Origin: Planotetraspora mira
Lineage (GTDB): Bacteria > Actinomycetota > Actinomycetes > Streptosporangiales > Streptosporangiaceae
DNA: 64,000 bases
Direction of reading: 5' to 3'
NCBI RefSeq assembly: GCF_016863275.1
Contig: NZ_BOOO01000013.1
Coordinates: 1-64,000, forward strand
Shown here: positions 1 to 64,000 of the stretch, piece by piece
Numbering within the stretch: position 1 is the first letter of the stretch
How the letters are laid out: each line of letters begins with the position of its first letter
Notes under the pieces: model-generated
What the model saw: the letters and a program-made list of their open reading frames with translations, nothing else
The model's database searches: none
What the model was told of the DNA's origin: nothing
Position numbers and translations under genes: made by a program

Positions 1-116
1 AAGCTGAACGAGCAGGCTGAATGAGCGGGCTGAGGGTGCACAGGGCGATCGCCGGAAAATGCGCGAATCCCCGGCTGCCACGGCATCGAGCTGGGCAGCC
101 GGGGAGCTGGTCGAAC

Positions 117-200
117 CACACGAGTTCGGCGACGCGCGTTCGACCACGCGGATCCCGCCACGCGCGTTCGGTCACGCGCGTTCGGTCACGCGGATTCGGC
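117..200. repeat. six 14-bp tandem units
   Basis: Six imperfect 14-bp units follow each other without gaps, starting at 117, 131, 145, 159, 173 and 187. The units at 159 and 173 are identical (cacgcgcgttcggt); the others keep the cacgcg start and a ttcg or tccg end. The whole stretch 1-277 has no convincing gene: the short open frame over it is Arg-rich and lacks a ribosome binding site. The role is unknown. Confidence 0.6.
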
Positions 201-277
201 CGAGCTGTCAGGGGCTCACCGCGTAGACCTCGAACTTCGATGGCCGGGTAAACGGGCCCAGCGGGCGGACTACTCGA

Positions 278-1756
278 TCAGGCGCCGGGGAACCGGCCGA
301 TCCAGTACCGCGTGCGGTCGAGGTAGGCCGTCTCAGACGCGGTGCCCGTCGTACCGTACGCGCCCTGGAACGTCTCATAACCGAAGCCCGCCGGCGGGTT
401 CGAGGCGGCAGGCTCGATCACCGAGCCCTCGTGCCACTCGTTGAACGAGGTGACGGAGACCCACGAGGGCGACGTGGCGATGGCGTTGCTCCACTCCGTG
501 TCGTACGTCGAGCCGTTGGCGCGGCCGAGGGTCGGAGTGGTGTTGCCGGGGTTCGCCCGGTCGTCGACATAGCCGGGAGCCACGGAAGGCGCCCACACGA
601 GCCCGCTGGCCTTGCAGTACGCGGCGGCGTTCTGCCAACCGGGACCGGTGGCCCCGGCGATGCCGTCGTAGGTGTACATGCCGCCGAAGTGCGCGACCTT
701 CGAGGTGTCGGTGGTCTGTGCGAGCACGATGGCGGACGCCCTGACCTGGTCGAGCGCCGTCCAGTCGGTGATCCTGAGGCTTTCGAACACGTAGAACGCC
801 GGCCGATTGCCGTGCCGGATGTCGCGGTAGAACGCGGGGCTGGCGCCGTACCTGGAGGTGATGTAGTTGATGTCGGCGACGGTCGAGGCGGCGGTGCGGC
901 CCGTGTAGGGCTCGAGGTGCCAGGCGACCTTGATGCCGTTCTGCGCGGCGACGTTCAGCACGCCCGCGGCGAGCTGGTCCTCGTACGACCCCTGTCCCCA
1001 CCAGCTGTAGACGATGACGCCGGCGCCGGATTGCTTGACCCAGGCCATCTGCTGACTCACCACACGCGTGAGGTCGCCGGAGTCGTAGGCGCCCAGCTTT
1101 GGGTAGAGGTTCGCGCCGATGTCGGCGGGCGGGTTGTGGCCGCCCTGCTGCCAGTGGCGGTAGCCGCCGTTGACGGCCGGGCTGCCGTACCACGGGTAGT
1201 AGAACAGGTGCACGTTCGCCGACAGCCCCGAGGGCTGCTGCGGTCCGGAGTTGTACGCGTTGAACTCGGCGATCGACCACCACCAGCTGGTGCTGCCGGT
1301 CTGCACGACCCTGATGTAGCGGGCGGAGCGAGCGGTGAAGGACACGCTGATCAGGGGTGCGGTACCGGTGCCGGTCGCCACCGCGCCGCCCCAGTCGGCC
1401 CCGTCGGCGGACAGGAAGACCTGGTAGCCGCGGGCGTAGTCGGTGGTGTTGCCGGCCGAGTCCATGGTGATCTGGTCGACGGTCTGCGACGCGTGCATGT
1501 CGATCGTGACCGACTGGCCGCTCGCCATCGGCACGCCGGTGGACCATCGGGTGGAGGCGTTGCCGTCGAGCATCCTCGCGGGGACGTCGCCGCCGCCGGT
1601 TGCGGACGCGGTGGCCGTCCATCCGGTGCGCGGCAGGGCGGCGGCGAGCGCGGCGGTCGGCAGGGCGATGAGCGCGGCGGCGACGAGCGACACGGCCGTC
1701 AGCACGCCGAGGAGACACCTTCTCAAAAGAGGCTCCGTTCGGGGATGGGGGGTCAC
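278..1756 (-). CDS. secreted GH99-type endo-mannosidase with F5/8C domain
   Basis: Predicted extracellular glycan-cleaving enzyme of the endo-alpha-mannosidase type (GH99-like). The 492-residue product starts with a signal peptide (about 1-39, ending ALAA), then a discoidin-like F5/8 type C carbohydrate-binding domain (about 40-172), then the GH99 barrel (about 178-492). The barrel shows FYYPWYG near its start, WHLEPYTG, and FNEWHEG with Glu440 and Glu443, spaced three apart like the GH99 catalytic pair. GTG at 1756 is chosen because it puts the signal peptide at the N-terminus; an ATG at 1927 would add 57 Arg/Pro-rich residues. It lies on the same strand as the upstream ABC sugar importer, which suggests that the importer takes up its products. 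A GH71/GH99 relative with another alpha-glycan substrate is possible. Confidence 0.85.
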   Translation of the reverse strand: MTPHPRTEPLLRRCLLGVLTAVSLVAAALIALPTAALAAALPRTGWTATASATGGGDVPARMLDGNASTRWSTGVPMASGQSVTIDMHASQTVDQITMDSAGNTTDYARGYQVFLSADGADWGGAVATGTGTAPLISVSFTARSARYIRVVQTGSTSWWWSIAEFNAYNSGPQQPSGLSANVHLFYYPWYGSPAVNGGYRHWQQGGHNPPADIGANLYPKLGAYDSGDLTRVVSQQMAWVKQSGAGVIVYSWWGQGSYEDQLAAGVLNVAAQNGIKVAWHLEPYTGRTAASTVADINYITSRYGASPAFYRDIRHGNRPAFYVFESLRITDWTALDQVRASAIVLAQTTDTSKVAHFGGMYTYDGIAGATGPGWQNAAAYCKASGLVWAPSVAPGYVDDRANPGNTTPTLGRANGSTYDTEWSNAIATSPSWVSVTSFNEWHEGSVIEPAASNPPAGFGYETFQGAYGTTGTASETAYLDRTRYWIGRFPGA

Positions 1757-2066
1757 AGACCCGCCGTTCCGGGCTTGCCGGAGGACGGGGCGGCGGGCAT
1801 CGCCGAGTGCCACGCCATACGGGAGCGGGCCCTGCCGACGAGGGCGTCTCCCGGGTGGAGCGCGGCGCGCCAGGTCAGGTGCCTTGCTCATCGCGCGCCG
1901 GTAGCGAGGTGATCGCCGATCGATCACACCCGCGCAGCACGACTGTATTTCTGACTACACAACAAGTCCATACGTCAATGCATATTTCCGGACATGTCGA
2001 ACCCCGCCATCCACCCGCCCACCCCCGCCGGCCCACTCCGCCGGCGGTGATGACGCACGGGATCCG
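1757..2066. other. 310-bp gap without a gene
   Basis: No credible coding sequence is seen. An AT-richer patch at about 1945-1995 stands out from the GC-rich surroundings. It may hold the promoter of the GH99-type gene on the minus strand (a TTGACG hexamer reads on that strand at 1972-1977), but no good -10 partner is seen at normal spacing. Confidence 0.4.
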
Positions 2067-2945
2067 TCAGCCCTTGTCCGAGCCCTCGTTGGCCCCGCGA
2101 ACGAAGTAGCGCTGGAACACGACGAAGATGACCGCCACGGGGACGGTGGCCATCAGGGCCGCGCCGAGTTTGAGCGGATACTGCGTGCCCTTGCCGAGCG
2201 AGCCGCTGACCAGGTCGGCGAGCCCACGTGGCAACGTGAACAGCTCAGGGCTCTGCACCGCCACCAGGGTGTGCGGGAACTCGTTCCACGTGCCCTGGAA
2301 GGAGATGATCGTCAGGGTGATCAGAGCAGGGCGGGCCATCGGCAGCACGACCGACCAGAACGTGCGGAAGACCCCGGCGCCGTCGATGCGCGCGGCCTCC
2401 TCCACGCTCACCGGGATCGACTCGAAGAACTGTTTCATGATGAAGACGCCGGCCGCGTCCACGATCACCGGCAGGATCAGCGCGGTGTAGCTGTCGTAGA
2501 GCCCGAGCTGGTTCAGCACGAGGAACTTCGGGATGAACAACACCACGCCGGGGACGGCCATCACCGCGATGATCGTGGAGAACAGCGCACGCCGCCCGCG
2601 GAAGCGCAGCCGGGCGAGCGCGTAGCCCGCCATGGAGTCGAGCAGGACCCTGCCGAGCGTGACGACGACGGTGACCAGCAGCGAGTTGCCGAGCCAGAGC
2701 GGCAGGTCGGTGTTGAGGAACGCCTTCTCGTAGCCGCTCGTGGAGAACGGGTCGGGGAACGGCGACAGCGGGTGGGCCGCCGCGTCCGGCTCGGTCTTGA
2801 AGGAGTTGCCGATCTGGATGACGAACGGGTAGAGGAAGACGAGCGCGAAGAAGATCAGGACGCAGTAGCCGGTGAAGGCGGACACCAGGGAACGCGCGGC
2901 CTCCGACCCGCCGGGGCCCTTGCCCGCGCTCTTGACTGTCGCCAT
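2067..2945 (-). CDS. carbohydrate ABC transporter permease (MalG type)
   Basis: Inner-membrane permease subunit of a binding-protein-dependent sugar importer of the CUT1 class. The 292-residue product has about six hydrophobic segments and the cytoplasmic EAA loop (EEAARIDGAGVFRTFW, around residues 185-200) that docks on the ATPase. Its first residues precede a membrane span starting near residue 23, as in MalG-type permeases. It begins one base after the stop of the partner permease, so the two are surely co-transcribed. No ATPase gene is present in the locus; a shared MsiK-type ATPase encoded elsewhere is the usual actinomycete solution (family knowledge, not seen here). Confidence 0.93.
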   Translation of the reverse strand: MATVKSAGKGPGGSEAARSLVSAFTGYCVLIFFALVFLYPFVIQIGNSFKTEPDAAAHPLSPFPDPFSTSGYEKAFLNTDLPLWLGNSLLVTVVVTLGRVLLDSMAGYALARLRFRGRRALFSTIIAVMAVPGVVLFIPKFLVLNQLGLYDSYTALILPVIVDAAGVFIMKQFFESIPVSVEEAARIDGAGVFRTFWSVVLPMARPALITLTIISFQGTWNEFPHTLVAVQSPELFTLPRGLADLVSGSLGKGTQYPLKLGAALMATVPVAVIFVVFQRYFVRGANEGSDKG

Positions 2946-2946
2946 C

Positions 2947-4083
2947 TCAGGACCTCCCCGTCCGGGCCGACGTGCGGGCCGATGCGTGGGCCGGCGCGTG
3001 TGCGTGGCGGCGGGGTCGTGACCCGCCGTTCCGCTCCCGCATGATCCACCGCTGGATCAGCGTCATCACCACGATGATCATGAAGAGAACGAACGAGATC
3101 GCCGTGCCCGAGCCGTATTCGAAACTCCGGAAGGCGGTCTGGTAGGAGAGGAACGCCGGGGTGAGCGTCGTCTTCGACGGGTTGCCCTGGCTCATCACGT
3201 AGATCTGGTCGAACACCTGCCAGGTCGAGATCAGCCCGAGCGTGAGCACGAGGAAGAGCGTGGGCTTGAGCATCGGCAGGGTCACGTAGCGGAAGCGCTG
3301 CCACCGGCCGGCGCCGTCGAGCATGCTCGCCTCCTCCAGCGTCACCGGGATGTCCTGCAGGGCGGCCAGGAACATGAGCATGAACGTGCCGGACGTGGTC
3401 CACACGACGAGCATGATGATCGTGGTCATCGCCACGCTGGGCCCCGACAGCCACTCCCACCACGACAGCCCGAACGGCCCGCCGCTGGTGAGAGCCGACG
3501 GGGGAGCCGACGGGTCGACGAGACCGACGGCGCCGAGCAGTAGGTGGAGTATGCCGCGGGAGTCGGAGAACCAGTCCGGGCCGTCGATCCCGAACACCCC
3601 GAGCAGGCTGGTCACCGCACCCGAGTTGGCGAAGATGAACAGGAAGACGACGCTGATCGCCACCGAACTGGTCACCGACGGGAAGAAGAACGCCGCCCGG
3701 AAGAACGTCTTGCCCTTCAGCATCCTGCTGTTCACGATCACGGCCAGGCCGAGCGCCAGCACCGTCTGCGCCGGCACCACGATCGCGACGTAGTAGATGT
3801 TGTTGCGGATGCTCGTCATGAAGTCCTGGCGGGCCAGGCCGTCCTCGGTGAACAGCCGGGTGTAGTTGCCGGTCCCGACGAAGGGCACGCCGCTGCGGAA
3901 CGGGCTGCCCTGGCCGTTCCAGTCCGTGAGGCTCACCCACAGCGCCATCAGGATCGGCAACAGCATGAACAGGCCGAGGATGATCACGACGGGTGCGACG
4001 AACAGCCAGCCCGCGAGGTTGTCCCGCATTGCGGTGGAGCCGCGGAACCGCCCGCGGCGCGCGGGGACCGTGGTACCGGCCAC
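2947..4083 (-). CDS. carbohydrate ABC transporter permease (MalF type)
   Basis: Partner permease of the CUT1 sugar importer. The 378-residue product has an Arg-rich cytoplasmic N-terminus, a first membrane span at about 26-47, further spans and the EAA loop (LEEASMLDGAGRWQRFRY). It is somewhat longer than the usual 300 residues: an extra-cytoplasmic loop between the third and fourth spans is expanded, and the C-terminus carries a tail rich in His, Ala and Arg. It sits 86 bp after the solute-binding lipoprotein gene and one base before the MalG-type permease gene, in one operon with them. Confidence 0.93.
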   Translation of the reverse strand: MAGTTVPARRGRFRGSTAMRDNLAGWLFVAPVVIILGLFMLLPILMALWVSLTDWNGQGSPFRSGVPFVGTGNYTRLFTEDGLARQDFMTSIRNNIYYVAIVVPAQTVLALGLAVIVNSRMLKGKTFFRAAFFFPSVTSSVAISVVFLFIFANSGAVTSLLGVFGIDGPDWFSDSRGILHLLLGAVGLVDPSAPPSALTSGGPFGLSWWEWLSGPSVAMTTIIMLVVWTTSGTFMLMFLAALQDIPVTLEEASMLDGAGRWQRFRYVTLPMLKPTLFLVLTLGLISTWQVFDQIYVMSQGNPSKTTLTPAFLSYQTAFRSFEYGSGTAISFVLFMIIVVMTLIQRWIMRERNGGSRPRRHAHAPAHASARTSARTGRS

Positions 4084-4169
4084 GTCCGCCTCCTTCCGGT
4101 CGGTACGGCCCGGCCCCGCCGTGAAGCGGGAGCCGGGACGTCCACGATGTGCTCAGATCAGGGGCCGGG

Positions 4170-5435
4170 TCAGCCGAGGGCGGCCTGGGTGTTCTTCTGC
4201 ACGCGCTCGAGCAGCGTCTTGGGCGCCGTCGAGGAGAGCTGCTGGATGCCGCTGTCGAAGTCGGCCAGGACGCTGTCCATCTTGGGAGCGTTGACCGGCC
4301 CCTGGGCGTAGTCCACGCCGTTCACGAACGGGGCGTCGTTGGGGAACTCCTTGACGTAGGCGTCCCTGGCGGACTGCCGCGAGGGCATGACGCCGAACGC
4401 CTGGGCGAAGGCCATCTGCTGGTCGGCCTTGGTCATCGCCTCGACGAAGCTGATCGCCTGCTGCTTGTACTTGCTCTTGGACGAGATGCCCCAGCAGTTG
4501 GTGAACGACAGCGTGCCCTTGCCCTTGGGCCCGGCGGGCAACTCGTGCACCGTGTACTTCACGTCGGGGAAGTCGGCCTGGAGCGCACCCTTGATCCAGT
4601 TGCCCTCGATGGTCATCGCGGCCTTGCCCTTGCCGAAGGCCTCGCCGCCCCAGCCCGAGTCGAGCGCCTTGGGGTACTGGGCGAGCTTGTCCTTCAGCAG
4701 CGACTGGACGTAGTCGAGCGCGGCGAGGTTCTCCGGAGAGTCGGCGGTGGCCTGCTTGCCGTCCGGGCTGGTGATCCAGCCGCCCGCCTCGACCATGAAC
4801 GCGCCGACCCGGTCCCGGGTGTCGCCGATCGTGATCGGCGTGACGTCCGCCGCCTTGAGCTTCTTGCTGACCGCCGTCAGCTGGTCCCAGGTGGTCGGCA
4901 CGTCGGCGTCGGTCAGCTTGGCCTTGGCCCACAGGTCCTGGTTGATGACCAGCGCGAGGGTCGAGAAGTCCTTCGGCGCGCAGTAGAACGTGCCGTCGTG
5001 GGTGAAGGCGGTCCGCAGGCTCGGGTAGAAGTCGTCCGGGTTGGAGATCTTGTCGCCGTACGGCTCCAGCGCCCCGACGCTCGCGTAGTCGGCGAAGCGG
5101 GAGGCGTCCACGTAGAAGACGTCGGGCGGGCTGCTCCCGGCGAAGGCCTGGCCGAGCTGCTGGGCGAGGTCCTGCGCGGGGGTCACCGTCGCGGTGGCGC
5201 CGTTCGCCGAGGCCCATTTCGCCGCGGCGTCCTTGACCGCGGCGGTCTCCGCGTCACCGGACGAGCCGATGAGGATCTGCAATTGGGCGGGGCCGCTGGA
5301 CTGCGAGGCCTGCTGGGCGCCCTTGTCGTCGAATCCGCTTCCACAGGCCGCGGACGAGAGGACCACGGCGCACACGGCGGCGCCGAGCGCCGCGGTCCTG
5401 ATGTTGCTGTTCCTGGAGACGCTACTGCGCTTCAT
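4170..5435 (-). CDS. sugar ABC transporter substrate-binding lipoprotein
   Basis: Extracellular solute-binding protein of family 1 that captures an oligosaccharide for the two permeases downstream. The 421-residue product starts with a basic stretch, a hydrophobic run and a lipobox (SSAAC), so it should be lipid-anchored on the outer membrane face. The start at 5435 follows AGGAAA with normal spacing; an in-frame ATG at 5486 would add 17 residues that spoil the signal peptide. The LacI-type repressor gene is 57 bp upstream on the same strand. The ligand is unknown; mannose- or glucose-containing oligosaccharides fit the adjacent GH99-type and debranching-type enzymes (inference). Confidence 0.93.
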   Translation of the reverse strand: MKRSSVSRNSNIRTAALGAAVCAVVLSSAACGSGFDDKGAQQASQSSGPAQLQILIGSSGDAETAAVKDAAAKWASANGATATVTPAQDLAQQLGQAFAGSSPPDVFYVDASRFADYASVGALEPYGDKISNPDDFYPSLRTAFTHDGTFYCAPKDFSTLALVINQDLWAKAKLTDADVPTTWDQLTAVSKKLKAADVTPITIGDTRDRVGAFMVEAGGWITSPDGKQATADSPENLAALDYVQSLLKDKLAQYPKALDSGWGGEAFGKGKAAMTIEGNWIKGALQADFPDVKYTVHELPAGPKGKGTLSFTNCWGISSKSKYKQQAISFVEAMTKADQQMAFAQAFGVMPSRQSARDAYVKEFPNDAPFVNGVDYAQGPVNAPKMDSVLADFDSGIQQLSSTAPKTLLERVQKNTQAALG

Positions 5436-5492
5436 CGCACTTTCCTGATCTTTCTCGGGAGGTGGGGACGGTTGCTGATGAATCACGCCGGA

Positions 5493-6539
5493 TCATGCCG
5501 ACTGCCGGACGACCAGCGAGGGCTCGAGCAGCACGGGCGCCGGGGACGCGGCCGACGCGCGTGCGGTCTCCGTCCCCTCCAGGATGCGCGCGAGCAATGT
5601 GACGCAGCTCGCCGCGGCCTCCTTGAGCGGCTGGCTGAGGCTGGTCAGCCCCACCGCCTTCGCCACGGGCGTGTCGTCGAAGCCGATCACCGCGATGGGC
5701 AGATCGGGCCGGGCGTCCACTCGCCAGGCGAGGCCGGGGGAGCGCGCGGCGTGGAGCGCGCCCACCGCGAGCGAGTCGCTCACGCAGACGAGTGCGGTGA
5801 CTCCGGAGTCGGAGCCGAGAAGGTCGTGGGCCGCCGCCTCGCCGTCGGCGACCGCGTCGCTCGTCGCCCGGCCCAGGTCCGTGTGGTCGATCCCGGCCTC
5901 GGCGAGCGTGCGGGCCCAGCCCTCACGCCGGTCGTCGCCGACTCCGGAGGGGGACGGCCAGCCGAGGAAGCCGATGCGGGTGTGCCCCGCGTCCAGCAGG
6001 TGGCGGGTGGCCGCGGCGGTGCCCGCGGCCCCGTCCACGTCGACCCAGGGGTGACGCGCCTCGGCCTCCTTCCCCCAGGGGCGGCCGAAGGTGACGAACG
6101 GCACGCCCTTGTCCAGCAGCCACGAGGCGCGCGGGTCCTGGTGGTGGGTGCCGGTCAGCACGAAGCCGTCGGGTTCGTACGCACCGAGCAGGTCTTCGAA
6201 GGTGGCGACCTCCGAACGGTCGTCGTCGGCCGTGTAGAGCAGGACCCGGTAGCCCGACCTGGCCGCCGAATCGGTGAGCCCGTGCAGGAACCGGTCGAGG
6301 ACCGACCCGTTGATGCCGTCCCGGTCGGGGTCGATCCGGATGGCGATCAGGCGGGAGCGGCCGGTCCGCATCTGGCGGGCGGCCTGGTTCACCCGGTAGC
6401 CGAGCTCTCCGACCACGTCGAGCACCCGCTGCCGGGTCTCCTGGCGGACGACGTCAGGGGTGTTCAGCACGTTGGACACCGTCTGGCGCGACACGCCCGC
6501 CACCCGAGCGACGTCGGCGATCGTCACCTTGTCGGCCAT
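5493..6539 (-). CDS. LacI-family transcriptional repressor
   Basis: Sugar-responsive repressor of the LacI/GalR family, 348 residues. The N-terminal helix-turn-helix reads VTIADVARVAGVSRQTVSNV and is followed by a hinge with RMRTGRSRLIAI and a periplasmic-binding-protein-like sensor domain to the C-terminus. The start at 6539 has GGAAAGG at the right distance; an upstream ATG at 6554 overlaps that site. It heads the operon with the solute-binding protein and permeases and is divergent from the debranching-type gene. Two operator-like palindromes lie in the shared promoter, so autoregulation plus control of both directions is likely. Confidence 0.93.
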   Translation of the reverse strand: MADKVTIADVARVAGVSRQTVSNVLNTPDVVRQETRQRVLDVVGELGYRVNQAARQMRTGRSRLIAIRIDPDRDGINGSVLDRFLHGLTDSAARSGYRVLLYTADDDRSEVATFEDLLGAYEPDGFVLTGTHHQDPRASWLLDKGVPFVTFGRPWGKEAEARHPWVDVDGAAGTAAATRHLLDAGHTRIGFLGWPSPSGVGDDRREGWARTLAEAGIDHTDLGRATSDAVADGEAAAHDLLGSDSGVTALVCVSDSLAVGALHAARSPGLAWRVDARPDLPIAVIGFDDTPVAKAVGLTSLSQPLKEAAASCVTLLARILEGTETARASAASPAPVLLEPSLVVRQSA

Positions 6540-6558
6540 AACGCGCCTTTCCATGGGT

Positions 6559-6600
6559 TTGAACGTTCAAGACGAAGTAAGGCATGATTGGATCGTTCAA
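6559..6600. promoter_or_regulatory. candidate LacI-family operators
   Basis: A perfect 12-bp palindrome TTGAACGTTCAA lies at 6559-6570, just before the lacI-type gene start. A second imperfect site TTGGATCGTTCAA lies at 6588-6600, 29 bp further on. The central CG and the dyad are typical of LacI/GalR operators. Both sit in the divergent promoter between the sugar importer operon and the debranching-type gene. Confidence 0.7.
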
Positions 6601-6746
6601 GTAAAGGAAGTGTTTCGCAATGTGCACCTCCGGCGCGATTCTGTCAAGGTCATGCCTCGGCGAATTCAGGGCCGGCGACTCGACCAGGGGGCCCCTCCGT
6701 TGCTCGCTTTCCCCGCTCACGACCGCACTCATGACGGCGCCGTCGC

Positions 6747-8894
6747 GTGACGACCTCTGAGCTCGCACAGGGAGCCGCACCCGAGTCGGCCGACGACGTC
6801 GCCGCGCCGCCGTACCGGCTCCAGCCGCTTCTCCACGACCTCGTCAGCACCGTCATGGCGCCCACCAGCGCGCTGAGCGGCCCCGACGGGCAGATCCGCG
6901 CCGCCGGGGTGCAGGGCGTGTTCCACGCGGACAGCCGGGCCCTGTCGCAGGTGAGGCTCCTGATCGACGGAGTGGAGCCCGAGGCGGTCGCGCACGCGCC
7001 TGCCGGTCCGGGCCGCACCCGCTTCGTTTCGCTGGCCCGCCACCTGGGCGACCGCCACCCCGATCCGACCGTACGGCTGGACCGCGTCCGCGAGATCGGC
7101 CCGTCGGGCATGACCGAGACCGTGGAGATCGCCTCCACGGCGTCGGCCGACGTGACCGCCACCGTGACGATCGAGCTGAGCTGCGACTTCGCCCCCATCG
7201 AGGTGGTCAAGTCCGGCGGCCTCGCGGAGCCGTTCCCGGCCTCCCCAGGGAGACCGGGCGAGTTGCACTGGCGGTCGGGCGCCATCCGCGTCGTGGTGAC
7301 GGGGGAGGGCGCCGAGGCGGACCCCGGTACCGCAGCCGACGGGGAACCGGGCGGCATCACCCGGCTGAGCTGGAACGTCACGCTGGCCCCGCGCACCCGG
7401 GTGACGCTCCGCTGGCGGGTGGCGATCGACGATCCCGCCGCCGTGGTGGTCGCCCCCGCGGGGCAGCCCGAGTGGAGTGCTCCCGAGGTCGTCGCGGCCG
7501 ATCGGCGGCTGACGCGGCTGCTTCACCAGTCCCTGGACGACCTGCGGTCGTTACGGCTGGCGGAGTCGGGCGCGCCCGACGACGTGTTCCTCGGCGCGGG
7601 AGTGCCCTGGTTCCTGACGCTGTTCGGCAGGGACAGCCTCTGGGCGGCCCGGATGTTGCTCCCGCTCGGCACCCGGCTCGCCGGGGGCACGCTCCGGGTG
7701 CTGGCGCGGCGCCAGGGCGTGCGGCTCGACCCGGGTTCCGGCGAGGCGCCCGGCAAGATCATGCATGAGCTCCGGCGGCACGAGTTCGCCGTGGAAGGCA
7801 ACAATCTGCGGCTGCCCGCCGCCTACTACGGCACCATCGACGCGACGCCGTTGTGGATCAGCCTCCTGCACGACGCCTGGCGCTGGGGGATGCCCGACCA
7901 CGAGGTCGCGGCGCTGCTGCCGAACCTGGAGGCCGCGCTGGGGTGGCTCGGCGATCACGCGGACCCCGACGGCGACGGGTTCGTCGAGTACATCGACGGC
8001 AGCGAGCGCGGCCTGGCCAACCAGGGCTGGAAGGACTCCGGCGACGCCGTCCGCTTCCATGACGGCACCCGGGCGGAGCCGCCGATCGCCCTGGCGGAGG
8101 TGCAGGGCTACGCCTACGAGGCCGCCAGGCACGCCGCCGCGCTGCTGGAGGCGTTCGGCAGGCCGGGAGCCGCACGCTGGCGCGACCACGCGGCCGCCAT
8201 GGCCGAGCGGTTCCGGGCGAGGTTCTGGGTGGAGGGCCCGCAGGGGCGGTTCCCCGCTCTCGCGCTCGACCGGGACAAGCGGCCGGTCGACTCGCTCACC
8301 AGCAACATCGGCCATCTCCTCGGCACGGGGATCCTCTCGGCCGAAGAGGAGGCCGACGTCGCCGCCCTGCTGGCGTCGCCCGCGATGGCCGAGGGATTCG
8401 GGCTGCGCACGATGTCCTCGGGGGACGGCGGGTTCAGCCCGCTGTCCTACCACTGCGGCTCGATCTGGCCGCACGACACCGCCATCGTCATCGCCGGGCT
8501 GGCCCGGGCGGGCCACGGGGCCCAGGCCGCGTCGCTGGCCGAGGGGCTGCTGGCGGCAGGCGAATCCTTCGGATACCGGTTGCCCGAGCTCTACGCGGGC
8601 GACACCCGGGAGGTGGTGGGCCGGCCCGTGCCGTACCCCGCGGCCTGCCGGCCCCAGGCCTGGTCGGCCGCGGCGGCGGTCACGATCGCGCACGTGGCGA
8701 TCGGCCTCTACCCCGACGTCCCCGAAGGGCGGGTGACGCTGCGGCCGCTCGCCGGCGCTCCGTTCGGACCGGTGTCCGTCCAGGGGCTCCGGGTGGCGGG
8801 GACCGAGGTCCGCGTCAGCGTCGACGCCGACGGGCGTGCCGACGTCACCGGGCTGCCCCCGGGGATGTCCGTCGTCGGGACTGATCGCCCGTAG
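6747..8894 (+). CDS. amylo-alpha-1,6-glucosidase-like (debranching-type) glycosidase
   Basis: Predicted cytoplasmic glycosidase of the glycogen-debranching N-terminal-domain family, 715 residues. The N-terminal part (about 20-240) is beta-rich (starts LHDLVSTVMAPTSALSGPDG); the C-terminal part (about 250-690) is an alpha/alpha-toroid with conserved stretches WFLTLFGRDSLWAARMLLPL, NQGWKDSGDAVRF and SPLSYHCGSIWPHDTAIV. No signal peptide is visible, so it should act on imported oligosaccharides. The GTG at 6747 is the only start that fits the domain. It is transcribed away from the LacI-type repressor and shares its operator region. The exact bond cleaved cannot be read from the sequence. Confidence 0.88.
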   Translation: MTTSELAQGAAPESADDVAAPPYRLQPLLHDLVSTVMAPTSALSGPDGQIRAAGVQGVFHADSRALSQVRLLIDGVEPEAVAHAPAGPGRTRFVSLARHLGDRHPDPTVRLDRVREIGPSGMTETVEIASTASADVTATVTIELSCDFAPIEVVKSGGLAEPFPASPGRPGELHWRSGAIRVVVTGEGAEADPGTAADGEPGGITRLSWNVTLAPRTRVTLRWRVAIDDPAAVVVAPAGQPEWSAPEVVAADRRLTRLLHQSLDDLRSLRLAESGAPDDVFLGAGVPWFLTLFGRDSLWAARMLLPLGTRLAGGTLRVLARRQGVRLDPGSGEAPGKIMHELRRHEFAVEGNNLRLPAAYYGTIDATPLWISLLHDAWRWGMPDHEVAALLPNLEAALGWLGDHADPDGDGFVEYIDGSERGLANQGWKDSGDAVRFHDGTRAEPPIALAEVQGYAYEAARHAAALLEAFGRPGAARWRDHAAAMAERFRARFWVEGPQGRFPALALDRDKRPVDSLTSNIGHLLGTGILSAEEEADVAALLASPAMAEGFGLRTMSSGDGGFSPLSYHCGSIWPHDTAIVIAGLARAGHGAQAASLAEGLLAAGESFGYRLPELYAGDTREVVGRPVPYPAACRPQAWSAAAAVTIAHVAIGLYPDVPEGRVTLRPLAGAPFGPVSVQGLRVAGTEVRVSVDADGRADVTGLPPGMSVVGTDRP

Positions 8895-8904
8895 GGTGCT
8901 CGTC

Positions 8905-9288
8905 ATGACGATCGTCGAGCGCCTCGGGGCCGAGAAATACGTGTCCGTCGTGACCTTCCGCCGGAACGGGACGCCCGTCGCCACACCCATCTGGGTGGTG
9001 CCGGACGGCGACGCGCTGGCGATCTGGACGGGCACCCGCACGGGGAAGGTCAAGCGCGTCCGGAACAACCCGGAGGTGACGGTGACGCCGTGCGACGTCC
9101 GGGGCAACGTGCACGGCGAGCCCGCCGACGGGCGGGCGGAGGTGATGTCCGCCGAGGACACCGAGCGGGTGCGCGCACTGATCATCAAGAAGTACGGCCT
9201 GGTCGGCTGGCTGACGGTCAGGGGGAGCAGGCTCCGCCGAGGCAGGGAGGGGACGGTCGGGATCCGGATCAGCATGACGGCGGGCTGA
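8905..9288 (+). CDS. PPOX-class F420-dependent oxidoreductase
   Basis: Small split-barrel flavin/deazaflavin-binding protein of the pyridoxamine-5'-phosphate-oxidase fold, 127 residues. The start region (EKYVSVVTFRRNGTPVATPI) and the following WTGTRTGKVKRVRNNPEVTV block match the Rv2061-type group, whose members use cofactor F420 or only bind it. It begins 10 bp after the stop of the debranching-type gene, so it may be read through from that transcript, although no metabolic link is obvious. The substrate is unknown. Confidence 0.85.
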   Translation: MTIVERLGAEKYVSVVTFRRNGTPVATPIWVVPDGDALAIWTGTRTGKVKRVRNNPEVTVTPCDVRGNVHGEPADGRAEVMSAEDTERVRALIIKKYGLVGWLTVRGSRLRRGREGTVGIRISMTAG

Positions 9289-9363
9289 CGCCCCCGGATG
9301 CTTGTCCGGCCCGGTAACCGGTGAGAACGTCAGGAGGCGGCATTTCCTGAAGGGAATCCTGAC

Positions 9364-10539
9364 ATGACCGAACTGAGGCAGTTGCCGTTCGACCGCGGTG
9401 ACGCGCTGGAGATCTCACCCGCCTTCGGCGAACTGCGCGCGGAGCAGCCGATCGCCAGGGTGCGGACCAGGACAGGCGACGAGGCCTGGCTGGTCACGGG
9501 GTACGACGAGATCAGACAGGTCTTCGCCGACGATCGTTTCGGCCGGTCGCACCCCACGCCTGAGTCGGCTCCCCGCCTGTCCAAGAGCGTGCTGCTCGGG
9601 GGGCCGAACGGGGACTACGCCGGCGAGGCCGCCGCCCATCAGGGCATGCGGCGGCTGCTCGCGCCGGCCTTCTCCGCCCGGCGCATGCGGAACCTGTCCG
9701 ACCGGATCGGCTTCATCGTCGGCGATCTGCTGGACCGCATGGCCGAGAAGGGTCCGCCGCTCGACCTGCACGAGGAGTTCTCCGTCCCGCTGCCCATCCA
9801 GGTGATCTGCGAGTTGCTCGGTGTGCCGTACGAGGACAGGGACCGGTTCCGAGCCTGGGCCGACACGATGTCCGACCTGGAGGACGCCGAGAGCGCGGCG
9901 GCGGCCCAGGCCGAGATGAGGGCGTACTCGTACTCCATCGTCCAGGCCAAGAGGGACGACCCCGGCGAGGACGTCTACTCCGACCTCGGCGCCTCGGACC
10001 TGCCCGAGGACGAGATCGCCCGGATGGCCGGGGGTCTCCTGTTCGCCGGCCATGAGACGACGGTGAACCAGATCGACTACGGCGTGCTGCTGTTCCTGCG
10101 CAACCCCGCCCAGCGCGACGCGCTGCTGCGCGACCCCTCCCTGGTCCCCGCGGCCGTCGAGGAGATCATGCGGGTGGCCGCGCCGAGCGAGCACGGCATC
10201 CTCCGGTACGCGCGGGAGGACGCGGAGATCGGCGGCGTCACGGTCCGCGCGGGCGACGCGGTGATGCTCGCCACCGTCGCGGCCAACAGGGACGAGCGGG
10301 CCTACCCCGAGCCGGACCGGTTCGACATCACCCGCGACGGCACCGAGCCCCACGTCGGATTCGGGTACGCCGCCCACTACTGCCTCGGCGCGAGTCTCGC
10401 GCGGGTGGAACTGGGGGCCGTGTTCGGCTCGCTCTTCCAGCGGTTCCCCACGCTGCGCCTGGCGGTGCCGTACGAGCGGCTGACTCTCCGGACCGACCGG
10501 ATCACGGGAGGGTTCGTCGAGGTCCCGGTGGCCTGGTAG
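9364..10539 (+). CDS. cytochrome P450
   Basis: Haem-thiolate monooxygenase of the soluble bacterial type, 391 residues. The I-helix oxygen-activation motif AGHETT is at 228-233, the ExxR motif (EIMR) at 267-270, and the haem-binding loop FGYAAHYCLG has its ligand Cys340. Redox partners (ferredoxin, reductase) are not encoded next to it. AAGGGAA precedes the ATG. The 35-bp leader holds an inverted repeat GTCAGGA (9329-9335) / TCCTGAC (9357-9363) that could be an operator. The substrate cannot be inferred, and no biosynthetic cluster surrounds it. Confidence 0.96.
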   Translation: MTELRQLPFDRGDALEISPAFGELRAEQPIARVRTRTGDEAWLVTGYDEIRQVFADDRFGRSHPTPESAPRLSKSVLLGGPNGDYAGEAAAHQGMRRLLAPAFSARRMRNLSDRIGFIVGDLLDRMAEKGPPLDLHEEFSVPLPIQVICELLGVPYEDRDRFRAWADTMSDLEDAESAAAAQAEMRAYSYSIVQAKRDDPGEDVYSDLGASDLPEDEIARMAGGLLFAGHETTVNQIDYGVLLFLRNPAQRDALLRDPSLVPAAVEEIMRVAAPSEHGILRYAREDAEIGGVTVRAGDAVMLATVAANRDERAYPEPDRFDITRDGTEPHVGFGYAAHYCLGASLARVELGAVFGSLFQRFPTLRLAVPYERLTLRTDRITGGFVEVPVAW

Positions 10540-10597
10540 ACGCCGCCGCATCCGCGTGATCGAATGTCTGTTTGAATAGTGTGCGTAGACTGGCCGT

Positions 10598-11227
10598 ATG
10601 ACGGACGCGTTCCAGGGATCTCTCCTCGGCTGGTCCGAGGAGACCGGCCTCGGTCTCCTCGGATCGTCGGTCCGGCGCACGGTCCTCGACCACGGGGCCT
10701 GGGTGGACGTCAGGCCCGGCTGGCTCACCGGAGCCGACGCCCTGTTCGAGCGGCTCCTCGAGGCCGTGCCCTGGCGTGCCGAGCGGCGGCACATGTACGA
10801 CCGGGTGGTCGACGTCCCGCGGCTGCTGAAGTTCTACGGCGAGGGCGAGCCCCTTCCCGACCCGGTGCTCGCCGAGGCGAGGGACGCCCTCGACGCGCAC
10901 TACGCCCAGGAGTTGGGGGAGCCCTTCCGCACCGCGGGCCTGTGCCTGTACCGCGACGGCCGTGACAGCGTGGCCTGGCATGGAGACACCATCGGGCGCG
11001 GGAGCTCCGAGGACACGATGGTCGCCATCGTCTCGGTGGGCACCCCCCGGGCCCTGCTGCTCCGCCCCCGCGGCGGCGGCGCCGCGCTGCGCCACGAGGT
11101 CGGCCACGGCGACCTCCTGGTGATGGGCGGCAGTTGCCAGCGCACGTGGGAGCACGCCATCCCCAAGACCGCCCGGCCGACCGGTCCGCGGATCAGCATC
11201 CAGTTCCGCCCTCGCGGGGTTCGCTGA
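10598..11227 (+). CDS. alkB: AlkB-type 2-oxoglutarate/Fe(II) dioxygenase
   Basis: Predicted DNA-repair dioxygenase that removes alkyl groups from bases by oxidation, 209 residues. The iron facial triad is visible as His128-x-Asp130 (AWHGD) and His186 (WEHAIPK). The 2-oxoglutarate-binding arginine region is RISIQFRPR, with Arg198 and Arg204. The length fits the AlkB family. It is a single gene, and the ATG at 10598 starts just before the conserved N-terminal part. The gene symbol reflects the family and not proven orthology to E. coli AlkB. Confidence 0.9.
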   Translation: MTDAFQGSLLGWSEETGLGLLGSSVRRTVLDHGAWVDVRPGWLTGADALFERLLEAVPWRAERRHMYDRVVDVPRLLKFYGEGEPLPDPVLAEARDALDAHYAQELGEPFRTAGLCLYRDGRDSVAWHGDTIGRGSSEDTMVAIVSVGTPRALLLRPRGGGAALRHEVGHGDLLVMGGSCQRTWEHAIPKTARPTGPRISIQFRPRGVR

Positions 11228-11365
11228 CTCTTACGTCGTGGATGTCCGCTTTCCGGTGTCGCTGTGTCGTCGCGCGGGCCCATCTGGAATCGTTGTGCTG
11301 CCGCGGTCCCCTGTCCGATTCCGGGATCGCCGCATGAGAGACCAGGAGAGAGAGAAGGCATTCGG

Positions 11366-12364
11366 ATGTCCCCGTTGACCTATGCCGCCGCGCCCGGCCG
11401 CTACGACACCATGACCTACCGGCGGAGTGGCCGCAGCGGCGTTCTGCTGCCCGAGGTCTCCCTCGGTTTGTGGCACAACTTCGGCGACACCGCGAACCTG
11501 GACGTCCAGCGCGCCGTCCTGCGCCGTGCGTTCGATCTCGGGATCACCCATTTCGACCTTGCCAACAACTACGGCCCGCCGGCCGGGTCGGCGGAGGAGA
11601 ACTTCGGGCGGGTCCTGCATGCCGACCTGCTGCCCTACCGGGACGAGCTGTTCATCTCGACCAAGGCCGGCTATGACATGTGGGCCGGGCCGTACGGGGA
11701 GTGGGGGTCGCGCAAGTACATGCTCGCCAGCCTCGACCAGTCCCTGAAGCGCATGGGCCTCGACTACGTGGACGTCTTCTACTCCCACCGCCCGGACCCC
11801 TCGACCCCGATCGAGGAGACGATGGGGGCGCTCGACCGCGCGGTCCGCTCCGGCAAGGCGCTGTACGCGGGCATCTCGAACTACTCCGCCGAGCAGACCG
11901 CCCGGGCGGCGGCCGTCCTGCGGGAGCTCGGCACGCCGCTGCTGATCCACCAGCCGGCCTACTCGATGCTGGACCGGTGGACGGAGGCGGACGGGCTCCT
12001 CGACACGCTGGAGACGGCGGGCGCGGGGTGCATCGCCTACTCGCCGCTGGCTCAGGGCCTGCTGACCGGCCGGTATCTCGACGGGAACGTCCCCGAGGGC
12101 TCCCGGATGGCCCTCGGCCGCTTCCTCACGCGTGACCGGCTCACGCCCGCGCTGCTGGATTCGCTCCGCGGCCTGAACAAGATCGCCGGGACGCGCGGCC
12201 AGACGCTCGCCCAGCTGGCGCTTTCCTGGGTCCTGCGTGACCCCCGGATGACGTCCGTGCTCATCGGGGCGAGCAGCGTCGCGCAACTGGAGCAGAACGT
12301 CGCCGCGGTGGGGGCTCCGCCCCTGTCCGCCGAGGAGCTCGCCGAGATCGAGGGTCTCCTCTAG
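11366..12364 (+). CDS. aldo/keto reductase (YghZ-like)
   Basis: NADPH-dependent aldo/keto reductase, 332 residues, closest in pattern to the L-glyceraldehyde-3-phosphate reductase group. Visible features are the opening YRRSGRSGVLLPEVSLGLW, the catalytic Asp/Tyr region FDLANNYGPPAGSAEENFG, the lysine in FISTKAGY and the His in YSHRPDP; the cofactor-binding end reads VLIGASSVAQLEQN. The ATG at 11366 is preceded by GAGAGAGAAGG. A strong bidirectional terminator follows the stop. Its cellular role is probably detoxification of reactive aldehydes or ketones (family knowledge). Confidence 0.93.
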   Translation: MSPLTYAAAPGRYDTMTYRRSGRSGVLLPEVSLGLWHNFGDTANLDVQRAVLRRAFDLGITHFDLANNYGPPAGSAEENFGRVLHADLLPYRDELFISTKAGYDMWAGPYGEWGSRKYMLASLDQSLKRMGLDYVDVFYSHRPDPSTPIEETMGALDRAVRSGKALYAGISNYSAEQTARAAAVLRELGTPLLIHQPAYSMLDRWTEADGLLDTLETAGAGCIAYSPLAQGLLTGRYLDGNVPEGSRMALGRFLTRDRLTPALLDSLRGLNKIAGTRGQTLAQLALSWVLRDPRMTSVLIGASSVAQLEQNVAAVGAPPLSAEELAEIEGLL

Positions 12365-12394
12365 ACGGCTCTCGCGGCGTCCGTCCGCGTCGCC

Positions 12395-12431
12395 GGCCGC
12401 CGGCCCGGGGTTCGTCTCCGGGCCGGCGGCC
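12395..12431. terminator. bidirectional terminator hairpin
   Basis: A perfect 14-bp stem (ggccgccggcccgg at 12395-12408 with its complement at 12418-12431) with a 9-nt loop lies between two convergent genes. There is no clear T-run, as is common in high-GC actinomycetes. Confidence 0.75.
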
Positions 12432-12436
12432 TGCTG

Positions 12437-12733
12437 TCAGTGGTCGTCCCAGTGCCCGTTGTGGGCGGCGTGGCGGTGGCCGTCGTGGACGTAGTCCATG
12501 TGGTCGCCGTGCCGTACGGCCTCGTGGCCGCAGCCCTCACCGTGCTGGTGGTCGTGCTGGTGCTCGACGTGCCCGGACGGCTCGCACTCGTCCCAGTGCC
12601 CGCTGTGGGCCCGGTGCAGGTGGCCGTCGTGGGCGAAGTCGGTGTGGTCACCGTGCTTCACGGCGGTGTGGCCGCACCCCGAGGAGTGCTCGTGGCTGTG
12701 CCCGCCGTGCTCGAGATGTCCCTTGGAGTTCAT
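12437..12733 (-). CDS. His-rich duplicated protein, probable metal binder
   Basis: A 98-residue protein with 27 histidines plus Cys, Asp and Glu, without signal peptide or membrane segment. It contains two copies of a 32-residue unit (18-49 and 66-97); each starts with GCGH, continues with a VKHGDH or VRHGDH core and ends in GHWD. The copies are 48 residues apart, so the gene arose by internal duplication. The composition points to zinc, nickel or copper binding or storage. The ATG at 12733 is chosen because the in-frame extension to 12808 has no repeat character. It lies 88 bp downstream of NAD kinase on the same strand. No family name is recognised with certainty. Confidence 0.75.
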   Translation of the reverse strand: MNSKGHLEHGGHSHEHSSGCGHTAVKHGDHTDFAHDGHLHRAHSGHWDECEPSGHVEHQHDHQHGEGCGHEAVRHGDHMDYVHDGHRHAAHNGHWDDH

Positions 12734-12821
12734 GGCGCTGGTCCTACCCCCGCAGGCGGGCGCGTCGCGCCCCGATCCGCAACCTTTGACCAGGTAAAAC
12801 GCCCTCAAAACGGAAGGTTGG

Positions 12822-13685
12822 CTAGTCGACCTCGGCGCTGCCGTTCACGCGGAGCTTGCGTCGCGCGCGTTCGTAGAAGTTCGTGGTGCCGAGCCGTACG
12901 ACCTGGGCGGCGCCGCGCACGGCGGTCACGGTGAGCCGGTCGCCGGGAGAGAGGTAGCCGCCGATCGTGCCGTCGACCTCCATGGCCAACTGCCCGCTGG
13001 TGGGCAGCACGTCGAGCGTGACCTCCTCGTCGGCCGACAACACCAGGGCGCGGTTGAACGCCGTGTGCGCGGCGGCGGGCACGACGAGGAAGCCCTCGAC
13101 GTTGGGGGACACGATCGGGCCGCCCGCGGAGAAGCTGTACGCGGTGGACCCCGTAGACGTGGCCACGATCAACGCGTCGGCCGCGTAACGGACGAACGGA
13201 TGCCCGTAGACCGACACCGCCACCGCGGACAGGCCGTCACCCGGGATCCGCACCAGGGCGATGTCGTTGAACGCCGTGATCTTCCGGCCGTCGGGGGCCG
13301 TCGCCTGTACGGCCATGCGGGGCTCGACCGTGTACTCGTGGTTGTCGATCGAGGACAGCGCGGGGGACAGACCTTCGACGTCGATCTCCGCGAGGAAGCC
13401 CAGCCGGCCGAGGTTGACGCCGAGGATGGGCGTCGGGTGGCCCTCGATCAGCCGCATCGTGCGGAGCATGGTGCCGTCCCCGCCGAGGCTGACGAGGAGA
13501 TCGGCCCGCTTCACCAGTGTCGTGGTGTCGACCGCGATCGCGCTGCAGTCGATGCGGCCGACCTCGTCGGGCAGGCCGAGCACCGTGACGTCCCGTCCCC
13601 GCGCCCACTCGACGATCGTGTCGATGGCCTCCTTGGAGTCGCGCTGGGGATGTAGAACCAGACCGACGGTGCTGACCAAGCCCAT
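12822..13685 (-). CDS. nadK: NAD kinase
   Basis: ATP- (or polyphosphate-) dependent kinase making NADP from NAD in the cytoplasm, 287 residues, normal for the family. The diagnostic GGDGT is at 68-72 (LLVSLGGDGTMLRTMRL); the NAD-binding region shows NDIALVR where many homologues have NE, and TGSTAYSFSAGGPIV is complete. The ATG at 13685 (MGLVSTVGLVLHP) matches the normal N-terminus, although the frame stays open far upstream. It is not adjacent to recN or a methyltransferase as in many actinomycetes, but follows the histidine kinase gene after 50 bp, which may mean a second, stress-linked NAD kinase (inference). Confidence 0.95.
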   Translation of the reverse strand: MGLVSTVGLVLHPQRDSKEAIDTIVEWARGRDVTVLGLPDEVGRIDCSAIAVDTTTLVKRADLLVSLGGDGTMLRTMRLIEGHPTPILGVNLGRLGFLAEIDVEGLSPALSSIDNHEYTVEPRMAVQATAPDGRKITAFNDIALVRIPGDGLSAVAVSVYGHPFVRYAADALIVATSTGSTAYSFSAGGPIVSPNVEGFLVVPAAAHTAFNRALVLSADEEVTLDVLPTSGQLAMEVDGTIGGYLSPGDRLTVTAVRGAAQVVRLGTTNFYERARRKLRVNGSAEVD

Positions 13686-13735
13686 GCCCACACTGTACGA
13701 GTTCCGAGAAGGCGCTCGGAACGGCCGGGCGGCCG

Positions 13736-15160
13736 CTAGGGCCGGTCCTGATCGTCGATCGGCAGGTACACCCGGAAGGTGGTGGCGCCGGGCTCCGACT
13801 CCACCCGGATGTCGCCGTGATGCTTGTTCACCACGATGCGGTAGGAGATGTCGAGGCCCAGGCCGGTTCCCTCGCCGACCGGCTTGGTGGTGAAGAACGG
13901 CTCGAAGATCCTCGGCCTGATCTCCGGGGGTATGCCGCCGCCCGTGTCGGAGATCTCGACGGTGAGGCGATCGTCCTCGCGCCCGGTCCGCACGGTGAGG
14001 GTGCCGCTCCCGCCCATGGCGCCCAGGGCGTTGTCGATGAGGTTGGTCCAGACCTGATTGAGCTCGGCGGCGTACGCGGGGATCTGGGGCAGCGTCCGGT
14101 CGTACTCCTTGACGATCCGGACGCCCTTCGGGATCTTGGCCTGCATCATCGTCAGGGTGGCGCCGAGCAGATCGTGGACGTCGACCGTCTGGTAGGGCGC
14201 GCGGTCGAGCTGGGAGTACTGCTTGGCCGCGGCGACGAGGCCGGAGATGCGCGTGACGGAGTCCTCGATCTCGCCCATGAGGAGCTCGGTGTCGATCGTG
14301 TAGCCGAGCCACCGGACGGCGGCCTCCAGGTTGTCCACGCCGACGGCGCCCGCGATCTCGTCGAGCCATTCGACGTCGACGGCGCCCGCGACGAGCGTCG
14401 CGGCGAGGTCCCAGCTTCCGGCGATGTCGTGGTCGTCGAGCCAGTCGGCGATCGCGTCCTCGGCGTCGGAGGTGGCCATCGCCGAGAGAGTCGGCGCGGT
14501 GGCCGCCCGCTTGACGGCCTCGTCCTGGAGCCCGACGAGATCATGCAGCTGGCTGCCGTCCAGCCGCCCGTCGGCGATCATGGCGAGCTTCTGCCGCATG
14601 CCGGAGACCCGCTCGCGCAGGGTGGAGGTCGCCCGTACGGCCGCGGCGGCGGGGTTGTTGAGCTCGTGGGTCAGCCCGGCGGACAACGAGCCGAGGGCCA
14701 GCAGCCGCTCCCGCTCGCCGACGATCGTCTGGGTGGCCCGCATGCCGAAGAAGAGGCCCTCGAGCAGGTGGATCGCCATGGGGAACCACGCGCGGACCGC
14801 CTCGGCGATGTCGTCGGCCGGGAGCACGAAGAACTCGGACTCGGTGATCGCCCGCAGCGTGTTGAGGTAGGTCTGGGCGACCCGCTCCCCGATGTAGGCC
14901 TGGGTGGCGCCGCCGTACACGCCGCGTTGCTCGGTGCGGTTGACCTCGACCTCGTCCCCGTGGACGCGCCTGCTCATCGCCACGGTGCCGTTGAGCAGCA
15001 CGAAGAAGCAGGTCGCCGGCTCGCCCTCGGCGTAGACGACGGTGCCCGCGTCGCGGTGCTCGACCTCGCCCTTCTCCGCCAGGAGCGCCAGTTGGTCGTC
15101 GTCGAGCGCCTCGAACAGGAAGAGCGTGCGCAGCTCGTCCGGTGTCAGCCGCGTGGTCAT
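13736..15160 (-). CDS. cNMP-binding sensor histidine kinase
   Basis: Cytoplasmic sensor kinase, 474 residues. A cyclic-nucleotide-binding-like beta-roll (about 12-125, [17 protein letters not shown]) is followed by a HisKA helix with phospho-acceptor His165 in [11 protein letters not shown] and a C-terminal HATPase domain (N box [11 protein letters not shown]1 DTGGGIP, G2 [10 protein letters not shown]). A long helical insert lies between the His box and the ATPase domain. Its ATG overlaps the stop of the preceding response-regulator/flavoprotein gene (ATGA), so the two are translationally coupled and almost certainly form one signalling pair. The sensed ligand is unknown; a redox or nucleotide signal fits the partner. 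Confidence 0.93.
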
Positions 15161-16818
15161 TGAGCCTCCAGGTAGCGGTGGATGAGGGACACCGCCATCG
15201 CGCCCTCGCCCACCGCCGAGGCGACGCGCTTGACCGAATCGGCCCGCACGTCGCCCGCGGCGAAGACGCCGGGCATGCTGCTTTCCAGGTGGTAGGGGTC
15301 GCGGGGGAGCGTCCACCCGGCCGGTCGCCGGCCCTCGGCGAGGAGGTCGGGACCGGTGATGACGAAACCGTGCTGATCGCGGGCGATCACGTCGTCCAGC
15401 CAGTCGGTGCGCGGCTCGGCTCCGATGAACACGAAGAGCCAGGAGGTCTCCACGGTCCTTGTGGTACCCGTGCGCGAGTCGCACAACGTGAGCCGTTCGA
15501 GATGCTCGGCACCCTCGCCGCGGACGACCGCCGTGTGCGGGTGCACCTCGATGTTCGGGATCTCCTTGATTTGATCGATCAGATACCGCGACATCGAGCG
15601 GGTGAGATCGTCGCCCCGCACGAGGATGTGGACCCGCCGGGCGTAGTGCGCGAAGTACACGGCCGCCTGGCCGGCGGAGTTCGCCCCGCCGACGATGTAG
15701 ATCTCCTCGTCCGTGCAGCCTGGCGCCTCGGTCGCGGCGGAGCCGTAGAAGACGCCCCGTCCGGTCAGCTCGTCAAGGCCCGGGGCGTCGAGCCTGCGGT
15801 AGGACACGCCGGTGGCCAGCACCACCGTGTGTGCGGCGATGGCCGTGCCGTCGCCGAACCGCAGGAGGCGGGTCGTGGTCCCCCCGCCCTCCAGGCCGAT
15901 CACCTCGCGGGTGGTGAGCAGTTCCGCGCCGAACCGCAGGGCCTGCCTGCGGGCGCGGTCGGTGAGCTGGGCGCCGGACACCCCGTTGGGGAAACCGAGG
16001 TAGTTCTCGATCCGGCTGCTCTGGCCGGCCTGCCCGCCGGTGGCGCGTTGCTCGACGAGCACGGTCCGCAGCCCCTCGGACGCGCCGTAGACGGCGGCGC
16101 CGAGGCCCGCTGGCCCCGCGCCGACCACGGCCACGTCGTAGAACTCCGAGGCGGGCGTGGTCGACAGGCCCACGTGGGCGGCGAGGTCCGCCTCGGTCGG
16201 CTTGACCAGCGACTTGCCGTCCGGCGTGACCACCACCGGCACGTCGGCCTCCGACAGCCCGGCCGCGGCGAGCAGGCGTGCCGCCTCCGGGTCGTCGGTC
16301 AGCAGCCACCGGTACGGCACGAGGTTCCTGGCCAGGAAGTCCCGTACGGCGAACGACGGCGCGGACCACCGGTTGCCGATGACCCTGGTCTCGGGAACGG
16401 ACGTGTCGGGCGTCGCCAGCCACGCGTCGAGCAGGGCGTCGACCACCGGATAGAGCTTCTCCTCCGGCGGGTTCCACGGCTTGAGCAGGTAGTGGTCGAG
16501 GTCGACGAGGTTGATGGCGTCGATGGCGGCGTCGGTGTCGGCGTAGGCGGTCAGCAGGACCCTGCGCGCCAGCGGGAAGAACTCCATCGCCTGCTCAAGG
16601 AACTGGATGCCGTTCATGTGGGGCATCCGGTAGTCGGCGAGCATCACCGCGACCTGTTCGCCGCGCAGCTTGATCTCGCGCAGTGCGTCCAGGGCGGAGT
16701 CCCCCGACTCCGCGCGGACCACCCGGTAACGGTCGCCGTATCGGCGCCGGACGTCACGGGCGACGGCGCGCGAGACGGCCGGATCGTCATCCACGGTCAG
16801 AATCGCGGGGTTTGCCAT
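15157..16818 (-). CDS. response regulator fused to thioredoxin-reductase-like flavoprotein
   Basis: A 553-residue fusion. Residues 1-125 are a receiver domain with Asp62 (VMLADYRMPHMNG) and Lys113 (LLKPW). A linker domain (about 140-215) follows, then an FAD/NAD(P)H oxidoreductase of the TrxB type (226-553) with GAGPAGLG at 233-240, the NAD(P)H motif GGANSAGQAA around 377-386, and a C-terminal FAD motif GVFAAGDVR. The CxxC redox pair of thioredoxin reductase is absent: the region reads GVFYGSAATEA. It therefore cannot act as a classical disulfide reductase. The ATG at 16818 follows GGATGG; an ATG at 16827 is an alternative. It precedes the histidine kinase with an ATGA overlap. Confidence 0.93.
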   Translation of the reverse strand: MANPAILTVDDDPAVSRAVARDVRRRYGDRYRVVRAESGDSALDALREIKLRGEQVAVMLADYRMPHMNGIQFLEQAMEFFPLARRVLLTAYADTDAAIDAINLVDLDHYLLKPWNPPEEKLYPVVDALLDAWLATPDTSVPETRVIGNRWSAPSFAVRDFLARNLVPYRWLLTDDPEAARLLAAAGLSEADVPVVVTPDGKSLVKPTEADLAAHVGLSTTPASEFYDVAVVGAGPAGLGAAVYGASEGLRTVLVEQRATGGQAGQSSRIENYLGFPNGVSGAQLTDRARRQALRFGAELLTTREVIGLEGGGTTTRLLRFGDGTAIAAHTVVLATGVSYRRLDAPGLDELTGRGVFYGSAATEAPGCTDEEIYIVGGANSAGQAAVYFAHYARRVHILVRGDDLTRSMSRYLIDQIKEIPNIEVHPHTAVVRGEGAEHLERLTLCDSRTGTTRTVETSWLFVFIGAEPRTDWLDDVIARDQHGFVITGPDLLAEGRRPAGWTLPRDPYHLESSMPGVFAAGDVRADSVKRVASAVGEGAMAVSLIHRYLEAQ

Positions 16819-16870
16819 GGAAACCATCCAATCACGTTCGTTTGAACGGGTGGTTTCGGAAAACTCCGTA

Positions 16871-16906
16871 GGGCCGTAGGTCCCGCCAAGCGGTGACTTT
16901 CGGCCC
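16871..16906. promoter_or_regulatory. two DosR/DevR-like boxes in divergent promoter
   Basis: Two sites fit the GGGnCnnnnGnCCC core of DosR/DevR-type response regulators: GGGCCGTAGGTCCC at 16871-16884 and GTGACTTTCGGCCC at 16893-16906 (one mismatch). They are 22 bp apart, two helical turns, as in tandem DosR sites. They lie between the fused response regulator/flavoprotein gene and the CBS-BON gene. Confidence 0.6.
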
Positions 16907-16959
16907 ACTCCGAGGCCGGGACCCGAAGGCCAGGCTGGTGCTGAGGGGAGGAGAGCGCC

Positions 16960-17625
16960 GTGCCGATGACCGTGCGTGACGTCATGAGCAGATTCGTGAT
17001 CGCGGTCGAGACCGGCGCCTCGTTCTCCGACGTGGTCAACGCCGTGTGCCGCTTCAACGTCGACGCGGTGCCGGTGGTGGACCAGGACAAGTGCGTGCTG
17101 GGTGTGATCTCCGACGACGACCTGCTGCTCAAGGGGCTCGGAGGAGGGCGGACCGGAGACTCGATCTTCGAAGGCGCGGCGCGCCGCCGTGAGCGCAGGA
17201 AGGCCATGGGCCGCACCGCCGCGGAGATCATGACTTCCCCGGCGGTAACGGTCACGGAGGACACGGCACTGCGGCACGCGGCGCACCTCATGCACGACAA
17301 CAGGATCAGGCAACTCCCCGTGGTGGACGCCCGGACGGGATCCATCCTCGGCCTCGTCCGCCAGGCGGACCTGCTGAAGGTCTTCTCGAGGTCTCCGGAG
17401 GACATCCGCGACGAGGTGATCGCCATGGTCGGGCCGTACATCCGCAGTTGCACGGTCCAGGTGGAGGACGGCGTGGTCTCGCTGGTGGGCAGCGTGGACC
17501 GCCGGTCGCGGATCGCGATCCTCCTCGACGCGGTCTGGCAGGTGGACGGCGTCGTCGACGTGGAGGCCGAGGTCTCGTACGCGGAGGACGACCTCGGCAG
17601 GACCGTCCCGCCGCTCTACATCTGA
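16960..17625 (+). CDS. CBS-CBS-BON domain protein
   Basis: A 221-residue soluble protein with two CBS motifs (about 7-60 and 84-140; MTVRDVMSRFVIAVETG and TAAEIMTSPAVTVTEDTA), forming an adenine-nucleotide-sensing Bateman module, and a C-terminal BON domain (about 150-215, VEDGVVSLVGSVDRRS). Proteins of this build often belong to hypoxia/dormancy regulons in actinobacteria (family knowledge). GTG at 16960 sits 7 nt after AGGAG in GAGGGGAGGAGAG; ATG at 16966 is an alternative. It is divergent from the response regulator/flavoprotein operon across a promoter with DosR-like boxes and is followed closely by a second CBS gene. Confidence 0.93.
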   Translation: MPMTVRDVMSRFVIAVETGASFSDVVNAVCRFNVDAVPVVDQDKCVLGVISDDDLLLKGLGGGRTGDSIFEGAARRRERRKAMGRTAAEIMTSPAVTVTEDTALRHAAHLMHDNRIRQLPVVDARTGSILGLVRQADLLKVFSRSPEDIRDEVIAMVGPYIRSCTVQVEDGVVSLVGSVDRRSRIAILLDAVWQVDGVVDVEAEVSYAEDDLGRTVPPLYI

Positions 17626-17644
17626 AGGGGAGGTGGTGGACCAG

Positions 17645-18115
17645 ATGACGGTCGAGACCATGACGGCGGCCGACGTGATGAGCAGGATGCTCGTCACCGT
17701 CGAGCCGGACGAGTCTCCACTGATGGCGTGGGAGCTCATGCGCCGTGCGGACCTGCACCACCTGCCGGTGATCGACGCCGAGTCCCGGATCGTCGGCGTG
17801 CTCAGGCGCGAGGACCTCGCCTGCCACTGGTCGGGAGGGCCTGCGGAGCAGTCGAGCGTGCGGGTGGCCCGGTTGCTCGACACCCAGCCGTGCCCGTGCG
17901 CCACCCCGGAGATGCCCCTGTCCGCCGTCGCCGCCCTGATGATCGACTCGGACGTCGACGTCGTTCCCGTGACCGGCCCCGCGGGGACATTGGAAGGCCT
18001 CATCACCGCGCTCGACGTCCTGAAGGCCGTCGCCGGCAGGGCCACGCCCCCACACGGTCCGATGGACGTGCGAGGCGGCCTGTTCCGCCTGGAGCCGGTG
18101 CTGCCGCCCTGCTAG
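17645..18115 (+). CDS. two-CBS-domain protein
   Basis: A 156-residue protein made only of a CBS pair (about 6-60, [20 protein letters not shown], and 80-135). It probably acts as a nucleotide-binding stress regulator like the Hrp1 type of mycobacteria. The ATG at 17645 follows AAGGGGAGG; GTG codons at 17633 and 17636 are too close to that site. It begins 19 bp after the CBS-BON gene, so it is co-transcribed. Its stop overlaps the stop of the convergent alcohol dehydrogenase gene by 4 bp. CPC in the middle (residues about 83-85) is an unusual pair of cysteines for this family. Confidence 0.9.
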
Positions 18116-19170
18116 ACCGCCTCCCGGCCACCTTCCATGATCAGTACGGCCGCGCCCTCGACCCGGTCGGCGGCGAGGTCCCGAAGGGCTCGGTCGGCCT
18201 CATGGAAGGGGTAGGGCGTGGTCGTCACCCGCGGCCCGTGGACGGCCGCGAGCTCCAGGAACCGCCGGCCGTCCGCCCTGGTGTTCGCGGTGACGCTGCG
18301 GAGGGTGCGCTCCTGGAACAGGTGGCGCTCATAGTTGAGCGCCGGGATGTCGGTCAGATGGATTCCCGCGACGGCGAGGGTGCCGCCCCGGTCGAGCGCG
18401 GCGAGCGCGACGGGCACGAGATCTCCGACGGGGGCGAACAGGATCGCGGAGTCGAGCGGCTCGGGCGGGCTGTCGGTGCTGCCGCCCACCGAGGCCGCGC
18501 CCAGTTCCACGGCGAGATCCCGCGCCATGGCCGACCGCGTCATGACGTGGACGACGGCGCCCTCGGCGACGGCGATCTGGGCGGTCAGGTGGGCGGAGGC
18601 TCCGAAACCGTAGATGCCGAGCCGCCCAGCGGGCGGGAGATCGGCGCGGAGCAGCGCGCGATACCCGATGATCCCCGCGCACAGCAGCGGGGCGAGGCCG
18701 GCGGCCCCCGCGTCCTCCGGGAGCGGGTAGACGTAGGCGGCGGGCGCGGTGAGGTATTCGGCGTAGCCGCCGTCCGCGTCCCAGCCCGTGTAGGTGGACG
18801 ACGGGCACAGGTTCTCCGCCTCGCGGCGGCAGTAACGGCACTCCCCGCAGGTCGAGCGCAACCACGCCACGCCGACCCGTGTGCCCGGCGGCGGCCCCGC
18901 CGTACCGGGGCCGAGCGCGGCGACCCTGCCCACGGCCTCGTGTCCCGGCACGGTCCGCGGCCTCCGGGGCGGGAGGTCGCCCTCGGCGAGATGGAGGTCC
19001 GTACGGCAGACCGCGCAGGCCTCGACGCGCACCAGAAGCTCGCCGGGCGCGGGGACGGGCACCGGCAGCCTGACCCGCTCCAGGGGGTGGGTGTCCATCG
19101 GCCCCGGGCGCGCCACGACCCAGGCGTCCATCTCCGCAGGAAGCCCCGCAGGGGCCTGAACGTCTCCCAT
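18112..19170 (-). CDS. zinc-dependent alcohol dehydrogenase
   Basis: Medium-chain dehydrogenase/reductase with zinc, 352 residues. The catalytic zinc region shows CAVCRTDLH and GHEAVGRV; the structural zinc lobe has four cysteines in [15 protein letters not shown]; the NAD(P)-binding part has [15 protein letters not shown]. The N-terminal 13 residues before MDAWVV may be over-called, since a second ATG lies at 19131, but GGAG is then only one base from it. It follows the PPOX-type gene by 10 bp on the same strand, so both depend on the promoter at about 19650-19770. Adh/PPOX pairs of this sort occur in hypoxia regulons (inference for this case). Confidence 0.93.
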
Positions 19171-19180
19171 GTCCGCGATC

Positions 19181-19642
19181 CTAGAAGCGCGAGACGCGAC
19201 GGCCGCTGATCTCCACGGGGACGACCTTGATGTACAACTCGCGCTCGCCGCCCGCCCACGACTCCAGGCCCGAGGCGGCGGCCGCGGCGTGCTCACTGTC
19301 GGAGACCACGTGGTGCGCGCCGCCCCGGATGAGGACGCTCCAGCCTTCCCTCGCGGCGTGGTCGAAGCGGTCGACCTCGAAGGCGATCACCAGTTCACAG
19401 CCTTCGACGCCGCTTCGCAGGTCCTGGTCCATCGGCCCGCCGAAGGCGGTGCGGATCAGGACGACTCCTTCGACGATCACGTAGTTGACCGGGAGGATCA
19501 CGGGCCCGGCGCCCGCGCCGAAGGCGATCCGGCCCACGCCGCCGGGAGCGATCAGGCGCAGGCACTCGTCCTTGTCGAGCTTCTTCGGCCTGGACGGGGT
19601 GGCCGCTTCGGGATCGCGGGCCGGCAGGGCGCTCTCCGTCAT
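19181..19642 (-). CDS. pyridoxamine 5'-phosphate oxidase family protein
   Basis: A 153-residue split-barrel flavoprotein of the nitroimidazole-reductase-like PPOX group. Typical stretches are [20 protein letters not shown] at about 22-41, [20 protein letters not shown] and [12 protein letters not shown]. It probably binds FMN or F420 and reduces quinone-like or nitro compounds, or serves in stress. It is the first gene of an operon with the zinc alcohol dehydrogenase. A DosR-like box lies 77 bp upstream of its start. Confidence 0.9.
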
Positions 19643-19718
19643 GTGGGTCTCCTCCCGCAGTGAGTCAAGCGTGGTCCGCCGCGTGCGTCCGCGGCACGGC
19701 CATCCGGCCCCTGTGGGA

Positions 19719-19732
19719 GGGACGAAAGGCCC
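19719..19732. promoter_or_regulatory. DosR/DevR-like box
   Basis: GGGACGAAAGGCCC (reverse complement GGGCCTTTCGTCCC) fits the GGGnCnnnnGnCCC core fully. It lies 77 bp upstream of the PPOX-Adh operon start (minus strand) and 43 bp upstream of the VOC gene (plus strand). Confidence 0.6.
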
Positions 19733-19774
19733 GCCGTCCGGTGACGACCTGGCGGCGGTGGGCAGGATTCACCC

Positions 19775-20170
19775 ATGGAAGTCCTGAGCAGCCGGATCCT
19801 GCTGCGCCCCGCCGATCTCGACGCGAGCCGCCGGTTCTATCGGGACGTGCTCGGCCTGGCGGTCTTCCGGGAGTTCGGCCCATCGGACGACCCGGGTGTG
19901 GTGTTCTTCCTCGGCCAGGGGTTGCTCGAGGTCTCCGGGCGATCGGACGGCCCCTCGGGCCGTGGGCCGCGGATCTGGCTCCAGGTCCGGGACGTCCACG
20001 CCGAGCACGACCGGCTCGTGGCAGCCGGGGTCGCGGTCGCCCGCGGCCCCGTGACGGAGCCATGGGGTCTCGTGGAGATGTGGATCGAGGACCCGGACGG
20101 CACGCCCATCGTCATCGTCGAGATCCCGCCGGAGCACCCGCTGAGACGGGACCACCGGGTGATCGATTGA
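19775..20170 (+). CDS. VOC family (glyoxalase/bleomycin-resistance fold) protein
   Basis: A 131-residue single-domain protein of the vicinal oxygen chelate fold. The two beta-alpha-beta-beta-beta modules are visible: ILLRPADLDASRRFYRDVLG at the start and IWLQVRDVHAEHDRLVAAG in the second half, ending with EDPDGTPIVIVEIP, whose Glu would be a metal ligand. The ATG follows AGGA. The substrate is unknown; such proteins range from glyoxalases to antibiotic-binding proteins. It is divergent from the PPOX-Adh operon. Confidence 0.9.
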   Translation: MEVLSSRILLRPADLDASRRFYRDVLGLAVFREFGPSDDPGVVFFLGQGLLEVSGRSDGPSGRGPRIWLQVRDVHAEHDRLVAAGVAVARGPVTEPWGLVEMWIEDPDGTPIVIVEIPPEHPLRRDHRVID

Positions 20171-20326
20171 AAATATCCGCGGTCCACGACATCATGCGCA
20201 GACGCGCGGTGCCGTGGCCGTGGTGCCGGTCGAGCCGATCCACGCGGGACACCTGGATCGCCGGAACCGTGAGATGCGCACACGAAAGTAACCCTATTAC
20301 CTACCAACAATATGGGACAATGAGGC

Positions 20327-21652
20327 ATGAGCTCGTGGGCATGTGCTGAGACGCCGACCACCGCCGCCGTCATGGCCGCGCGCTGGGTCAGGTCCGCGGC
20401 AGCCGACGACGGGCTCGGCCGCCACTGGGCCGCCAATCCCGACCCCCAGGGCCGATCGGCGAAGGCCGGTCATCCGTCGTCCCTCTATTCCGGCGCGGCC
20501 GGGATCGTCCTGTTCTTCCTAGAACTGGCCGCCGCCACCGGGCACGAGGCCTACCTCGACGACGCCGGGGCCGGAGCCCGCTACCTCGCCGCGACCTGGC
20601 CCGACCAGGCCGACCTGACCCTCTATCACGGCCTGTCCGGGGCCGTCTTCGCCATGTCCGAGGTGGCCTGGGCGACCGACGACGAGCGGATCGGCGAGGC
20701 CGCCCGGGCGGCGGCCGACCAGATCGTCCGCAGCGTGCGCCGGTTGGGCGACGGCATCGGGTGGACCGGCGACCCCGCCCAGCGGGGCGACGGCGGCATC
20801 GTGCTCGCGCTGTTGCAAGCCGCCGGAATCCTCGGCGTCCCGGCCTATGAGGAGGTGGCCGTCGAGGCGGGGGAGCGCATCGCCTCGCTCGCCGTGCCCG
20901 GCCACCGGTTCGGCGGCGACTCCTGCGCCGACCTGCCCGTCGACGCGGTGACCCCCGGCTTCCTGTCCGGTACGGCAGGCACCGCATTCCTGCTCGCCCG
21001 CCTGTACGGCGTGACCGGGGACGAGCGGTTCCTGTCGGCCGCGCGGAGGGGGGCCGACTTCGTCCGTACGGTCAGCGTGGTGACCGACAAGTGCGCCATG
21101 GTCCCGCACCACGTGCCGCAGGGGCGCAGCCTGCACTACCTCGGATTCTGCTCGGGCTCCGCGGGGGTCGCCCGGATGTTCTACGAGCTCCACCGCGTCA
21201 CCGGCGACCCCGGCGACCTCGACTGGGTCGAGCGGCTCGCGCACGGCATCGTCCAGAGCGGAGTGCCGCAACGGCACACGTCCGGCTACTGGAACGTGGC
21301 GTGCCAGTGTTGCGGCAGCGCGGGGCTCCTGGAGTTCTTCATCGGCCTGTGGGCCGCCACGGGGAGCGAGACGTACCTGCAGTACGCCCGGTCGATCGGG
21401 CAGGACCTCATCGGCCGGGCCACGGCCCACGACCAGACCGGTTACCGCTGGTACCAGGCCTATCGGCGGCTGCGGCCGTGGGAGGTCACGGCGGACACCG
21501 GCTACATGGTGGGGGCGGCGGGAATCGGGTCGGCGCTGCTCCACCTCGACGCCGCCGACCTCGCGGCCGCGCCGCGCCGGATGATCCTGCTGCCCGACAA
21601 CCCGTTCCCCGCCATCCCGTTGCCGGCGCGGCTGCTCGGCGACGGCTCCTGA
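20327..21652 (+). CDS. LanC-like lanthionine cyclase family protein
   Basis: A 441-residue alpha/alpha-toroid of the LanC type with seven Gly-rich inner-helix motifs (for example LYSGAAG, LYHGLSG, GFLSGTAG, GFCSGSAG, CCGSAG, MVGAAG). The zinc site can be read: Cys275 in GFCSGSAG and Cys328-Cys329 in CQCCGSAG, where classical LanC has Cys-His-Gly. A Cys3 zinc site is known from ProcM-type synthetases. No dehydratase or clear precursor peptide is next to it, so it may be an orphan tailoring enzyme or a LanC-like protein with another role. The start is uncertain: the ATG at 20327 has only a close GAGG; the next in-frame ATG is at 20372. The upstream 100 bp are AT-richer. Confidence 0.88.
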   Translation: MSSWACAETPTTAAVMAARWVRSAAADDGLGRHWAANPDPQGRSAKAGHPSSLYSGAAGIVLFFLELAAATGHEAYLDDAGAGARYLAATWPDQADLTLYHGLSGAVFAMSEVAWATDDERIGEAARAAADQIVRSVRRLGDGIGWTGDPAQRGDGGIVLALLQAAGILGVPAYEEVAVEAGERIASLAVPGHRFGGDSCADLPVDAVTPGFLSGTAGTAFLLARLYGVTGDERFLSAARRGADFVRTVSVVTDKCAMVPHHVPQGRSLHYLGFCSGSAGVARMFYELHRVTGDPGDLDWVERLAHGIVQSGVPQRHTSGYWNVACQCCGSAGLLEFFIGLWAATGSETYLQYARSIGQDLIGRATAHDQTGYRWYQAYRRLRPWEVTADTGYMVGAAGIGSALLHLDAADLAAAPRRMILLPDNPFPAIPLPARLLGDGS

Positions 21653-21666
21653 CCGGCCGTTCGGCG

Positions 21667-21702
21667 GGTACGGCCCGCCGGACAGGACCGGCGGGCCGTA
21701 CC
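21667..21702. terminator. bidirectional terminator hairpin
   Basis: Two perfect 15-bp arms (ggtacggcccgccgg at 21667-21681 and its complement at 21688-21702) with a 6-nt loop lie between the convergent LanC-like and LPMO genes. Confidence 0.8.
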
Positions 21703-21709
21703 GAGCGGA

Positions 21710-22582
21710 TCAGATCTTCTTCCAGAGCGCCGGCACGTTGGGCGGCTCCCATCCGGTCAGGGCCGTGTGAGCCTGCAGGCACTGGTAGGTGGACCCGCCG
21801 TAGATGACCTTCGCGCCGACCGCGTAGGCCGTACCGGCCTTCCACGCGGGCGTGGTGCCGGGCGGCGTCTGCGTGGGTGTCGGGGTGGGCGTCGGCGTCG
21901 GGGTGGGTGTGGGGGTCCTCGTGGGCGTCGGGGTGGGTGTCGGCGTGGGGTTGCCGCCGCCCCCGAACGTGACGTCGGAGCAGGTGTAGAACGCCTCAGG
22001 GCTGTCCGAGCGCTGCCAGATCGAATAGATCAGGTGGCGGCCGGACCTGCCGGAGGGGATCGTGCCGGTCATCGTGTACGCGCCGTTGGTCAGCGGCGGG
22101 TCGGTCACCCGCAGGAACGGGGTGGCGTCCAGGTCCGACCACTTGAGCGGCTGGGCGGGGTTGTAGCCCGCCTTGGTGAGGTAGAGCTCGAAGGTCCCGC
22201 GGTGGGGCGCGGTCGCGCGGTAGGTGAAGGTGAACGAGCCGGGGTTGACGCTGGTCGCGGGCCAGTCGGTCCGGGCCAGGTCGAATCCCTTGTACTTGTC
22301 GCGGCCCGCGCTGCACAGCTTGCCGTCGGGGATGATCGATCGGCTCTGGCCGCCCGCGTTCGCGAGGTTGATCTCGTTCCAGTCGTAGAGGGCCTGGGTG
22401 CCTCCGGCGGCGACGGCCGCCTTGCAGGCCGCCGACTTCGGGCTCTCGGGGCCCTCCAGGAAGCACGCGTAGGCGCGGCTGACGGGGTTCTGCATGGTGC
22501 CGTGGGCGAGGGCCGCGGGAACGGCCAGCAGTGGGATGCTGCCGAGGACGGCCACGATTGCCGCAGTTCGCTTCCTGCTCAT
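21710..22582 (-). CDS. lytic polysaccharide monooxygenase AA10 with CBM5/12
   Basis: Secreted copper enzyme that oxidatively cleaves chitin or cellulose, 290 residues. The signal peptide ends at ALA, leaving His27 as the new N-terminus (HGTMQNPVSR), the first histidine of the copper brace; His127 (ATAPHRGTFELYLTK) is the second. The AA10 domain runs to about 208, followed by a Pro-Thr repeat linker (about 211-245) and a C-terminal CBM5/12-type module with AWKAGTAYAVGAKVIYGG. That module suggests chitin as substrate. The ATG at 22582 is preceded by AAAGGAG; an in-frame start at 22621 lacks this. The promoter carries an AT-rich inverted repeat. Confidence 0.95.
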   Translation of the reverse strand: MSRKRTAAIVAVLGSIPLLAVPAALAHGTMQNPVSRAYACFLEGPESPKSAACKAAVAAGGTQALYDWNEINLANAGGQSRSIIPDGKLCSAGRDKYKGFDLARTDWPATSVNPGSFTFTYRATAPHRGTFELYLTKAGYNPAQPLKWSDLDATPFLRVTDPPLTNGAYTMTGTIPSGRSGRHLIYSIWQRSDSPEAFYTCSDVTFGGGGNPTPTPTPTPTRTPTPTPTPTPTPTPTQTPPGTTPAWKAGTAYAVGAKVIYGGSTYQCLQAHTALTGWEPPNVPALWKKI

Positions 22583-22638
22583 CAGGCATCTCCTTTGGCG
22601 GGGGGTGTTCATGCAGTTCACGGCGTCTTACTGCATTT

Positions 22639-22665
22639 AACTCTTAGTTAACTTTCCTAAGAGTT
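22639..22665. promoter_or_regulatory. AT-rich inverted repeat upstream of LPMO gene
   Basis: AACTCTTAG (22639-22647) and its exact complement CTAAGAGTT (22657-22665) flank 9 bp. The palindrome AGTTAACT (22646-22653) overlaps the inner part. It lies 57-83 bp upstream of the LPMO start codon, in a strikingly AT-rich patch, and is a good operator or promoter element candidate. Confidence 0.5.
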
Positions 22666-22737
22666 TGATCGAAGTTACTCCCAGAAAAGACCCCGGTCAA
22701 CAACCCCCGCCCCGTCACCCCCCTCCTCCTTTCCCGC

Positions 22738-22853
22738 GTGATCATGCACGCTTTCGTGATCAAGGCCGCTGGCCTGCGCCTTCCCTGGGTGTGATCATGC
22801 GCAGGTTCGTGAATTCATGTCCTGACCTGGGCATATGCCGTTCGTGATCATGC
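22738..22853. repeat. 53-bp-period array, left arm
   Basis: GTGATCATGC occurs at 22738, 22791 and 22844, exactly 53 bp apart. The spacers share words with the right arm (23329-23443), which carries the same 10-mer three times in inverted orientation. The 10-mer contains the palindrome TGATCA. Confidence 0.75.
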
Positions 22854-22917
22854 AATTCCTTGCGACGGTCCGGAGCGACCGGGCCGACGCCCGGTCAGTG
22901 AGCCGGCCGCGATCGGC

Positions 22918-23249
22918 TCAGCCGATGTAGGTGCGGGCCCCGTGCGCGGACCTGGGGGACGACCCCAGGGCCGCCGGCGGCTACCGCCTCGAAGAGGCTC
23001 CGATGCCGGCGGACGCCGTCGCCGATCTCGGCCGCCGCCGCCCCGCCGGGGTGGATGCTCTCCCAGGCCCTGCTCGTCGAGCAGGCGCAGCGCCTCGTTT
23101 AGTGCCTCGCGCAGAGGGGTGCGGCTGATGCCGGACCGCCGGATGAGCTGCCCCTCGACCAACCGGTCGCCGGGTCGCAGGGCGCCGCTGAGGATCTCCT
23201 CGCGCGGGCGGTTCATGGACGACTCCACCTGGCTGACGACCTCGAGCAC
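22918..23249 (-). pseudogene. decayed GntR/FadR-type regulator
   Basis: The minus strand encodes a GntR winged-helix start (EILSGALRPGDRLVEGQLIR, then SGISRTPLREAL) beginning at GTG 23249 behind AGGAGG. After LLDEQGLGE the frame runs into Arg/Pro-rich nonsense. Other frames contain pieces like the end of an FCD sensor domain (RHRSLFEAVAAGGP). Only about 330 bp remain of a gene that is normally about 650-700 bp, so there is an internal deletion and at least one frameshift. It sits between two inverted repeat arrays, which suggests rearrangement through them. Confidence 0.65.
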
Positions 23250-23328
23250 TCCCACACCTCCTCGCACCCGACTGCGGCAGATGACGCCGGCTCCCTGCGC
23301 TTCCCGTACGGCCATGCCTGTCGTCTGC

Positions 23329-23443
23329 GCATGATCACGGAGGGAGTAATGCCAGGTCAGGGCGTTTTTTACGAAGGTGCGCATGATCACGGGCTGCATC
23401 GGCGCAGGTCGGCCGATGCTTCTCCGAATGTGTGCATGATCAC
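23329..23443. repeat. 53-bp-period array, right arm (inverted)
   Basis: GCATGATCAC, the complement of the left-arm 10-mer, occurs at 23329, 23381 and 23434 (spacing 52 and 53). Read on the minus strand the arm matches the left one, including shared spacer words CCTGCGCC and CCTGACCTGG at the same order and distance. The pair forms an imperfect inverted repeat of about 115 bp per arm around the GntR remnant. Confidence 0.75.
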
Positions 23444-23595
23444 GCCTACGTGGCTGCGGGTGGAGCTGGTCGCGGCCAGAGTGAGCTTTGTGACTGTATG
23501 TGGCAAAAGTAAAATTTCGTGGCGATGACTTGGGGTTTGACTTGTTCTTGGCTTAATGTCCGATTACTCAACCGTGACCAGTCAGGAGATCCCCC

Positions 23596-24357
23596 ATTTC
23601 CAGCATCGCGGCACAGCCTCCCCAGAGCCCCCTCCAGATCCCGTCCGGCTGCACTGAGCAGCCGCTGCTCAAGGGCACCACGACCGCCTCCTACTTCTGG
23701 GACGACGGCTCGGGCGTCAACGGCGACACCGGCACCCCGGCCTCGGGGAAGCCGATGCAGAAAGGCCTCGCGGCGAGCCCGAGCTGGCCCCTGGGGACCA
23801 AGGGCTATGTCGTCTACCAGGGCAAGAAGGCGGAGTTCTTCATCGGCGACCGCGGGCCCGGCATCCCGTCCGACCACGGCGTGATGCTCGACCTCGACGG
23901 CAAGACCTTCGCCGACCTGACCGGCGGCACGTGGGACGACTCCTCCATGACCGTCGAGGGCAACGGCGGAGCCGGCCACATCAACGTGACCTACGTCGTC
24001 ACCGAGTGGGGCTCGAACCCGGGTAAGAAGGCCGCTCCGCGGCCGTTCTCGGCCGGGGCCTACAGCGTCCACGACGACTCGCCCAACGGGCCGGTGATGG
24101 TCTGCCCGTCCGCAGCGCCCACAGCGCCTGCCGCGCCCGCAGCGTCCGCACTGGCCTCCCCAGCCTCCCCGGCCGCCGCGACTCCCGCCGATGACAGCGT
24201 GTCGGCCGCTCCGGGCTTCAGCACGGTGTCGGCGACGGGACCGTACTCCGAGCCCGTCATTCCCTGCCCCGAGGTCTCGGCCGCCCTCATCGTCTGCGCG
24301 GTCGCCGCGGCGGCGGGCAGAAGCGCGCTTCGCCGCGCCGCAAGCCGCCGGTCCTGA
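23596..24357 (+). CDS. barwin/RlpA-like (DPBB) protein, start unresolved
   Basis: The core (about residues 28-140 of the listed frame) reads TTTASYFWDDGSGVNGDTG, then LAASPSWPLGTKGYVVYQGK, FFIGDRGPG and GVMLDLDGKTFADLTGG. This resembles double-psi beta-barrel proteins acting on cell-wall glycan (similarity judged by eye). A Pro/Ala-rich linker and a hydrophobic C-terminal stretch (VSAALIVCAVAAAAG) ending in basic residues suggest membrane anchoring. No signal peptide and no ATG/GTG/TTG precede the domain in frame; a stop lies at 23575. The listed start is an ATT six bases after AGGAGA. The first in-frame ATG (23755) would cut the domain. It is convergent with secA2. Confidence 0.55.
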   Translation: MSSIAAQPPQSPLQIPSGCTEQPLLKGTTTASYFWDDGSGVNGDTGTPASGKPMQKGLAASPSWPLGTKGYVVYQGKKAEFFIGDRGPGIPSDHGVMLDLDGKTFADLTGGTWDDSSMTVEGNGGAGHINVTYVVTEWGSNPGKKAAPRPFSAGAYSVHDDSPNGPVMVCPSAAPTAPAAPAASALASPASPAAATPADDSVSAAPGFSTVSATGPYSEPVIPCPEVSAALIVCAVAAAAGRSALRRAASRRS

Positions 24358-24430
24358 CGGAAACGTCGGCACACGCCGGTCCTGACGGAAACAGCCGCGT
24401 CCGCCGGTCCTGACGGGAACGGCCGCGCTT
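24347..24430. repeat. three 28-bp direct repeats across a stop codon
   Basis: The 18-mer GCCGGTCCTGACGGAAAC starts at 24347 and 24375, and with one change at 24403, giving an exact 28-bp period. The first copy contains the stop codon of the DPBB gene. The block fills the gap to the convergent secA2 gene. Confidence 0.75.
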
Positions 24431-24463
24431 CGGGGCCCCTGAGGACCGACGCCGGCGTGCCGC

Positions 24464-26818
24464 CTACTTCTTGCGGCGGCGCTTCAGCGTCCCCGCCACG
24501 CGCTGCAGGATGCGCTCCCAGTCGGAGCCGAACGGGTTGTCCTGAACGAGGTACGTCCACGTCGCGGTGGGCCGCTTGAGACCCTGGTCGGCCAGGTCGG
24601 CGGTGACGTCCGCCGTCTCGAACGTCTCCTTCGACCGCTGCTCGACCTCGTCGAGCAGGCTGCGATAGGCAGGCGCCGCCTCGCGGTTGAACTCGTCGAG
24701 CGGGTTGAGCCGTCCGAGCGCCCGCAGATGGATGCCCTCGCGGAGGTCCGCCAGATAACCGAGGTGCTCGGTCCAGCACCTGTCCAGATGGAACAGCACG
24801 ATCTGCCGGCATGCCTGCTCGACGACGTCGGCGCCGACCGTCTCGCTCAGCTCGCGGAAGCGGTCGGGGAGAGCCGTCCGCAGCGCCTCCGCCGCGGCGT
24901 CGCCGTGGAGGACCCGGTCGCGCAGCTCGAGGACGTGCGTCCGCTGCTCCTCCATGAGCCGGGTGTAGCGCCAGGTGTTGCGGTGGATCTCCAGGTTGAC
25001 GCCCTCCGCGACCCGCTGGGCGTGCGCCACGAGATCTTCCGCCCGCTTTTGCCGTACGACCCCGTCGGGGTCGGCGCCGGGGAGTGACTCCCCGGCCGCG
25101 TACGCGGTGAGCAACTCGTCTTCGCCGCTGACGAAGAAGACCGAGCCGCCGGGGTCGCCCTGCCGCCCGGCCCGGCCGCGGAGCTGGTCGTCGAGCCTGC
25201 TGCTGTCGTGCCGCCCGGTGCCGATGACGTACAGCCCGCCGAGGTCCGCGACGTTACGCTCCGTGGACTCTGCGACGGATTCTCCGACGGACTCTTCGGC
25301 GGGATCCCCAAGGGACGCTCCGCTGGAATCCCCGGTGGAATCCTCGATGGTCCCGCCGTCGTCGCCCGCCGGCCGTCCGCCGAGCCGGATGTCGGTGCCG
25401 CGGCCGGCCATCTGGGTGGAGACCGTGATCGTGCCGAGGGCGCCGGCCCTGGCGATGATCGCCGCTTCTTCCGCGTCGTTCTTGGCGTTGAGCACCACAG
25501 GCCGCAGCCCCCGGGCGCGGAGCGCCTCGTCGAGGCGCTCGGACTCCGCGACGTCGAGCGTGCCGATCAGGATGGGACGGCCGGTGGCGTGCTGGGCGTC
25601 GATCTCGTCCAGCAGGGCCTCCTGCCTGGCCTCGGCCGTAGCGAAGATCCGGTCGGGCTCGTCCGCCCTGACGCACGGCTTGTTGGGCGGGATCACGGCG
25701 ACCTTGAGGTCGTAGAACTCGCGGAGCTGCTCGCCGACGGCGACGGCCGTCCCGGTCATGCCGCAGATCTCGGGATAGCCGCGCAGCAGGCCCTGGATGG
25801 TCAGGGAGTCGAGGATCTCCCCGGTCTCCGACGCGGGGAGCTTCTCCTTCGCCTCCACCGCCGCCTGGAGCCCGTCGGGCCACCGCTGCAGCAGCGCGAC
25901 GCGTCCACGCGACTGGTTGATCAGATGGACGCGCCCGTCCCTCACGATGTAGTCGACGTCGCGCGTGAGCAGCGCGTGTGCGTGCAGTGCCAGGTTGACC
26001 TCGGTCACCACGCCGGGGTCCTGATAGAGATCGACGCCGAGGGCCTTCTCGACCGTGTCGGTGCCCTTGGCGGTGAGGAAGACGCTCCGCCCCTCCTGGT
26101 CGACCTTGTAGTGGTAGCCGCGGGACAGTCTCCTGACCAGCGCGGCCATCTCCGGCACCGCCGTACCGGGATCGGCGGCCCCGGCCAGCACCAGCGGCAC
26201 GCGGGCCTCGTCGACGAGCACGGAATCGGCCTCGTCCACCAGCGCGACCTGCGGTGTGGGGACGACAAGCTCGGCGGGATCGGTGACCAGCCGGTCGCGG
26301 AGCACGTCGAAGCCGAGCTCGCTGACCGCCGCGTAGGTCACGTCCTTGGTGTAGGCGTCCCGGCGCTCCTCGCGCGTGGAGGTCTCGGAGATCCAGCCGA
26401 CGGTGAGCCCCAGGATCTCGAACAGGGGCCGCATCCACTCGGCGTCACGGCGCGCGAGGTAGTCGTTGACCGACACCGCGTGGACGTGCTTGCCCTGGAG
26501 GGCGAATCCGGCGGCGCTCAGGGCGCCGGCCAGCGTCTTACCCTCACCGGTCGCCATCTGCGCGACGTGTCCGTCCAGCATGGCCAGCATGCCGACGAGC
26601 TGGACGTCGAAGGGCCGCTGACCGAGCGCGCGGCGGGCGGCCTCGCGCATGACGGCGCAGAACTCCGGCGTGCCCACCTCTCCGGCCCGCAGTTCGGTGC
26701 GCTCGCGCACCTCGGCCTCGAGTTCCCCGGCCCGCTCGACCGTTCGCTGGAACGGCGTCAGGTCGACGCTTCCCGGCCTGTCGAGAAAACGCCTGACGAA
26801 GTCAGCTACCGAGGCCAT
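24464..26818 (-). CDS. secA2: accessory Sec translocase SecA2
   Basis: ATP-driven motor of the accessory Sec pathway, 784 residues, shorter than housekeeping SecA and without the C-terminal zinc tail. Walker A is MATGEGKT (88-95), Walker B LVDEADSV (193-200), and the helicase-like second half has [15 protein letters not shown] and [13 protein letters not shown]. Between [10 protein letters not shown] and the next conserved block lies an extra acidic Ser/Glu-rich insert of about 40 residues with repeated ESVGES-like words. The C-terminus is Lys/Arg-rich. In actinobacteria SecA2 exports a subset of proteins, some without signal peptides (family knowledge). The DPBB gene lacking a signal peptide is its convergent neighbour. 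Confidence 0.93.
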
Positions 26819-26954
26819 GCTCGCTCCAACGACTCACCTGCCGGACTGGTTCCGTCTGCCCGGTTCATGGTGCCACTATCCGGTCTGACAACCTGACCGG
26901 GCACCCCGGCATTGCTGTCAGAGGTTGACAGGTATGGCCGGAAGTATGGCCCGC

Positions 26955-27314
26955 ATGACAACCATCGCGAAACTCATCGCCGTCACCATCGACTGTGCCG
27001 AGCCCAAGAAGCTGGCCGAGTTCTACGCCACGATCACCGGATTCGAGGTGCAGTACGCCGAGGACGAGTACGCCGGAATCGGCGACGGCACGACCGCCAT
27101 CTACTTCCAGCGGATTCCCGACCGGAAACCGGCCTCGTGGCCCGGCGCCGACAAGCAGTTCCACCTCGACTTCCGGGTGCCGGACGTGGCCAAGGCCGTA
27201 CAGGAGTACGTCGAACTGGGTGCGAGCAAGCCGGAATTCCAGCCCGGTGACGGGTGGATCGTCCTCGCGGACCCGGAGGGCCACCTGTTTTGCGTCTGTC
27301 CGGAAAGGTCATGA
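26955..27314 (+). CDS. VOC family protein
   Basis: A 119-residue glyoxalase-fold protein. The start KLIAVTIDCAEPKKLAEFYA is followed by QFHLDFRVPDVAKAVQEYVE and a C-terminal WIVLADPEGHLFCVCPER that matches the usual DPEGH..C end of one actinobacterial VOC subgroup. ATG at 26934 behind AGAGG is an alternative start that would add seven residues. Its function is unknown; it is divergent from secA2 with a 136-bp gap. Confidence 0.88.
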   Translation: MTTIAKLIAVTIDCAEPKKLAEFYATITGFEVQYAEDEYAGIGDGTTAIYFQRIPDRKPASWPGADKQFHLDFRVPDVAKAVQEYVELGASKPEFQPGDGWIVLADPEGHLFCVCPERS

Positions 27315-27410
27315 CTTCATGCGGGTCGAGTGATCAAGCGGCCGGGGCAGTGACCTTTGTCCTTAAGCTTGCGTGGTGACACTCGACTCGCGACTCACCG
27401 GCCGGCGCCC

Positions 27411-28316
27411 ATGATCTTGATGGGAATCTCGATCGCCCTCATCGGAGCCCTGGGCTACGCCCTCGGTGCCGCCCTGCAGCAGCGCGAGGCGGTCAGCGCG
27501 GGCGCCACACTCAAACTGGTGAGGCGGCCGCGCTGGTGGATCGGCGGCGTCATCGGCTTCACGGGCGCGTCCCTGCACGCCGTCGCGCTCAGCATCGCGC
27601 CGCTCGTGGTCGTGCAGCCGGTGAGTGTGGCCACGCTGGTCTTCGCCGTCCCCCTCGCGGCGTGGCTTCACGGCAGGCGCCCGCGACGGGCCGAGATCAT
27701 CGGCTCGGTCGCGGTCGCGGCCGGGCTGCTGGGCCTGATGTTGCTCGTCCCGGCCCACAACGTGACGCCGGTGTTGTCGAGCCGTGCCGCCATCGGGCTG
27801 ATCGGGACGGTCGGGGTGATCGTCGCGGTCACGTTCTTCATCGCACGGTGGTTGCGGGGGCCGCTCAAGGCGCTGCTGATGGCGATCGGCGCCGGCTCGG
27901 TCACCGCGACGGTGTCCACGTTCGTCCGGGTCGTGGGCGGCGGGCTCGGCGGTGACCTCGCACGGTTGCTCACCTGGTTCACCATCGCCATCCCCGTGCT
28001 GCTGGTCTGCGCCGTGGTGCTGCTGCAGAAGTCGTACGCCGTGGGCTACTTCGGCATCGCCTACGCCGGGGTCCAGGTGGTGGACCCCATCACCTCGGTG
28101 ACGGCGGGCGCCGTGCTGCTCGGCGAACCGCTGCCCACCGGGGCGGGGAACGTGATCCCCGCTCTGGTGGCGGCCGCGGTGCTCATCGCCGGGACCATAA
28201 CCCTGGGCCGGATGGCGCCCGATCATTCCCAGGCCGTCCCAGAAGGCGTTCCGGAAGGCGTCCCGGTGAAGTTCCCCGAGGGAGGGGCCGGCGCCGTCGA
28301 GACGGCCCGGCTCTGA
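27411..28316 (+). CDS. DMT/NIPA-like membrane transporter
   Basis: A 301-residue integral membrane protein with about nine hydrophobic segments starting at residue 2, typical for the drug/metabolite transporter superfamily and similar in layout to NIPA magnesium-transporter-like proteins (YALGAALQQREA near the N-terminus, VQPVSVATLVFAVPLAAWL in the third span). The C-terminal tail after the last span is cytoplasmic and contains EGVPEGVP. No Shine-Dalgarno site is seen before ATG 27411, and a second ATG is at 27420. The substrate is unknown. Confidence 0.85.
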   Translation: MILMGISIALIGALGYALGAALQQREAVSAGATLKLVRRPRWWIGGVIGFTGASLHAVALSIAPLVVVQPVSVATLVFAVPLAAWLHGRRPRRAEIIGSVAVAAGLLGLMLLVPAHNVTPVLSSRAAIGLIGTVGVIVAVTFFIARWLRGPLKALLMAIGAGSVTATVSTFVRVVGGGLGGDLARLLTWFTIAIPVLLVCAVVLLQKSYAVGYFGIAYAGVQVVDPITSVTAGAVLLGEPLPTGAGNVIPALVAAAVLIAGTITLGRMAPDHSQAVPEGVPEGVPVKFPEGGAGAVETARL

Positions 28317-28347
28317 CCGGGGTCACCTCCCCATCCGGTACGGCCGG

Positions 28348-29481
28348 TCACGCCGGGGGACGCCAGTCGAAGACGTCGTCGAACTGGCGGAAGGCCACAT
28401 TGGGGCCGAGCCTCCCCGCGAGGAGCAGCATCACGTCGCGGGCCGGAACGGCCAGGGGGTTGCGCCACCTGGTGAGCCGGCCGATGGCCCTCGACCGCCG
28501 CGCGATGCGCGTCGTGCGCTCCAGCCGGTCGGCCGTGTAGGCGGCGAGCCCGGCGCGGCCCGCGTGATGGGCCAGGACCACGGCGTCCTCGATGGCTTGG
28601 CAGGCGCCCTGCCCCAGATGGGGCGTCATCGCATGGGCGGCGTCGCCGAGCAGCGCCACCTTGCCTCTGTGGAAGGCAGGTAGCGGCGCGTCCATGGAAT
28701 AGAGGTCATGGCGCAGCACCGCATCCGGCCCGGTGGCAGCGAGCAGTGCGGGGATCGGGTGGTGCCAGTCGCCGAACAGCCAGGTCAGCTCGGCCTTCTC
28801 ATCGGCCGCCTGCTCGCCGGCGGGCGCCGCCGCCGTGGCGTAGCAGTACACCTGATCGTGGGCCAGTGGCATGACGCCGAAAACCAGTCCGCGGCCCCAC
28901 GTCTCGCCGGCGGGCACGGGACCGCGCGTCTCGGAGGCCGGGGCGACGAGGCGCCAGCTCGTGACCCCCGCGTACACGGGGCCGGGGTGCCCGGGGAACA
29001 GCGCCTCCCTGGTCGAGGACCAGATGCCGTCGGCGGCCACGATCAGGTCCGCCGCGATGTCGCCGTCGTTCGTGGTGACTCGCCCGCCTTCTGGATCGAC
29101 CGACTCCACGCGGGTGTTCACGCGCAGGGCGCCGGACGAGAGCCGTACAGCCAGGAGGTCGACCAGAGCCGAGCGGAGGAGGATCACGGTGGGATCGCCG
29201 TAGCGTGCCCATGCCTCCTCGGCGCTCGTCCGGGAGAGCCAGCGGCCGTCCGGCCGCCGTATGCCCGCCTCGCCCTGGACGGCGGAGAGCTTGCGCACCT
29301 CGTCGCCCACGCCGATCGTGTCGAGGGCCCTCAGCGCGTTCGGCGCCACGGCCAGCCCTGATCCGACGGGCTGGATCGACGGCGCCTGCTCGAAGACGGT
29401 CACCGCCCATCCGTCGCGCTCGAGGGCCGCCGCAGCCGTCAGACCGCCGATTCCCGCACCGATCACCACCGCCTGTGCCAT
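28348..29481 (-). CDS. FAD-dependent monooxygenase
   Basis: Class A flavoprotein hydroxylase, 377 residues. The FAD dinucleotide fold GAGIGGLTAAAAL is at about 8-20, the DG motif appears as VAADGIWSSTRE, and the GD motif as ALLGDAAHAMTPHLGQGAC. No membrane part is seen. It is divergent from a TetR-family gene, and three identical-type palindromes sit between them, so the TetR protein most likely represses it. Inactivation or modification of an aromatic antibiotic is a reasonable guess for a TetR-controlled enzyme of this class, but the sequence does not show the substrate. Confidence 0.93.
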   Translation of the reverse strand: MAQAVVIGAGIGGLTAAAALERDGWAVTVFEQAPSIQPVGSGLAVAPNALRALDTIGVGDEVRKLSAVQGEAGIRRPDGRWLSRTSAEEAWARYGDPTVILLRSALVDLLAVRLSSGALRVNTRVESVDPEGGRVTTNDGDIAADLIVAADGIWSSTREALFPGHPGPVYAGVTSWRLVAPASETRGPVPAGETWGRGLVFGVMPLAHDQVYCYATAAAPAGEQAADEKAELTWLFGDWHHPIPALLAATGPDAVLRHDLYSMDAPLPAFHRGKVALLGDAAHAMTPHLGQGACQAIEDAVVLAHHAGRAGLAAYTADRLERTTRIARRSRAIGRLTRWRNPLAVPARDVMLLLAGRLGPNVAFRQFDDVFDWRPPA

Positions 29482-29495
29482 GACGCCTCCCTTTC

Positions 29496-29552
29496 ACTAC
29501 ATCTGTAGTCGAACGTACTACGCCTGTAGTTCGATGTCACTACGGGCGTAGT
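29496..29552. promoter_or_regulatory. three tandem TetR-type operators
   Basis: Three copies of ACTAC-N4-GTAGT lie at 29496-29509, 29517-29530 and 29539-29552. The spacers differ (ATCT, GCCT, GGGC) but the arms are identical. Start-to-start distances of 21 and 22 bp place all sites on one face of the helix. Confidence 0.85.
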
Positions 29553-29560
29553 ATTCGACC

Positions 29561-30127
29561 GTGATCAGTCATCGGGCGGAAGCCATCGCGGACGCGGCCA
29601 TCGAGATCCTGGCCGAGCGCGGCATGCGGGGGCTGACCCATCGCGCGGTCGACGAGGCCGCGGGCCTGCCGCAGGGCTCCACTTCGAACCATGCCCGCAC
29701 CCGCGCCGCCCTGCTCGAGTTGACCATCGCCCGGCTGGCCGACAGGGAGGCGGCCCTCTTCTCCGGCCCGCTCGCCGCCGGGCCGCCGGAGACGGCCGAC
29801 GACCTGGCCGGCCTCATCGCCCAGGTGACGTACCAGGCCGTGACGGCGAACCGGCGCGGCACGATCGCCCGGTACGAACTCGCTCTCGAGGCGACCCGCC
29901 GGCAGGAGCTCCGCAAGGTCTACGACGAGTTGGGCCGCCGGTTCCGCGAGCCCGCCGTCGCCCTTCTTTCGACCGTCGGCTCCGCCGATCCCGTACGGCA
30001 CGGCCATGGGCTCGTCGCCTTCGCTGAGGGCATCCTGTTCGACGCCGTGGTGGGGGCGGGCGCGGCGCCATCGCTGGGCGACCTCCATGCCGCCTTCGCC
30101 GGCTTCCTCCGGGGCTGCCTCCCGTGA
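29561..30127 (+). CDS. TetR-family transcriptional regulator
   Basis: A 188-residue TetR-type repressor. The N-terminal helix-turn-helix region shows AIADAAIEILAERGMRGLTH and VDEAAGLPQGSTSNHARTRA; the rest is a helical ligand-binding domain. The GTG at 29561 comes 8 bp after the last of three palindromic operators and has no Shine-Dalgarno sequence, so the mRNA may be leaderless. It should repress itself and the divergent FAD monooxygenase. Confidence 0.92.
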   Translation: MISHRAEAIADAAIEILAERGMRGLTHRAVDEAAGLPQGSTSNHARTRAALLELTIARLADREAALFSGPLAAGPPETADDLAGLIAQVTYQAVTANRRGTIARYELALEATRRQELRKVYDELGRRFREPAVALLSTVGSADPVRHGHGLVAFAEGILFDAVVGAGAAPSLGDLHAAFAGFLRGCLP

Positions 30128-30146
30128 CGAGGGGGTTCGACAGCCA

Positions 30147-30162
30147 TACCGGCTGGTCGGTA
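30147..30162. promoter_or_regulatory. TetR-type operator, copy 1
   Basis: TACCGGCTGGTCGGTA lies 10 bp before the GTG of the phosphotransferase gene that heads the acyl-CoA dehydrogenase operon. It differs in two bases from the site upstream of the TetR gene at the other end of the operon. Confidence 0.75.
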
Positions 30163-30172
30163 CGCTGCTGAC

Positions 30173-31168
30173 GTGAACGATGCCGAGGAGAACGCCGCAG
30201 GACAGGACGCCCTCGGCGTGAACGCCGACCCGCCCGGCCTGGACCTGGGCCGGCTCGCGGATCACCTGCGTGAAGCGGGGCTCGCCCGCGGTCCGCTCTC
30301 CGCCGAGATGATCACGGGCGGGAAGTCCAACCTCACCTACGTCGTCAGGGACGGCGACGCGACGTTCGTCGTCCGCAGGCCGCCGCTCGGCCATGTGCTC
30401 GCGACCGCGCACGACATGAGCCGTGAGTACCGCGTCATGAGCGCGCTCCAGGACACGCCGGTCCCGGTGCCGCGGACCTTCCACCTGTGCCAGGACGCTG
30501 ACGTGATCGGCGCACCCTTCTACGTCATGGAGTACGTCGAGGGCGGTCAGCCCCCGATCGACCCGGCACTGGCCCACCAACTCGTCGACGTGCTGGCGGC
30601 GCTCCACTCGATCGCCCCCGGCGGCGTCGGGCTCGGCGACTTCGGCAGGCCGGACGGCTTCCTCGAGCGCCAGGTCAGCCGGTGGAAGCGCCAACTCGAC
30701 GCCTCACGCAGCCGCGAGGTCGCGGGCATCGACGAGCTTTTCGCACGGCTGTCGCAGTCGGTTCCGCGCTCCGGCGAGCCGGCGATCGTCCACGGCGACT
30801 TCAAGCTCGGCAACACACTCGTCGCGGACGGCCGGGTCAAGGCCGTCCTCGACTGGGAGATGTCCACACTCGGCGACCCGCTCACCGACCTGGCACTCTT
30901 CCTTCTCTACGGCGACTTCAACCAACTCGACAGTGAGAACGCCGGAGAGTCGCCCCCCGCGGACGAACTGGCCGCCCACTACGCGGAGGCGTCCGGCCGG
31001 GACATCTCCCGCCTGGGCTGGTACATCGGCCTTGCCTGCTTCAAGCTCGCGGTGATCGCCGAGGGCATCCACTTCCGCTTCACCCAGGGGCTCACGGTCG
31101 GGGACGGGTTCGCCGAGGTCGGTGAGCAGGTCGCCCCGCTGGTCGCCCGCGGTCTCATGGAGGTCTAG
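30173..31168 (+). CDS. APH-like phosphotransferase, acyl-CoA operon type
   Basis: Kinase-fold protein of the aminoglycoside-phosphotransferase family, 331 residues, of the kind fused or linked to acyl-CoA dehydrogenases (ACAD10 N-terminal-like). The catalytic loop is IVHGDFKLGN (HGD at 207-209) and the metal-binding motif VLDWEMSTLGDPLTDL follows (DW at 226-227). It probably phosphorylates a hydroxy-acyl-CoA so that a phosphate can be eliminated (family knowledge from ACAD10/11), not an antibiotic. Its GTG start lies just behind a TetR-type operator, and its stop touches the ATG of the first dehydrogenase. Confidence 0.9.
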   Translation: MNDAEENAAGQDALGVNADPPGLDLGRLADHLREAGLARGPLSAEMITGGKSNLTYVVRDGDATFVVRRPPLGHVLATAHDMSREYRVMSALQDTPVPVPRTFHLCQDADVIGAPFYVMEYVEGGQPPIDPALAHQLVDVLAALHSIAPGGVGLGDFGRPDGFLERQVSRWKRQLDASRSREVAGIDELFARLSQSVPRSGEPAIVHGDFKLGNTLVADGRVKAVLDWEMSTLGDPLTDLALFLLYGDFNQLDSENAGESPPADELAAHYAEASGRDISRLGWYIGLACFKLAVIAEGIHFRFTQGLTVGDGFAEVGEQVAPLVARGLMEV

Positions 31169-32374
31169 ATGAATTTCGGGTTCGACGACACCACGGCCGA
31201 GTTGCGGGCCAGGCTCCTGGCGTTCATGGACGAGTGCGTCCTTCCCGCCGAGCGCGCCTACGAGGAGCAGACGGCCACCAGCGGCTGGGGCCCGCCGCCC
31301 CTGCTCGAGGACCTGAAGGGGGAGGCCCGCAAGCGCGGCCTGTGGAACCTCTTCCTGCCGGGAGAGGAGGGCGCCGGGCTCACCAACCTGCAGTACGCGC
31401 CGCTGGCCGAGATCATGGGCAGGTCCCCGTCGATCGCCGCGTCCGCGACCAACTGCGCCGCGCCCGACACCGGCAACATGGAGTTGCTCGCGCAGTTCGG
31501 CAGCGAGTGGCAGCGCAAGGAATACCTGGAGCCGCTGCTGAACGGTGAGATCCGCTCGGCCTTCGCGATGACCGAACCCGACGTGGCCTCCTCCGACGCG
31601 ACGAACATCTCGACGTCGATCGTCAGGGACGGCGGGGAGTACGTCATCAACGGCCGCAAGTGGTTCATCACCGGGGCGATGAACCCCAACTGCAAGGTCC
31701 TCATCGTGATGGGGAAGACCGACCCCGAGGCCCCGTCGCACCGCCAGCAGAGCATGGTCCTCGTGCCGCGCGGCACCCCGGGTCTGACGATCAAGCGGGG
31801 CATGAAGGTCTTCGGCTACGACGACGCCAGCCACGGCGGCCACGCCGAGGTCGTCTTCGAGGACGTCAGGGTGCCCGTCGACCACCTGATCGGCGAGGAG
31901 GGCGGCGGCTTCGCCATCGCCCAGGCACGCCTCGGGCCTGGCCGCATCCACCACTGCATGCGCCTGATCGGCGCGGCCGAGCGCGCGGTCGAGCTCATGT
32001 GCAGGCGGGCCCTGTCGCGCAGCACGTTCGGCAAGACGATCGCCCAGCAGGGCGTCGTCCAGGACTGGATCGCCGAGTCCCGCGTCCGGATCGAGCAACT
32101 CCGGCTCCTGGTGCTCAAGACGGCCTGGCTCATGGACACGGTCGGCAACCGCGGCGCCCACACCGAGATCCAGGCCATCAAGATCGCCACTCCGGCGGCC
32201 GTCGAGTGGATCCTCGACAAGGCGATCCAGGTGCACGGCGCGGGCGGGCTCAGCCAGGACTTCCCGCTCGCCGGCGCGTGGGCGGGCGTGCGGAGCCTCA
32301 GGTTCGCCGACGGCCCCGACGAGGTGCACAAGAGGTCTCTGGCCTACCGCGAGCTCAAGAAGTACATGGACTGA
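31169..32374 (+). CDS. acyl-CoA dehydrogenase (ACAD10/11-like)
   Basis: FAD-dependent acyl-CoA dehydrogenase, 401 residues, complete. Visible family blocks are AFAMTEPDVASSDATNI (substrate and FAD contact), RKWFITGAMNPNCKVLIVMG, the C-terminal helices with RRALSRSTFGKTIAQQGVVQ, and the last-third block QVHGAGGLSQDFPLA. It starts immediately after the stop of the phosphotransferase gene. Together these two reproduce as separate genes what ACAD10 has in one chain, which supports a role in 4-hydroxy-acyl-CoA or branched-acid breakdown (inference). Confidence 0.95.
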   Translation: MNFGFDDTTAELRARLLAFMDECVLPAERAYEEQTATSGWGPPPLLEDLKGEARKRGLWNLFLPGEEGAGLTNLQYAPLAEIMGRSPSIAASATNCAAPDTGNMELLAQFGSEWQRKEYLEPLLNGEIRSAFAMTEPDVASSDATNISTSIVRDGGEYVINGRKWFITGAMNPNCKVLIVMGKTDPEAPSHRQQSMVLVPRGTPGLTIKRGMKVFGYDDASHGGHAEVVFEDVRVPVDHLIGEEGGGFAIAQARLGPGRIHHCMRLIGAAERAVELMCRRALSRSTFGKTIAQQGVVQDWIAESRVRIEQLRLLVLKTAWLMDTVGNRGAHTEIQAIKIATPAAVEWILDKAIQVHGAGGLSQDFPLAGAWAGVRSLRFADGPDEVHKRSLAYRELKKYMD

Positions 32375-32391
32375 GTGGGAGAGGACGACTC

Positions 32392-33564
32392 GTGGGATGG
32401 GATGAGGCGGCGGTCGACGAGCGCGCTCAGGCGTTCCTGGCCGACCATGATCCGGCGAAGATGGAACGGCTCGACTTCCTGCGTGCGCGGTTCGACGCCG
32501 GTCTGGCCTGGGTGCACTTTCCCGAAGGGCTCGGCGGCCTCGGCGCGGCGCGCGGTCTGCAGGCGGTCGTGGAGCGGAGGTTCCGCGGCACGCCGGACAA
32601 CAACCCCGGCCTGATCACCATCGGTCTCGGCATGGCCGCCCCGACGATCCTCGCCTTCGGCACCGACGAGCAGCGGCAACGGTTCCTCCGGCCGCTGTGG
32701 ACGGGGGAGGAGGTCTGGTGCCAGCTCTTCAGCGAGCCGGGCGCCGGATCCGACCTCGCGACGCTCGCCACGCGGGCGGTCAGGGAGGGCGACGAATGGG
32801 TCGTCGACGGGCAGAAGGTCTGGACGTCGGGGGCTCACCACTCGCGCTGGGCGATCCTGGTCGCGCGCACCGACCCGGACGTGCCGAAGCACCGCGGGCT
32901 CAGCTATTTCGTGTGCGACATGGAGGCCCCCGGCGTCGAGGTGCGGCCGCTGCGCCAGATCACCGGTGAGGCCGAGTTCAACGAGGTCTTCCTCACCGGC
33001 GTCCGGCTGCCCGATTCGCTCCGGCTCGGCGAGGTCGGCGACGGCTGGCGCGTCGCGCAGACCACGCTGATGAACGAGCGGGTGGCGATCGGCGGCACGC
33101 CGACCAGACGGACGATGATCGGCCTGCTCAGTGAGACGTGGCGCGAGCGTCCCGAGCTGCGCACCCACGCCCTGCACCAGCGGCTGCTCAAGCTCTGGGT
33201 CGACGCGGAGGTCATGCGCCTCACGGCGACCAGGCTGCGCGAACAGCTCGCCGCGGGGCATCCCGGCCCTGAGGGGTCGGGGATGAAGCTGGCCTTCGCG
33301 CGGCTCAACCAGGAGCTGACCGGTCTGGAGGTCGAGCTGCTGCGCGAGGACGGCCTGGCCTACGACGACTGGGCGTTCCGCCGCTCCGACAGTGTCGACT
33401 TCCTCGGCCGCGGGTCCGGCTACCGCTACCTGAGGGCCAAGGGCAACTCCATCGAGGGCGGCACGTCGGAGATCCTCCGCAACATCATCGCCGAACGCGT
33501 CCTCGGGCTCCCGTCCGAGCCCCGTGTCGACAAGGACGTCGCCTGGAAGGACCTCCCCCGATGA
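32392..33564 (+). CDS. acyl-CoA dehydrogenase
   Basis: Second acyl-CoA dehydrogenase of the operon, 390 residues. The FAD/substrate block reads QLFSEPGAGSDLATLATRA, followed by VDGQKVWTSGAHHSRWAILV; the C-terminus has KGNSIEGGTSEILRNIIAER, typical for the FadE group. GTG at 32392 is chosen since GGAGAGGA is 7 nt upstream. It partners with the next gene through an ATGA overlap, and the two probably form a heteromeric enzyme as in steroid or acyl side-chain degradation in actinobacteria (family knowledge). Confidence 0.95.
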   Translation: MGWDEAAVDERAQAFLADHDPAKMERLDFLRARFDAGLAWVHFPEGLGGLGAARGLQAVVERRFRGTPDNNPGLITIGLGMAAPTILAFGTDEQRQRFLRPLWTGEEVWCQLFSEPGAGSDLATLATRAVREGDEWVVDGQKVWTSGAHHSRWAILVARTDPDVPKHRGLSYFVCDMEAPGVEVRPLRQITGEAEFNEVFLTGVRLPDSLRLGEVGDGWRVAQTTLMNERVAIGGTPTRRTMIGLLSETWRERPELRTHALHQRLLKLWVDAEVMRLTATRLREQLAAGHPGPEGSGMKLAFARLNQELTGLEVELLREDGLAYDDWAFRRSDSVDFLGRGSGYRYLRAKGNSIEGGTSEILRNIIAERVLGLPSEPRVDKDVAWKDLPR

Positions 33565-34700
33565 GCGAGGAAGCACACAGCCCGATGACGCTGCTCTACA
33601 CCGAGGTGGAGGAGGAGCTGCGGGCGGCCGTCCGCGGCCTGCTGTCCGGCCGGAGCTCGCCCTCGGCGGTGCTGGCCCACGTCGAGTCGGCGGCGTCGGA
33701 CGCCGCCGTGCCGTACGACCTGGAGGTGTGGAAGGCGCTCGGGCGGGACATCGGCGCGGCCGGGCTGCTGATCCCCGAGGACCTGGGCGGCGCCGGCGCG
33801 TCGGCGCGCGAGGCGGCCGTCGTCCTGGAGGAGCTGGGCCGTGCGGTGGCGCCCGTGCCGTATCTGAGCAGCGCCGTCCTCGCCACGCGCGCGCTGCTCG
33901 GCGCGCAGGACGAGGCCGCTCGGGATCTGCTCGGACGGCTGGCCTCGGGAGAGGTCACCGCCGCACTCGCGGTGTCGTTCGCGGCCTCGCCGTACACGCC
34001 GCCGCTCCCGGCGGTGACGCTCGGCGCGGACGGCACACTCACCGGCAGGGTGACCGGGGTGATCGGCGCGGAGGTGGCCGACGTCCTGATCGTCCCGGTC
34101 TCGGTGGAGGGGAGCGGCCCGGCGCTCTACGCGGTGGACGCGTCGGAGGCGAGGATCAAGACCGTGGCGTCCCTCGACCTGACCAGGCCCATCGCGACGG
34201 TGTCGTTCTCCGGGGCACGGGGGCGGCCCGTCGGGAGCGCCGCCGGCGTCGGGGACGCCCTGCTGCTGGCGGCGGGCCTGCTGGCGTCCGAGCAGCTCGG
34301 AGTGGCCGAGTGGTGCCTGACGACGACGGTGGCCTACGTCAAGGAGCGCAAGCAGTTCGCCAGGCCGGTCGGCTCGTTCCAGGCGATCAAGCACCGGCTG
34401 GCCGACCTGTGGCTGGAGATCGTCGGCGCCAGGGCCGCCGCCCGCAACGCCGCCGCCCTGCTGGGCGCCGGTGAGGACGCGCACGTCGCGGTCGCGGTCG
34501 CCCAGGCGCACTGCGGAGTGGCGGCCGTGCACGCCGCGGAGGAGTGCGTGCAGCTTCACGGCGGTATCGGGATGACCTGGGAGCATCCCGCGCATCTCTA
34601 CCTCAAGCGGGCGAAGGCCGACGAGATCGCACTGGGCACTCCCGGTGACCACCGCGAGGCCCTCGCCATGCTGGCCGACCTGCCGGGTCCGGTCAGCTGA
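33561..34700 (+). CDS. acyl-CoA dehydrogenase, alpha-type partner subunit
   Basis: Third acyl-CoA dehydrogenase-like protein, 379 residues. The N-terminal helical part (LYTEVEEELRAAVRGLLSG) and the C-terminal part (QFARPVGSFQAIKHRLADLW and LHGGIGMTWEHPAHLYLKR) are conserved, while the middle FAD/substrate block is weak and lacks the usual SEPxAGSD motif. Such partners occur in alpha2beta2 FadE complexes, with this chain probably giving half of the active site. The start overlaps the previous stop as ATGA. Its end overlaps the convergent TetR gene by 8 bp. Confidence 0.93.
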   Translation: MSEEAHSPMTLLYTEVEEELRAAVRGLLSGRSSPSAVLAHVESAASDAAVPYDLEVWKALGRDIGAAGLLIPEDLGGAGASAREAAVVLEELGRAVAPVPYLSSAVLATRALLGAQDEAARDLLGRLASGEVTAALAVSFAASPYTPPLPAVTLGADGTLTGRVTGVIGAEVADVLIVPVSVEGSGPALYAVDASEARIKTVASLDLTRPIATVSFSGARGRPVGSAAGVGDALLLAAGLLASEQLGVAEWCLTTTVAYVKERKQFARPVGSFQAIKHRLADLWLEIVGARAAARNAAALLGAGEDAHVAVAVAQAHCGVAAVHAAEECVQLHGGIGMTWEHPAHLYLKRAKADEIALGTPGDHREALAMLADLPGPVS

Positions 34701-35295
34701 CCGAGTGCCCGAGGGAGCCGAGCAGGAGGTCGGCGAAGTGCCTGCCGACCTCCTGGCCCGAGAGCGGGCCGTCGGGGTTGTACCACGTGCCGAGGTGGTG
34801 GACGGAGCCGAAGAAGAAGTCGACCACCATCTCGGCCGGGATGTCCTCGCGGAACACTCCGGCGCGCTGGCCCTCGGCGACCAGGTCGCGGAAGCGCTCG
34901 TGGTAGCGGCGGCGCTCGGCGCGGACGGTCTTGTACGTCTCGGGGGTGAGCTGGTGCATCGACCGGAAGAAGATCTTGGAGTCGTCGAGGTTCTCGACCG
35001 TGGTGACGACCACGTCCATCGCGGTGGCGTGCAGGCGCTCGGCGACCGGCCCCTCCGCGTCGGCGAACCGGGTCAGGCGCTCCATCTGAAGTCGGAGGAC
35101 ACGGCCGTAGATCTCGTGCAGGAGGTCATCTTTTGATCCGAAATAGTGGTACATGGCGCCCTTGGTGACGCCGGCGGCTGCGACGATCTCCTGGACGGAC
35201 GTGCTCTCGAAACCGCGTTCGGCGAACAGCCGGGTGGCCTCGGCGAGCAGGCGCCGGCGGACCGGCTCCTCCACGGTGACTGCGCTGCGCGCCAT
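34693..35295 (-). CDS. TetR-family regulator of the acyl-CoA operon
   Basis: A 200-residue TetR repressor with N-terminal LLAEATRLFAERGFESTSVQ and EIVAAAGVTKGAMYHYFGSK, one of the cleanest TetR HTH signatures in the window, and a C-terminal domain with VVDFFFGSVHHLGTWYNPDG as in fatty-acid-metabolism TetR proteins. Upstream of its start is an operator (35328-35343) almost identical to the one at 30147 before the phosphotransferase gene. It therefore probably senses an acyl-CoA and controls itself and the four-gene operon. Confidence 0.93.
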   Translation of the reverse strand: MARSAVTVEEPVRRRLLAEATRLFAERGFESTSVQEIVAAAGVTKGAMYHYFGSKDDLLHEIYGRVLRLQMERLTRFADAEGPVAERLHATAMDVVVTTVENLDDSKIFFRSMHQLTPETYKTVRAERRRYHERFRDLVAEGQRAGVFREDIPAEMVVDFFFGSVHHLGTWYNPDGPLSGQEVGRHFADLLLGSLGHSVS

Positions 35296-35327
35296 CGTGT
35301 CCTCCTCGTTGTCTGTACGGCACAGCG

Positions 35328-35343
35328 TACCGACTGGTCGGTC
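35328..35343. promoter_or_regulatory. TetR-type operator, copy 2
   Basis: TACCGACTGGTCGGTC contains the perfect arms ACCGAC / GTCGGT around TG. It lies 33 bp upstream of the TetR gene start and matches the copy at 30147-30162. Confidence 0.8.
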
Positions 35344-35476
35344 GACGTGCTGGGGACGGGGCCAATCCCCGGTTTCGGAGGCGGGAATGGGCTAATTTCC
35401 TATCCCGAGGAGAGCTGGGGTTCCTACTTGGGTATCCCTGAGACAGCCGCCTGCCTACCGTGGGGGAGTTTTCGCC

Positions 35477-36247
35477 ATGCCCAGTGGCTCGATCTACGTG
35501 CCTCAGGACGAGAAGTTCAAAGGAGCCTCGCCGCAGAACCTGTACGAGACCTTCTGGTTCGCCGGGCGCAAGAACCGGCTCCGCGTCCGCGCCGCCGTCG
35601 GGGTGGCCGGCTTCATCGCCGGCTACTACCTCGCCTTCCAGATGGGGCTGGACAATCCCTTCGCCGCCGGCGTGGTGTTCGCCGCCGCCGCGGCCCTGAT
35701 CGACCTCCTGATCGCCTGGCGCTCCCACGAGCGCACGGCCGTATGGCGGGGCAAGCGGCGCGGCGAGGTCAGGACCGGGAGGCTCCTGCGCCGAGGGCTG
35801 ACCCGGCACGGTTACCGCGTCATGAACGGCCGTGCCATACCGGGCGAGGCCTCGATCGACCACCTGGTCATCGGACCGGGAGGCGTGTGGATCGTGGACA
35901 ACGAGGCGTGGGAACCCGACACCCACATCGCCAAGTACGGCGAGCGCCTGTTCTTCGACGAGAAGTTCGGCACCTCGGTGGCCAAGGGGCTGATCGGCGC
36001 CGCCACGTCGATGGCGGGGCTGCTGAGCCGCGAGACCGGCATCCCGGTCACGATCACGCCTGTGCTCGCCATCCACGGCGGGAAGATCGACTCGCGCGGC
36101 GGGCTGCTCACGGGCGAGGGGCTGACGGTCTCCTATCCGCGCAAGGTGGCGCGCTGGATCCGGTCGGAACCGACCGCCGAGCTGACCGCCGAGCAGATCG
36201 AGTTGTTGTCGCGGACGGCCGCCCGCATCCTGCGCCGCATGATGTGA
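35477..36247 (+). CDS. NERD-domain membrane protein
   Basis: A 256-residue protein with two adjacent membrane spans (about 38-55 and 60-80) and a C-terminal nuclease-related domain (about 95-215; GEVRTGRLLRRGLTRHGYRV, IDHLVIGPGGVWIVDNEAW). In NERD domains the Asp of IDH and the Glu after VDN-type motifs are predicted metal ligands; here the second reads VDNEAW where VDTK or VDAK is more frequent, so catalysis is open. The ATG follows GGGGGAG by 8 nt. NERD proteins may process nucleic acid at the membrane (family inference only). Confidence 0.88.
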   Translation: MPSGSIYVPQDEKFKGASPQNLYETFWFAGRKNRLRVRAAVGVAGFIAGYYLAFQMGLDNPFAAGVVFAAAAALIDLLIAWRSHERTAVWRGKRRGEVRTGRLLRRGLTRHGYRVMNGRAIPGEASIDHLVIGPGGVWIVDNEAWEPDTHIAKYGERLFFDEKFGTSVAKGLIGAATSMAGLLSRETGIPVTITPVLAIHGGKIDSRGGLLTGEGLTVSYPRKVARWIRSEPTAELTAEQIELLSRTAARILRRMM

Positions 36248-36318
36248 TCCTCGGCCGGCTGGGAGATCGACGCGGGCGAAGGACGTCGATGTGACCAGGG
36301 GCCGACACCGGACATGGG

Positions 36319-36346
36319 CCGGATCGAGATGGGGATCTCGATCCGG
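36319..36346. terminator. bidirectional terminator hairpin
   Basis: A perfect 12-bp stem (ccggatcgagat with its complement) closes on a GGGG loop between the convergent NERD and VWA genes. Confidence 0.75.
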
Positions 36347-36362
36347 GAGCCGGCTCGAGGGT

Positions 36363-37790
36363 TCACTTCAGCGTCTCGATGAACTCGGCCAGTTGGGCGA
36401 CGTTCCGGCATTCGTGCATCGGGACGACCGAACCGTAGCCGGTGGCGACCGAGTCGCCGGTGTCCCACTGCGCCCGGGGCTCCGGGTTGAGCCAGTACGC
36501 GTGCCGGGCGCGGCCGGCCAGCCGCTTCAGCGTGTCCAGGGCGGGCGCCTGGTAGTTGGAGCGGGCGTCCCCGAGGATCAGCAGCGACGTCTTCGGGCCA
36601 ACGGCGTCCGCGTAACGCTCGGCGAACCTCTCGAAGACGTTGCCGTAGTTGGTGCGGCCGAACCGGGTGATGTCGGCTTCCTGCGCCATCCGGGAGATCG
36701 CGTCGATGACGTCGGTGCCGGGCGCGAACATCTTGGTGATCTCGTCGACCGTGTCCACGAACGCGAACGCGCGCACCTTGGTGAACTGCTCGCGCAGGGC
36801 GAAGGTGAGCAGCAGCGTGAAGTGGGAGAACGTGGAGACGGAGTCACTGGCGTCGCACAACACCACGAGCTCCGGCTTGTGCGGGCGCTTGGGCCGCAGC
36901 CGCGTGCTGAGCGGGACTCCACCCGTCGACAACGAGGCCCTGACCGTGCGCCGGAAGTCGAGCCGCCCGCGGCGGCCGAGCCGGTTCCTGATCGTGAGCC
37001 GGGTCGCGAGCCGGCGGGCCAGCGGGTAGACCTCACGGCGGAGTTGTGCCAGCTCGGCCTTCGTCACGCGCAGGAAGTCGATCCTGTCGATCGGCGGCTT
37101 GACCGTCGAACGGGCGATCTTCTCGATGCCCGACTCTTCGGCGATCCTCCGCCGGACGTCGGTGGCCACTTCTTCCTGGAATCTAGCGATATTTCGGCTT
37201 ATCTGCTGGCGGGCGATCTTCTCGGGGAGGCCGCCGCGTTCCGTCAGCATCCGGCCGAGCAGGCGGGCCGTCAGCGTCTCGGGGGACAGCGCGCGCATGA
37301 CGGCGAAGGAGAACCACGACTGGCGTCCCGCCGCCGCCTGAACCCGGCCGAACCGCTCCACCATCGCACGGGCGAACTCCCGGAACGCGGGGTCGTCGGG
37401 ATCGTCCATCAGCAGGTCGGCGAGCCGGTCGCGTAACTCGGGGATCTCGGCGTGCTCCAGGTCGACGGCGTGGTCCCGCCAGTCGCCCGTGTCGGGATCC
37501 GTGTCCGCATCCGGGTCCGCGCCCGGGCCGTCCGAGACCACGGGCGGGAACCACAGGTCGAACAGCACGTCGAAGCCGGGACGGTACGACGGGCGCTTGA
37601 CCAGCGTCGCCGCGTACGCCTCGCGGAGCGTGTTCCGGTCGGCCAGGTCGATCACGGTGAGGGCGCCGGCCGCGTCGAGCCCTTCGGCGAGCGAGACGGG
37701 CAGCCCCGCCTCGCGCAGCGCCTGGACGAAGCCGAGATGCCGGTCGACCAGCGACTCCCGTGTCATGGCCGTTTTCATGCCCGTATTCAT
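36363..37790 (-). CDS. VWA-domain CoxE-like protein
   Basis: A 475-residue protein with a C-terminal von Willebrand A domain carrying the metal-ion site DASDSVS in LVVLCDASDSVSTFSHFTL, and a helical N-terminal part, the CoxE-like layout. It pairs with the MoxR ATPase upstream through an ATGA overlap (start at 37790; further ATGs at 37778 and 37766 are less likely). MoxR/VWA pairs work as chaperone-like complexes that insert metal or activate partner enzymes (family knowledge). No carbon-monoxide dehydrogenase genes are in the window, so the client is unknown. Confidence 0.9.
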   Translation of the reverse strand: MNTGMKTAMTRESLVDRHLGFVQALREAGLPVSLAEGLDAAGALTVIDLADRNTLREAYAATLVKRPSYRPGFDVLFDLWFPPVVSDGPGADPDADTDPDTGDWRDHAVDLEHAEIPELRDRLADLLMDDPDDPAFREFARAMVERFGRVQAAAGRQSWFSFAVMRALSPETLTARLLGRMLTERGGLPEKIARQQISRNIARFQEEVATDVRRRIAEESGIEKIARSTVKPPIDRIDFLRVTKAELAQLRREVYPLARRLATRLTIRNRLGRRGRLDFRRTVRASLSTGGVPLSTRLRPKRPHKPELVVLCDASDSVSTFSHFTLLLTFALREQFTKVRAFAFVDTVDEITKMFAPGTDVIDAISRMAQEADITRFGRTNYGNVFERFAERYADAVGPKTSLLILGDARSNYQAPALDTLKRLAGRARHAYWLNPEPRAQWDTGDSVATGYGSVVPMHECRNVAQLAEFIETLK

Positions 37791-38635
37791 GACCGAGCCG
37801 GCAGGCCGAGCTCCTTGGCAGCTCTGGCCTGGTCGGAGTTGTGCTTGAGCACCACGCCGAGCGTCTGTCCGATGACCGTCTCGTCGAGTTCCGTACGGCC
37901 CAGCGCGAGCAGGGTACGGGCCCAGTCGATCGTCTCGGCGATCGACGGCGACTTCTTCAGCTCCAGGACGCGCAGCGCGGCGACCGTACGCGCGAGTTGT
38001 TCGGCGATGCTCGCGGGAAGGCCGGGCACCTGGGCCAGCACGATGTCGCGCTCGCGCTCGGGGGTGGGGTAGTCGAGGTGGAGGTAGAGGCAGCGCCGCT
38101 TGAGCGCCTCCGACAGTTCGCGCGTCGCGTTCGAGGTGAGCACGACGTACGGCGTGCGCGCAGCGACGATCGTGCCGAGCTCGGGGATCGTGATCTGGTA
38201 GTCGGACAGGATCTCCAGCAGGAGTCCCTCGACCTCGACGTCGGCCTTGTCGGTCTCGTCGATGAGCAGCACCGTCGGCTCGTCGCTCCTGATCGCCTTC
38301 AGCAGGGGGCGTTCGAGGAGGAACTCCTCGGAGAAGATGTCGTCCCAGGCGTCGTCGTCGGCCTGGATGCGCAGGAGTTGCTTCTTGTAGTTCCACTCGT
38401 AGAGCGCCCGCGCCTCGTCGAGGCCCTCGTAGCACTGCAGCCTGATCAACCGGGCGCCCGTGGCCGCCGCGACGGCCTTGGCGAGCTGGGTCTTCCCGAC
38501 CCCGGCCGGTCCCTCGGTCAGCAACGGCTTGCCGAGCGCTCCGGCCAGGAAGACCGATGTCGTGATGCCGTCGTCGGCAAGGTAGTCCACGGCCGCAAGC
38601 CGTTCCCGGACCTCGTCAGGCGAGGCGAACCACAT
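37787..38635 (-). CDS. MoxR-type AAA ATPase (CoxD-like)
   Basis: A 282-residue AAA+ ATPase. Walker A is GPAGVGKTQLAKAVAAATGA, Walker B VLLIDETDKADVEVEG, sensor 1 VVLTSNATRELSEALKRRC, and the lid contains DYPTPERERDIV. The length fits the MoxR family. It is the first gene of the two-gene operon with the VWA protein, and tRNA-Lys lies upstream in the opposite direction. Its role is ATP-driven remodelling of an unknown partner. Confidence 0.93.
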   Translation of the reverse strand: MWFASPDEVRERLAAVDYLADDGITTSVFLAGALGKPLLTEGPAGVGKTQLAKAVAAATGARLIRLQCYEGLDEARALYEWNYKKQLLRIQADDDAWDDIFSEEFLLERPLLKAIRSDEPTVLLIDETDKADVEVEGLLLEILSDYQITIPELGTIVAARTPYVVLTSNATRELSEALKRRCLYLHLDYPTPERERDIVLAQVPGLPASIAEQLARTVAALRVLELKKSPSIAETIDWARTLLALGRTELDETVIGQTLGVVLKHNSDQARAAKELGLPARS

Positions 38636-38720
38636 CTGTGCTCCCAGCGTCGACCGAATGTTGTTCTAGCGTAGCCCGGTTTTGAGTGGTCTGGGCATTG
38701 CGATAATCTCTAAGAGCTCT

Positions 38721-38794
38721 GCGCCGCTAGCTCAGTTGGTTAGAGCAGCTGACTCTTAATCAGCGGGTCCGGGGTTCGAGTCCCTGGCGGCGCA
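38721..38794 (+). tRNA. tRNA-Lys (CTT)
   Basis: A 74-nt cloverleaf. The acceptor arms gcgccgc / gcggcgc pair fully, the anticodon stem gctga / tcagc encloses CTT at 38755-38757, and the T arm is cggggttcgagtccctg. CCA is not encoded. A terminator follows directly. Confidence 0.97.
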
Positions 38795-38802
38795 CTTCTC
38801 TG

Positions 38803-38833
38803 AAACCCAGGTCGATACAGCCGACCTGGGTTT
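38803..38833 (+). terminator. tRNA-Lys terminator
   Basis: A 12-bp stem (aaacccaggtcg with its complement) with a 7-nt loop, followed by a T-rich stretch, is a classical intrinsic terminator nine bases after the tRNA. Confidence 0.9.
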
Positions 38834-39033
38834 TCCGTTTTTCACCCGGTCGTGGAGTCGCGGTCACGTCCCGGGAGTCGTCGTCGGTCTCATCAGCACC
38901 CATGGACGAATCGGTGAATCTCTGTTGTGATCCACTTGGCCGTCCGCACGATGCGGCGGGCACGATCGACGAGAGAGCCCGGACCCCCCGTGATTCGATC
39001 AGGCACCACCGGCCGTGAAGATTCGATCCTCTG

Positions 39034-40005
39034 ATGTCCCGTGGCCGGGCCCCGGGCCCGCGATCGCCTGACACACGGGCCGTTCCGCTCGATCCTCGAT
39101 GGTTCGCCCTGACGGGTGCGTCCACTGAGGTGGCCCATGTCCACAGGTCTCTGGACGTGCAGGCCGCGGCCGATGCCTCCGTGACCGCGGTCGAGCTGAT
39201 CGGCAGGCTGCGGGAGTGGACCACCCGGCTCGGCCGCCCTTTCGACCCCGCCATGGTGCCGCTGTGCTCTCTGACGGCGGCCAACTGCACTCCCTGGCTG
39301 TCCGCGTCCGCCTGCTACCCGGTCGCCCAGACGGCGGCCTGGCTGCTGGCCCTCGACGCCTGGTCCGACGGGCCCGGCTCCGACGGCTCGCTCGTGGACG
39401 CCGGGATCACGCGCTGCCTGGAGGTCGTCGACGGCGGCGCACCCACGTCCGGCGATCCGCTGCAGGTCTCCCTGGCCGAGATCCGCGACCAGGTCCACGC
39501 GGGGCCGTCAGGCGAGGCGGTGCACGACCGGTGGCGGCAGGCCGTCACCGAGTCGCTGCTGGGCACGGCGTTCGAACGTCACGCCGCGGACGACGTCGCG
39601 CGGGGGGCGGAACCGCCGCCCCTGGCCGAGTATCTGCGGCACGCCACCGGCAGCATCGGCCTGGCCATGATGGTCACGGCGGCGTGGTCGGCGATGGACG
39701 ATCCGGCCCTGCCCGACCGGCTCCCGGAGCTGCGCGGCCCCCTCGACGACGCCTCGATGGCCGTCCGGCTGGCCAACGACCTGCGCGGTCACGCCCGGGA
39801 GCAGGCCGAAGGGACGATCGACGCGCTCGCCTTGGGCCTCGCTCCGCAGGACCTCGCCGCATCGCTGGCCGAGCATCTGAACCGCTGCCGCCGGCGGCTC
39901 CGGCCGCTGGCGGGGATCGTCCCCGGACCGGTCGCGGCCCTGGAACGCCATCTGATCTGGAGCGTCCGCATGTACCAGCGATTCGAGGCCGGCCACACCG
40001 GCTGA
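39034..40005 (+). CDS. class I terpene synthase-like protein
   Basis: A 323-residue all-helical protein. The metal-binding NSE-type motif is readable as NDLRGHARE (Asn248, Glu256), with Gly252 in place of the usual Ser/Thr. The first acidic motif is weak: Asp108 and Asp112 in LDAWSD instead of DDxxD. The gene is directly followed, after 34 bp, by a class II cyclase gene. The pair would turn GGPP into a cyclic diterpene in two steps, the class I enzyme acting second. No GGPP synthase is adjacent. The start is uncertain since no clear Shine-Dalgarno precedes ATG 39034; a later GTG near 39130 is possible. Confidence 0.7.
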   Translation: MSRGRAPGPRSPDTRAVPLDPRWFALTGASTEVAHVHRSLDVQAAADASVTAVELIGRLREWTTRLGRPFDPAMVPLCSLTAANCTPWLSASACYPVAQTAAWLLALDAWSDGPGSDGSLVDAGITRCLEVVDGGAPTSGDPLQVSLAEIRDQVHAGPSGEAVHDRWRQAVTESLLGTAFERHAADDVARGAEPPPLAEYLRHATGSIGLAMMVTAAWSAMDDPALPDRLPELRGPLDDASMAVRLANDLRGHAREQAEGTIDALALGLAPQDLAASLAEHLNRCRRRLRPLAGIVPGPVAALERHLIWSVRMYQRFEAGHTG

Positions 40006-40039
40006 GCGCTGTCCCGCACCTTTCAGACTGGGGAAACAC

Positions 40040-41623
40040 GTGACAGACACCGCCACCTCCTCGCCTGCCGGAACCCCGCTCCCGTCATCCGCCGCCGAGG
40101 TGCTGGCCGGGCTGACCGCCCGCCCGCTGGGCGAGACCTCTCCCTCGATCTACGACACCGGCCGGGTGAACACCCTGGCCCCCTGGCTGCCGAACGCCGG
40201 AGGACGACTGCGTTTCCTGATGTCGGCCCAGAAAGCCGACGGAACCTGGGGCGGCCCGGACGGTTATGCCGTGATCCCGACGCTGAGCGCCGTCGAGGCG
40301 TTGCTGAACGCCGGATGCCGGGAAGACGTCTCCGCCGCCGAGCAGGGGCGGCTCGCCGGGGCCGCCCACCGCGGCCTGTCCGCCCTGTGGTCCCTGCTCC
40401 ACCGGAACGACCCCGCGCGCCTTCCCGACACGGTGGCTGCGGAGCTCATCGCACCCGCGCTGACCGCGGAGGTGAACGCCCATCTCGACCGCCTCGCGTC
40501 CAGCCCGGTCTCCGGCCTGGACGCCTGGAGTGGCGGCGCCCGGCTGGAGCGGCCGCCGGGCTCGGCCCCGCAGTCGCTGGCCAAAGCCCGCGAGCACCTG
40601 CGCGTCAGTGGAAACGCGCCCGTGAAGCTCTGGCACTCCCTGGAGGTCATGGGCGACCTGGCCCGCGCCGCGAGATCGGTCGTACCGGCAGGAGGCGCCG
40701 TCTCCTGTTCACCGGCCGCCACCGCCGCGTGGCTGGGCAGCCCGCCGATGGACGAACCGGCCTCGATCGCCTACCTGGAGTCGGCCGGCGCCGATCACGG
40801 CGGGGCGCTGCCGGGGATCTTCCCGCTGTACGGCTTCGAGCGGATCTGGGTCATCGCGACCCTGCTGGGAGCGGGCCTCGACGTCAGCGTCTCCGGCTCA
40901 CTCGTCACCCAACTGGAAACCACACTGGACGCCGGTGCGATGGGCGGAGCGCCGGGGCTTCCGCCCGACGCCGACACCACGAGTGCGGCGCTGGCCACGC
41001 TGGCGCGGCTCGGTCGCCCGCGTGATCCGGCCCGCCTGTGGGAGTTCGAGTTGGATGACCACTTCTGCTGCTGGGTCGGGGAGCGGACACCGTCGCCCAC
41101 CGCCAACGCCCACGTCCTGGAGGCGTTCGCCGAACACGTCGCCCGCGCCTCCGGCGACACCGGCCGACACCGCGCCGCCATCGTCAAGATCGTCCGATGG
41201 CTCGCCGACGCCCAACGGCGGGACGGCTCTTGGACGGACAAATGGCACGCGTCCGCCTACTACGCGACCGCCCACTGCGCGCTGGCGCTGGACCTGGTGG
41301 ACCGCGACGACGTGGTGCGCAGAGCCGTCGAGTGGACCCTCGCCACCCAGAACGCGGACGGCTCGTGGGGACGATGGGGCGGCACCAGTGAGGAGACCGC
41401 CTACGCCATCCACATCCTGCTCCGCACCCGCCCAGGCCGGGCCGACCCGCGGACCCGGCGGGCCGCCGCCCGCGGCCACGCGTTCATGCGGGCCGAGGAC
41501 CCCGAACGGCACCCCGCCCTGTGGCAGGACAAGGAACTGTACGCACCGTTGGCCATCTGCCGCGCCGTACGGCTGGCCGCCCTGCACATCGCGCAGGCCG
41601 CCGGTCTCCCCAGTGGGGAATAG
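40040..41623 (+). CDS. class II diterpene cyclase (DxDTT type)
   Basis: A 527-residue cyclase of the prenyltransferase/squalene-cyclase repeat family. The general-acid motif is DADTT at 310-314 in LPPDADTTSAALATLARLG, the variant DxDTT known from the mycobacterial halimadienyl-diphosphate synthase and some copalyl-diphosphate synthases. QW-like repeats are seen as QKADGTWGG (64-72), RRDGSWTDKW and QNADGSWGRWGG. There is no signal peptide. It should cyclise GGPP by protonation and leave the diphosphate for the class I partner upstream. The GTG at 40040 follows GGGGAAA. The product cannot be predicted. Confidence 0.88.
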   Translation: MTDTATSSPAGTPLPSSAAEVLAGLTARPLGETSPSIYDTGRVNTLAPWLPNAGGRLRFLMSAQKADGTWGGPDGYAVIPTLSAVEALLNAGCREDVSAAEQGRLAGAAHRGLSALWSLLHRNDPARLPDTVAAELIAPALTAEVNAHLDRLASSPVSGLDAWSGGARLERPPGSAPQSLAKAREHLRVSGNAPVKLWHSLEVMGDLARAARSVVPAGGAVSCSPAATAAWLGSPPMDEPASIAYLESAGADHGGALPGIFPLYGFERIWVIATLLGAGLDVSVSGSLVTQLETTLDAGAMGGAPGLPPDADTTSAALATLARLGRPRDPARLWEFELDDHFCCWVGERTPSPTANAHVLEAFAEHVARASGDTGRHRAAIVKIVRWLADAQRRDGSWTDKWHASAYYATAHCALALDLVDRDDVVRRAVEWTLATQNADGSWGRWGGTSEETAYAIHILLRTRPGRADPRTRRAAARGHAFMRAEDPERHPALWQDKELYAPLAICRAVRLAALHIAQAAGLPSGE

Positions 41624-41637
41624 GTCGTGCGTGGGCC

Positions 41638-42048
41638 CTACGGCTCCCGGGATCCGTCGTAGGCGTCGCGCGCCTCGAAGACGTCGTCCAGCCTGGACTC
41701 GACCCACCGGGTCAGCGTCCATACCTGCTCGGCGACCTCGTGGCCCATGGGAGTCAAGGAGTAGTCGACGCGCGGCGGGATGACGGGCTTGGCGTCGCGG
41801 TGGAGGAAACCGTCGCGTTCCAGGGTCTGCAGGGTCTGCGCGAGCATCTTCTCGCTCACGCCCCCGACCTCGCGGCGCAGCTCGCTGAAGCGGTACGAGC
41901 GCTCGCGCAGCGCCGCCAGGACCAGCACGCCCCAGCGGCTGGTGACGTGTTCGAGCACGACCCGCGAGGGGCACCCCGCGCGATTGACGTTCGGCGGGGG
42001 TGCGAGTGTCCCGGTCGCCACAGCTCCAGCCTTGTCACTTACACCCAT
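41638..42048 (-). CDS. HxlR-family transcriptional regulator
   Basis: A 136-residue winged-helix regulator of the HxlR/YodB group. The core reads SRWGVLVLAALRERSYRFSE, VGGVSEKMLAQTLQTLERDG and PRVDYSLTPMGHE. A single cysteine (Cys26, NRAGCPSRV) sits before the DNA-binding domain where redox- or quinone-sensing HxlR proteins have theirs. It is divergent from an NmrA/quinone-reductase-like gene with an inverted repeat in between, the typical arrangement for electrophile-sensing pairs. Confidence 0.92.
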   Translation of the reverse strand: MGVSDKAGAVATGTLAPPPNVNRAGCPSRVVLEHVTSRWGVLVLAALRERSYRFSELRREVGGVSEKMLAQTLQTLERDGFLHRDAKPVIPPRVDYSLTPMGHEVAEQVWTLTRWVESRLDDVFEARDAYDGSREP

Positions 42049-42051
42049 ACC

Positions 42052-42076
42052 AGTACCTTACTTGAAGGTGGGTACT
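42052..42076. promoter_or_regulatory. HxlR-type operator candidate
   Basis: AGTACC (42052-42057) and GGTACT (42071-42076) form an inverted repeat over 25 bp, with a second inner dyad CCTT / AAGG. It starts four bases before the hxlR-type start codon and lies 88 bp before the NmrA-like gene. Confidence 0.65.
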
Positions 42077-42163
42077 TACGGCCATGCCGGTACCGCTCGT
42101 ATGGTGAGCTCCGAGCGCGCGACCTGCACTCATGGCGCACACCTAACGGGGAGAAGTACTTCA

Positions 42164-43027
42164 ATGAGCATCGTCATCACCGGCGCGACCGGTCAGCTCG
42201 GCCGTCTGGTCATCACGGACCTGCTCGCCGCCGGGGTACCGGCGGACGGGATCACGGCCGTCGCGCGCAGCGCGGAGAAGGCCGCCGATCTGGTGGCGAA
42301 GGGCGTCGGTCTGCACATCGCCGACTACGACCGGCCCGAGACGTTCACGGGGGCGTTCCGGCCTGAGGACCGGGTGCTGCTGGTCCCCAGCACCGACGTG
42401 GGCAGGCGCGCCGCCCAGCACGTCGCGGTGATCGACGCCGCGAAGGAGGCGGGCGTGGCACAACTGGCCTACGTCGGCGCGTTCGGCGGGCCCAAGGCCG
42501 ACTTCCTGCTCGCGGACGACCACCGCGAGACCGAGCAGTTGATCCTCGACTCCGGCCTGCCGTACACCTTCCTGCGCAACAACTGGTATTCCGAGGTGTA
42601 CACCCGCGACCTGGCCGGGAACATCGAGCGCGGCGCCATCGTCAACAACGTCGCTCCCGGCAGTCACATCGCCACCGCTGCCCGCGCGGACTACGCGGCG
42701 GCCGCGGCCGTCGTCATGCACGCCGACGGTCACCTGAACAAGGCGTACGAACTGGGCGGTGACACCACATGGACGTTCGAGGAGTTCGCCGAGGAGGTGA
42801 CGCGGCAGACGGGCAAGAAAATCGTGCACACCTCGTTGACCGCCGCCGAGCACAAGGCGATCCTCACCGGCGTGGGGCTTCCCGAGGGCTTCGCCGACAT
42901 TCTCGTGGACATGGACGAAGGCATCGGCAGGGGCGTGCTGGCGGCCACGCCCGGGGACCTGTCGCGGCTCATCGGGCGTCCCACGACGCCCATCGCCGAC
43001 ACGATCGCGGAGGCGCTGGCCTCCTGA
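42164..43027 (+). CDS. NmrA-like NAD(P)-binding protein / quinone reductase type
   Basis: A 287-residue atypical short-chain dehydrogenase. The dinucleotide motif TGATGQLGRLV (7-17) and the conserved LAYVGAFGGPKADFLLADDH and YTFLRNNWYSEVY blocks place it near QOR2-type NAD(P)H:quinone oxidoreductases. The start follows GGGGAGAAG. Control by the divergent HxlR protein is likely, with induction by quinones or other electrophiles (inference from known pairs). A very strong hairpin terminator follows. Confidence 0.92.
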   Translation: MSIVITGATGQLGRLVITDLLAAGVPADGITAVARSAEKAADLVAKGVGLHIADYDRPETFTGAFRPEDRVLLVPSTDVGRRAAQHVAVIDAAKEAGVAQLAYVGAFGGPKADFLLADDHRETEQLILDSGLPYTFLRNNWYSEVYTRDLAGNIERGAIVNNVAPGSHIATAARADYAAAAAVVMHADGHLNKAYELGGDTTWTFEEFAEEVTRQTGKKIVHTSLTAAEHKAILTGVGLPEGFADILVDMDEGIGRGVLAATPGDLSRLIGRPTTPIADTIAEALAS

Positions 43028-43050
43028 CGCCACGACGGCTCCGTACGGCA

Positions 43051-43081
43051 GGCGCCCGCTAGATCCGATCTAGCGGGCGCC
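43051..43081. terminator. long hairpin terminator
   Basis: Two perfect 15-bp arms (ggcgcccgctagatc and its complement) meet with one unpaired base between them, 24 bp after the NmrA-like gene. Confidence 0.85.
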
Positions 43082-43134
43082 TCGCCGTTTCTCGCGCCTG
43101 TGGGGTGACGCCGGACAGCCGAGGAGGGACGCCG

Positions 43135-43719
43135 ATGTGGCTCGCGGAGGCCGTGCCCCCGCTGCGCATGGCAGCGATCATCGGAAGCACCAGGGAGGGC
43201 CGTGTCTGCGACGTCATCGGCCGGTGGTTCGTGGAACGGGTGCGAGAGCGGAAGGACCTCCAGGCGGAGGTCGTCGATCTGGCCGAGTTCGCCTTCCCCG
43301 CCAGGTATCCGCACGAGGCGACGTCCCAGATGCGCAGGTTCACCGCGGAGATAGGCAGGGCCGACGCCTTCGTGGTGGTCACTCCCGAGTACAACCGCAG
43401 TTTCCCCGCCTCCCTCAAGCAGGCGATCGACTACGCCTACGACGAGTGGCAGGCCAAGCCGGTCGGCTTCGTGTCGTACGGCTGCAGGTCGGAGGGCATC
43501 TATGCGATCGAGCAGCTACGGACGATCTTCACTGAGCTGCATGCCGTGACCATGCGTGACAGCGTCGGCTTCAACCTGCTCGGCGGCGGCGTCGACGACA
43601 GCGGCAGGCCATGTGGCACTGACGAACAGATCCAGGCGAGCAAGGCCATGCTCGACCAGCTCGTCTGGTGGGGCCTCGCGCTGCGGGCCGCGCGCGCCGC
43701 GAGGCCGTACGTCGCGTAA
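43135..43719 (+). CDS. NADPH-dependent FMN reductase
   Basis: Flavodoxin-fold reductase, 194 residues. The FMN phosphate loop is GSTREGRVC (17-25) and the flavin contact [20 protein letters not shown] is intact. The ATG at 43135 is placed behind GAGGAGGGAC. It may supply reduced flavin or act as an azo/quinone reductase. It begins 16 bp before the DrrA-type ATPase gene on the same strand, so it is probably co-transcribed with the exporter. Confidence 0.93.
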
Positions 43720-43735
43720 CCGGAGAGGACAGATC

Positions 43736-44728
43736 ATGGGTGAGCTTGGAACCGGCCCGGCGATAGAGACGTCGGGCCTGATCAAGATTTTCGGGAAGAA
43801 CCGTGCGCTCGACGGCCTGGACCTCACGGTCCCCGCCGGGACGGTGTACGGCGTGCTCGGCCCCAACGGGGCGGGCAAGACCACGGCGGTGCGGATCCTG
43901 GCCACACTACTTCGCCCCGACGGCGGCGAGGCGCGGGTGTTCGGTCACGACGTCCTGCGCAATCCGGACGCGGTGCGCGGCAGGGTGAGCCTGACCGGGC
44001 AGTTCGCCTCGGTGGACGAGGACATGACCGGGATGGAGAACCTCGTCCTGATCGCCAGGCTTCTGGGCTACCGGAAGCCGGGCGCCAGGGACAGGGCGGG
44101 ACAACTGCTGGAGGCGTTCGGGCTCACGGACGCCACCGACCGCCAGGTGAAGAACTACTCCGGGGGCATGCGCAGGCGACTGGACATCGCGGCCAGCATC
44201 CTCAGCACCCCCGAACTGCTCTTCCTCGACGAGCCCACCACGGGCCTCGACCCGCGCAGCCGCAACCAGGTCTGGGACATCATCCGCATCGTGGTCGCCC
44301 ACGGCACGACGGTCCTGCTGACCACGCAGTACCTCGACGAGGCCGACCGGCTGGCCGGCCGCATCGCGGTCATCGACCACGGCAAGGTCATCGCCGAGGG
44401 GACGCCGGGCCAGCTGAAGGCCTCGGTCGGCGCGGGTTCGGTGCACGTACGGCTGCGTGACGCGTCCCAGCGGCCGGAGGCAGAGCGTGTCCTGTCCAAG
44501 GCGCTGGACGCGCCCGTACAACTCGAAGCCGATCCGGTGGCCCTGACCGCCCGGGTGGCGGGGGAGGGCATCGAGCACGCTGCCGCGGAGCAGGCCGCCC
44601 GCGCGCTGTCGGAACTCGCCGCGGCCGGCATCACCGTCGACGACTTCTCCCTCGGCCAGCCCAGCCTGGACGAGGTCTTCCTCGCCCTCACCGACCACCC
44701 GGCCACGTCAGAGGAGACAGCGGCATGA
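43736..44728 (+). CDS. DrrA-type ABC transporter ATPase
   Basis: Cytoplasmic ATPase of a daunorubicin-resistance-type (ABC-2) exporter, 330 residues. Walker A is GPNGAGKTT, the signature [13 protein letters not shown], Walker [14 protein letters not shown], and the C-terminal regulatory domain of the DrrA group follows (about 230-320). It is preceded by GGAGAGGA. Its last four bases overlap the permease start as ATGA. The substrate is unknown; lipophilic drugs are usual for this class. Confidence 0.95.
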
Positions 44729-45570
44729 GCGCCACGACCACGGAGACCGGCACGACGTACGTCCCCGCCGCCGAGACGCTCGGCGCGGTCCTGGCGCCGG
44801 GGGCGCGTCCGCAGCGCCCCAGCGCGCTGTCGGCCTCGATCACGTTCGGCTGGCGCGCGATGTTGAAGATCAAGCACGTGCCCGAGCAGCTGTTCGACGT
44901 GACCGCGTTCCCCATCATCATGACGCTGATGTTCACCTACCTGTTCGGTGGTGCGCTCGCCGGCTCGACGACCGAGTATCTGCAGTACCTGCTGCCGGGA
45001 ATCATGGTCACGAGCATCGTGATGATCACGATGTACACCGGCGTGGCGGTCAACACCGACATCGAGAAGGGGGTGTTCGACCGCTTCCGGTCGCTGCGGA
45101 TCTGGCGGCCCGCGCCGATGGTCGGCTACATCCTCGGCGACATGTTCCGTTACACGGTGGCGTCCCTGGTCATCCTCGTGGTGGGCCTGATCCTGGGTTT
45201 CCGGCCGGGCGGCGGAGTCGTCGGCGTGCTGGCGGGAGTGGGCCTGCTGATCGCCTTCTCGTTCGCGTTCTCCTGGGTCTGGACGATGTTCGGACTGCTG
45301 CTGCGCAGTGAGAAGTCGGTGATGGGCGTCAGCATGCTGGTGCTGTTCCCGCTCACCTTCCTCAGCAACGTCTTCGTCCAACCGGAGACCATGCCGGGCT
45401 GGCTGCAGGCGTTCGTCGAGGTCAACCCGATCACGCATCTGGTCAGCGCCGTTCGTTCGCTGATGGGAGGCGCCACCGACACCGGGGAGGTCACCCTGGT
45501 GCTGATCTCCGGAGCCGTGCTGGTCGTGGTCTTCGGCACGCTCACGATGCGCCTGTACAACCGCAAGTGA
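44725..45570 (+). CDS. DrrB-type ABC-2 permease
   Basis: Membrane subunit of the exporter, 281 residues, with six spans from about residue 65 to 275 and the conserved ABC-2 signature region [20 protein letters not shown] followed by [16 protein letters not shown]. The N-terminal 50 residues are cytoplasmic. Its last codons (...LYNRK) coincide with the left copy of a direct repeat whose right copy lies at 49012, so the 3' end of this gene appears to be the attachment site of the island that follows. The gene itself is intact. Confidence 0.94.
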
Positions 45571-46096
45571 CAACCGACGGTGTCCACCTGCGGAAACGCC
45601 TAGGTTGATCTTCAGAAGGCACAGTCAGGGCACTCGACCCTTCCACGAGGCCGGGCGCGAAGAAGGCATCCATGGCCTTCCGCGCCCGGTCCGCGGCATC
45701 CGGCAGCAGGTGGGTGTACGTCCTCAGCGTGAACCCTGGGTCGTTGTGCCCGAGAAATTCGGCCACCGTGCGGATGTCGACGCCGGCGCCCAACCAGGCC
45801 GAGGCTGCTGTGTGCCGCAAGGCGTGACATCCGTTCTCACGACCGCCGTGAATGCCTGCATTTTTGAGCGCGGTCTGCCATGTCCTGTTGAAGGAGGGGC
45901 GACGCAAGGCCCGGCCGTTCGAGGTCGTGAAGAGCAGCGCGGCCGCGATCGGCTCACCGTTAGGAACTCGCCAGGGGAGAGTCACCTCAACTGGCGGGAA
46001 GTCCGCGATGTGGGCGCTCAGATGCATGGCGACGGAATCCGGAAGCGGAACCGATCGCACCTTGCCTCGCTTTGGCGGACTAAGCACGAGCGTGCC
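45542..46096 (-). pseudogene. tyrosine recombinase/integrase, N-terminally truncated
   Basis: About 185 C-terminal residues of a phage-type integrase remain. The catalytic residues HALRHT (His-x-x-Arg), LGHND and the tyrosine in RTYTHLLPDAADRARKAMDAF are all readable; the first catalytic Arg, the core-binding domain and the arm domain are missing. Upstream of residue GTLVLSPPKRGKV the frame becomes unrelated, exactly where a LigD-like fragment begins on the other strand. The 3' end overlaps the end of drrB by 29 bp. Confidence 0.85.
45558..45720. repeat. left direct repeat (att-like plus int 3' end)
   Basis: Matches 49012-49170 in the same orientation. The exact segments are CAACCGCAAGTGAC at 45558 and 34 bp at 45657-45690; the rest is similar with substitutions and small indels. 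It includes the last codons and stop of drrB. Confidence 0.8.
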
Positions 46097-46322
46097 CGTG
46101 TCGTTCCCCGTCGCCTGGGAGGACCTGGACAACGTCTCCCCAGCCGACTTCACCGTGCATACCGCGGCCGGACTGCTGGGCGAACGGGACCCGTGGGTGG
46201 AACTCATGCAGGAACCGCAGGAGTTGCCGGCCGACCTGGTGGAGGAGGGCCACACGATTCCGGTCGCCCGCGTCCAGGCCATGCACGAAGGCAAACGCCG
46301 CGCCCGCGCCCGCCGCACCTGA
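46082..46322 (+). pseudogene. LigD-like polymerase-domain C-terminal fragment
   Basis: The plus strand reads PVSFPVAWEDLDNVSPADFT, then VHTAAGLLGERDPWVELM and ends RARARRT. This resembles the end of the primase/polymerase domain of bacterial NHEJ ligase LigD (PVSWDEL..V.P.DFT.RT). There is no start codon or upstream domain; the fragment begins at the integrase breakpoint. It was probably carried in or cut by the mobile element. The homology is judged by eye only. Confidence 0.5.
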
Positions 46323-46474
46323 GCGAATTTCATCTCAGTTCAAGGTGGCAATCACTCCCGCGCCAACTTCGCTGACCGAGGTTCCTCGTCTCCGGCCCGG
46401 GCTACTTCAGGAGCTGACGAGCCATGACCAGGCGTTGGATCTGGGTATCGGCGTGCTCGTCAACAACACGGTCA

Positions 46475-46984
46475 TTACCAACTACCGAAAGAAAGCGCCA
46501 AAAGAAGACAGAAGAGCACCGTTAGAGCGAGGACGAGAATCTCAGGAAATCCTAAAGTGACCACTCTCCTAAATTCTCCAACCGCCCCCTTGGAACCCTC
46601 CTTTCTTTTCATCAATTCAAGGGCCACCGAGTCCCTCTTCCCCTTCCAGAGAAACGACGCATCAAGGGCGTCTACCAGAATTTTACCGTGACCCCTCGTG
46701 TTAATTACAAGGCTTCGGTTGCCACCGCACGACGAAATCTCCGCATAGGGGATAGTATACCTACTAAAAGCGTTGTTGACGACCACTTCACGCTCCCCGT
46801 ATTTTACATATGGATTAAGGAAGAGGCGCCATATAACGTACATCGCAAAGGGTGCCCAGGTAAGCATCGCAAACCGCCCACTCCAAGTGGGCTCGCCACC
46901 CAATGAAACAAGAAGCTGGAGCCCAATAATGCCCAGTTGGCCAGAGATGGCCAGAAAAACCTTACTAAACCTTCTGATCTTCAC
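46475..46984 (-). CDS. PH-domain membrane protein
   Basis: A 169-residue protein with two N-terminal spans (about 10-30 and 36-54), a bacterial PH-like domain (about 58-115; YVKYGEREVVVNNAFSRYTI, then AEISSCGGNRSLVI) and a C-terminal span (148-166). This layout is frequent in small actinobacterial PH proteins of unknown role. The base composition of this gene is clearly AT-richer than its neighbours, with many AAA, ATT and TTT codons, a sign of recent transfer with the island. The start GTG at 46984 has AGGGAAG 11-17 nt upstream. Confidence 0.7.
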   Translation of the reverse strand: MKIRRFSKVFLAISGQLGIIGLQLLVSLGGEPTWSGRFAMLTWAPFAMYVIWRLFLNPYVKYGEREVVVNNAFSRYTIPYAEISSCGGNRSLVINTRGHGKILVDALDASFLWKGKRDSVALELMKRKEGSKGAVGEFRRVVTLGFPEILVLALTVLFCLLLALSFGSW

Positions 46985-47501
46985 TGACTCTTACGCTTCC
47001 CTGGATAGAGCGGGTTTCGCCTCAAGCTGCGGACGTGATCCATGCGGCTCCAGCGGCGTTACTCATACTGACAAAGCATGCCAGCGCGTGACTATTGCCG
47101 CTCCGTTTTTGATCTGGCTGGCATGACAGGTACGCCTGCCCCGAAGTTCGACTGGAACTCCCGGTCGCGGGGTGCTGCTCGATGCGTGCGCGCCGCGCGG
47201 GTCGCTCGCTCCCTCCCACTGCGGCGGAGTGCGGCCCTGTTCCGTTTCTGTTCCGGCGCAGAGCGAGAGATTCCCGAAACTGTTGGCAAGTTCTGGAACA
47301 TGAAATCGCAGCTCAGGCGGGGTTTCGGGGGTCGGCCGCAGGTCAGAGAAACGCTGGGGTCAGAATCCGGCCCACATGCCGGCTCGACCGATGCTTCCCG
47401 GGCGCTGCGTCGGCCCGTGGGTCGTGGACCGTTCCTCGCAGAGTCCCCTATGCTCGCGAGGCAGTCGGTCTGAATAGTCCATTTAGGGGGCGCGGAGCCG
47501 C
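46985..47501. other. 517-bp gap without a recognised gene
   Basis: No frame here has both a plausible start and a family resemblance. The stretch changes from AT-richer (towards 46985) to normal GC near 47150. The DUF4839-like gene promoter should lie close to 47480, where ttaggggg precedes its start. Confidence 0.4.
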
Positions 47502-48227
47502 ATGGTCGACGAGATCAAGTACGAGTACAAGACCGTGCAGACAGTTCGCGGCACCGACGGCTTGGTGATCTCGAAGATGCAGAAGGATGGCTGGGAGCTC
47601 GTGGAACAGGCCCAGGGCACGCTTCGCTCCACCCTCAACTTCCGTCGGCCGAAGAAGCCGCAGCCGTGGCTCCTGATCGGTACGGCGGCCGCCGTCCTCG
47701 TGATCCTGACCGTCGTCATCGGCGCTGCCTCTGCACTCAGCGGCGGAGGCGAGAATGAGGACGAGTCAGACAAGTCGACGGTCGCTGCGAGCGAGAAGCC
47801 TTCCGCTACGCCGGCTCCGACCGCGGCCGAGTCGTATGCCACTGAGGTGATCACGCCTCAGAACAACCGGGAGTTCGCGGCGCTGCTGAGGGCGGACTAT
47901 TGCGACGACGCGAACCTGGACTTCGCGACCAGGCACGAGGGCCAGACGGTCGCGTTCAACGGCTCGATCGTGAACATGGTGCCCCACGGTGACTCCGACA
48001 CCCGGTACGACTTCCTCCTGGGCCCAGGCGACAAGGGGCCGAACACAGCGGTTGGCTCGGCCTTCAAGTACGAGGACGTCAACATCTTTGACCTGAAACT
48101 GACCGGCAAGAAGATCCCGGCCACCGTCGGCGTAGGCGACAAGTTCCGCTTCGTTGCCGAGGTGGGCGAGTTCAACGCGGAGCAGTGCCTCTTCTTCCTC
48201 GACCCGGTCTCGACGGAAGTCCGGTAG
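47502..48227 (+). CDS. DUF4839-like membrane-anchored protein
   Basis: A 241-residue protein. Residues 1-50 form a small DUF4177-like alpha/beta domain (YEYKTVQTVRGTDGLV, KMQKDGWELVEQAQG). A membrane span lies at about 57-79 and an Asp/Ser/Pro-rich linker at 80-110. The outer domain (115-241; TPQNNREFAALLRADYCDDA, then TVAFNGSIVNMVPHGD) resembles DUF4839 beta-barrel proteins. Function is unknown. It is the best preserved gene of the island. The ATG lies about 10 nt after AGGGGG. Confidence 0.7.
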   Translation: MVDEIKYEYKTVQTVRGTDGLVISKMQKDGWELVEQAQGTLRSTLNFRRPKKPQPWLLIGTAAAVLVILTVVIGAASALSGGGENEDESDKSTVAASEKPSATPAPTAAESYATEVITPQNNREFAALLRADYCDDANLDFATRHEGQTVAFNGSIVNMVPHGDSDTRYDFLLGPGDKGPNTAVGSAFKYEDVNIFDLKLTGKKIPATVGVGDKFRFVAEVGEFNAEQCLFFLDPVSTEVR

Positions 48228-48352
48228 TCAAGATGGGCAGCCGCGTCAACGGACCAGCGCGCCCGGCCGATTAGCGCCGTCATCAGCATCGGCCTGCACG
48301 CTCGGCTACTTCCTGCGCTGGATGATCGCGGCGCTCCGCTCGGGAGTGGCGC

Positions 48353-48448
48353 CGAATCGGATTCTGGGAGGACTACTTCGATCACGTCCCGGACGCCGTG
48401 GCGGAGTACGACCGGCTGAAGGCTGAGATCCTCACCGAGTCCATCTGA
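48353..48448 (+). pseudogene. C-terminal fragment, possibly GrpB-like
   Basis: A short frame reads FWEDYFDHVPDAVAEYDRLK before a TGA at 48446-48448. The pattern resembles the C-terminus of GrpB-type nucleotidyltransferases (FRDYL..HP..A.EY..LK). No start or upstream domain is present, so it is at most a remnant. The remaining gap 48228-48552 shows nothing else. Confidence 0.25.
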
Positions 48449-48552
48449 GGAGTCGGCGGAGTCCGTGCCATGAGCCACATGTGACTGCTGGAAGCCGCTG
48501 CGGGTGTGTACGTATTCTGCGGGTCGGGCTCGCGGCGCAGTGAGGTGTGGAT

Positions 48553-48915
48553 GTGCATCGGTCAGATCTGATCCATACGGGCTGGATCTGGGAGGAGAAC
48601 ACGAGAGTTCTCTGTGAAGTTCTCGCGTGGCTGGTCGGCTATACATTCGATGATCTTGACTGGATGGCGATCGGTGCCGCCCTGCCGGATACGGATGATG
48701 AGAATGAGGGACGTTGGTACAGCTACCCCTTGGTGGGTGGCAAGGCCACACTCGAATTGCGACTGGCACAGGCGGTAGGCGGTTGTGAGTTGTCCTTTGA
48801 GGTCTTCGGATCTGCCGATGAGGTTCTCTCTGCGCAGATCAGGCTCGCGGGGGACATGGCCGCTCAGTATGTGATCATGAGCCGGAGGGCACAGCAAGGG
48901 CACATGACACTGTGA
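48553..48915 (+). CDS. small hypothetical protein
   Basis: A 120-residue acidic soluble protein with no family I can name. It has a Trp-rich start (HTGWIWEENTRVLCEVLAWL), an Asp/Glu-rich centre (LPDTDDENEGRWYSYPLVGG) and a beta-like second half (ATLELRLAQAVGGCELSFEV). The size, acidity and location on an island would fit an immunity-type protein, but no toxin gene is nearby. GTG at 48553 lies 7 nt after GAGG; GTG at 48547 is an alternative. Confidence 0.5.
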   Translation: MHRSDLIHTGWIWEENTRVLCEVLAWLVGYTFDDLDWMAIGAALPDTDDENEGRWYSYPLVGGKATLELRLAQAVGGCELSFEVFGSADEVLSAQIRLAGDMAAQYVIMSRRAQQGHMTL

Positions 48916-49010
48916 TCAGCTGCGAAATGCCGAGAACCACCGAGACGGCCGTTGCAGGTCATCGCGATGGTTCAGGGTTTTGTCGCAGGTCACGGCGATG
49001 CCTGATTACT

Positions 49011-49170
49011 TCAACCGCAAGTGACGACCGGTGGTGTCCACCTTGGGAAATGCCCATATGGATCTCCCAGAGGGGTGCGATGACCGTTGAGGCGACCGGG
49101 TGCGAAGAAGGCATCCATGGCCTTCCGCGCCCGGTCTGCGGCATCGGGCGGCAGATGGGTGTAGGCGCTA
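49011..49170 (-). pseudogene. second integrase 3' end (right direct repeat)
   Basis: The minus strand encodes YTHLPPDAADRARKAMDAFF, then a diverged tail ending WTPPVVTCG and a stop at 49011-49013. It is a second, slightly different copy of the integrase C-terminus at 45542-45720. Nothing of the recombinase core remains, because the copy stops at the promoter of the LuxR gene. The plus strand across the same 14-mer ends with the codons for YFNRK and a stop, like the drrB end (YNRK). Confidence 0.75.
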
Positions 49171-49180
49171 CTGTGCCGTC

Positions 49181-51877
49181 ATGCTGAAAGGACGCCGCCT
49201 TGAGCGCGACCGTTTGGAGGTGCTGCTTGCGAAGGCCCGCGAAGGGCGGAGCGGGGCACTGGTCGTGCGGGGTGAGGCGGGGATCGGCAAGTCGGCCCTG
49301 ATCGAGGATCTGGCGTCGGTCGCGGACGGGATGGAGGTGTTACGGGGGGCCGGCATCGAGACCGAGGCCGAGTTGCCATTCAGTGGGCTCCACCTGCTCC
49401 TGCATCCGTTCGTGGACCGGCTGGACGTTCTGCCGGGCCAGCAGGCGGCCGCCATGCGGTCGGTGTTCGGCCTGGCCGAGGTTCCGGTGCGCGACCCGTT
49501 CCTCGTCGGCGCCGCGACGCTGACGCTGCTGTCGGACCTCGCCGCGCGGCGGCCGCTGGTGTGCCTGATCGACGATGCTCAATGGCTGGATCAGGCGTCC
49601 TCGGACGCGCTGTTGTTCGCAGCGCGCAGGCTTCACGAGGATCCGATCGTGATGGTCTTCGCGGTACGGGACACCGCACAACCGTTCCTCACGCCGGGGA
49701 TCGAGGTCATGCGGCTGGACGGACTGGACCGTGACTCCGCCGTGGAACTGCTGGCGGAATGCGCGCCCGAGCTGACTGTTCCGGTGCGTGACAGGCTCCT
49801 GGAGGAGGCGGGCGGCAACCCGCTGGCCCTGATAGAGCTTTCCCACGCGTCGAGGGACGGCCTGGTCACGCCGGTCGGTCCGCTGAGGATCGCCGGACGC
49901 GTGCAGGACGCCTTCCGGGCCCAGTTGGAGGAGCTGCCCGCGGCCACTCGCCTGCTCCTTCTGCTGGCGGCGGCCGACGGCACCTGCGAACTCGATGTGG
50001 TCCTGCGGGCGGGCGTCGCCCTCGGTGCGTCACCCGTCGATCTCGGTCCGGCTGAGGAGGCCCGTCTCGTCGTCACGTCAGCCGACGAGATCAGGTTCCG
50101 TCATCCGCTGATCCGCTCGGCCGTGTATCAGAGCGCCCCTCATCATCAGCGCATCGCGGTACACCAAGCCCTGGCTGGTGCGCTGTCGCTTGTGGCGGAC
50201 TCCGACCGCCGCACGTGGCATCGGGCCGCCGCGGCCACCGGCCCCGACGATGAAATCGCCGGCGAGCTGGAACACACCGCCGAGCGAGCCCGATATCGCG
50301 GTGGGGCGGTGGCGGTCGCCTTGGCGTACGAGCGGGCCGCGCGGCTCAGCACCGGCCAGGAGGGCAAGGCGCAGCGCATGGTCCGCGCGGCCCGCTCGGC
50401 CTACGACGCCGGCCGCCCGGAATGGGCGACCCGGCTGGCGACCGAGGCCGCTGCGCTGACCGGCAGGGCCGCCGTCGTCGCCGAGGCCACCTACGTGCGC
50501 GCGCAAGTGGCCTACGAAAGCACCTCGCCGGCCGCCGACGCGGCCCTGGCGTTGGAGGGCGCCACGCTGATCACCGGCACCCATCCGGAGCGGGCGGTGT
50601 CCATGCTGACCGAGGCCGTGTGGGCGGCCCGTGACGCATGCGCCCACGATCTCGTCAAAGAGGCCGTCGCCCAGTTGGAGACCGTCCGGCTGCCCTCGGG
50701 CGCGGCGCTGACGCCCGTGGTGGCGGCCCTGATCGGGTACGGCAGGCACGCGGAGGGCGATTTCGGCGCGGCGGTCGTGCCCATGCGCGCGCTGGTCGAG
50801 GCTGTCCGGACCGGAACCGTCCAGGACTTCGTCGAGCGGGTGATCGCCGGATTCATGGGGCTGCTGACCGCCGACGACGTGGCGGCGACGGACCTGCTGG
50901 AGTCGCTGGCGGCCGACGTCAGAGCGGACGGGTCGCTCGGCTGGCTTCCGTACGTACTGGAGCCGCTGGCCATCGGCCGGCTGCTGCGGGGCGACTTCCG
51001 CGGCGCTCAGGCCGACCTCGCTCAAGGCATCTCGCTGGCGTCCGACATCGGCATGGACATGCAGGTGACCGTGCTGAAGGCCATCGCGGCCTGGCTGGCC
51101 GCCGTCATCGGCGACGCCGCCGAGTGCCGTGCGTTGGCCGCCGAGGTGCGTGAACACGCCGCCCTGCACCCCACCAACGCGGCCCTCGCCTCGTGGGGCG
51201 TGGGACTGCTCGATCTCGCCGAGGGACGTTCCGAGCAGGCGCTCGACTGGTTCGAGGAAGCATGTGGGGGCCCTGCCCGGCACGATCTCCTCATCAGGGC
51301 CATACCGGATCACGTCGAAGCCGCCATCCGCACCGGACGCACCGACCTGGCCCGACGACACCTGCCGACCCTGGCGGCGTGGGCCGGCCACAATGACGTC
51401 GGCAAGGCTCTGGAGTTGCGCTGCCAGGCCCTGCTCGCCGACGGTGACCAGGCCGAACGCCACTATCGCGCCGCGCTGCGGCTCATCCCCGACCGGCCGT
51501 ACGAACTCGCGCGGACCAGGCTCGCCTACGGAGAATGGCTGCGCCGCCAGCGCCGCCGCTCAGAGGCCCGCGCCGCTCTGGCGCAAGCAGAGGACACCTT
51601 CGCCAGGCTCGGCGCGGCACGCTGGGCCGAGCGTGCCCGCACCGAACTGGCGGTCCTCGGCGACAGACCCGTGGCCCATGCTCAGGCCGACGACCCGCTC
51701 CAGCGGCTGACCCCACAGGAACTCCAGGTTGTGCGACTGGCCGCAGCCGGGTACAGCAACAGGGAGATCGCGGCGCGCCTGTACCTCAGCCCGCGCACCG
51801 TGGGACATCACCTCTACCGGGCTTATCCGAAGATCGGCGTGACCCGCAGGATGGAGCTCGCCAAGCTCCAGCTGTGA
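49181..51877 (+). CDS. LAL-type LuxR regulator (AAA + TPR-like + HTH)
   Basis: Large ATP-binding LuxR-family regulator, 898 residues. Walker A is GEAGIGKSALIE (31-42), Walker B-like VCLIDDAQWLD follows, then a long helical repeat region, and the C-terminal LuxR helix-turn-helix LTPQELQVVRLAAAGYSNRE with LYLSPRTVGHHL. The ATG at 49181 starts at MLKGRRLERDRL, just right of the island boundary. Such proteins often activate secondary metabolism or catabolic genes. It may control the SDR and DUF1801 genes downstream on the same strand (inference from position). Confidence 0.94.
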   Translation: MLKGRRLERDRLEVLLAKAREGRSGALVVRGEAGIGKSALIEDLASVADGMEVLRGAGIETEAELPFSGLHLLLHPFVDRLDVLPGQQAAAMRSVFGLAEVPVRDPFLVGAATLTLLSDLAARRPLVCLIDDAQWLDQASSDALLFAARRLHEDPIVMVFAVRDTAQPFLTPGIEVMRLDGLDRDSAVELLAECAPELTVPVRDRLLEEAGGNPLALIELSHASRDGLVTPVGPLRIAGRVQDAFRAQLEELPAATRLLLLLAAADGTCELDVVLRAGVALGASPVDLGPAEEARLVVTSADEIRFRHPLIRSAVYQSAPHHQRIAVHQALAGALSLVADSDRRTWHRAAAATGPDDEIAGELEHTAERARYRGGAVAVALAYERAARLSTGQEGKAQRMVRAARSAYDAGRPEWATRLATEAAALTGRAAVVAEATYVRAQVAYESTSPAADAALALEGATLITGTHPERAVSMLTEAVWAARDACAHDLVKEAVAQLETVRLPSGAALTPVVAALIGYGRHAEGDFGAAVVPMRALVEAVRTGTVQDFVERVIAGFMGLLTADDVAATDLLESLAADVRADGSLGWLPYVLEPLAIGRLLRGDFRGAQADLAQGISLASDIGMDMQVTVLKAIAAWLAAVIGDAAECRALAAEVREHAALHPTNAALASWGVGLLDLAEGRSEQALDWFEEACGGPARHDLLIRAIPDHVEAAIRTGRTDLARRHLPTLAAWAGHNDVGKALELRCQALLADGDQAERHYRAALRLIPDRPYELARTRLAYGEWLRRQRRRSEARAALAQAEDTFARLGAARWAERARTELAVLGDRPVAHAQADDPLQRLTPQELQVVRLAAAGYSNREIAARLYLSPRTVGHHLYRAYPKIGVTRRMELAKLQL

Positions 51878-52062
51878 GCCGTATCAGTCGACCTACTTAC
51901 TCGTCACCATGGCCGGCACCCGTCGCGGACCGGCCTGCGGTACGCCGTTGCCGTCGCCGCCCGTCCTGATCAGCGGATCTGTCAGAGCAGTCGTGAGGCC
52001 GATGCCCGCCCTGCCGTGCCGTCCCTAGATTCGAGCCATCGAACCGACGAACGGAGACGCAC

Positions 52063-52812
52063 ATGCTTCTGGAGAACAAGACCGCGGTGATCTATGGGGG
52101 CGGCGGAGCCATCGGCGGCGCGATGGCGCGGGGCTTCGCCGCCGAGGGAGCGCGGGTCTTCCTCGCCGGGCGCACTCCCGGCAAGCTCGACACCGTCGCC
52201 GCGGACATCCGCCGCCAGGGCGGCCTGGCCGAGACGGCGATCGTGGACGCCCTGGACGCGAGCGCCGTCAACGGCTGGGTCGACTCCATCGCGGCACAGA
52301 CCGGCAGCATCGACGTCTCGGTCAACGTCATCTCCCAGGACGCGCTGTTCGTGCCGCTGCTCGACATGCCCGTCGCCGACTTCGGCCACGCGATGGACAA
52401 GGTGGCGCGCTCGTTCCTGCTGACCGCACAGGCCGCCGCACGGCACATGGTCAAGCAGGGCTCGGGAGTCATCTTGCACTTCGGCGGCTCAGACCCGGCC
52501 AACTCCTCGCCCGGCCTGGGAACCGTACAGGTCGGCTGCGACCTGATCGAGGCCATGCGCCGCCAGTGGGCCTGCGAGCTCGGCCCGCACTCCGTACGCG
52601 TGGTCTCGATGCGTACCGGTGGGATCCCCGATTCCCTGCCCGACCTTCCCGAGATGGCGCCCTACAAGCAGAAGATGGTGGATGCGACGCTTCTCAAGCG
52701 AGCCGCGACCCTGGACGACGTCGGCCGAGTCGCCGCGTTCCTGGCGTCGGAACACGCCAGGAGCATCACCTCCACGCAGGTGAACATGTCCTGCGGAGCC
52801 CTCGTCGACTGA
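52063..52812 (+). CDS. SDR-fold protein lacking catalytic residues
   Basis: A 249-residue short-chain-dehydrogenase-fold protein. The cofactor loop GGGGAIGGAMA (12-22) is intact. Aligned by eye with active SDRs, the catalytic Ser falls on Gly (ILHFGGSD), and the Tyr and Lys of YxxxK fall on Val and Cys in SPGLGTVQVGCDLIEAMRRQ. It may therefore bind NAD(P)H without reducing a carbonyl, or use other chemistry. It is followed after 42 bp by a DUF1801 gene. Confidence 0.85.
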   Translation: MLLENKTAVIYGGGGAIGGAMARGFAAEGARVFLAGRTPGKLDTVAADIRRQGGLAETAIVDALDASAVNGWVDSIAAQTGSIDVSVNVISQDALFVPLLDMPVADFGHAMDKVARSFLLTAQAAARHMVKQGSGVILHFGGSDPANSSPGLGTVQVGCDLIEAMRRQWACELGPHSVRVVSMRTGGIPDSLPDLPEMAPYKQKMVDATLLKRAATLDDVGRVAAFLASEHARSITSTQVNMSCGALVD

Positions 52813-52854
52813 CACAACTTGAGGGACCTGCGGAAGCGACATTTGGAGAACAGC

Positions 52855-53199
52855 ATGAACGACGACGTCACCCAGTACATCAACAAGACCGCGCCCTGGC
52901 AGATCGGCGTCTGCGAGAAACTGCGCGCAATGGTCCACGAGACCGTTCCCACGGTCGAAGAACGGCTGCAGTACGGCAAGCCGCACTTCCTCAAGAACGG
53001 CCACTTCGCGGCCGTCATAGCGGTCTCCCGGAACAAGGTGTCATTCATGGTGTTCAACGCCACGGACATCCCTGTGGTCAAGGGCTTCATCCGAGCTCTG
53101 GGCCAAGGGGAACGCAAGGTCGTCGACATCGAAGAAGGGCGGGATGTCGACTACACGCGCCTCGCGGACATCCTGGAGAAGACCACGATCGCTTTGTGA
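52855..53199 (+). CDS. DUF1801 (YdhG-like) protein
   Basis: A 114-residue small alpha/beta protein of the DUF1801 family, with the usual blocks LRAMVHETVPTVEERLQYGK and PHFLKNGHFAAVIAVSRNKV. Some members bind iron or ligands, but no enzyme activity is established that I know of. ATG 52855 follows TTGGAGAACAGC. It is probably co-transcribed with the SDR-fold gene. Confidence 0.85.
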   Translation: MNDDVTQYINKTAPWQIGVCEKLRAMVHETVPTVEERLQYGKPHFLKNGHFAAVIAVSRNKVSFMVFNATDIPVVKGFIRALGQGERKVVDIEEGRDVDYTRLADILEKTTIAL

Positions 53200-53309
53200 G
53201 CAACAAGACCGACCTCGCGCGGCCAGGAGCGAGTCTCCGGCAACGGCATCGCCTGCTGCCGAGGTGTCGTCAGCCGGCGCTTCGGAAGGGTGCAACGTGC
53301 ATACCCGTT

Positions 53310-53358
53310 GTCAGGGGTTCCCTGACGAGCTATGGTGTCAGGGACGCCCTGACACCAT
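53310..53358. promoter_or_regulatory. twin GTCAGGG-N3-CCCTGAC palindromes
   Basis: GTCAGGGgttCCCTGAC lies at 53310-53326 and GTCAGGGacgCCCTGAC at 53337-53353, 27 bp apart. The second is extended to 12-bp arms (ATGGTGTCAGGG at 53332 with its exact complement ending 53358). They lie just upstream of the zinc finger/HTH gene; further half sites (CCTGAC, CCCTGAC) continue at 53379-53392 inside its first codons. Confidence 0.85.
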
Positions 53359-53369
53359 AGGAGCACGCT

Positions 53370-53741
53370 GTGACATCGCCTGACACCCTGACCGAACTCG
53401 CTCGCTGTTCCTTCTGCGACAAGCCGGACACCAAGGTCGACAAGCTGGTCGCCGGTGCTGGAGTGCACATCTGCAACGAATGCGTGGCTCTCGCCGCGTC
53501 GATCATCGACGGGAGCCTCGGTAGTCCCGCAGGACCGCGCGTACCTGTCTGGGAGTCGTTGACAGACGAGGAGATGCTGGGTCACATTCCGCGCGTCGCC
53601 GCACATATCGACCAGGCCGAGGCCGACCTTCGTTCGTGGGTGCAGGAACTGCGCCGACGCGGCGTCACCTGGAGCAAGATCGGCGAAGCTCTCGGGGTCA
53701 CCCGCCAGTCCGCATGGGGACGGTTCTCCGGCGAGGAGTGA
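53370..53741 (+). CDS. ClpX-type zinc finger protein with C-terminal HTH
   Basis: A 123-residue protein. Residues 11-42 form a C4 zinc finger like the ClpX N-terminal domain (Cys13, Cys16, Cys35, Cys38 in RCSFCDKP and ICNECVALAA). Residues 85-123 contain a likely helix-turn-helix (VTWSKIGEALGVTRQSAWGR). No AAA domain is present. The GTG at 53370 follows AGGAG by 6 nt. The twin palindromes just upstream suggest that it binds its own promoter. Similar ClpX-zinc-finger/HTH proteins are scattered in actinobacteria without a defined role. Confidence 0.88.
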   Translation: MTSPDTLTELARCSFCDKPDTKVDKLVAGAGVHICNECVALAASIIDGSLGSPAGPRVPVWESLTDEEMLGHIPRVAAHIDQAEADLRSWVQELRRRGVTWSKIGEALGVTRQSAWGRFSGEE

Positions 53742-54002
53742 ACGCCCTGCAACCTGCTCACCGGACCGGAACGGAGGGAGCCCTCGGTTCCGGTCCGGTT
53801 CCGTCCGGGGCCCGCGAAGTGCCGGGGGGCACACTCGGGGCGCATGGCGCCGTGGTCGGCTGCACCGATTAGGTGCTCTGGGGGCTTGAATCTTCACTAA
53901 AAGGATCATTAGCCTCAATCTGGCCGGTCGGGGATTCCTGTTCCGTCTCGCGGGATAGCCGCCTGGGCACCCGTGCTCTTGGTGCCAGGTCTTGGAGGTA
54001 CG

Positions 54003-55145
54003 GTGGCCCCCGATTCGATCTCCGCGATCGACCACATCTCGGCCGGATACGACCCGAACCCCGCGTTGTCGATGTCGTTGCACGCCGACGCCTATACCGA
54101 TCCGAAGTGGTTCGAGGTCGAACAGCGGGCGATCTTCGCTCGTTCGTGGCAGTGGCTCTGCCACGTGGAGAAGCTGAGGGAGCCGGGAAGCTATGTGACG
54201 GGCACGGTGGCCGGCATGCCCATCGTCGCCGTCCGGGACGCGGCCGGCACGCTGCGGGCGTTCTACAACGTGTGCAAGCACCGGGCACATGAACTGCTGT
54301 CCGGTTCCGGCGTCCGGCGCAGCATCGTGTGTCCGTACCATGCGTGGAACTTCGACCTGACCGGCCAGTTGAGGCGCGCGCGCAACACCGGTGACATGCC
54401 GGGCTTCGACACCTCCACGGTGTGCCTGGACCAGGTCCAGGTCACCGAGTTCGGCGGCATGGTCTACGTCAACCTCGACCCGGAGGCGGCCCCTCTGTCG
54501 GAGCAGGCCGGGGACCTCGAGGCGGAGATCGAGGCGAGGGCGCCCGACGTGGCCAAGCTGACCCTCGCCCGCCGGCTCACCTATGACATCGCCTCCAACT
54601 GGAAGAACGTCGTCGACAACTTCCTGGAGTGCTACCACTGCCACGTGGCCCACAAAGACTTCGTGTCCCTGGTCGACATGAGCACCTACAAGGTCACGAC
54701 CTACGGGATCTACTCCAGCCACATGGCCCAGGCCGGGAGAACGGAGAACTCCGCCTACGACGTGTCAGGTGCGACGGTCACCGAGCATGCGGTCTGGTGG
54801 CTGTGGCCCAACACCTGCCTGCTGCGCTATCCCGGCCGGGGGAACTTCATGGTGTTGCAGATCATCCCTGACGGCCCGCAACGGACTCGCGAGATCTGGG
54901 ACTTCTATCTGGAGACCGCGGAGCCCGACGAGACCGAACTGGACAGCATCCGGTACATCGACGAGGTTCTCCAGGTGGAGGACATCGCCTTGGTGGAAAG
55001 CGTCCAGCGCGGAATGCGCACCCCCGCGTTCACCCAGGGGAAGATCGTTTATGACCCCGACGGGTCCGGTTTGTCGGAGCACGCGGTCCACCATTTCCAC
55101 GGCCTCATCCTCGATGCCTACCGACGCGAGCTTGAACGATCCTGA
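54003..55145 (+). CDS. Rieske non-haem iron oxygenase, alpha-type subunit
   Basis: A 380-residue aromatic-ring-hydroxylating-dioxygenase-type protein. The Rieske cluster ligands are Cys91-x-His93 and Cys110-x2-His113 (CKHRAHELL, CPYHAWNF). The mononuclear iron site follows the D-x3-E-x2-H-x4-H pattern with His212 and His217 in DNFLECYHCHVAH. The Trp-rich start is typical for GbcA/CntA-like enzymes acting on quaternary amines as well as for aromatic oxygenases. No reductase gene is adjacent. GTG at 54003 follows GGAGG by 5 nt; GTG 53973 is an alternative. The gap 53742-54002 shows only an AT-richer patch near 53895. Confidence 0.93.
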   Translation: MAPDSISAIDHISAGYDPNPALSMSLHADAYTDPKWFEVEQRAIFARSWQWLCHVEKLREPGSYVTGTVAGMPIVAVRDAAGTLRAFYNVCKHRAHELLSGSGVRRSIVCPYHAWNFDLTGQLRRARNTGDMPGFDTSTVCLDQVQVTEFGGMVYVNLDPEAAPLSEQAGDLEAEIEARAPDVAKLTLARRLTYDIASNWKNVVDNFLECYHCHVAHKDFVSLVDMSTYKVTTYGIYSSHMAQAGRTENSAYDVSGATVTEHAVWWLWPNTCLLRYPGRGNFMVLQIIPDGPQRTREIWDFYLETAEPDETELDSIRYIDEVLQVEDIALVESVQRGMRTPAFTQGKIVYDPDGSGLSEHAVHHFHGLILDAYRRELERS

Positions 55146-55324
55146 CCTGGGGGTCCGTCGGACCTCGCCAGGGGGAGCCGCCCCCGTCGCTCAAGCGGGT
55201 GCTACCTCCGCGAGTCGCGTCTGACTAGGTCGTAATAGTGATGGTTTGCGCTGTTTTGTGGTGACATGTCGAGCGTAGATAGGATCACCGCGCCCCGAAC
55301 CTGGGACTAACTCGTGGAGTACCC

Positions 55325-56095
55325 GTGTCTCAACCCCCCCTCGATATGCCGGAATACCCGAATACGGCCAGCGGATCGCACCCGCCGTTCGCCCGGCCGG
55401 ACGGCCCTCCCGAATACCTGGGCAGCGGCCAGCCGCCTTACCCCGGCTACCCGGGCAGTGGCCAGCCGCCTTACCCCGGCTACCCGCAACCTTCGGCGCC
55501 TCCACCGAAAAAGCGTAATGTCGGCAAGATCGCCACCATTGGTCTTGCCGCGCTGGGCGCCGTCCTCGGCAGCACCGTGGTCAATTACGCCCTCAAGGAC
55601 CACACCGAGAAGACGAACGCTGTTCAGAGCGGTATCCGGACGCACGTCGTCGAACCGGCGACACTCGGTGGTCGGCCCAAGATCGTGGACGCCGACCTTC
55701 GCGCGGTGAGCGACCAGGTGGTCGCGACAGCGAAGAAGGCGGCGCCGGGAGCGACCGGAACAATCTCCGCCTTCTACGGCGACCCGGCGAAGCAGGACAT
55801 GGTCATGATTCTCGGCGTGTCGGCTCACGTCCCCTCTCCGGAAAAGGCGGCCGGCCAGCTCGTCAGCGGCATGGGAAGCGGCGGTGTGAAGGTCACCAAC
55901 GTGAAGTCGGTCCAGCCGGGACCGCTGGGCGGCGCGGCCAACTGCGGCGACGCCACCATCGAGAACATCCCGACCGGTGTGTGCACCTGGGCCGACGGCA
56001 ACACCATGGGGATGATCGTCATCTACTTCAAGTCCGGCGATCAGACCGGGACCGAGCTCGTGAAGCTTCGCAGTGAGATCGAGCAGCGCGACTGA
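55325..56095 (+). CDS. Pro-rich membrane-anchored hypothetical protein
   Basis: A 256-residue protein with a Pro/Gly/Tyr-rich N-terminus containing two copies of GSGQPPYPGYP (33-43 and 44-54), a basic stretch KKRNVGK, one membrane span (about 68-90) and an outer domain of about 160 residues with Cys pair ANCGDATIENIPTGVC. The layout is frequent in actinobacteria, where the Pro-rich part is cytoplasmic. Function is unknown. The GTG start has GGAG at normal distance. Confidence 0.75.
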   Translation: MSQPPLDMPEYPNTASGSHPPFARPDGPPEYLGSGQPPYPGYPGSGQPPYPGYPQPSAPPPKKRNVGKIATIGLAALGAVLGSTVVNYALKDHTEKTNAVQSGIRTHVVEPATLGGRPKIVDADLRAVSDQVVATAKKAAPGATGTISAFYGDPAKQDMVMILGVSAHVPSPEKAAGQLVSGMGSGGVKVTNVKSVQPGPLGGAANCGDATIENIPTGVCTWADGNTMGMIVIYFKSGDQTGTELVKLRSEIEQRD

Positions 56096-56134
56096 CTCCA
56101 CCTTTCTTGAATCCCCCTCCGGCGGCGTCGGGCG

Positions 56135-59100
56135 TCAACAGCGCCAGCTGATCTCCTGATCGGGCTGGTAGCGGCACGCGGCGCCGGTGGAGACGGTGGC
56201 GCGGAGATGGGCAGCGAGCTCGGGGTGGAGCCGGTCGAGCTTCCGCAGGACGTCGCGGATCCGGGCGGTGACCGTTTTGCGGGCCCGCTCGGCCTCGTCG
56301 CCGAGCCGGCGGTCACGCCCGCCGAGCCCGGCGGCGGAGCGCAGTTCCGCGAGCAGCGCCTCCCGCTCCCTGTCGAAGTCCGCCGCCCTCCGGTCGTCGC
56401 CGAGCCCGGCCGCGCGGTCGATCTCCTCGTCGAGCTGGGCGAGGCGGCGCCGGTACCGGGCCTTGGCCTCCTCGTCGAGGATCGGGTCGCCGCCCATCCG
56501 CCGGGCCGCGACGACGAGCGGGCCGCCTTCGGGGTCGAGGAGCTCCACGGCGGACACGTCCGTCCCCGGACGGCTCAGCAGGCGGTGGAGATCGCGCAGA
56601 CCCTTGGCGTCGGGCAGGTGGACGGTGCGGCCGGCGAATCCGAGTGACCAGACCTCGCCGTCCCGCAGGAACGTGTCGCCCCGGGCGGGCACGTGGACGG
56701 CCTCGGGCGGGCGCGGATGCACCTGCAGCCGCTGAACGCTCTCGGCGATGTGTGTCATGCCGATCTGAGCCGCTTCGGTCTCGACGTCGTCGAGAAGTCT
56801 TCCGGCAGCCTCCGCGTCCCCGGTCCTGTTCCGCGCGAGCAACGTCTCGGCAAGATGGACTCTCGCCTCGATCGACCAGGGGCGCGCCTGCAGGCGGTCG
56901 GCGGAGTGCCACGCGGCGGTGAACCCGTCGATCGCGTCGTCCCAGCGCTCCTGGGCCGCGTCGACGAGAGCCAGCCACAAGACCATCGGGCCGCCGATGT
57001 CCCATCCGTGCATGGCCACCGCCCAGGTGCCGATGTGCGGCTCGAGGTCGGCCCGTGCCTTCTCGCACAGCTCGGGGTCACGCGAGGCCGCGGCGACCAT
57101 GGCCTGGAAACGCAGCCACAGGGGCTGCACCGAGCGCTCGCGCGGCTCGCCCTTGGCGGTGGCCTCGGCCAGGTAGCGCCGTGCCGGCTCGACGTCTCCC
57201 CTGCGCAGCTCGGTCATGGCCTGAAGAAGGCCGGGGCAGGGGTGCCGGCTCCTGAGGAGGACGCGGTGCACGTCCTCCAGATCCTCGAACCTGCCCTGGA
57301 GCAGCCGCACCGCCCAGCGATGATGATCGAGCATGTAGGCGAAGTGGTCGTGCCCGAGGCGTCCGTTGACCTCGACGACCTCGTTCAGGTGGCTCTCCGC
57401 CTCGTCGAAGCGGCCCAGGAGCGCGGAGACGATGCTGAGGTCGGAAGACGTGGCCAGGCCGAGGCGGGGAGTGTCGTCACGCCGGCCCAACTCGATGTAC
57501 GCGTCGAACTGGTCGAGGTAACGGGGATCGCCCTGCTCCAGCAGGGCCACCCAGCGCAGGGCGGCGGCGTAGCTCTCCATCTCCACGTCGGCGGTGCGGC
57601 GGGCCAGGGTCAGGATCTCGTCGGTGAGCGCCACCCTCTCCGGCGCGGTGCCGGGACCCCAGATGCTGTCGTGCCGGGCCCACAGGCCGAAGACCAGGGC
57701 CTCGTCGTCATCGTCGCGTCTGGCCAGCACGGCGACCTGGACGGCCAGGTCCTGGGCGACGCGGTCGAGGGGCAACGCCTCGGGCGAATCCCGGCGGACG
57801 AGCCTGCGGTGTGCCTCTCTCAGCAGGCCGGCGCCCATCTGGCCGATGTGGTCGCGGCCGCAGGTTCCGTGGACGGACAACGCCACCCGGGCCAGCAACT
57901 CGGGGTCGTCCGCCTCCTGCGCCACAGCGGCGGCCTCTTCGAAGGCGTGCCACCCGACGTCGCTGTCACCCCAGTGATAGAGCTCGCGGCCGAAGTCGAT
58001 CGCGATCATGACCCGCCGGCGCGGGCTGCCGTCCACGGCCAGATCGAGCGCCCTGCGGTAGTGGCCGGCCGCCTCCTCCGTCGCCAGACGCCGTACGGCA
58101 TGGTGGGCCGCGCCGACCAGCAGTTCCACCGTGCGGGCCGTTCCGACGTGCTCGCCGGCGAGGTATGCGTGACGGGCGAGATCGGCGGGGACCGTCCGGA
58201 CGGCGAGGTCCGGCGTCCGGTCGACGGCCCGGATGACCGCGGCGTGCCGGCGGGGTGCCTCGTCCTCGTCGAGAGACTCATAGAGCGTCTCGCGGACCAG
58301 GTCGTGCGCGAACGCGAACTTCGCTCCGCCTTTCGCCACGACGAGCCGGGCCGTCACCGCCTGGTCGAGCAGCCGGTCCACGTGCGCGACCGGTGCCGCG
58401 GCCGTGGCGGCCAGCACCTGGCGATGGAAGTCGCGCCCGAGCACCGCGGCCGTGGTGAGCAGTTCCACGACCGGCCGGGGGAGCAGGGAAAGCCGGCGCA
58501 ACAGGGTGTCGCGGACACCGGGGGCGATCGCGGTGACCGACCCGCCGCTGCGCCACAACCGTGCCGTCTGCTCCACGAAGAAGGGGTTGCCCCCGGTGCG
58601 CCTGTGCACCTCCGCGACCAGATCGGGGGCCGGTTCGTGGCCGGCGGTGCGGGCCATCAGCGCCCCGACCCCGTCGCGGTCGAGTCCCGTCAGCGTGATC
58701 GTCGTCGCCCTCGACGCCAGCGGCAGCAGGAACGGCCGAAGCGGGTGGTCGGCGTGTTCCACCTCGACGTCCCGATAGGTGCCCACGAGCAGCAGTCGCT
58801 CGAACCAGGTGTGCTGGGCCGCGAACTCGAGCAGCTTCAGCGACGCGGCGTCCGCCCAGTGCAGGTCGTCGAGGACGACCACGACGGGGCGGCTCTGCGA
58901 GATCGACACCAGGGCGCTCGTCACCGCGTCGTACAGATGGAATCCGTCGACGACGTCGGAGTTCGGCGACTCGCCGAGCAGGGCGGCCAGACCGCCCCGC
59001 GCGGCGTCCTCGGCCGCCGACCACTCGCCGGGCGTGACGCTCCGCCGTACACCCCGCAGGACCTGCACCCACGGCCAGTAGCCCGGCGCGTTGTCGGAAT

Positions 59101-59308
59101 CCCAGCACGATCCGCCGAGGACCAGGGCGCCCAGCCGTCTGGCCGCGTCGGCCGCGTCGGTGACGAGCGTCGTCTTGCCGATGCCCGCCTCGCCGGTGAC
59201 CAGGACCAGGCCGCCGTGGCTCTCCGCGGCCCGGCCGATCTCGGCGCGCAGCATCGCGGCGGGATGGTCCCTGCCGATGAGCCCGCGAGTCACGTCGTCA
59301 ATCCGCAT
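56135..59308 (-). CDS. large AAA ATPase/TPR regulator-like protein without HTH
   Basis: A 1057-residue STAND-type ATPase. Walker A is VTGEAGIGKTTLVTDAADAA (38-57), Walker B VVVLDDLHWADAASLKLLEF, followed by GTYRDVE and FFVEQTARLW motifs common to LAL regulators, then TPR-like repeats (about 380-850). The last 170 residues replace the LuxR HTH with a different module: a small beta part (VWSLGFAGRTVHLPDAKGLR), a charged coiled coil (ARYRRRLAQLDEEIDRAAGL) and a helix with ARKTVTARIRDVLRKLDRLH that looks HTH-like but is not LuxR. DNA binding is therefore unproven. A small frame precedes it by 43 bp. Confidence 0.9.
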   Translation of the reverse strand: MRIDDVTRGLIGRDHPAAMLRAEIGRAAESHGGLVLVTGEAGIGKTTLVTDAADAARRLGALVLGGSCWDSDNAPGYWPWVQVLRGVRRSVTPGEWSAAEDAARGGLAALLGESPNSDVVDGFHLYDAVTSALVSISQSRPVVVVLDDLHWADAASLKLLEFAAQHTWFERLLLVGTYRDVEVEHADHPLRPFLLPLASRATTITLTGLDRDGVGALMARTAGHEPAPDLVAEVHRRTGGNPFFVEQTARLWRSGGSVTAIAPGVRDTLLRRLSLLPRPVVELLTTAAVLGRDFHRQVLAATAAAPVAHVDRLLDQAVTARLVVAKGGAKFAFAHDLVRETLYESLDEDEAPRRHAAVIRAVDRTPDLAVRTVPADLARHAYLAGEHVGTARTVELLVGAAHHAVRRLATEEAAGHYRRALDLAVDGSPRRRVMIAIDFGRELYHWGDSDVGWHAFEEAAAVAQEADDPELLARVALSVHGTCGRDHIGQMGAGLLREAHRRLVRRDSPEALPLDRVAQDLAVQVAVLARRDDDDEALVFGLWARHDSIWGPGTAPERVALTDEILTLARRTADVEMESYAAALRWVALLEQGDPRYLDQFDAYIELGRRDDTPRLGLATSSDLSIVSALLGRFDEAESHLNEVVEVNGRLGHDHFAYMLDHHRWAVRLLQGRFEDLEDVHRVLLRSRHPCPGLLQAMTELRRGDVEPARRYLAEATAKGEPRERSVQPLWLRFQAMVAAASRDPELCEKARADLEPHIGTWAVAMHGWDIGGPMVLWLALVDAAQERWDDAIDGFTAAWHSADRLQARPWSIEARVHLAETLLARNRTGDAEAAGRLLDDVETEAAQIGMTHIAESVQRLQVHPRPPEAVHVPARGDTFLRDGEVWSLGFAGRTVHLPDAKGLRDLHRLLSRPGTDVSAVELLDPEGGPLVVAARRMGGDPILDEEAKARYRRRLAQLDEEIDRAAGLGDDRRAADFDREREALLAELRSAAGLGGRDRRLGDEAERARKTVTARIRDVLRKLDRLHPELAAHLRATVSTGAACRYQPDQEISWRC

Positions 59309-59351
59309 CTCTATAGGAAGGTAGCCGTCCGTCCCGTCCGTGGTCCGGCGC

Positions 59352-59507
59352 TCACGGCGTTCGCCGGTGACGACGTGGATGTTCGGCGGTGGGCGAGTTC
59401 TCGGATTCCAGGAGTTGCCGTGGGGTTCCGGTGAAACCGGTCGACGATGACCGCAGCGGTGAGGTTCTCGATCGCACCGGTCCTGGCTTCTCCTCGGCGA
59501 CGCTCAT
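59352..59507 (-). CDS. small candidate peptide gene (51 aa)
   Basis: An ATG behind AGAAAGGA opens a 51-residue frame starting MSVAEEKPGPVRSR, rich in Ser, Thr, Arg and Pro and ending RRHRRTP. It lies 43 bp upstream of the AAA ATPase gene on the same strand and behind an AT-rich, promoter-like region. No family is recognised and there is no Cys. It could be a small regulatory peptide or simply part of the leader of the ATPase gene. Confidence 0.3.
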   Translation of the reverse strand: MSVAEEKPGPVRSRTSPLRSSSTGFTGTPRQLLESENSPTAEHPRRHRRTP

Positions 59508-59871
59508 GGGGGTCCTTTCTCCCGAATGCTTAACGTGGAGCAAGTAATTCGGCACGCACGATGACGCCCGCCGGAAATGCCATATTAAGATTTCTGTCGT
59601 TTCTTCGCGCAGGCCGATCTTCGTGCTCGGCGGGCACGCCGACGCATCGCCCGCGCGCAGGCTAATCGGAAAGCAACATATCCGCGAATATATGCCGCTT
59701 AATAGCGACAAATGCCGTCAGTTGGTGGACGTCTTCACGTTCCGTGTGGCCACCTGAACAGCGAGCATCCCCTGCGCCGCGCCGGGCAGATCGTCGCTCG
59801 GAAAGTGGGCCTCCGGGCGGTGCCGTACGGCCTGCAGGCCGCACGGCACCGATCATTCGGGAGGACGGGAT
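59508..59871. other. 364-bp gap: promoter region and terminator
   Basis: The part 59520-59720 is AT-rich and probably holds the promoter for the minus-strand genes to its left. The part near 59819-59850 is the terminator of the acetyltransferase gene. Nothing else was recognised. Confidence 0.5.
59819..59850 (-). terminator. terminator of GNAT gene
   Basis: A 15-bp stem with one mismatch (ggtgccgtacggcct against aggccgcacggcacc) and minimal loop lies 21 bp after the acetyltransferase stop codon. Confidence 0.7.
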
Positions 59872-60786
59872 CTAGGCGGGATGGTGGAGGAACACACGCT
59901 CCTGGACGACGGGATAGCCGGCGCGTGCGAACGCGGCAGCCATCGGAACGTTGCCGACGTCGGTGTCCGCCCCGATCTCGGCGGCTCCGGCGTCCGCCAG
60001 GATGTGGGTGGCCTCGACGAGCAGGTCGTACCCGTAGCCGTGGCCACGCTGTCCGGGGACGACGCCGACGTACCCGATGATCGGGCGCGTGTGGTTCCTG
60101 CCGGGGACGGCGAGGCCGGCCAGGTCTCCCTCCCGGGTGTAGGCCAGGCGCCACCATTCGCGCGGCGACGGCATCCAATGCAGGAACTCCAGCTCGTCCC
60201 TTGCCGAGGCGTCGACGCCTCCACGCGCCATCTCGGCCCGGGCGTGCGCGTCGAGCGTGCTGTGATGCGTGCGGCGGATGACATCGAGGATCACCTCGTC
60301 GTCGGGTTCCGGCCGGAACTCCAGCCGACCCGGCCGCCGGGGAAGACCCGCGTCCGGAGTCCACAGGTAATTGAGACGCTCGACCAGTGGCTCCATGCCG
60401 GCCTGCTCCGCCGCCGAGATCCGGACCTCGGCCTCCGCGCGGACCGCGGGGTCGTCCCGCCATCGCGGCGGCAGGACGAGGCAGTATTCGGCGGTGAACG
60501 GAGCGGCTCGGAGCAGCGCCGCGCCGATCTCGACGTCGGATCCGAAGTCGAACCAGTCGAGGGCCGCGGGTCGCCGGTCGTCCGGGCCGCCCCACCAGGC
60601 GGCCCTGCCGACGACCTCGCCGTCGCGCAGCGCCACCCAGGTCCACTCGGGGCGGTACTGCGCGGCCGCGGCGACCTCCAGATAGTCGCGGCCGGCCCAC
60701 GCCATTCCGACGGACGCCGGGGCGGACAGGGAAAGGAAAAGGTGTTCTTCGCCCGCGGTGAGCGGGCGGATGACCAGATCGGTCAT
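59872..60786 (-). CDS. GNAT-family acetyltransferase
   Basis: A 304-residue protein made of two GNAT-like halves; the C-terminal half has the acetyl-CoA loop GVVPGQRGHGYGYDLLVEAT (about 243-262), while the N-terminal half (VALRDGEVVGRAAWWGG) looks degenerate. The substrate is unknown; two-domain GNATs include antibiotic- and mycothiol-related enzymes. A GGAGGA site lies 9 nt before the ATG, but inside the loop of a 7-bp hairpin, and a short leader frame with perfect Shine-Dalgarno lies upstream, so expression may be controlled by attenuation. Confidence 0.9.
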   Translation of the reverse strand: MTDLVIRPLTAGEEHLFLSLSAPASVGMAWAGRDYLEVAAAAQYRPEWTWVALRDGEVVGRAAWWGGPDDRRPAALDWFDFGSDVEIGAALLRAAPFTAEYCLVLPPRWRDDPAVRAEAEVRISAAEQAGMEPLVERLNYLWTPDAGLPRRPGRLEFRPEPDDEVILDVIRRTHHSTLDAHARAEMARGGVDASARDELEFLHWMPSPREWWRLAYTREGDLAGLAVPGRNHTRPIIGYVGVVPGQRGHGYGYDLLVEATHILADAGAAEIGADTDVGNVPMAAAFARAGYPVVQERVFLHHPA

Positions 60787-60820
60787 GGGGAGCAGTCCTC
60801 CAGGAAGATGGGCGCTCCCC
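60787..60820 (-). promoter_or_regulatory. candidate attenuator hairpin before GNAT gene
   Basis: GGGGAGC (60814-60820 on the minus strand) pairs perfectly with GCTCCCC (60787-60793), which abuts the GNAT ATG. The 20-nt loop holds the GGAGGA ribosome site. An alternative pairing of the same GAGCGCCC (60810-60817) with GGGCGTTC inside the leader peptide gene (60835-60842) is possible with one G-U pair. The two structures exclude each other. Confidence 0.55.
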
Positions 60821-60822
60821 GG

Positions 60823-60879
60823 TCAGACCCGCGTGAACGCCCGAGCGGGAAGGGAGCGCATGAACGGTCGCGTCGACAT
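60823..60879 (-). CDS. 18-residue leader peptide candidate
   Basis: The minus strand has a perfect AAGGAGGTGA Shine-Dalgarno followed after 5 nt by ATG and an 18-codon frame, MSTRPFMRSLPARAFTRV. The stop lies 36 bp before the acetyltransferase ATG. Position, strength of the site and the hairpins behind it are those of a translational or transcriptional attenuator. The peptide has no Cys or run of one amino acid; Arg-rich codons near the end (ARAFTR) could cause stalling. No homology is claimed. Confidence 0.5.
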   Translation of the reverse strand: MSTRPFMRSLPARAFTRV

Positions 60880-61161
60880 GGCTCTCACCTCCTTGGTGCT
60901 CGAGGGCGTGATCCCACCCAAACACATGCGCACGCGCCTGCTCAACTCATTTGTGATCGGAAAAGCGATCGCCTCTCCGCCTGGGATCGCCGGCAGACCT
61001 GATGTACCGTACGGCCCGGCCTTCGCGCCATCGCGGAGGCCGGCGCGCGGAAAACGGCGTGAACTCCTGCCCGGACATGTCGAGAAGCCGCCGGCGGCTC
61101 CGACTTTCTCGTAGAAGGGCGTCCGCCGCGGGCGCCTGACGACGATCACAAGGAGTCGGTG

Positions 61162-61731
61162 ATGAGGAACATCTTCCTTTTCATGATGACGAGTCTCGAC
61201 GGCTACTACGCCGGTCCGAACGGGGAGATCGACTGGCACAACGTCGACGAGGAGTTCAACCAGTTCGCGGCCGACCAGTTGGCGGAGGTCGACACGCTCC
61301 TGTTCGGCCGGGTCACCTATCAGGGCATGGCGTCGTGGTGGCCGACGCCCATGGCGAAGGAGTCCGACCCCGTCATCGCCGAGCGGATGAACGGCATCGC
61401 CAAGCTCGTCGTCTCGACGACCCTGGACTCGGCGGACTGGGCGAACACCCGGCTCATCAAGGACGACGTGGAGGGCGAGATCGCGCGGCTGAAGCGGCGG
61501 CCCGGCAAGGACATCGCGATCTTCGGCAGCTCCGAGTTGACGGTGAGCCTCCTGCGGTCGGGGCTCGTCGACGAGTTGCGGATCATGGTGGCCCCCGTGG
61601 TGCTCGGAGGCGGCAGATCCCTCTTCGCGACGGTGGAGGACAGGGTCGGCGTGGAACTGCTGAAGACGAGGTCGTTCCGTTCCGGCAACGTCCTGCTCCA
61701 CTACCGGCCCGACGGGCGCCGGGCCGTCTGA
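61162..61731 (+). CDS. dihydrofolate reductase family (RibD-C-like) protein
   Basis: A 189-residue protein of the RibD C-terminal/DHFR-like fold. Conserved blocks are FLFMMTSLDGYYAGPNGEID, DTLLFGRVTYQGMASWWP and IAIFGSSELTVSLLRSGLVD with MVAPVVLGGGRSLF. It probably binds NADPH; the substrate is unknown and need not be folate. ATG 61162 is chosen as it lies 6 nt after AAGGAG; GTG 61159 is too close to it. Confidence 0.92.
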   Translation: MRNIFLFMMTSLDGYYAGPNGEIDWHNVDEEFNQFAADQLAEVDTLLFGRVTYQGMASWWPTPMAKESDPVIAERMNGIAKLVVSTTLDSADWANTRLIKDDVEGEIARLKRRPGKDIAIFGSSELTVSLLRSGLVDELRIMVAPVVLGGGRSLFATVEDRVGVELLKTRSFRSGNVLLHYRPDGRRAV

Positions 61732-61755
61732 TCCGCCGGTCGGACGGTGATCCGG

Positions 61756-62520
61756 CTACCGCCCGAGCCGGGTCCTGACCACGAGGGTGTGCAGCACCTC
61801 ATGCGCCGAGCCCACATCGGGGAGCGCGGACGCGTCCCTGGCTCCCTCCAGGTCGGCGGTGAGGCGCTCCACGTCGCGGCCGAGCCGTACGAGATCGGGG
61901 GCGTCGCCGGGCAGTGCGCCGTGCTCCGCGGACCTCTTCGCCTCGACCAGGTCCGGCAGGTAGGGCGGTGTCCAGCGCCCGGCGTCGCCGTACAGGCGGG
62001 TCAGGTCGGCGACGACCTCCCCGGTGCGCATCAGGTGGGCGCCGGTGAGCAGCGTCCTGAAGGTGTAAAGCAGAGGCTTGAGCTCACCGGACTTCTCGAA
62101 CAGCCGCCACTGCGTCCGGGCGAAGCCCAGGTAGTGGTGCGCGTGGTGGCGGGTGACGCACGCGGGGGCGGCCGCGACGAGTTCCTCGTGGACCGGCGAC
62201 GTGGCGACGACGAGCGGTGAGAGCAGTTGCTCCAGGACGTAGCCGTTGCGGCCCAGCAACATGCGGCAGAACTTGGCCAGGTCATGCGTGACGAGGTCGA
62301 CCTCCACGCCGTCCCGGTCCCACATGCGGGTGACGGTCTCCTCGCCGTGGCGGAGCCCGACGACCTCCTCGACCGGCAGCACGTGGACGCCGCGCAGGTC
62401 GAGGTCGGAGTCGTCGGAGGGGAAGCCGTACAGGTGGGCCCCGCTGACGGTGGCGAAGGCCAGTGGGTGGGTCTGCTCGCGCGGAATCTCGGCGAGCCAC
62501 GACGGCAGAGTGGCGGTCAT
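61756..62520 (-). CDS. RlaP-like nucleotidyltransferase
   Basis: A 254-residue protein of the DNA polymerase beta superfamily, RlaP/YcgL type. The catalytic motif reads SGAHLYGFPSDDSDLDLRGV (26-45), with the two Asp of DLD as metal ligands, and a third acidic site in VEVDLVTHDLAKFCRML. The rest is helical with HHAHHYLGFARTQWRLFEK. Members of this group are predicted to modify RNA ends or act in RNA repair; the substrate is not established here. It is convergent with the DHFR-like gene. Confidence 0.88.
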   Translation of the reverse strand: MTATLPSWLAEIPREQTHPLAFATVSGAHLYGFPSDDSDLDLRGVHVLPVEEVVGLRHGEETVTRMWDRDGVEVDLVTHDLAKFCRMLLGRNGYVLEQLLSPLVVATSPVHEELVAAAPACVTRHHAHHYLGFARTQWRLFEKSGELKPLLYTFRTLLTGAHLMRTGEVVADLTRLYGDAGRWTPPYLPDLVEAKRSAEHGALPGDAPDLVRLGRDVERLTADLEGARDASALPDVGSAHEVLHTLVVRTRLGR

Positions 62521-62551
62521 CGTGCCTCGGAGACGCGTGCGGGGAGGGGGG

Positions 62552-63202
62552 TCACAGAGCGCCGCTCTCGATCGCTTCCTTGAGGCCTTCCTGGGTCTCC
62601 TCGTGGGAGGAGACGCCGTTCGTCACCGTGAAGTCGATGAGCAGGACGCTCGCCTCGAAGGTGAGGTGCTCGGTGACGCGGGTCCCGCCGTCGCCGAGGT
62701 CCTCGAAGACGATCTTCTGGTGGGTGACCACGTTGGGCAGCGACCAGCTGTCGGTCTCGTAGAAGAAGCCGTCGGGGTGGATCCGCTGTTGTGCGTGGGT
62801 CTTGCTCGTGACCGGGATCCCGGCGACGACGGGGATGTCCTCGATGGCCGTGAAGTCGATGTAGTGCGTGCCGGCCTCGGTCCAGTCCTTGTGGGTGACC
62901 ACGCGCTTCAGGAACGAGTGCAGGCCGAGGTGATTGTTGACGTTCGAGTACGCCGCGAAGACGTGCTCGATGGGCGCGTCGATGTCGATGGAGATGTCAC
63001 GTTTCACCTGGCTCCGCCCCGTCAACGGCAGGGGTGCGGTCGCGCACTCGTAGAACTTGTAGAAGTCCCACGCGGCCTGCCATTCGGCGGCGAGCTGGGC
63101 GTCGGTCTCGAAGGTCTCGGCGTGGACGGGATTCGAGAACGCGCCGAGCGCGACTGCGGCCGTGAACAGCTGGATCACGAGAAGTCGAAGGAGCTTCTTC
63201 AC
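62552..63202 (-). CDS. secreted SRPBCC-family protein
   Basis: A 216-residue protein with a clear signal peptide (basic KKLLR start, hydrophobic 6-22, cut after VHA at about 28) and a START/SRPBCC-like helix-grip domain (about 60-210; IDIDAPIEHVFAAYSNVNNH at its start). Secreted SRPBCC proteins are less common than cytoplasmic ones and may bind lipids or polyketides outside. The GTG start follows GAGG. It lies 31 bp upstream of the nucleotidyltransferase gene on the same strand. Confidence 0.82.
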   Translation of the reverse strand: MKKLLRLLVIQLFTAAVALGAFSNPVHAETFETDAQLAAEWQAAWDFYKFYECATAPLPLTGRSQVKRDISIDIDAPIEHVFAAYSNVNNHLGLHSFLKRVVTHKDWTEAGTHYIDFTAIEDIPVVAGIPVTSKTHAQQRIHPDGFFYETDSWSLPNVVTHQKIVFEDLGDGGTRVTEHLTFEASVLLIDFTVTNGVSSHEETQEGLKEAIESGAL

Positions 63203-63385
63203 GGAACCTCACCGAGTTATGACGAAAGTGGCGAATGCCCTTATATCGCACTTGATCAACGTTTATGAAGATGTTTTCGGTGGAGCGCCGTGAGACGCAC
63301 ACTGTTCGGCTCAGTTCTGAGGGAGTTAGGCAACAGAATCGAAACGATAGGTTCACATGCCGGAATCCGTGCCATATCGTAGAGG

Positions 63386-63399
63386 TGGGAGCGCTCCCA
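63386..63399. promoter_or_regulatory. CebR-type box TGGGAGCGCTCCCA
   Basis: A perfect 14-bp palindrome identical to the consensus operator of CebR, the LacI-family cellulose/cello-oligosaccharide repressor of Streptomyces and relatives. It lies 18 bp before the GTG of an ATP-binding protein gene and 184 bp upstream of the divergent SRPBCC gene. No cellulose gene is adjacent. Confidence 0.75.
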
Positions 63400-63416
63400 T
63401 AGATTGGAGTGAAGCC

Positions 63417-63863
63417 GTGACCCCCCACCCGCGCACCGCCGAGTGCCTGTTGCCCGCCGTCGGCGCGAGCGTGTCCCAGGCCCGCGCGCTGGTGCGCCGG
63501 GAGCTGGACCGCTGGGGGATCCCGTCCCTGATCGACGACTGCACGCTCATCGTCAGCGAGCTCGTGACCAATGCCGTACGGCACGGCGGCAGCGCCCTCG
63601 CCCTCAGGCTCGTCGGTGGCCGCGGCTGGGTGTACGGCGAGATATACGACCCAGGCGACGGCGTGCCCCGCCCGCGCGAGGCGGGCGCCGACGCCACGGA
63701 CGGCCGGGGACTGCTGATCGTGGCGACGCTGGCCGGTGACTGGGGGGTCGCTCACCCCTCGCGCGGCGGCAAGACCGTCTGGTTCGTGGCCGGAGAGGGA
63801 GCCCCTGCCTGCCGGGCGTCCACGGCGCCCGTCGGGGCCGATTCCCTCACCTCGGTGTGCTGA
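63417..63863 (+). CDS. anti-sigma-factor-type ATP-binding protein (HATPase_c_2)
   Basis: A 148-residue single-domain GHKL ATPase of the RsbW/SpoIIAB-like group. The N box is IVSELVTNAVRHGG, the G1 region EIYDPGDGVPRP, and the G2 region DGRGLLIVATLAGDWGV. Such proteins in actinomycetes act as serine kinases or anti-sigma factors that control development or stress. The GTG at 63417 follows GGAG. A CebR-type palindrome sits directly upstream, so carbon source may influence its expression (inference). Confidence 0.92.
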   Translation: MTPHPRTAECLLPAVGASVSQARALVRRELDRWGIPSLIDDCTLIVSELVTNAVRHGGSALALRLVGGRGWVYGEIYDPGDGVPRPREAGADATDGRGLLIVATLAGDWGVAHPSRGGKTVWFVAGEGAPACRASTAPVGADSLTSVC

Positions 63864-63952
63864 CTCACGGGTCAGGTCGAGCGGACATGCGTGGAATGTG
63901 ACGGTTTGATCACCCACTGCCGCGAAGGTGTGATTCTTGAGATCATCGCCGG

Positions 63953-64000
63953 ATGATCCCCTTATCGATCGCGGTGGCGACCGAGCCGCATCCTTACCCG
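63953..64000 (+). CDS. possible start of a further gene (cut by window end)
   Basis: An ATG at 63953 opens a frame that runs to the window end (MIPLSIAVATEPHPYP). There is no clear Shine-Dalgarno site, and 16 codons are too few to judge. The 89 bp before it are non-coding as far as visible. Confidence 0.2.
   Translation, partial: MIPLSIAVATEPHPYP

What the first reader, a model, noticed from the sequence alone, without database searches (positions are those of the whole stretch)
22738..23443. Inverted pair of 53-bp-period GTGATCATGC arrays around a decayed GntR gene
Seen: GTGATCATGC at 22738, 22791, 22844 (exactly 53 bp apart) and its complement at 23329, 23381, 23434. The spacers of both arms share words (TTCG, CCTGCGCC, CCTGACCTGG) in the same order, giving an imperfect inverted repeat of about 115 bp per arm. 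Between them lies a GntR regulator reduced to half size with frameshifts. This does not match a known IS end or a CRISPR array. It may be an uncharacterised interspersed repeat, a non-autonomous mobile element, or a regulator-binding array.
Basis: seen in the sequence. Interest (0 to 1): 0.65.

Follow-up and report, generated by a model that had tools for sequence, protein, structure and literature searches.

The report
Phased 53-bp arrays at gene ends
The repeat seen here is one of many copies of a previously undescribed, high-copy DNA element in Planotetraspora and related bacteria, in which a 10-letter word recurs every 53 bases (five turns of the helix) in facing arrays near gene ends; selection preserves it, so it is probably a landing platform for a still unknown DNA-binding protein.

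Summary
GTGATCATGC occurs six times in the window (0.16 expected), three per arm, arms facing. The phased pair occurs 644 times in the host genome (Planotetraspora, 9.03 Mb), 139-738 times in four sister species, never in 55 other relatives; a reversed control gives 0. Related arrays in altered "dialects" (GTGATCTTGT in Microbispora) occur in three further genera, at one traced locus in the same gene junction in all four. Arms hold 2-5 cores, almost always converge in pairs, and favour gene ends. Between sister species spacers change like neutral intergenic DNA (14.2% vs 15.1%) but the core only 1.0%, TTCG 6.1%, GACCTGCG 5.3%: purifying selection. There is no base-pair covariation inside the unit, no RAYT in this genome, no Tn7/Mu-type transposase tracking the arrays, and no close copy of the window array elsewhere. 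Best reading: same-face binding platforms for an unidentified clade-specific protein, perhaps insulating gene ends. The protein and the function are inferred, not shown. The decayed GntR gene is incidental.

The parts
22707..22737 (+). C-rich outer boundary tract of the left arm (element-wide consensus: C-tract, TT, SSGC, then core)
   Evidence: sequence; the same boundary is found for arms after stops and before starts
22738..22747 (+). core 1 (outermost) of left arm, GTGATCATGC
   Evidence: unit score 38.8
22748..22790 (+). 43-bp spacer of unit 1 with TTCG and GCCTGCGC boxes
   Evidence: consensus
22791..22800 (+). core 2 of left arm
   Evidence: unit score 40.2
22801..22843 (+). 43-bp spacer of unit 2 with TTCG and TGACCTGGGC boxes
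22844..22853 (+). core 3 (innermost) of left arm; no consensus spacer after it, as is usual for innermost cores
22921..23249 (-). remnant of a GntR/FCD regulator gene (aa 1-61 at 23249-23055; aa 176-211 at 23023-22921, frame shifted; aa 62-175 missing); incidental, intact in P. silvatica
   Evidence: tblastn against the G004 ortholog
23329..23338 (-). core 3 (innermost) of right arm
23339..23380 (-). 42-bp spacer of right arm (52-bp unit)
   Evidence: score 28.6
23381..23390 (-). core 2 of right arm
23391..23433 (-). 43-bp spacer of right outer unit with TTCG and CGACCTGCGC boxes
   Evidence: score 43.8
23434..23443 (-). core 1 (outermost) of right arm

Best explanation
The feature is one copy of a clade-specific, high-copy intergenic element. 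Its unit is a 53-bp module: core GTGATCATGC, then TTCG about 16 bp in and GACCTGCG about 33 bp in. Two to five cores stand in tandem per arm and the two arms face each other across a centre of variable length. 53 bp is five helical turns, so successive cores lie on one face of the DNA. SHOWN: the architecture, the copy number, the fixed phase, selection on the three boxes with neutral spacers, genus-specific dialects, location at gene ends, and conservation of positions. INFERRED: a sequence-specific DNA-binding protein of this clade occupies each unit and forms a regular nucleoprotein arm, two arms making a bridged or looped complex. INFERRED with less certainty: the platforms insulate neighbouring genes, by blocking read-through or by fixing supercoil domains at transcript ends.
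For: Genome-wide counts 644, 738, 139, 575, 656 in five Planotetraspora species, reversed-pattern control 0. Same-strand spacing 53 in 349 cases, 52 in 33, 54 in 8. Middle cores exact in 135 of 141 triples. Between G000 and G004 the mismatch rate is core 1.0%, TTCG 6.1%, box 3 5.3%, spacer 14.2%, nearby noncoding flank 15.1%; core 1.0% against 26.7% in spacers between G000 and G003/G002. Among 364 non-redundant units only neighbouring columns covary, no base-pair partners, which fits protein-DNA contact. Dialects GTGATCATGC, GTGATCTTGC, GTGATCTTGT with a constant GACCTGCG box. The same gene junction carries a three-core array in Planotetraspora, Microbispora, Planotetraspora sp. A-T 1434 (a separate genus in this collection) and genus g55, each in its own dialect. 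Convergent junctions 43 of 110 clusters against 19 of 155 background, divergent 10 against 50.
Against: No protein was identified and no binding or function was measured. In codirectional junctions single arms point with transcription 21 times and against it 16 times, so a simple polar transcription stop does not fit. Bias to 3' ends may only reflect avoidance of promoters. Ten of the 15 Microbispora species searched show no genuine arrays (locus check), so the function is dispensable.
Confidence: 0.5

Rival explanations
1. A selfish foldback element (MITE-like): the arms are transposon ends with several transposase-binding repeats each, moved by a transposase acting in trans; gene-end location reflects avoidance of promoters.
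For: Facing arms with tandem subterminal repeats, a defined C-rich outer boundary, a nearly fixed outer 20 bp in Microbispora, bias to convergent junctions, which in pneumococcal BOX/RUP is read as a sign of parasitic repeats (PMC3049150), and one paired array standing where two other species have a gene.
Against: On the syntenic contig all comparable loci are shared between G000 and G004 and nearly all with G003; some positions are shared across genera; boxes are constrained while spacers are neutral, which dead copies would not show; the best match of the window arms elsewhere in the genome is about 79%, so no recent copying of this one; arms more than 400 bp apart enclose ordinary genes (TypA, CobD, acetyltransferase and others), no transposase; Y1_Tnp is absent from G000, and Mu-transpos_C from most array-bearing genomes.
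Confidence: 0.27
2. An RNA-level element: transcribed 3'-UTR hairpins acting as bidirectional terminators or mRNA stabilisers.
For: Innermost cores often meet as a hairpin (GTGATCATGCA ... TGCATGATCAC, commonest core distance 34) and some centres hold a longer perfect stem; 98 of 144 arms follow a stop codon; the window region folds better than shuffles, z -6.25.
Against: No covariation between partners inside the unit; spacers of the two arms are only 55% alike against a 50% baseline, so no long paired stem is maintained; exact sequence, not complementarity, is conserved; single arms point against transcription almost as often as with it; no Rfam match at a family's threshold.
Confidence: 0.13
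3. A self-recognition mark for DNA exchange, comparable to the DNA uptake sequence of Neisseriaceae, spread by biased uptake and recombination.
For: A short core in hundreds of copies, genus dialects, permissive intergenic places, frequent inverted pairs forming stem-loops, as reported for DUS (PMC3630211).
Against: DUS are not known in fixed-phase arrays with further boxes; competence is not established here; the long 53-bp module points to a larger DNA-bound complex.
Confidence: 0.05

Closest known systems
BOX elements of Streptococcus pneumoniae
   Same: Intergenic, high copy, tandem modules of variable number (boxB) within a composite repeat, over-represented between convergent genes (PMC3049150)
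   Different: Here the tandem modules form both facing arms, in a fixed 53-bp phase with selected boxes and genus dialects; no boxA/boxC
REP/BIME/REPIN elements and their RAYT transposases
   Same: Gene-end, hundreds of copies, inverted pairs, often clustered
   Different: REPs are 20-40-bp palindromes, most with a GTAG or CGTC tag (PMC3733652); here the unit is a 53-bp non-palindromic module and this genome has no Y1_Tnp match
Neisseriaceae DNA uptake sequences
   Same: Short core in very many copies, dialects per lineage, inverted pairs near terminators (PMC3630211)
   Different: Not phased at 53 bp, no accessory boxes
Multi-site transposon ends (Tn7 TnsB, Mu) and eukaryotic foldback elements
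   Same: Several tandem binding sites per end, ends facing inward (own knowledge)
   Different: No transposase between arms or co-occurring; positions static; single-arm copies common

Membership tests
REP/BIME with RAYT | 20-40-bp palindromic unit with GTAG/CGTC tag | tested here: not met
   Unit is a 53-bp non-palindromic module beginning GTGATCATGC
REP/BIME with RAYT | Y1_Tnp (RAYT) in the genome | tested here: not met
   0 in G000, G002, G003, G004; matches only in G001
BOX element | boxA-(boxB)n-boxC composite | tested here: not met
   Both arms are made of the same unit facing inward; not searched with BOX profiles
MITE / foldback transposon | Terminal inverted repeats | tested here: met
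   Facing arms with conserved outer units; single-arm copies are common too
MITE / foldback transposon | Target-site duplications and empty sites | tested here: inconclusive
   One near-empty site in G002 (16-bp gap between gene ends) shows no clear duplication; another array stands where others have a gene
MITE / foldback transposon | Recent near-identical copies | tested here: not met
   Best genomic match of the window arms about 79%; tested for this locus only
Tn7/Mu-type ends | Cognate DDE transposase (Mu-transpos_C) in array-bearing genomes | tested here: not met
   3 of 12 array-bearing genomes have one; none in G003, G004, G085, G060, G109 or Microbispora
CRISPR array | Unrelated spacers between identical repeats | tested here: not met
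   Spacers share fixed boxes and lie in facing arms at many loci
Structured RNA | Compensatory base changes | tested here: not met
   No long-range covariation in 364 units; no Rfam hit at family threshold
DNA uptake sequence | Effect on uptake through a pilin receptor | not testable with these tools
   Needs experiment
Nucleoid-protein binding array | Selection on motif, neutral spacers, fixed phase | tested here: met
Nucleoid-protein binding array | Identified binding protein | not testable with these tools
   No candidate found

The most novel reading that the evidence does not exclude
A new class of bacterial chromosomal landmark: helically phased facing arrays bound by an unknown protein that co-evolves with hundreds of sites (dialects) and marks gene ends as topological or transcriptional boundaries, with whole-genome gain or loss inside one genus.
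Probability: 0.35. Interest if true: 0.88.

Novelty: new variant of a known kind. Interest (0 to 1): 0.74.

Why it matters
Few bacterial interspersed repeats have a demonstrated cellular function. Here the comparison of species separates selected boxes from neutral spacers, gives fixed phasing, genus dialects, and sister species with and without the arrays. That makes the binding factor findable by pull-down and makes the question of how bacterial gene ends are insulated directly testable.

Tried and rejected
Chance: rejected. REP/RAYT: rejected for this genome. Tn7/Mu-like transposase in trans: no co-occurrence. Autonomous copy with a transposase between arms: the wide arm pairs enclose ordinary genes. 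RNA hairpin per unit: no covariation. Known RNA family: none. Spread on plasmids or phages: no match in either collection, with one Planotetraspora-type query only. Strict symmetry of the arms from copying: only 6-8% of cross-arm spacer pairs exceed 75% identity against 0.14% baseline, with no fixed register. Strict 3'-UTR function: 46 of 144 arms precede a start codon, the window's among them. Polar transcription stop: 21 with, 16 against. Genes beside the arrays shared between genera are ordinary core genes and gave no candidate binding protein. Literature: searches for the 10-mer, Planotetraspora, Microbispora and foldback repeats found nothing describing it; only open-licence papers are searchable.

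Full report
CHECK. The arms are imperfect inverted repeats. Between them lies a GntR/FCD gene remnant: the ortholog in G004 is intact (211 aa), while the window keeps aa 1-61 and 176-211 out of frame with each other.

SCALE. The pattern core-N38-48-core hits 644 times in the host genome (window = G000:C13) and 738, 139, 575 and 656 times in G001-G004, all of one genus; the other 55 genomes of the relatives search give none, and the reversed control gives none. The public-genome scan names the genus Planotetraspora, with one hit in Microbispora sp. H11081. Contig lengths identify G003 as P. kaengkrachanensis, G004 as P. silvatica, G085 as Planotetraspora sp. A-T 1434 and G209 as Microbispora sp. 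H11081.

ANATOMY. The unit is GTGATCATGC-A..-TTCG (about position 16) ... YGACCTGCG (about position 33) ... C, repeating at 53 bp (349), 52 (33) or 54 (8). Arms carry 2-5 cores; within a cluster the arms almost always converge, and the few exceptions involve wide-spaced or degenerate sites. Innermost cores often face each other at distance 34, as a hairpin. The outer boundary is a C-tract followed by TT-SSGC, the same whether the arm follows a stop or precedes a start, so it belongs to the element. Of 144 arms, 98 follow the stop codon of a codirectional gene, and in 18 of these the TGA lies inside the core (genes called with a simple home-made caller). Clusters: 43 convergent, 57 codirectional, 10 divergent, against 19, 86 and 50 for background gaps over 100 bp. 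The window copy is one of the divergent minority.

SELECTION. On aligned arrays of G000 and G004 the mismatch rates are core 4/410 (1.0%), TTCG 10/164, box 3 15/282, spacer 182/1285 (14.2%), nearby noncoding flank 109/721 (15.1%), with about 4% in the 1-kb flanks. Spacers therefore evolve like free intergenic DNA and the boxes do not. Units were found by a score that favours intact cores; a less dependent test is that 135 of 141 middle cores flanked by two exact cores are exact and the other six differ by one base. The G000-G003/G002 comparison agrees (a few coding look-alikes are included there). Four equal-length arrays show no indel.

STABILITY. All comparable array loci on the syntenic contig are shared by G000 and G004 and all but one by G003; G002 has fewer units per site and lacks three. 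Units come and go as whole 53-bp steps. At one locus G000 and G004 have a paired array where G003 and G002 have a gene. At the window locus all five species have an array: two arms around an intact GntR (G004), around the remnant (window), two arms without a gene (G001), one arm (G002, G003).

OTHER GENERA. A GTGATC-only phased search over 297 family genomes finds strong arrays in four genera, 13 genomes; weak single hits elsewhere look like coding or simple repeats. Dialects: GTGATCATGC..TTCCCG (A-T 1434), GTGATCTTGC..CTCGC (g55), GTGATCTTGTAGTTTGTCGC outer and GTGATCTTGC inner (Microbispora). The junction beside G000:C1:270307 carries a three-core array in the same orientation in all four genera. 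Of clusters with both flanks recognisable in held Planotetraspora DNA, 6 of 9 (A-T 1434) and 4 of 7 (Microbispora) also have an array there; some of that DNA was fetched because it contains arrays, so these fractions are biased upward (on contigs not so chosen about 2 of 4 and 1 of 3 distinct loci). Ten of the 15 Microbispora species searched have no genuine arrays, and where the flanks could be aligned at the traced locus in array-free species the gap holds unrelated sequence.

MECHANISM. Exact-sequence selection, constant helical phase, local column dependence only and dialects argue for a protein that reads DNA. Box 1 and box 3 are about 31 bp (three turns) apart and units five turns apart, hence one face. 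The factor is unknown; RAYT and Mu/Tn7-type transposases were excluded as general partners. The gene-end location suggests insulation, but promoter avoidance would look similar, and orientation does not follow transcription.

VERDICT. A real, undescribed repeat family; a binding platform is likely; its function is open.

Noticed in passing
L028:3979-4215; G209, G143, G216, G222, G238: Microbispora carries its own dialect (GTGATCTTGTAGTTTGTCGC outer units), while ten other Microbispora species have none: an all-or-none distribution within a genus.
   Followed up: partly
G000:C1:60118-60491 and G004:C2:27032-27405: A paired array stands where G003 and G002 have a convergent gene of about 750 bp; in G000 the upstream gene now ends at the array's TGA.
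   Followed up: partly
G002:C1, reverse-complement of 180001-580000, positions 16697-17254: A 0.5-kb segment next to a shared array is inverted relative to G000, with cores at both ends, as if oppositely oriented cores had recombined.
   Followed up: no
G002, all contigs: Arrays are contracted in this species (139 phased pairs against 575-738); whether its factor is lost or weakened is unknown.
   Followed up: no
window 24464-26818 (-): A 784-aa SecA-like translocase ATPase gene (recognised by eye from its sequence), near the array-containing junction.
   Followed up: no
window 21710-22582 (-): Secreted LPMO_10 with a CBM_5_12 module (Pfam), directly beside the left arm.
   Followed up: yes
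L185:6435-8712: G004 carries two extra genes (an isochorismatase-family protein and an unassigned 527-aa protein) beyond the right arm at the window's locus.
   Followed up: partly

Follow-up and report, generated by a model that had tools for sequence, protein, structure and literature searches.

Translational attenuators of the ermC/cat kind consist of a leader open reading frame (ORF) and of RNA segments which pair either as 1:2 and 3:4 or as 2:3, with the ribosome site of the target gene beside segment 4, and the locus described here shares this arrangement. An actinobacterial upstream ORF (uORF) which senses the inhibition of translation is part of the riboregulation of whiB7/wblC (PMC11550727); for the present locus such sensing is predicted. 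In the uORF attenuators of the ARE5/LmrC type of Streptomyces the leader structure is switched by a ribosome stalled at the start codon (PMC12421871; PMC8546547), a step which we infer for the present locus as well. In S. coelicolor the start codons of ARE5 uORFs are where PTC drugs, among them lincosamides, streptogramin A and pleuromutilins, detain the ribosome (PMC12421871), which may serve as a precedent for such sensing here.

A further relative is the WblC/WhiB7 regulon, whose type of promoter motif (GAAAWY-N3-TKG...TANNNT) recurs at many of the elements and is matched in the window in a relaxed form only. This regulon contains 16 GNATs in addition to methyltransferases, hydrolases and oxidoreductases (PMC7157823). 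Furthermore, the proteins of the WblC regulon of S. coelicolor may be selectively controlled at the level of translation by a mechanism yet to be found (PMC12421871).

The leader region of a tandem GNAT gene and its competing helices

The window is the whole stretch of DNA that was analysed, 64,000 nucleotides of a contig of Planotetraspora mira (NZ_BOOO01000013.1, positions 1 to 64,000). Its features around the acetyltransferase gene are the following:

59872-60786, minus strand: tandem-GNAT N-acetyltransferase of 304 aa (Pfam PF00583; AlphaFold; Foldseek)
60796-60801, minus strand: GNAT ribosome site GGAGGA, read from the sequence
60800-60807, minus strand: segment 4, CTTCCTGG, adjoining the GNAT Shine-Dalgarno with a two-base overlap (3:4, p<0.0002)
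60812-60822, minus strand: segment 3, CCGGGGAGCGC, past the leader stop, partner of 2 (predicted ON) or 4 (predicted OFF); compensatory changes
60823-60879, minus strand: leader ORF, MSTRPFMRSLPARAFTRV followed by the stop, read from the sequence; an ORF lies at the same place in about 70 of 81 orthologues
60837-60845, minus strand: segment A', CTCGGGCGT, in the 3' part of the leader, partner of A (own-versus-swapped test)
60852-60859, minus strand: segment 2, GCGCTCCC, within the leader ORF, partner of 1 (predicted OFF) or 3 (predicted ON); comparative tests
60881-60892, minus strand: segment 1, GGAGGTGAGAGC, the leader Shine-Dalgarno region, partner of 2 (predicted OFF; p<0.0002)
60894-60885, minus strand: leader ribosome site, AAGGAGGTGA, before the leader ATG at 60879
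60901-60909, minus strand: segment A, ACGCCCTCG, partner of A' (own versus swapped p 0.0002)
60940-60954, minus strand: AT-rich ACAAATGAG beside a -35-like TTGAGC, a degenerate WblC/WhiB7-type promoter (relaxed motif only)

The original prediction of an 18-codon leader frame ending 36 bp upstream of the GNAT ATG (60786) is borne out by the sequence, and the leader ribosome site, taken as perfect, is near-perfect. A gene for a RibD_C/dihydrofolate-reductase-like protein (window 61159-61731, plus strand) is arranged divergently from the GNAT leader region. The acetyltransferase itself is modelled confidently as a tandem GNAT (AlphaFold, pLDDT 93.7), and its neighbours in Foldseek are the tandem GNAT MAB_4324 of M. 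abscessus (7q3a), a tandem GNAT of the clavulanic-acid pathway and the mycothiol synthase MshD. The best orthologues are those of P. silvatica (95 %), followed by P. phitsanulokensis and Microtetraspora malaysiensis (84 %). A streptothricin/nourseothricin acetyltransferase was considered and rejected, the match being weak and confined to the C-terminal domain; the fold tells a tandem GNAT and nothing further about the substrate, and a search for anti-phage defence gave no match.

For comparison 80 GNAT orthologues with their flanks were combined with the window to a set of 81 genes. In about 70 of them a strong ribosome site, some 90 nt upstream, is followed by a short ORF; these leader-bearing orthologues come from Streptosporangiaceae, Micromonospora, Amycolatopsis, Actinophytocola, Kutzneria and Streptomyces, and the leader element is absent from 11 Streptomyces orthologues. 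With the ribosome site and the motif GYGCTCCC as anchors, segments A, 1, 2, A', 3 and 4 were defined. Their duplex energies within the same gene were then compared with those of partner-swapped and shuffled segments in 30 dereplicated elements, kinship being handled by dereplication only. All four helices are more stable with their own partners (p≤0.0002 each), with values for own versus swapped segments of -18.5 and -16.2 for A:A', -12.4 and -11.1 for 1:2, -18.9 and -17.2 for 2:3 and -13.5 and -12.0 for 3:4.

Helix 2:3 is mutually exclusive with 1:2 and 3:4. Compensatory changes in 2:3 comprise a replacement of C-G by U-A in ten sequences as well as double changes at other pairs, and the covariation score was reached by none of 500 shuffles and lost when the partner was slid. 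In addition, the leader Shine-Dalgarno covaries with segment 2 (GGTG with CACC, GGCG with CGCC; Fisher p 6e-7 for all sequences and 0.03 after dereplication); in the window's own sequence helix 1:2 is weak. By these comparisons an attenuator layout of a leader ORF with alternative helices is strongly supported.

The original prediction had assigned the mutually exclusive structures to two other stems. The perfect 7-bp stem GGGGAGC/GCTCCCC at the GNAT ATG exists, and so does the pairing GGGCGTTC/GAGCGCCC with eight pairs including one G-T, but as functional helices both were rejected, with own versus partner-swapped p of 0.71 and 0.68 in the 30 dereplicated orthologues, and control region pairs were likewise non-significant with similar values. 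The stem at the ATG is shortened or absent in relatives from Planotetraspora and Microtetraspora, and the second pairing is not conserved in the orthologues, GAGCGCCC being changed to GAGCGCAC already in the 95 %-identical orthologue of P. silvatica. Judged from these orthologues, both stems are chance features of the window's strain. The leader folding energy of the window alone is unremarkable in comparison to shuffles, and thermodynamic folding of this single sequence was rejected as evidence (z -0.73). Thus the idea of mutually exclusive structures and the likeness to erm/cat-type layouts hold for a leader ORF with other helices, and not for the stems named. The check then proposed, upstream of orthologous GNAT genes, brought out stem covariation in four other helices, with conservation neither of the leader codons nor of the two stems.

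Distribution, target genes and promoters

A covariance model of the element of GNAT1, the family of the window's gene, gave modest-score matches upstream of other genes (model R1). These were included in a second model, R2, which is built partly from this clade, so that its matches in relatives are not independent. With a cut-off of E≤0.003, the E-values of R2 being rough, the element is found in 134 of 395 Actinomycetes genomes and 46 of 138 genera, with up to five copies per genome. It is present in all 20 named genomes, which were chosen for carrying a GNAT1 orthologue. The element is much broader than the one GNAT locus.

Nearly all target genes (128 of the 129 loci read) fall into five families, as grouped by BLAST linkage with individual reading of outliers. 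These are alpha/beta hydrolases, whose nearest solved relative is the esterase 4ao6, rifampin monooxygenase (NCBIfam NF033145, 827 bits versus a cut-off of 800), a PrmC-related methyltransferase (TIGR03704, 405 versus a cut-off of 249), GNAT2 and GNAT1. The window's own genome contains one element for each of the five, among them:

G000:C27:128627-128769: element of the PrmC-related methyltransferase (L212/L148)
G000:C48:13009-13161: element of the rifampin monooxygenase (L202/L147)

In the families other than GNAT1, where 2:3 varies too little to be judged by swapping partners, the comparison of own and swapped partners gave p of 0.52 for 2:3, 0.12 for A:A' and 0.03 for 1:2. Members of the families tested had no match to the curated covariance models of Rfam, and a description of the element was not found in the open-access PMC papers searched. 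It looks like a widespread, undescribed switch that would activate protective enzymes once ribosomes come to a block.

Several leaders have properties of their own. The peptide MNAVSxWVLP is common to leaders of hydrolase, rifampin monooxygenase and GNAT2 genes (L211, L230, L172, L207 and relatives), which suggests that one leader was shuffled among unrelated genes. The leaders of the PrmC-related family start with AUU or AUC instead of AUG or GUG in all 25 cases read (elsewhere, L109 has ATG and L106 GTT). A similar case is infC, whose AUU start is IF3-sensitive, and by analogy a sensor of initiation fidelity is suggested. A divergent GNAT paralogue (L008, L009; other Planotetraspora) possesses a leader with a strong ribosome site ending in SSRGAHRV before the stop, without an obvious match to the element.

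The published WblC consensus is GAAAWY-N3-TKGMNN-16..19-TANNNT (PMC7157823). A relaxed motif, AAAH-N3..6-TKG-N15..22-TANNNT, which was written after the sequences had been seen, occurs in the leader promoter regions of 36 of 67 GNAT1, 38 of 54 hydrolase, 10 of 20 rifampin-monooxygenase and 11 of 13 GNAT2 elements and in none of the 27 PrmC elements. Its background is at most 0.1 % in most shuffles (0.3 % for GNAT2) and at most 0.06 % per 80 nt of genomic sequence. The published core alone is found in 20/67, 21/54, 1/20, 8/13 and 0/27 of these elements, respectively, with a background below 1 %. The window's own promoter has a relaxed match only, its WblC motif being degenerate. Among the 11 leaderless Streptomyces orthologues a WblC-type motif is kept in four (L079, L080, L088, L089), in which the attenuator appears to have been lost and the promoter retained.

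Both the families of controlled genes and the WblC/WhiB7-type promoters favour the link to translation-inhibitor stress made in the original prediction; the rifampin monooxygenase, whose drug acts on RNA polymerase rather than on the ribosome, does not fit it.

Leader start, footprint model and alternative mechanisms

In 58 of 66 elements the distance from the first base of the leader start to segment 2 is 20 nt, and most of the remaining distances are 20+3n. The downstream spacing of these elements ranges between 17 and about 85 nt. The other families have 20-21 nt, although the start codon and the frame over segment 2 differ. Six of seven independent changes in leader length preserve the frame. 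No purifying selection was found on codons 2-7 of the GNAT1 leaders, where changes are mostly non-synonymous, so that the position of the leader rather than its sequence seems to matter. The unconserved peptide speaks against an arrest peptide that is drug-specific as in ermC, and together with the largely constant spacing it points to a hold of the ribosome at the start codon of the leader as the likely trigger. A ribosome with the start codon in the P site reaches about +16; it would thus mask segment 1, and segment 2 would stay accessible.

We consider it rather probable that the element is a translational attenuator built around the leader ORF, with a hold at the start codon and with 2:3 as the ON state. 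At rest, A:A' would enclose 1:2, 1:2 would cover the ribosome site of the leader itself, and hairpin 3:4 would adjoin the GNAT ribosome site and keep GNAT translation low; ribosomes translating the leader would run through and be released. Drugs blocking initiation or the first peptide bonds, or a shortage of charged tRNA, could keep a ribosome on the start codon of the leader. It would mask segment 1 and stop short of segment 2, 20 nt downstream, whereupon segment 2 would pair with 3, segment 4 would be freed and the acetyltransferase would be translated. The WblC/WhiB7-type promoter of most relatives would add transcriptional induction by the same stress.

RNA folding with a masked ribosome footprint, averaged across 35 elements, gave a high probability of 2:3 only with the ribosome at codons 1-2 (from 0.04 to 0.36, and without A from 0.12 to 0.59) and one near zero at codons 4-12. 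A start-codon ribosome makes the GNAT ribosome site easier to open, at a cost of 9.6 instead of 12.1 kcal/mol, or of 7.5 instead of 11.4 without A, a change of 2.5-4; the unpaired probability of the GNAT Shine-Dalgarno barely changes, and the model's support lies in the opening cost of the whole site. For the window alone the probability of 2:3 is 0.03 in the full-length fold even with a ribosome at the start and 0.89 only without A, a dependence that reflects the inability of RNAfold to combine A:A' with 2:3 in one structure. The overlap between helix 3:4 and the GNAT Shine-Dalgarno is confined to the first (5') bases of the latter, so that occlusion of the site would be partial. These points speak against an attenuator with a start-codon hold, as do the weak 1:2 and the degenerate WblC motif of the window, the 11 Streptomyces orthologues without the element and the rifampin monooxygenase, which is no ribosome-drug resistance gene.

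A ribosome near the leader stop also opens the GNAT site in the footprint model; it is the stop-codon ribosome that lowers the opening cost most (12.1 to 7.6), and the leader stop usually lies 2-10 nt upstream of segment 3. Both would suit a translational coupling in which ribosomes ending the leader melt 3:4 and pass to the GNAT site, A:A' and 1:2 setting the reading of the leader. Such coupling is nevertheless unlikely, as in elements of the Streptomyces violaceusniger type the stop lies 30-75 nt before segment 3, yet 2:3 is kept, and the covarying helix 2:3 would be left without a reason.

Quite improbable is a drug-dependent arrest of the ermC/cat kind, in which the stall would occur at an internal codon and depend on a particular nascent chain. 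The layout and the conserved MNAVSxWVLP of the hydrolase, rifampin-monooxygenase and GNAT2 leaders would fit, but peptide conservation is missing among the GNAT1 leaders, segment 2 is read in different frames in different families, with a shift in Dactylosporangium, and ribosomes stalled at codons 4-12 would lie over segment 2. We give still less credence to a ligand-binding riboswitch or protein-binding site using a pseudoknot of A:A' and 2:3: although helices capable of it are conserved and no Rfam family accounts for the element, conservation among the unpaired bases is strongest at the Shine-Dalgarno and the start codon, the loops vary freely, and the downstream enzymes are unrelated and have no common metabolite. 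Transcription attenuation or Rho-dependent premature termination would agree with the uORF switches known from actinobacterial whiB7/wblC and ABCF genes, which act on transcription (PMC11550727; PMC12421871). It is the least credible, since a search of the leader revealed no intrinsic terminator and segment 4 adjoins the ribosome site, although Rho might still act here.

Comparison with known attenuators

The favoured attenuator, with its presumed start-codon hold, probably adds translational control to the way in which actinobacteria respond to translation inhibitors. More tentatively, a single multi-copy switch family of Actinomycetes might sense ribosomes held at start codons rather than a peptide or a drug and form a common translational layer for dispersed protective genes, many of the WblC/WhiB7 type, with the AUU/AUC starts of the PrmC branch sensing initiation itself (start-codon discrimination, IF3). 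A shared RNA switch on families of protective enzymes, many of them WblC-type, is a concrete candidate for the translational control looked for in S. coelicolor. It is testable with simple reporters and, as a regulatory feature, offers a way to track down self-protection enzymes that are still uncharacterised in soil bacteria which produce antibiotics.

In contrast to ermC/cat, segment 1 is here the leader's own ribosome site and an extra helix A:A' is conserved; furthermore, a conserved arrest peptide is missing in GNAT1, the distance from start to segment 2 is 20 nt, and the targets belong to five unrelated families. The whiB7/wblC leader has a Rho-independent terminator and an antiterminator (PMC11550727), whereas none is present here. 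The ARE5/LmrC attenuators differ in their very short uORFs, in terminators in most cases, in their ABCF targets and in the RNA itself (PMC12421871; PMC8546547). The WblC/WhiB7 regulon is defined by transcription, and a shared translational attenuator is not described in the sections of the source drawn on here (PMC7157823). The interpretation in the original prediction is partly supported, and the present element is best seen as a variant of uORF-based attenuation in which the leader ribosome site acts as segment 1 and which serves several target families.
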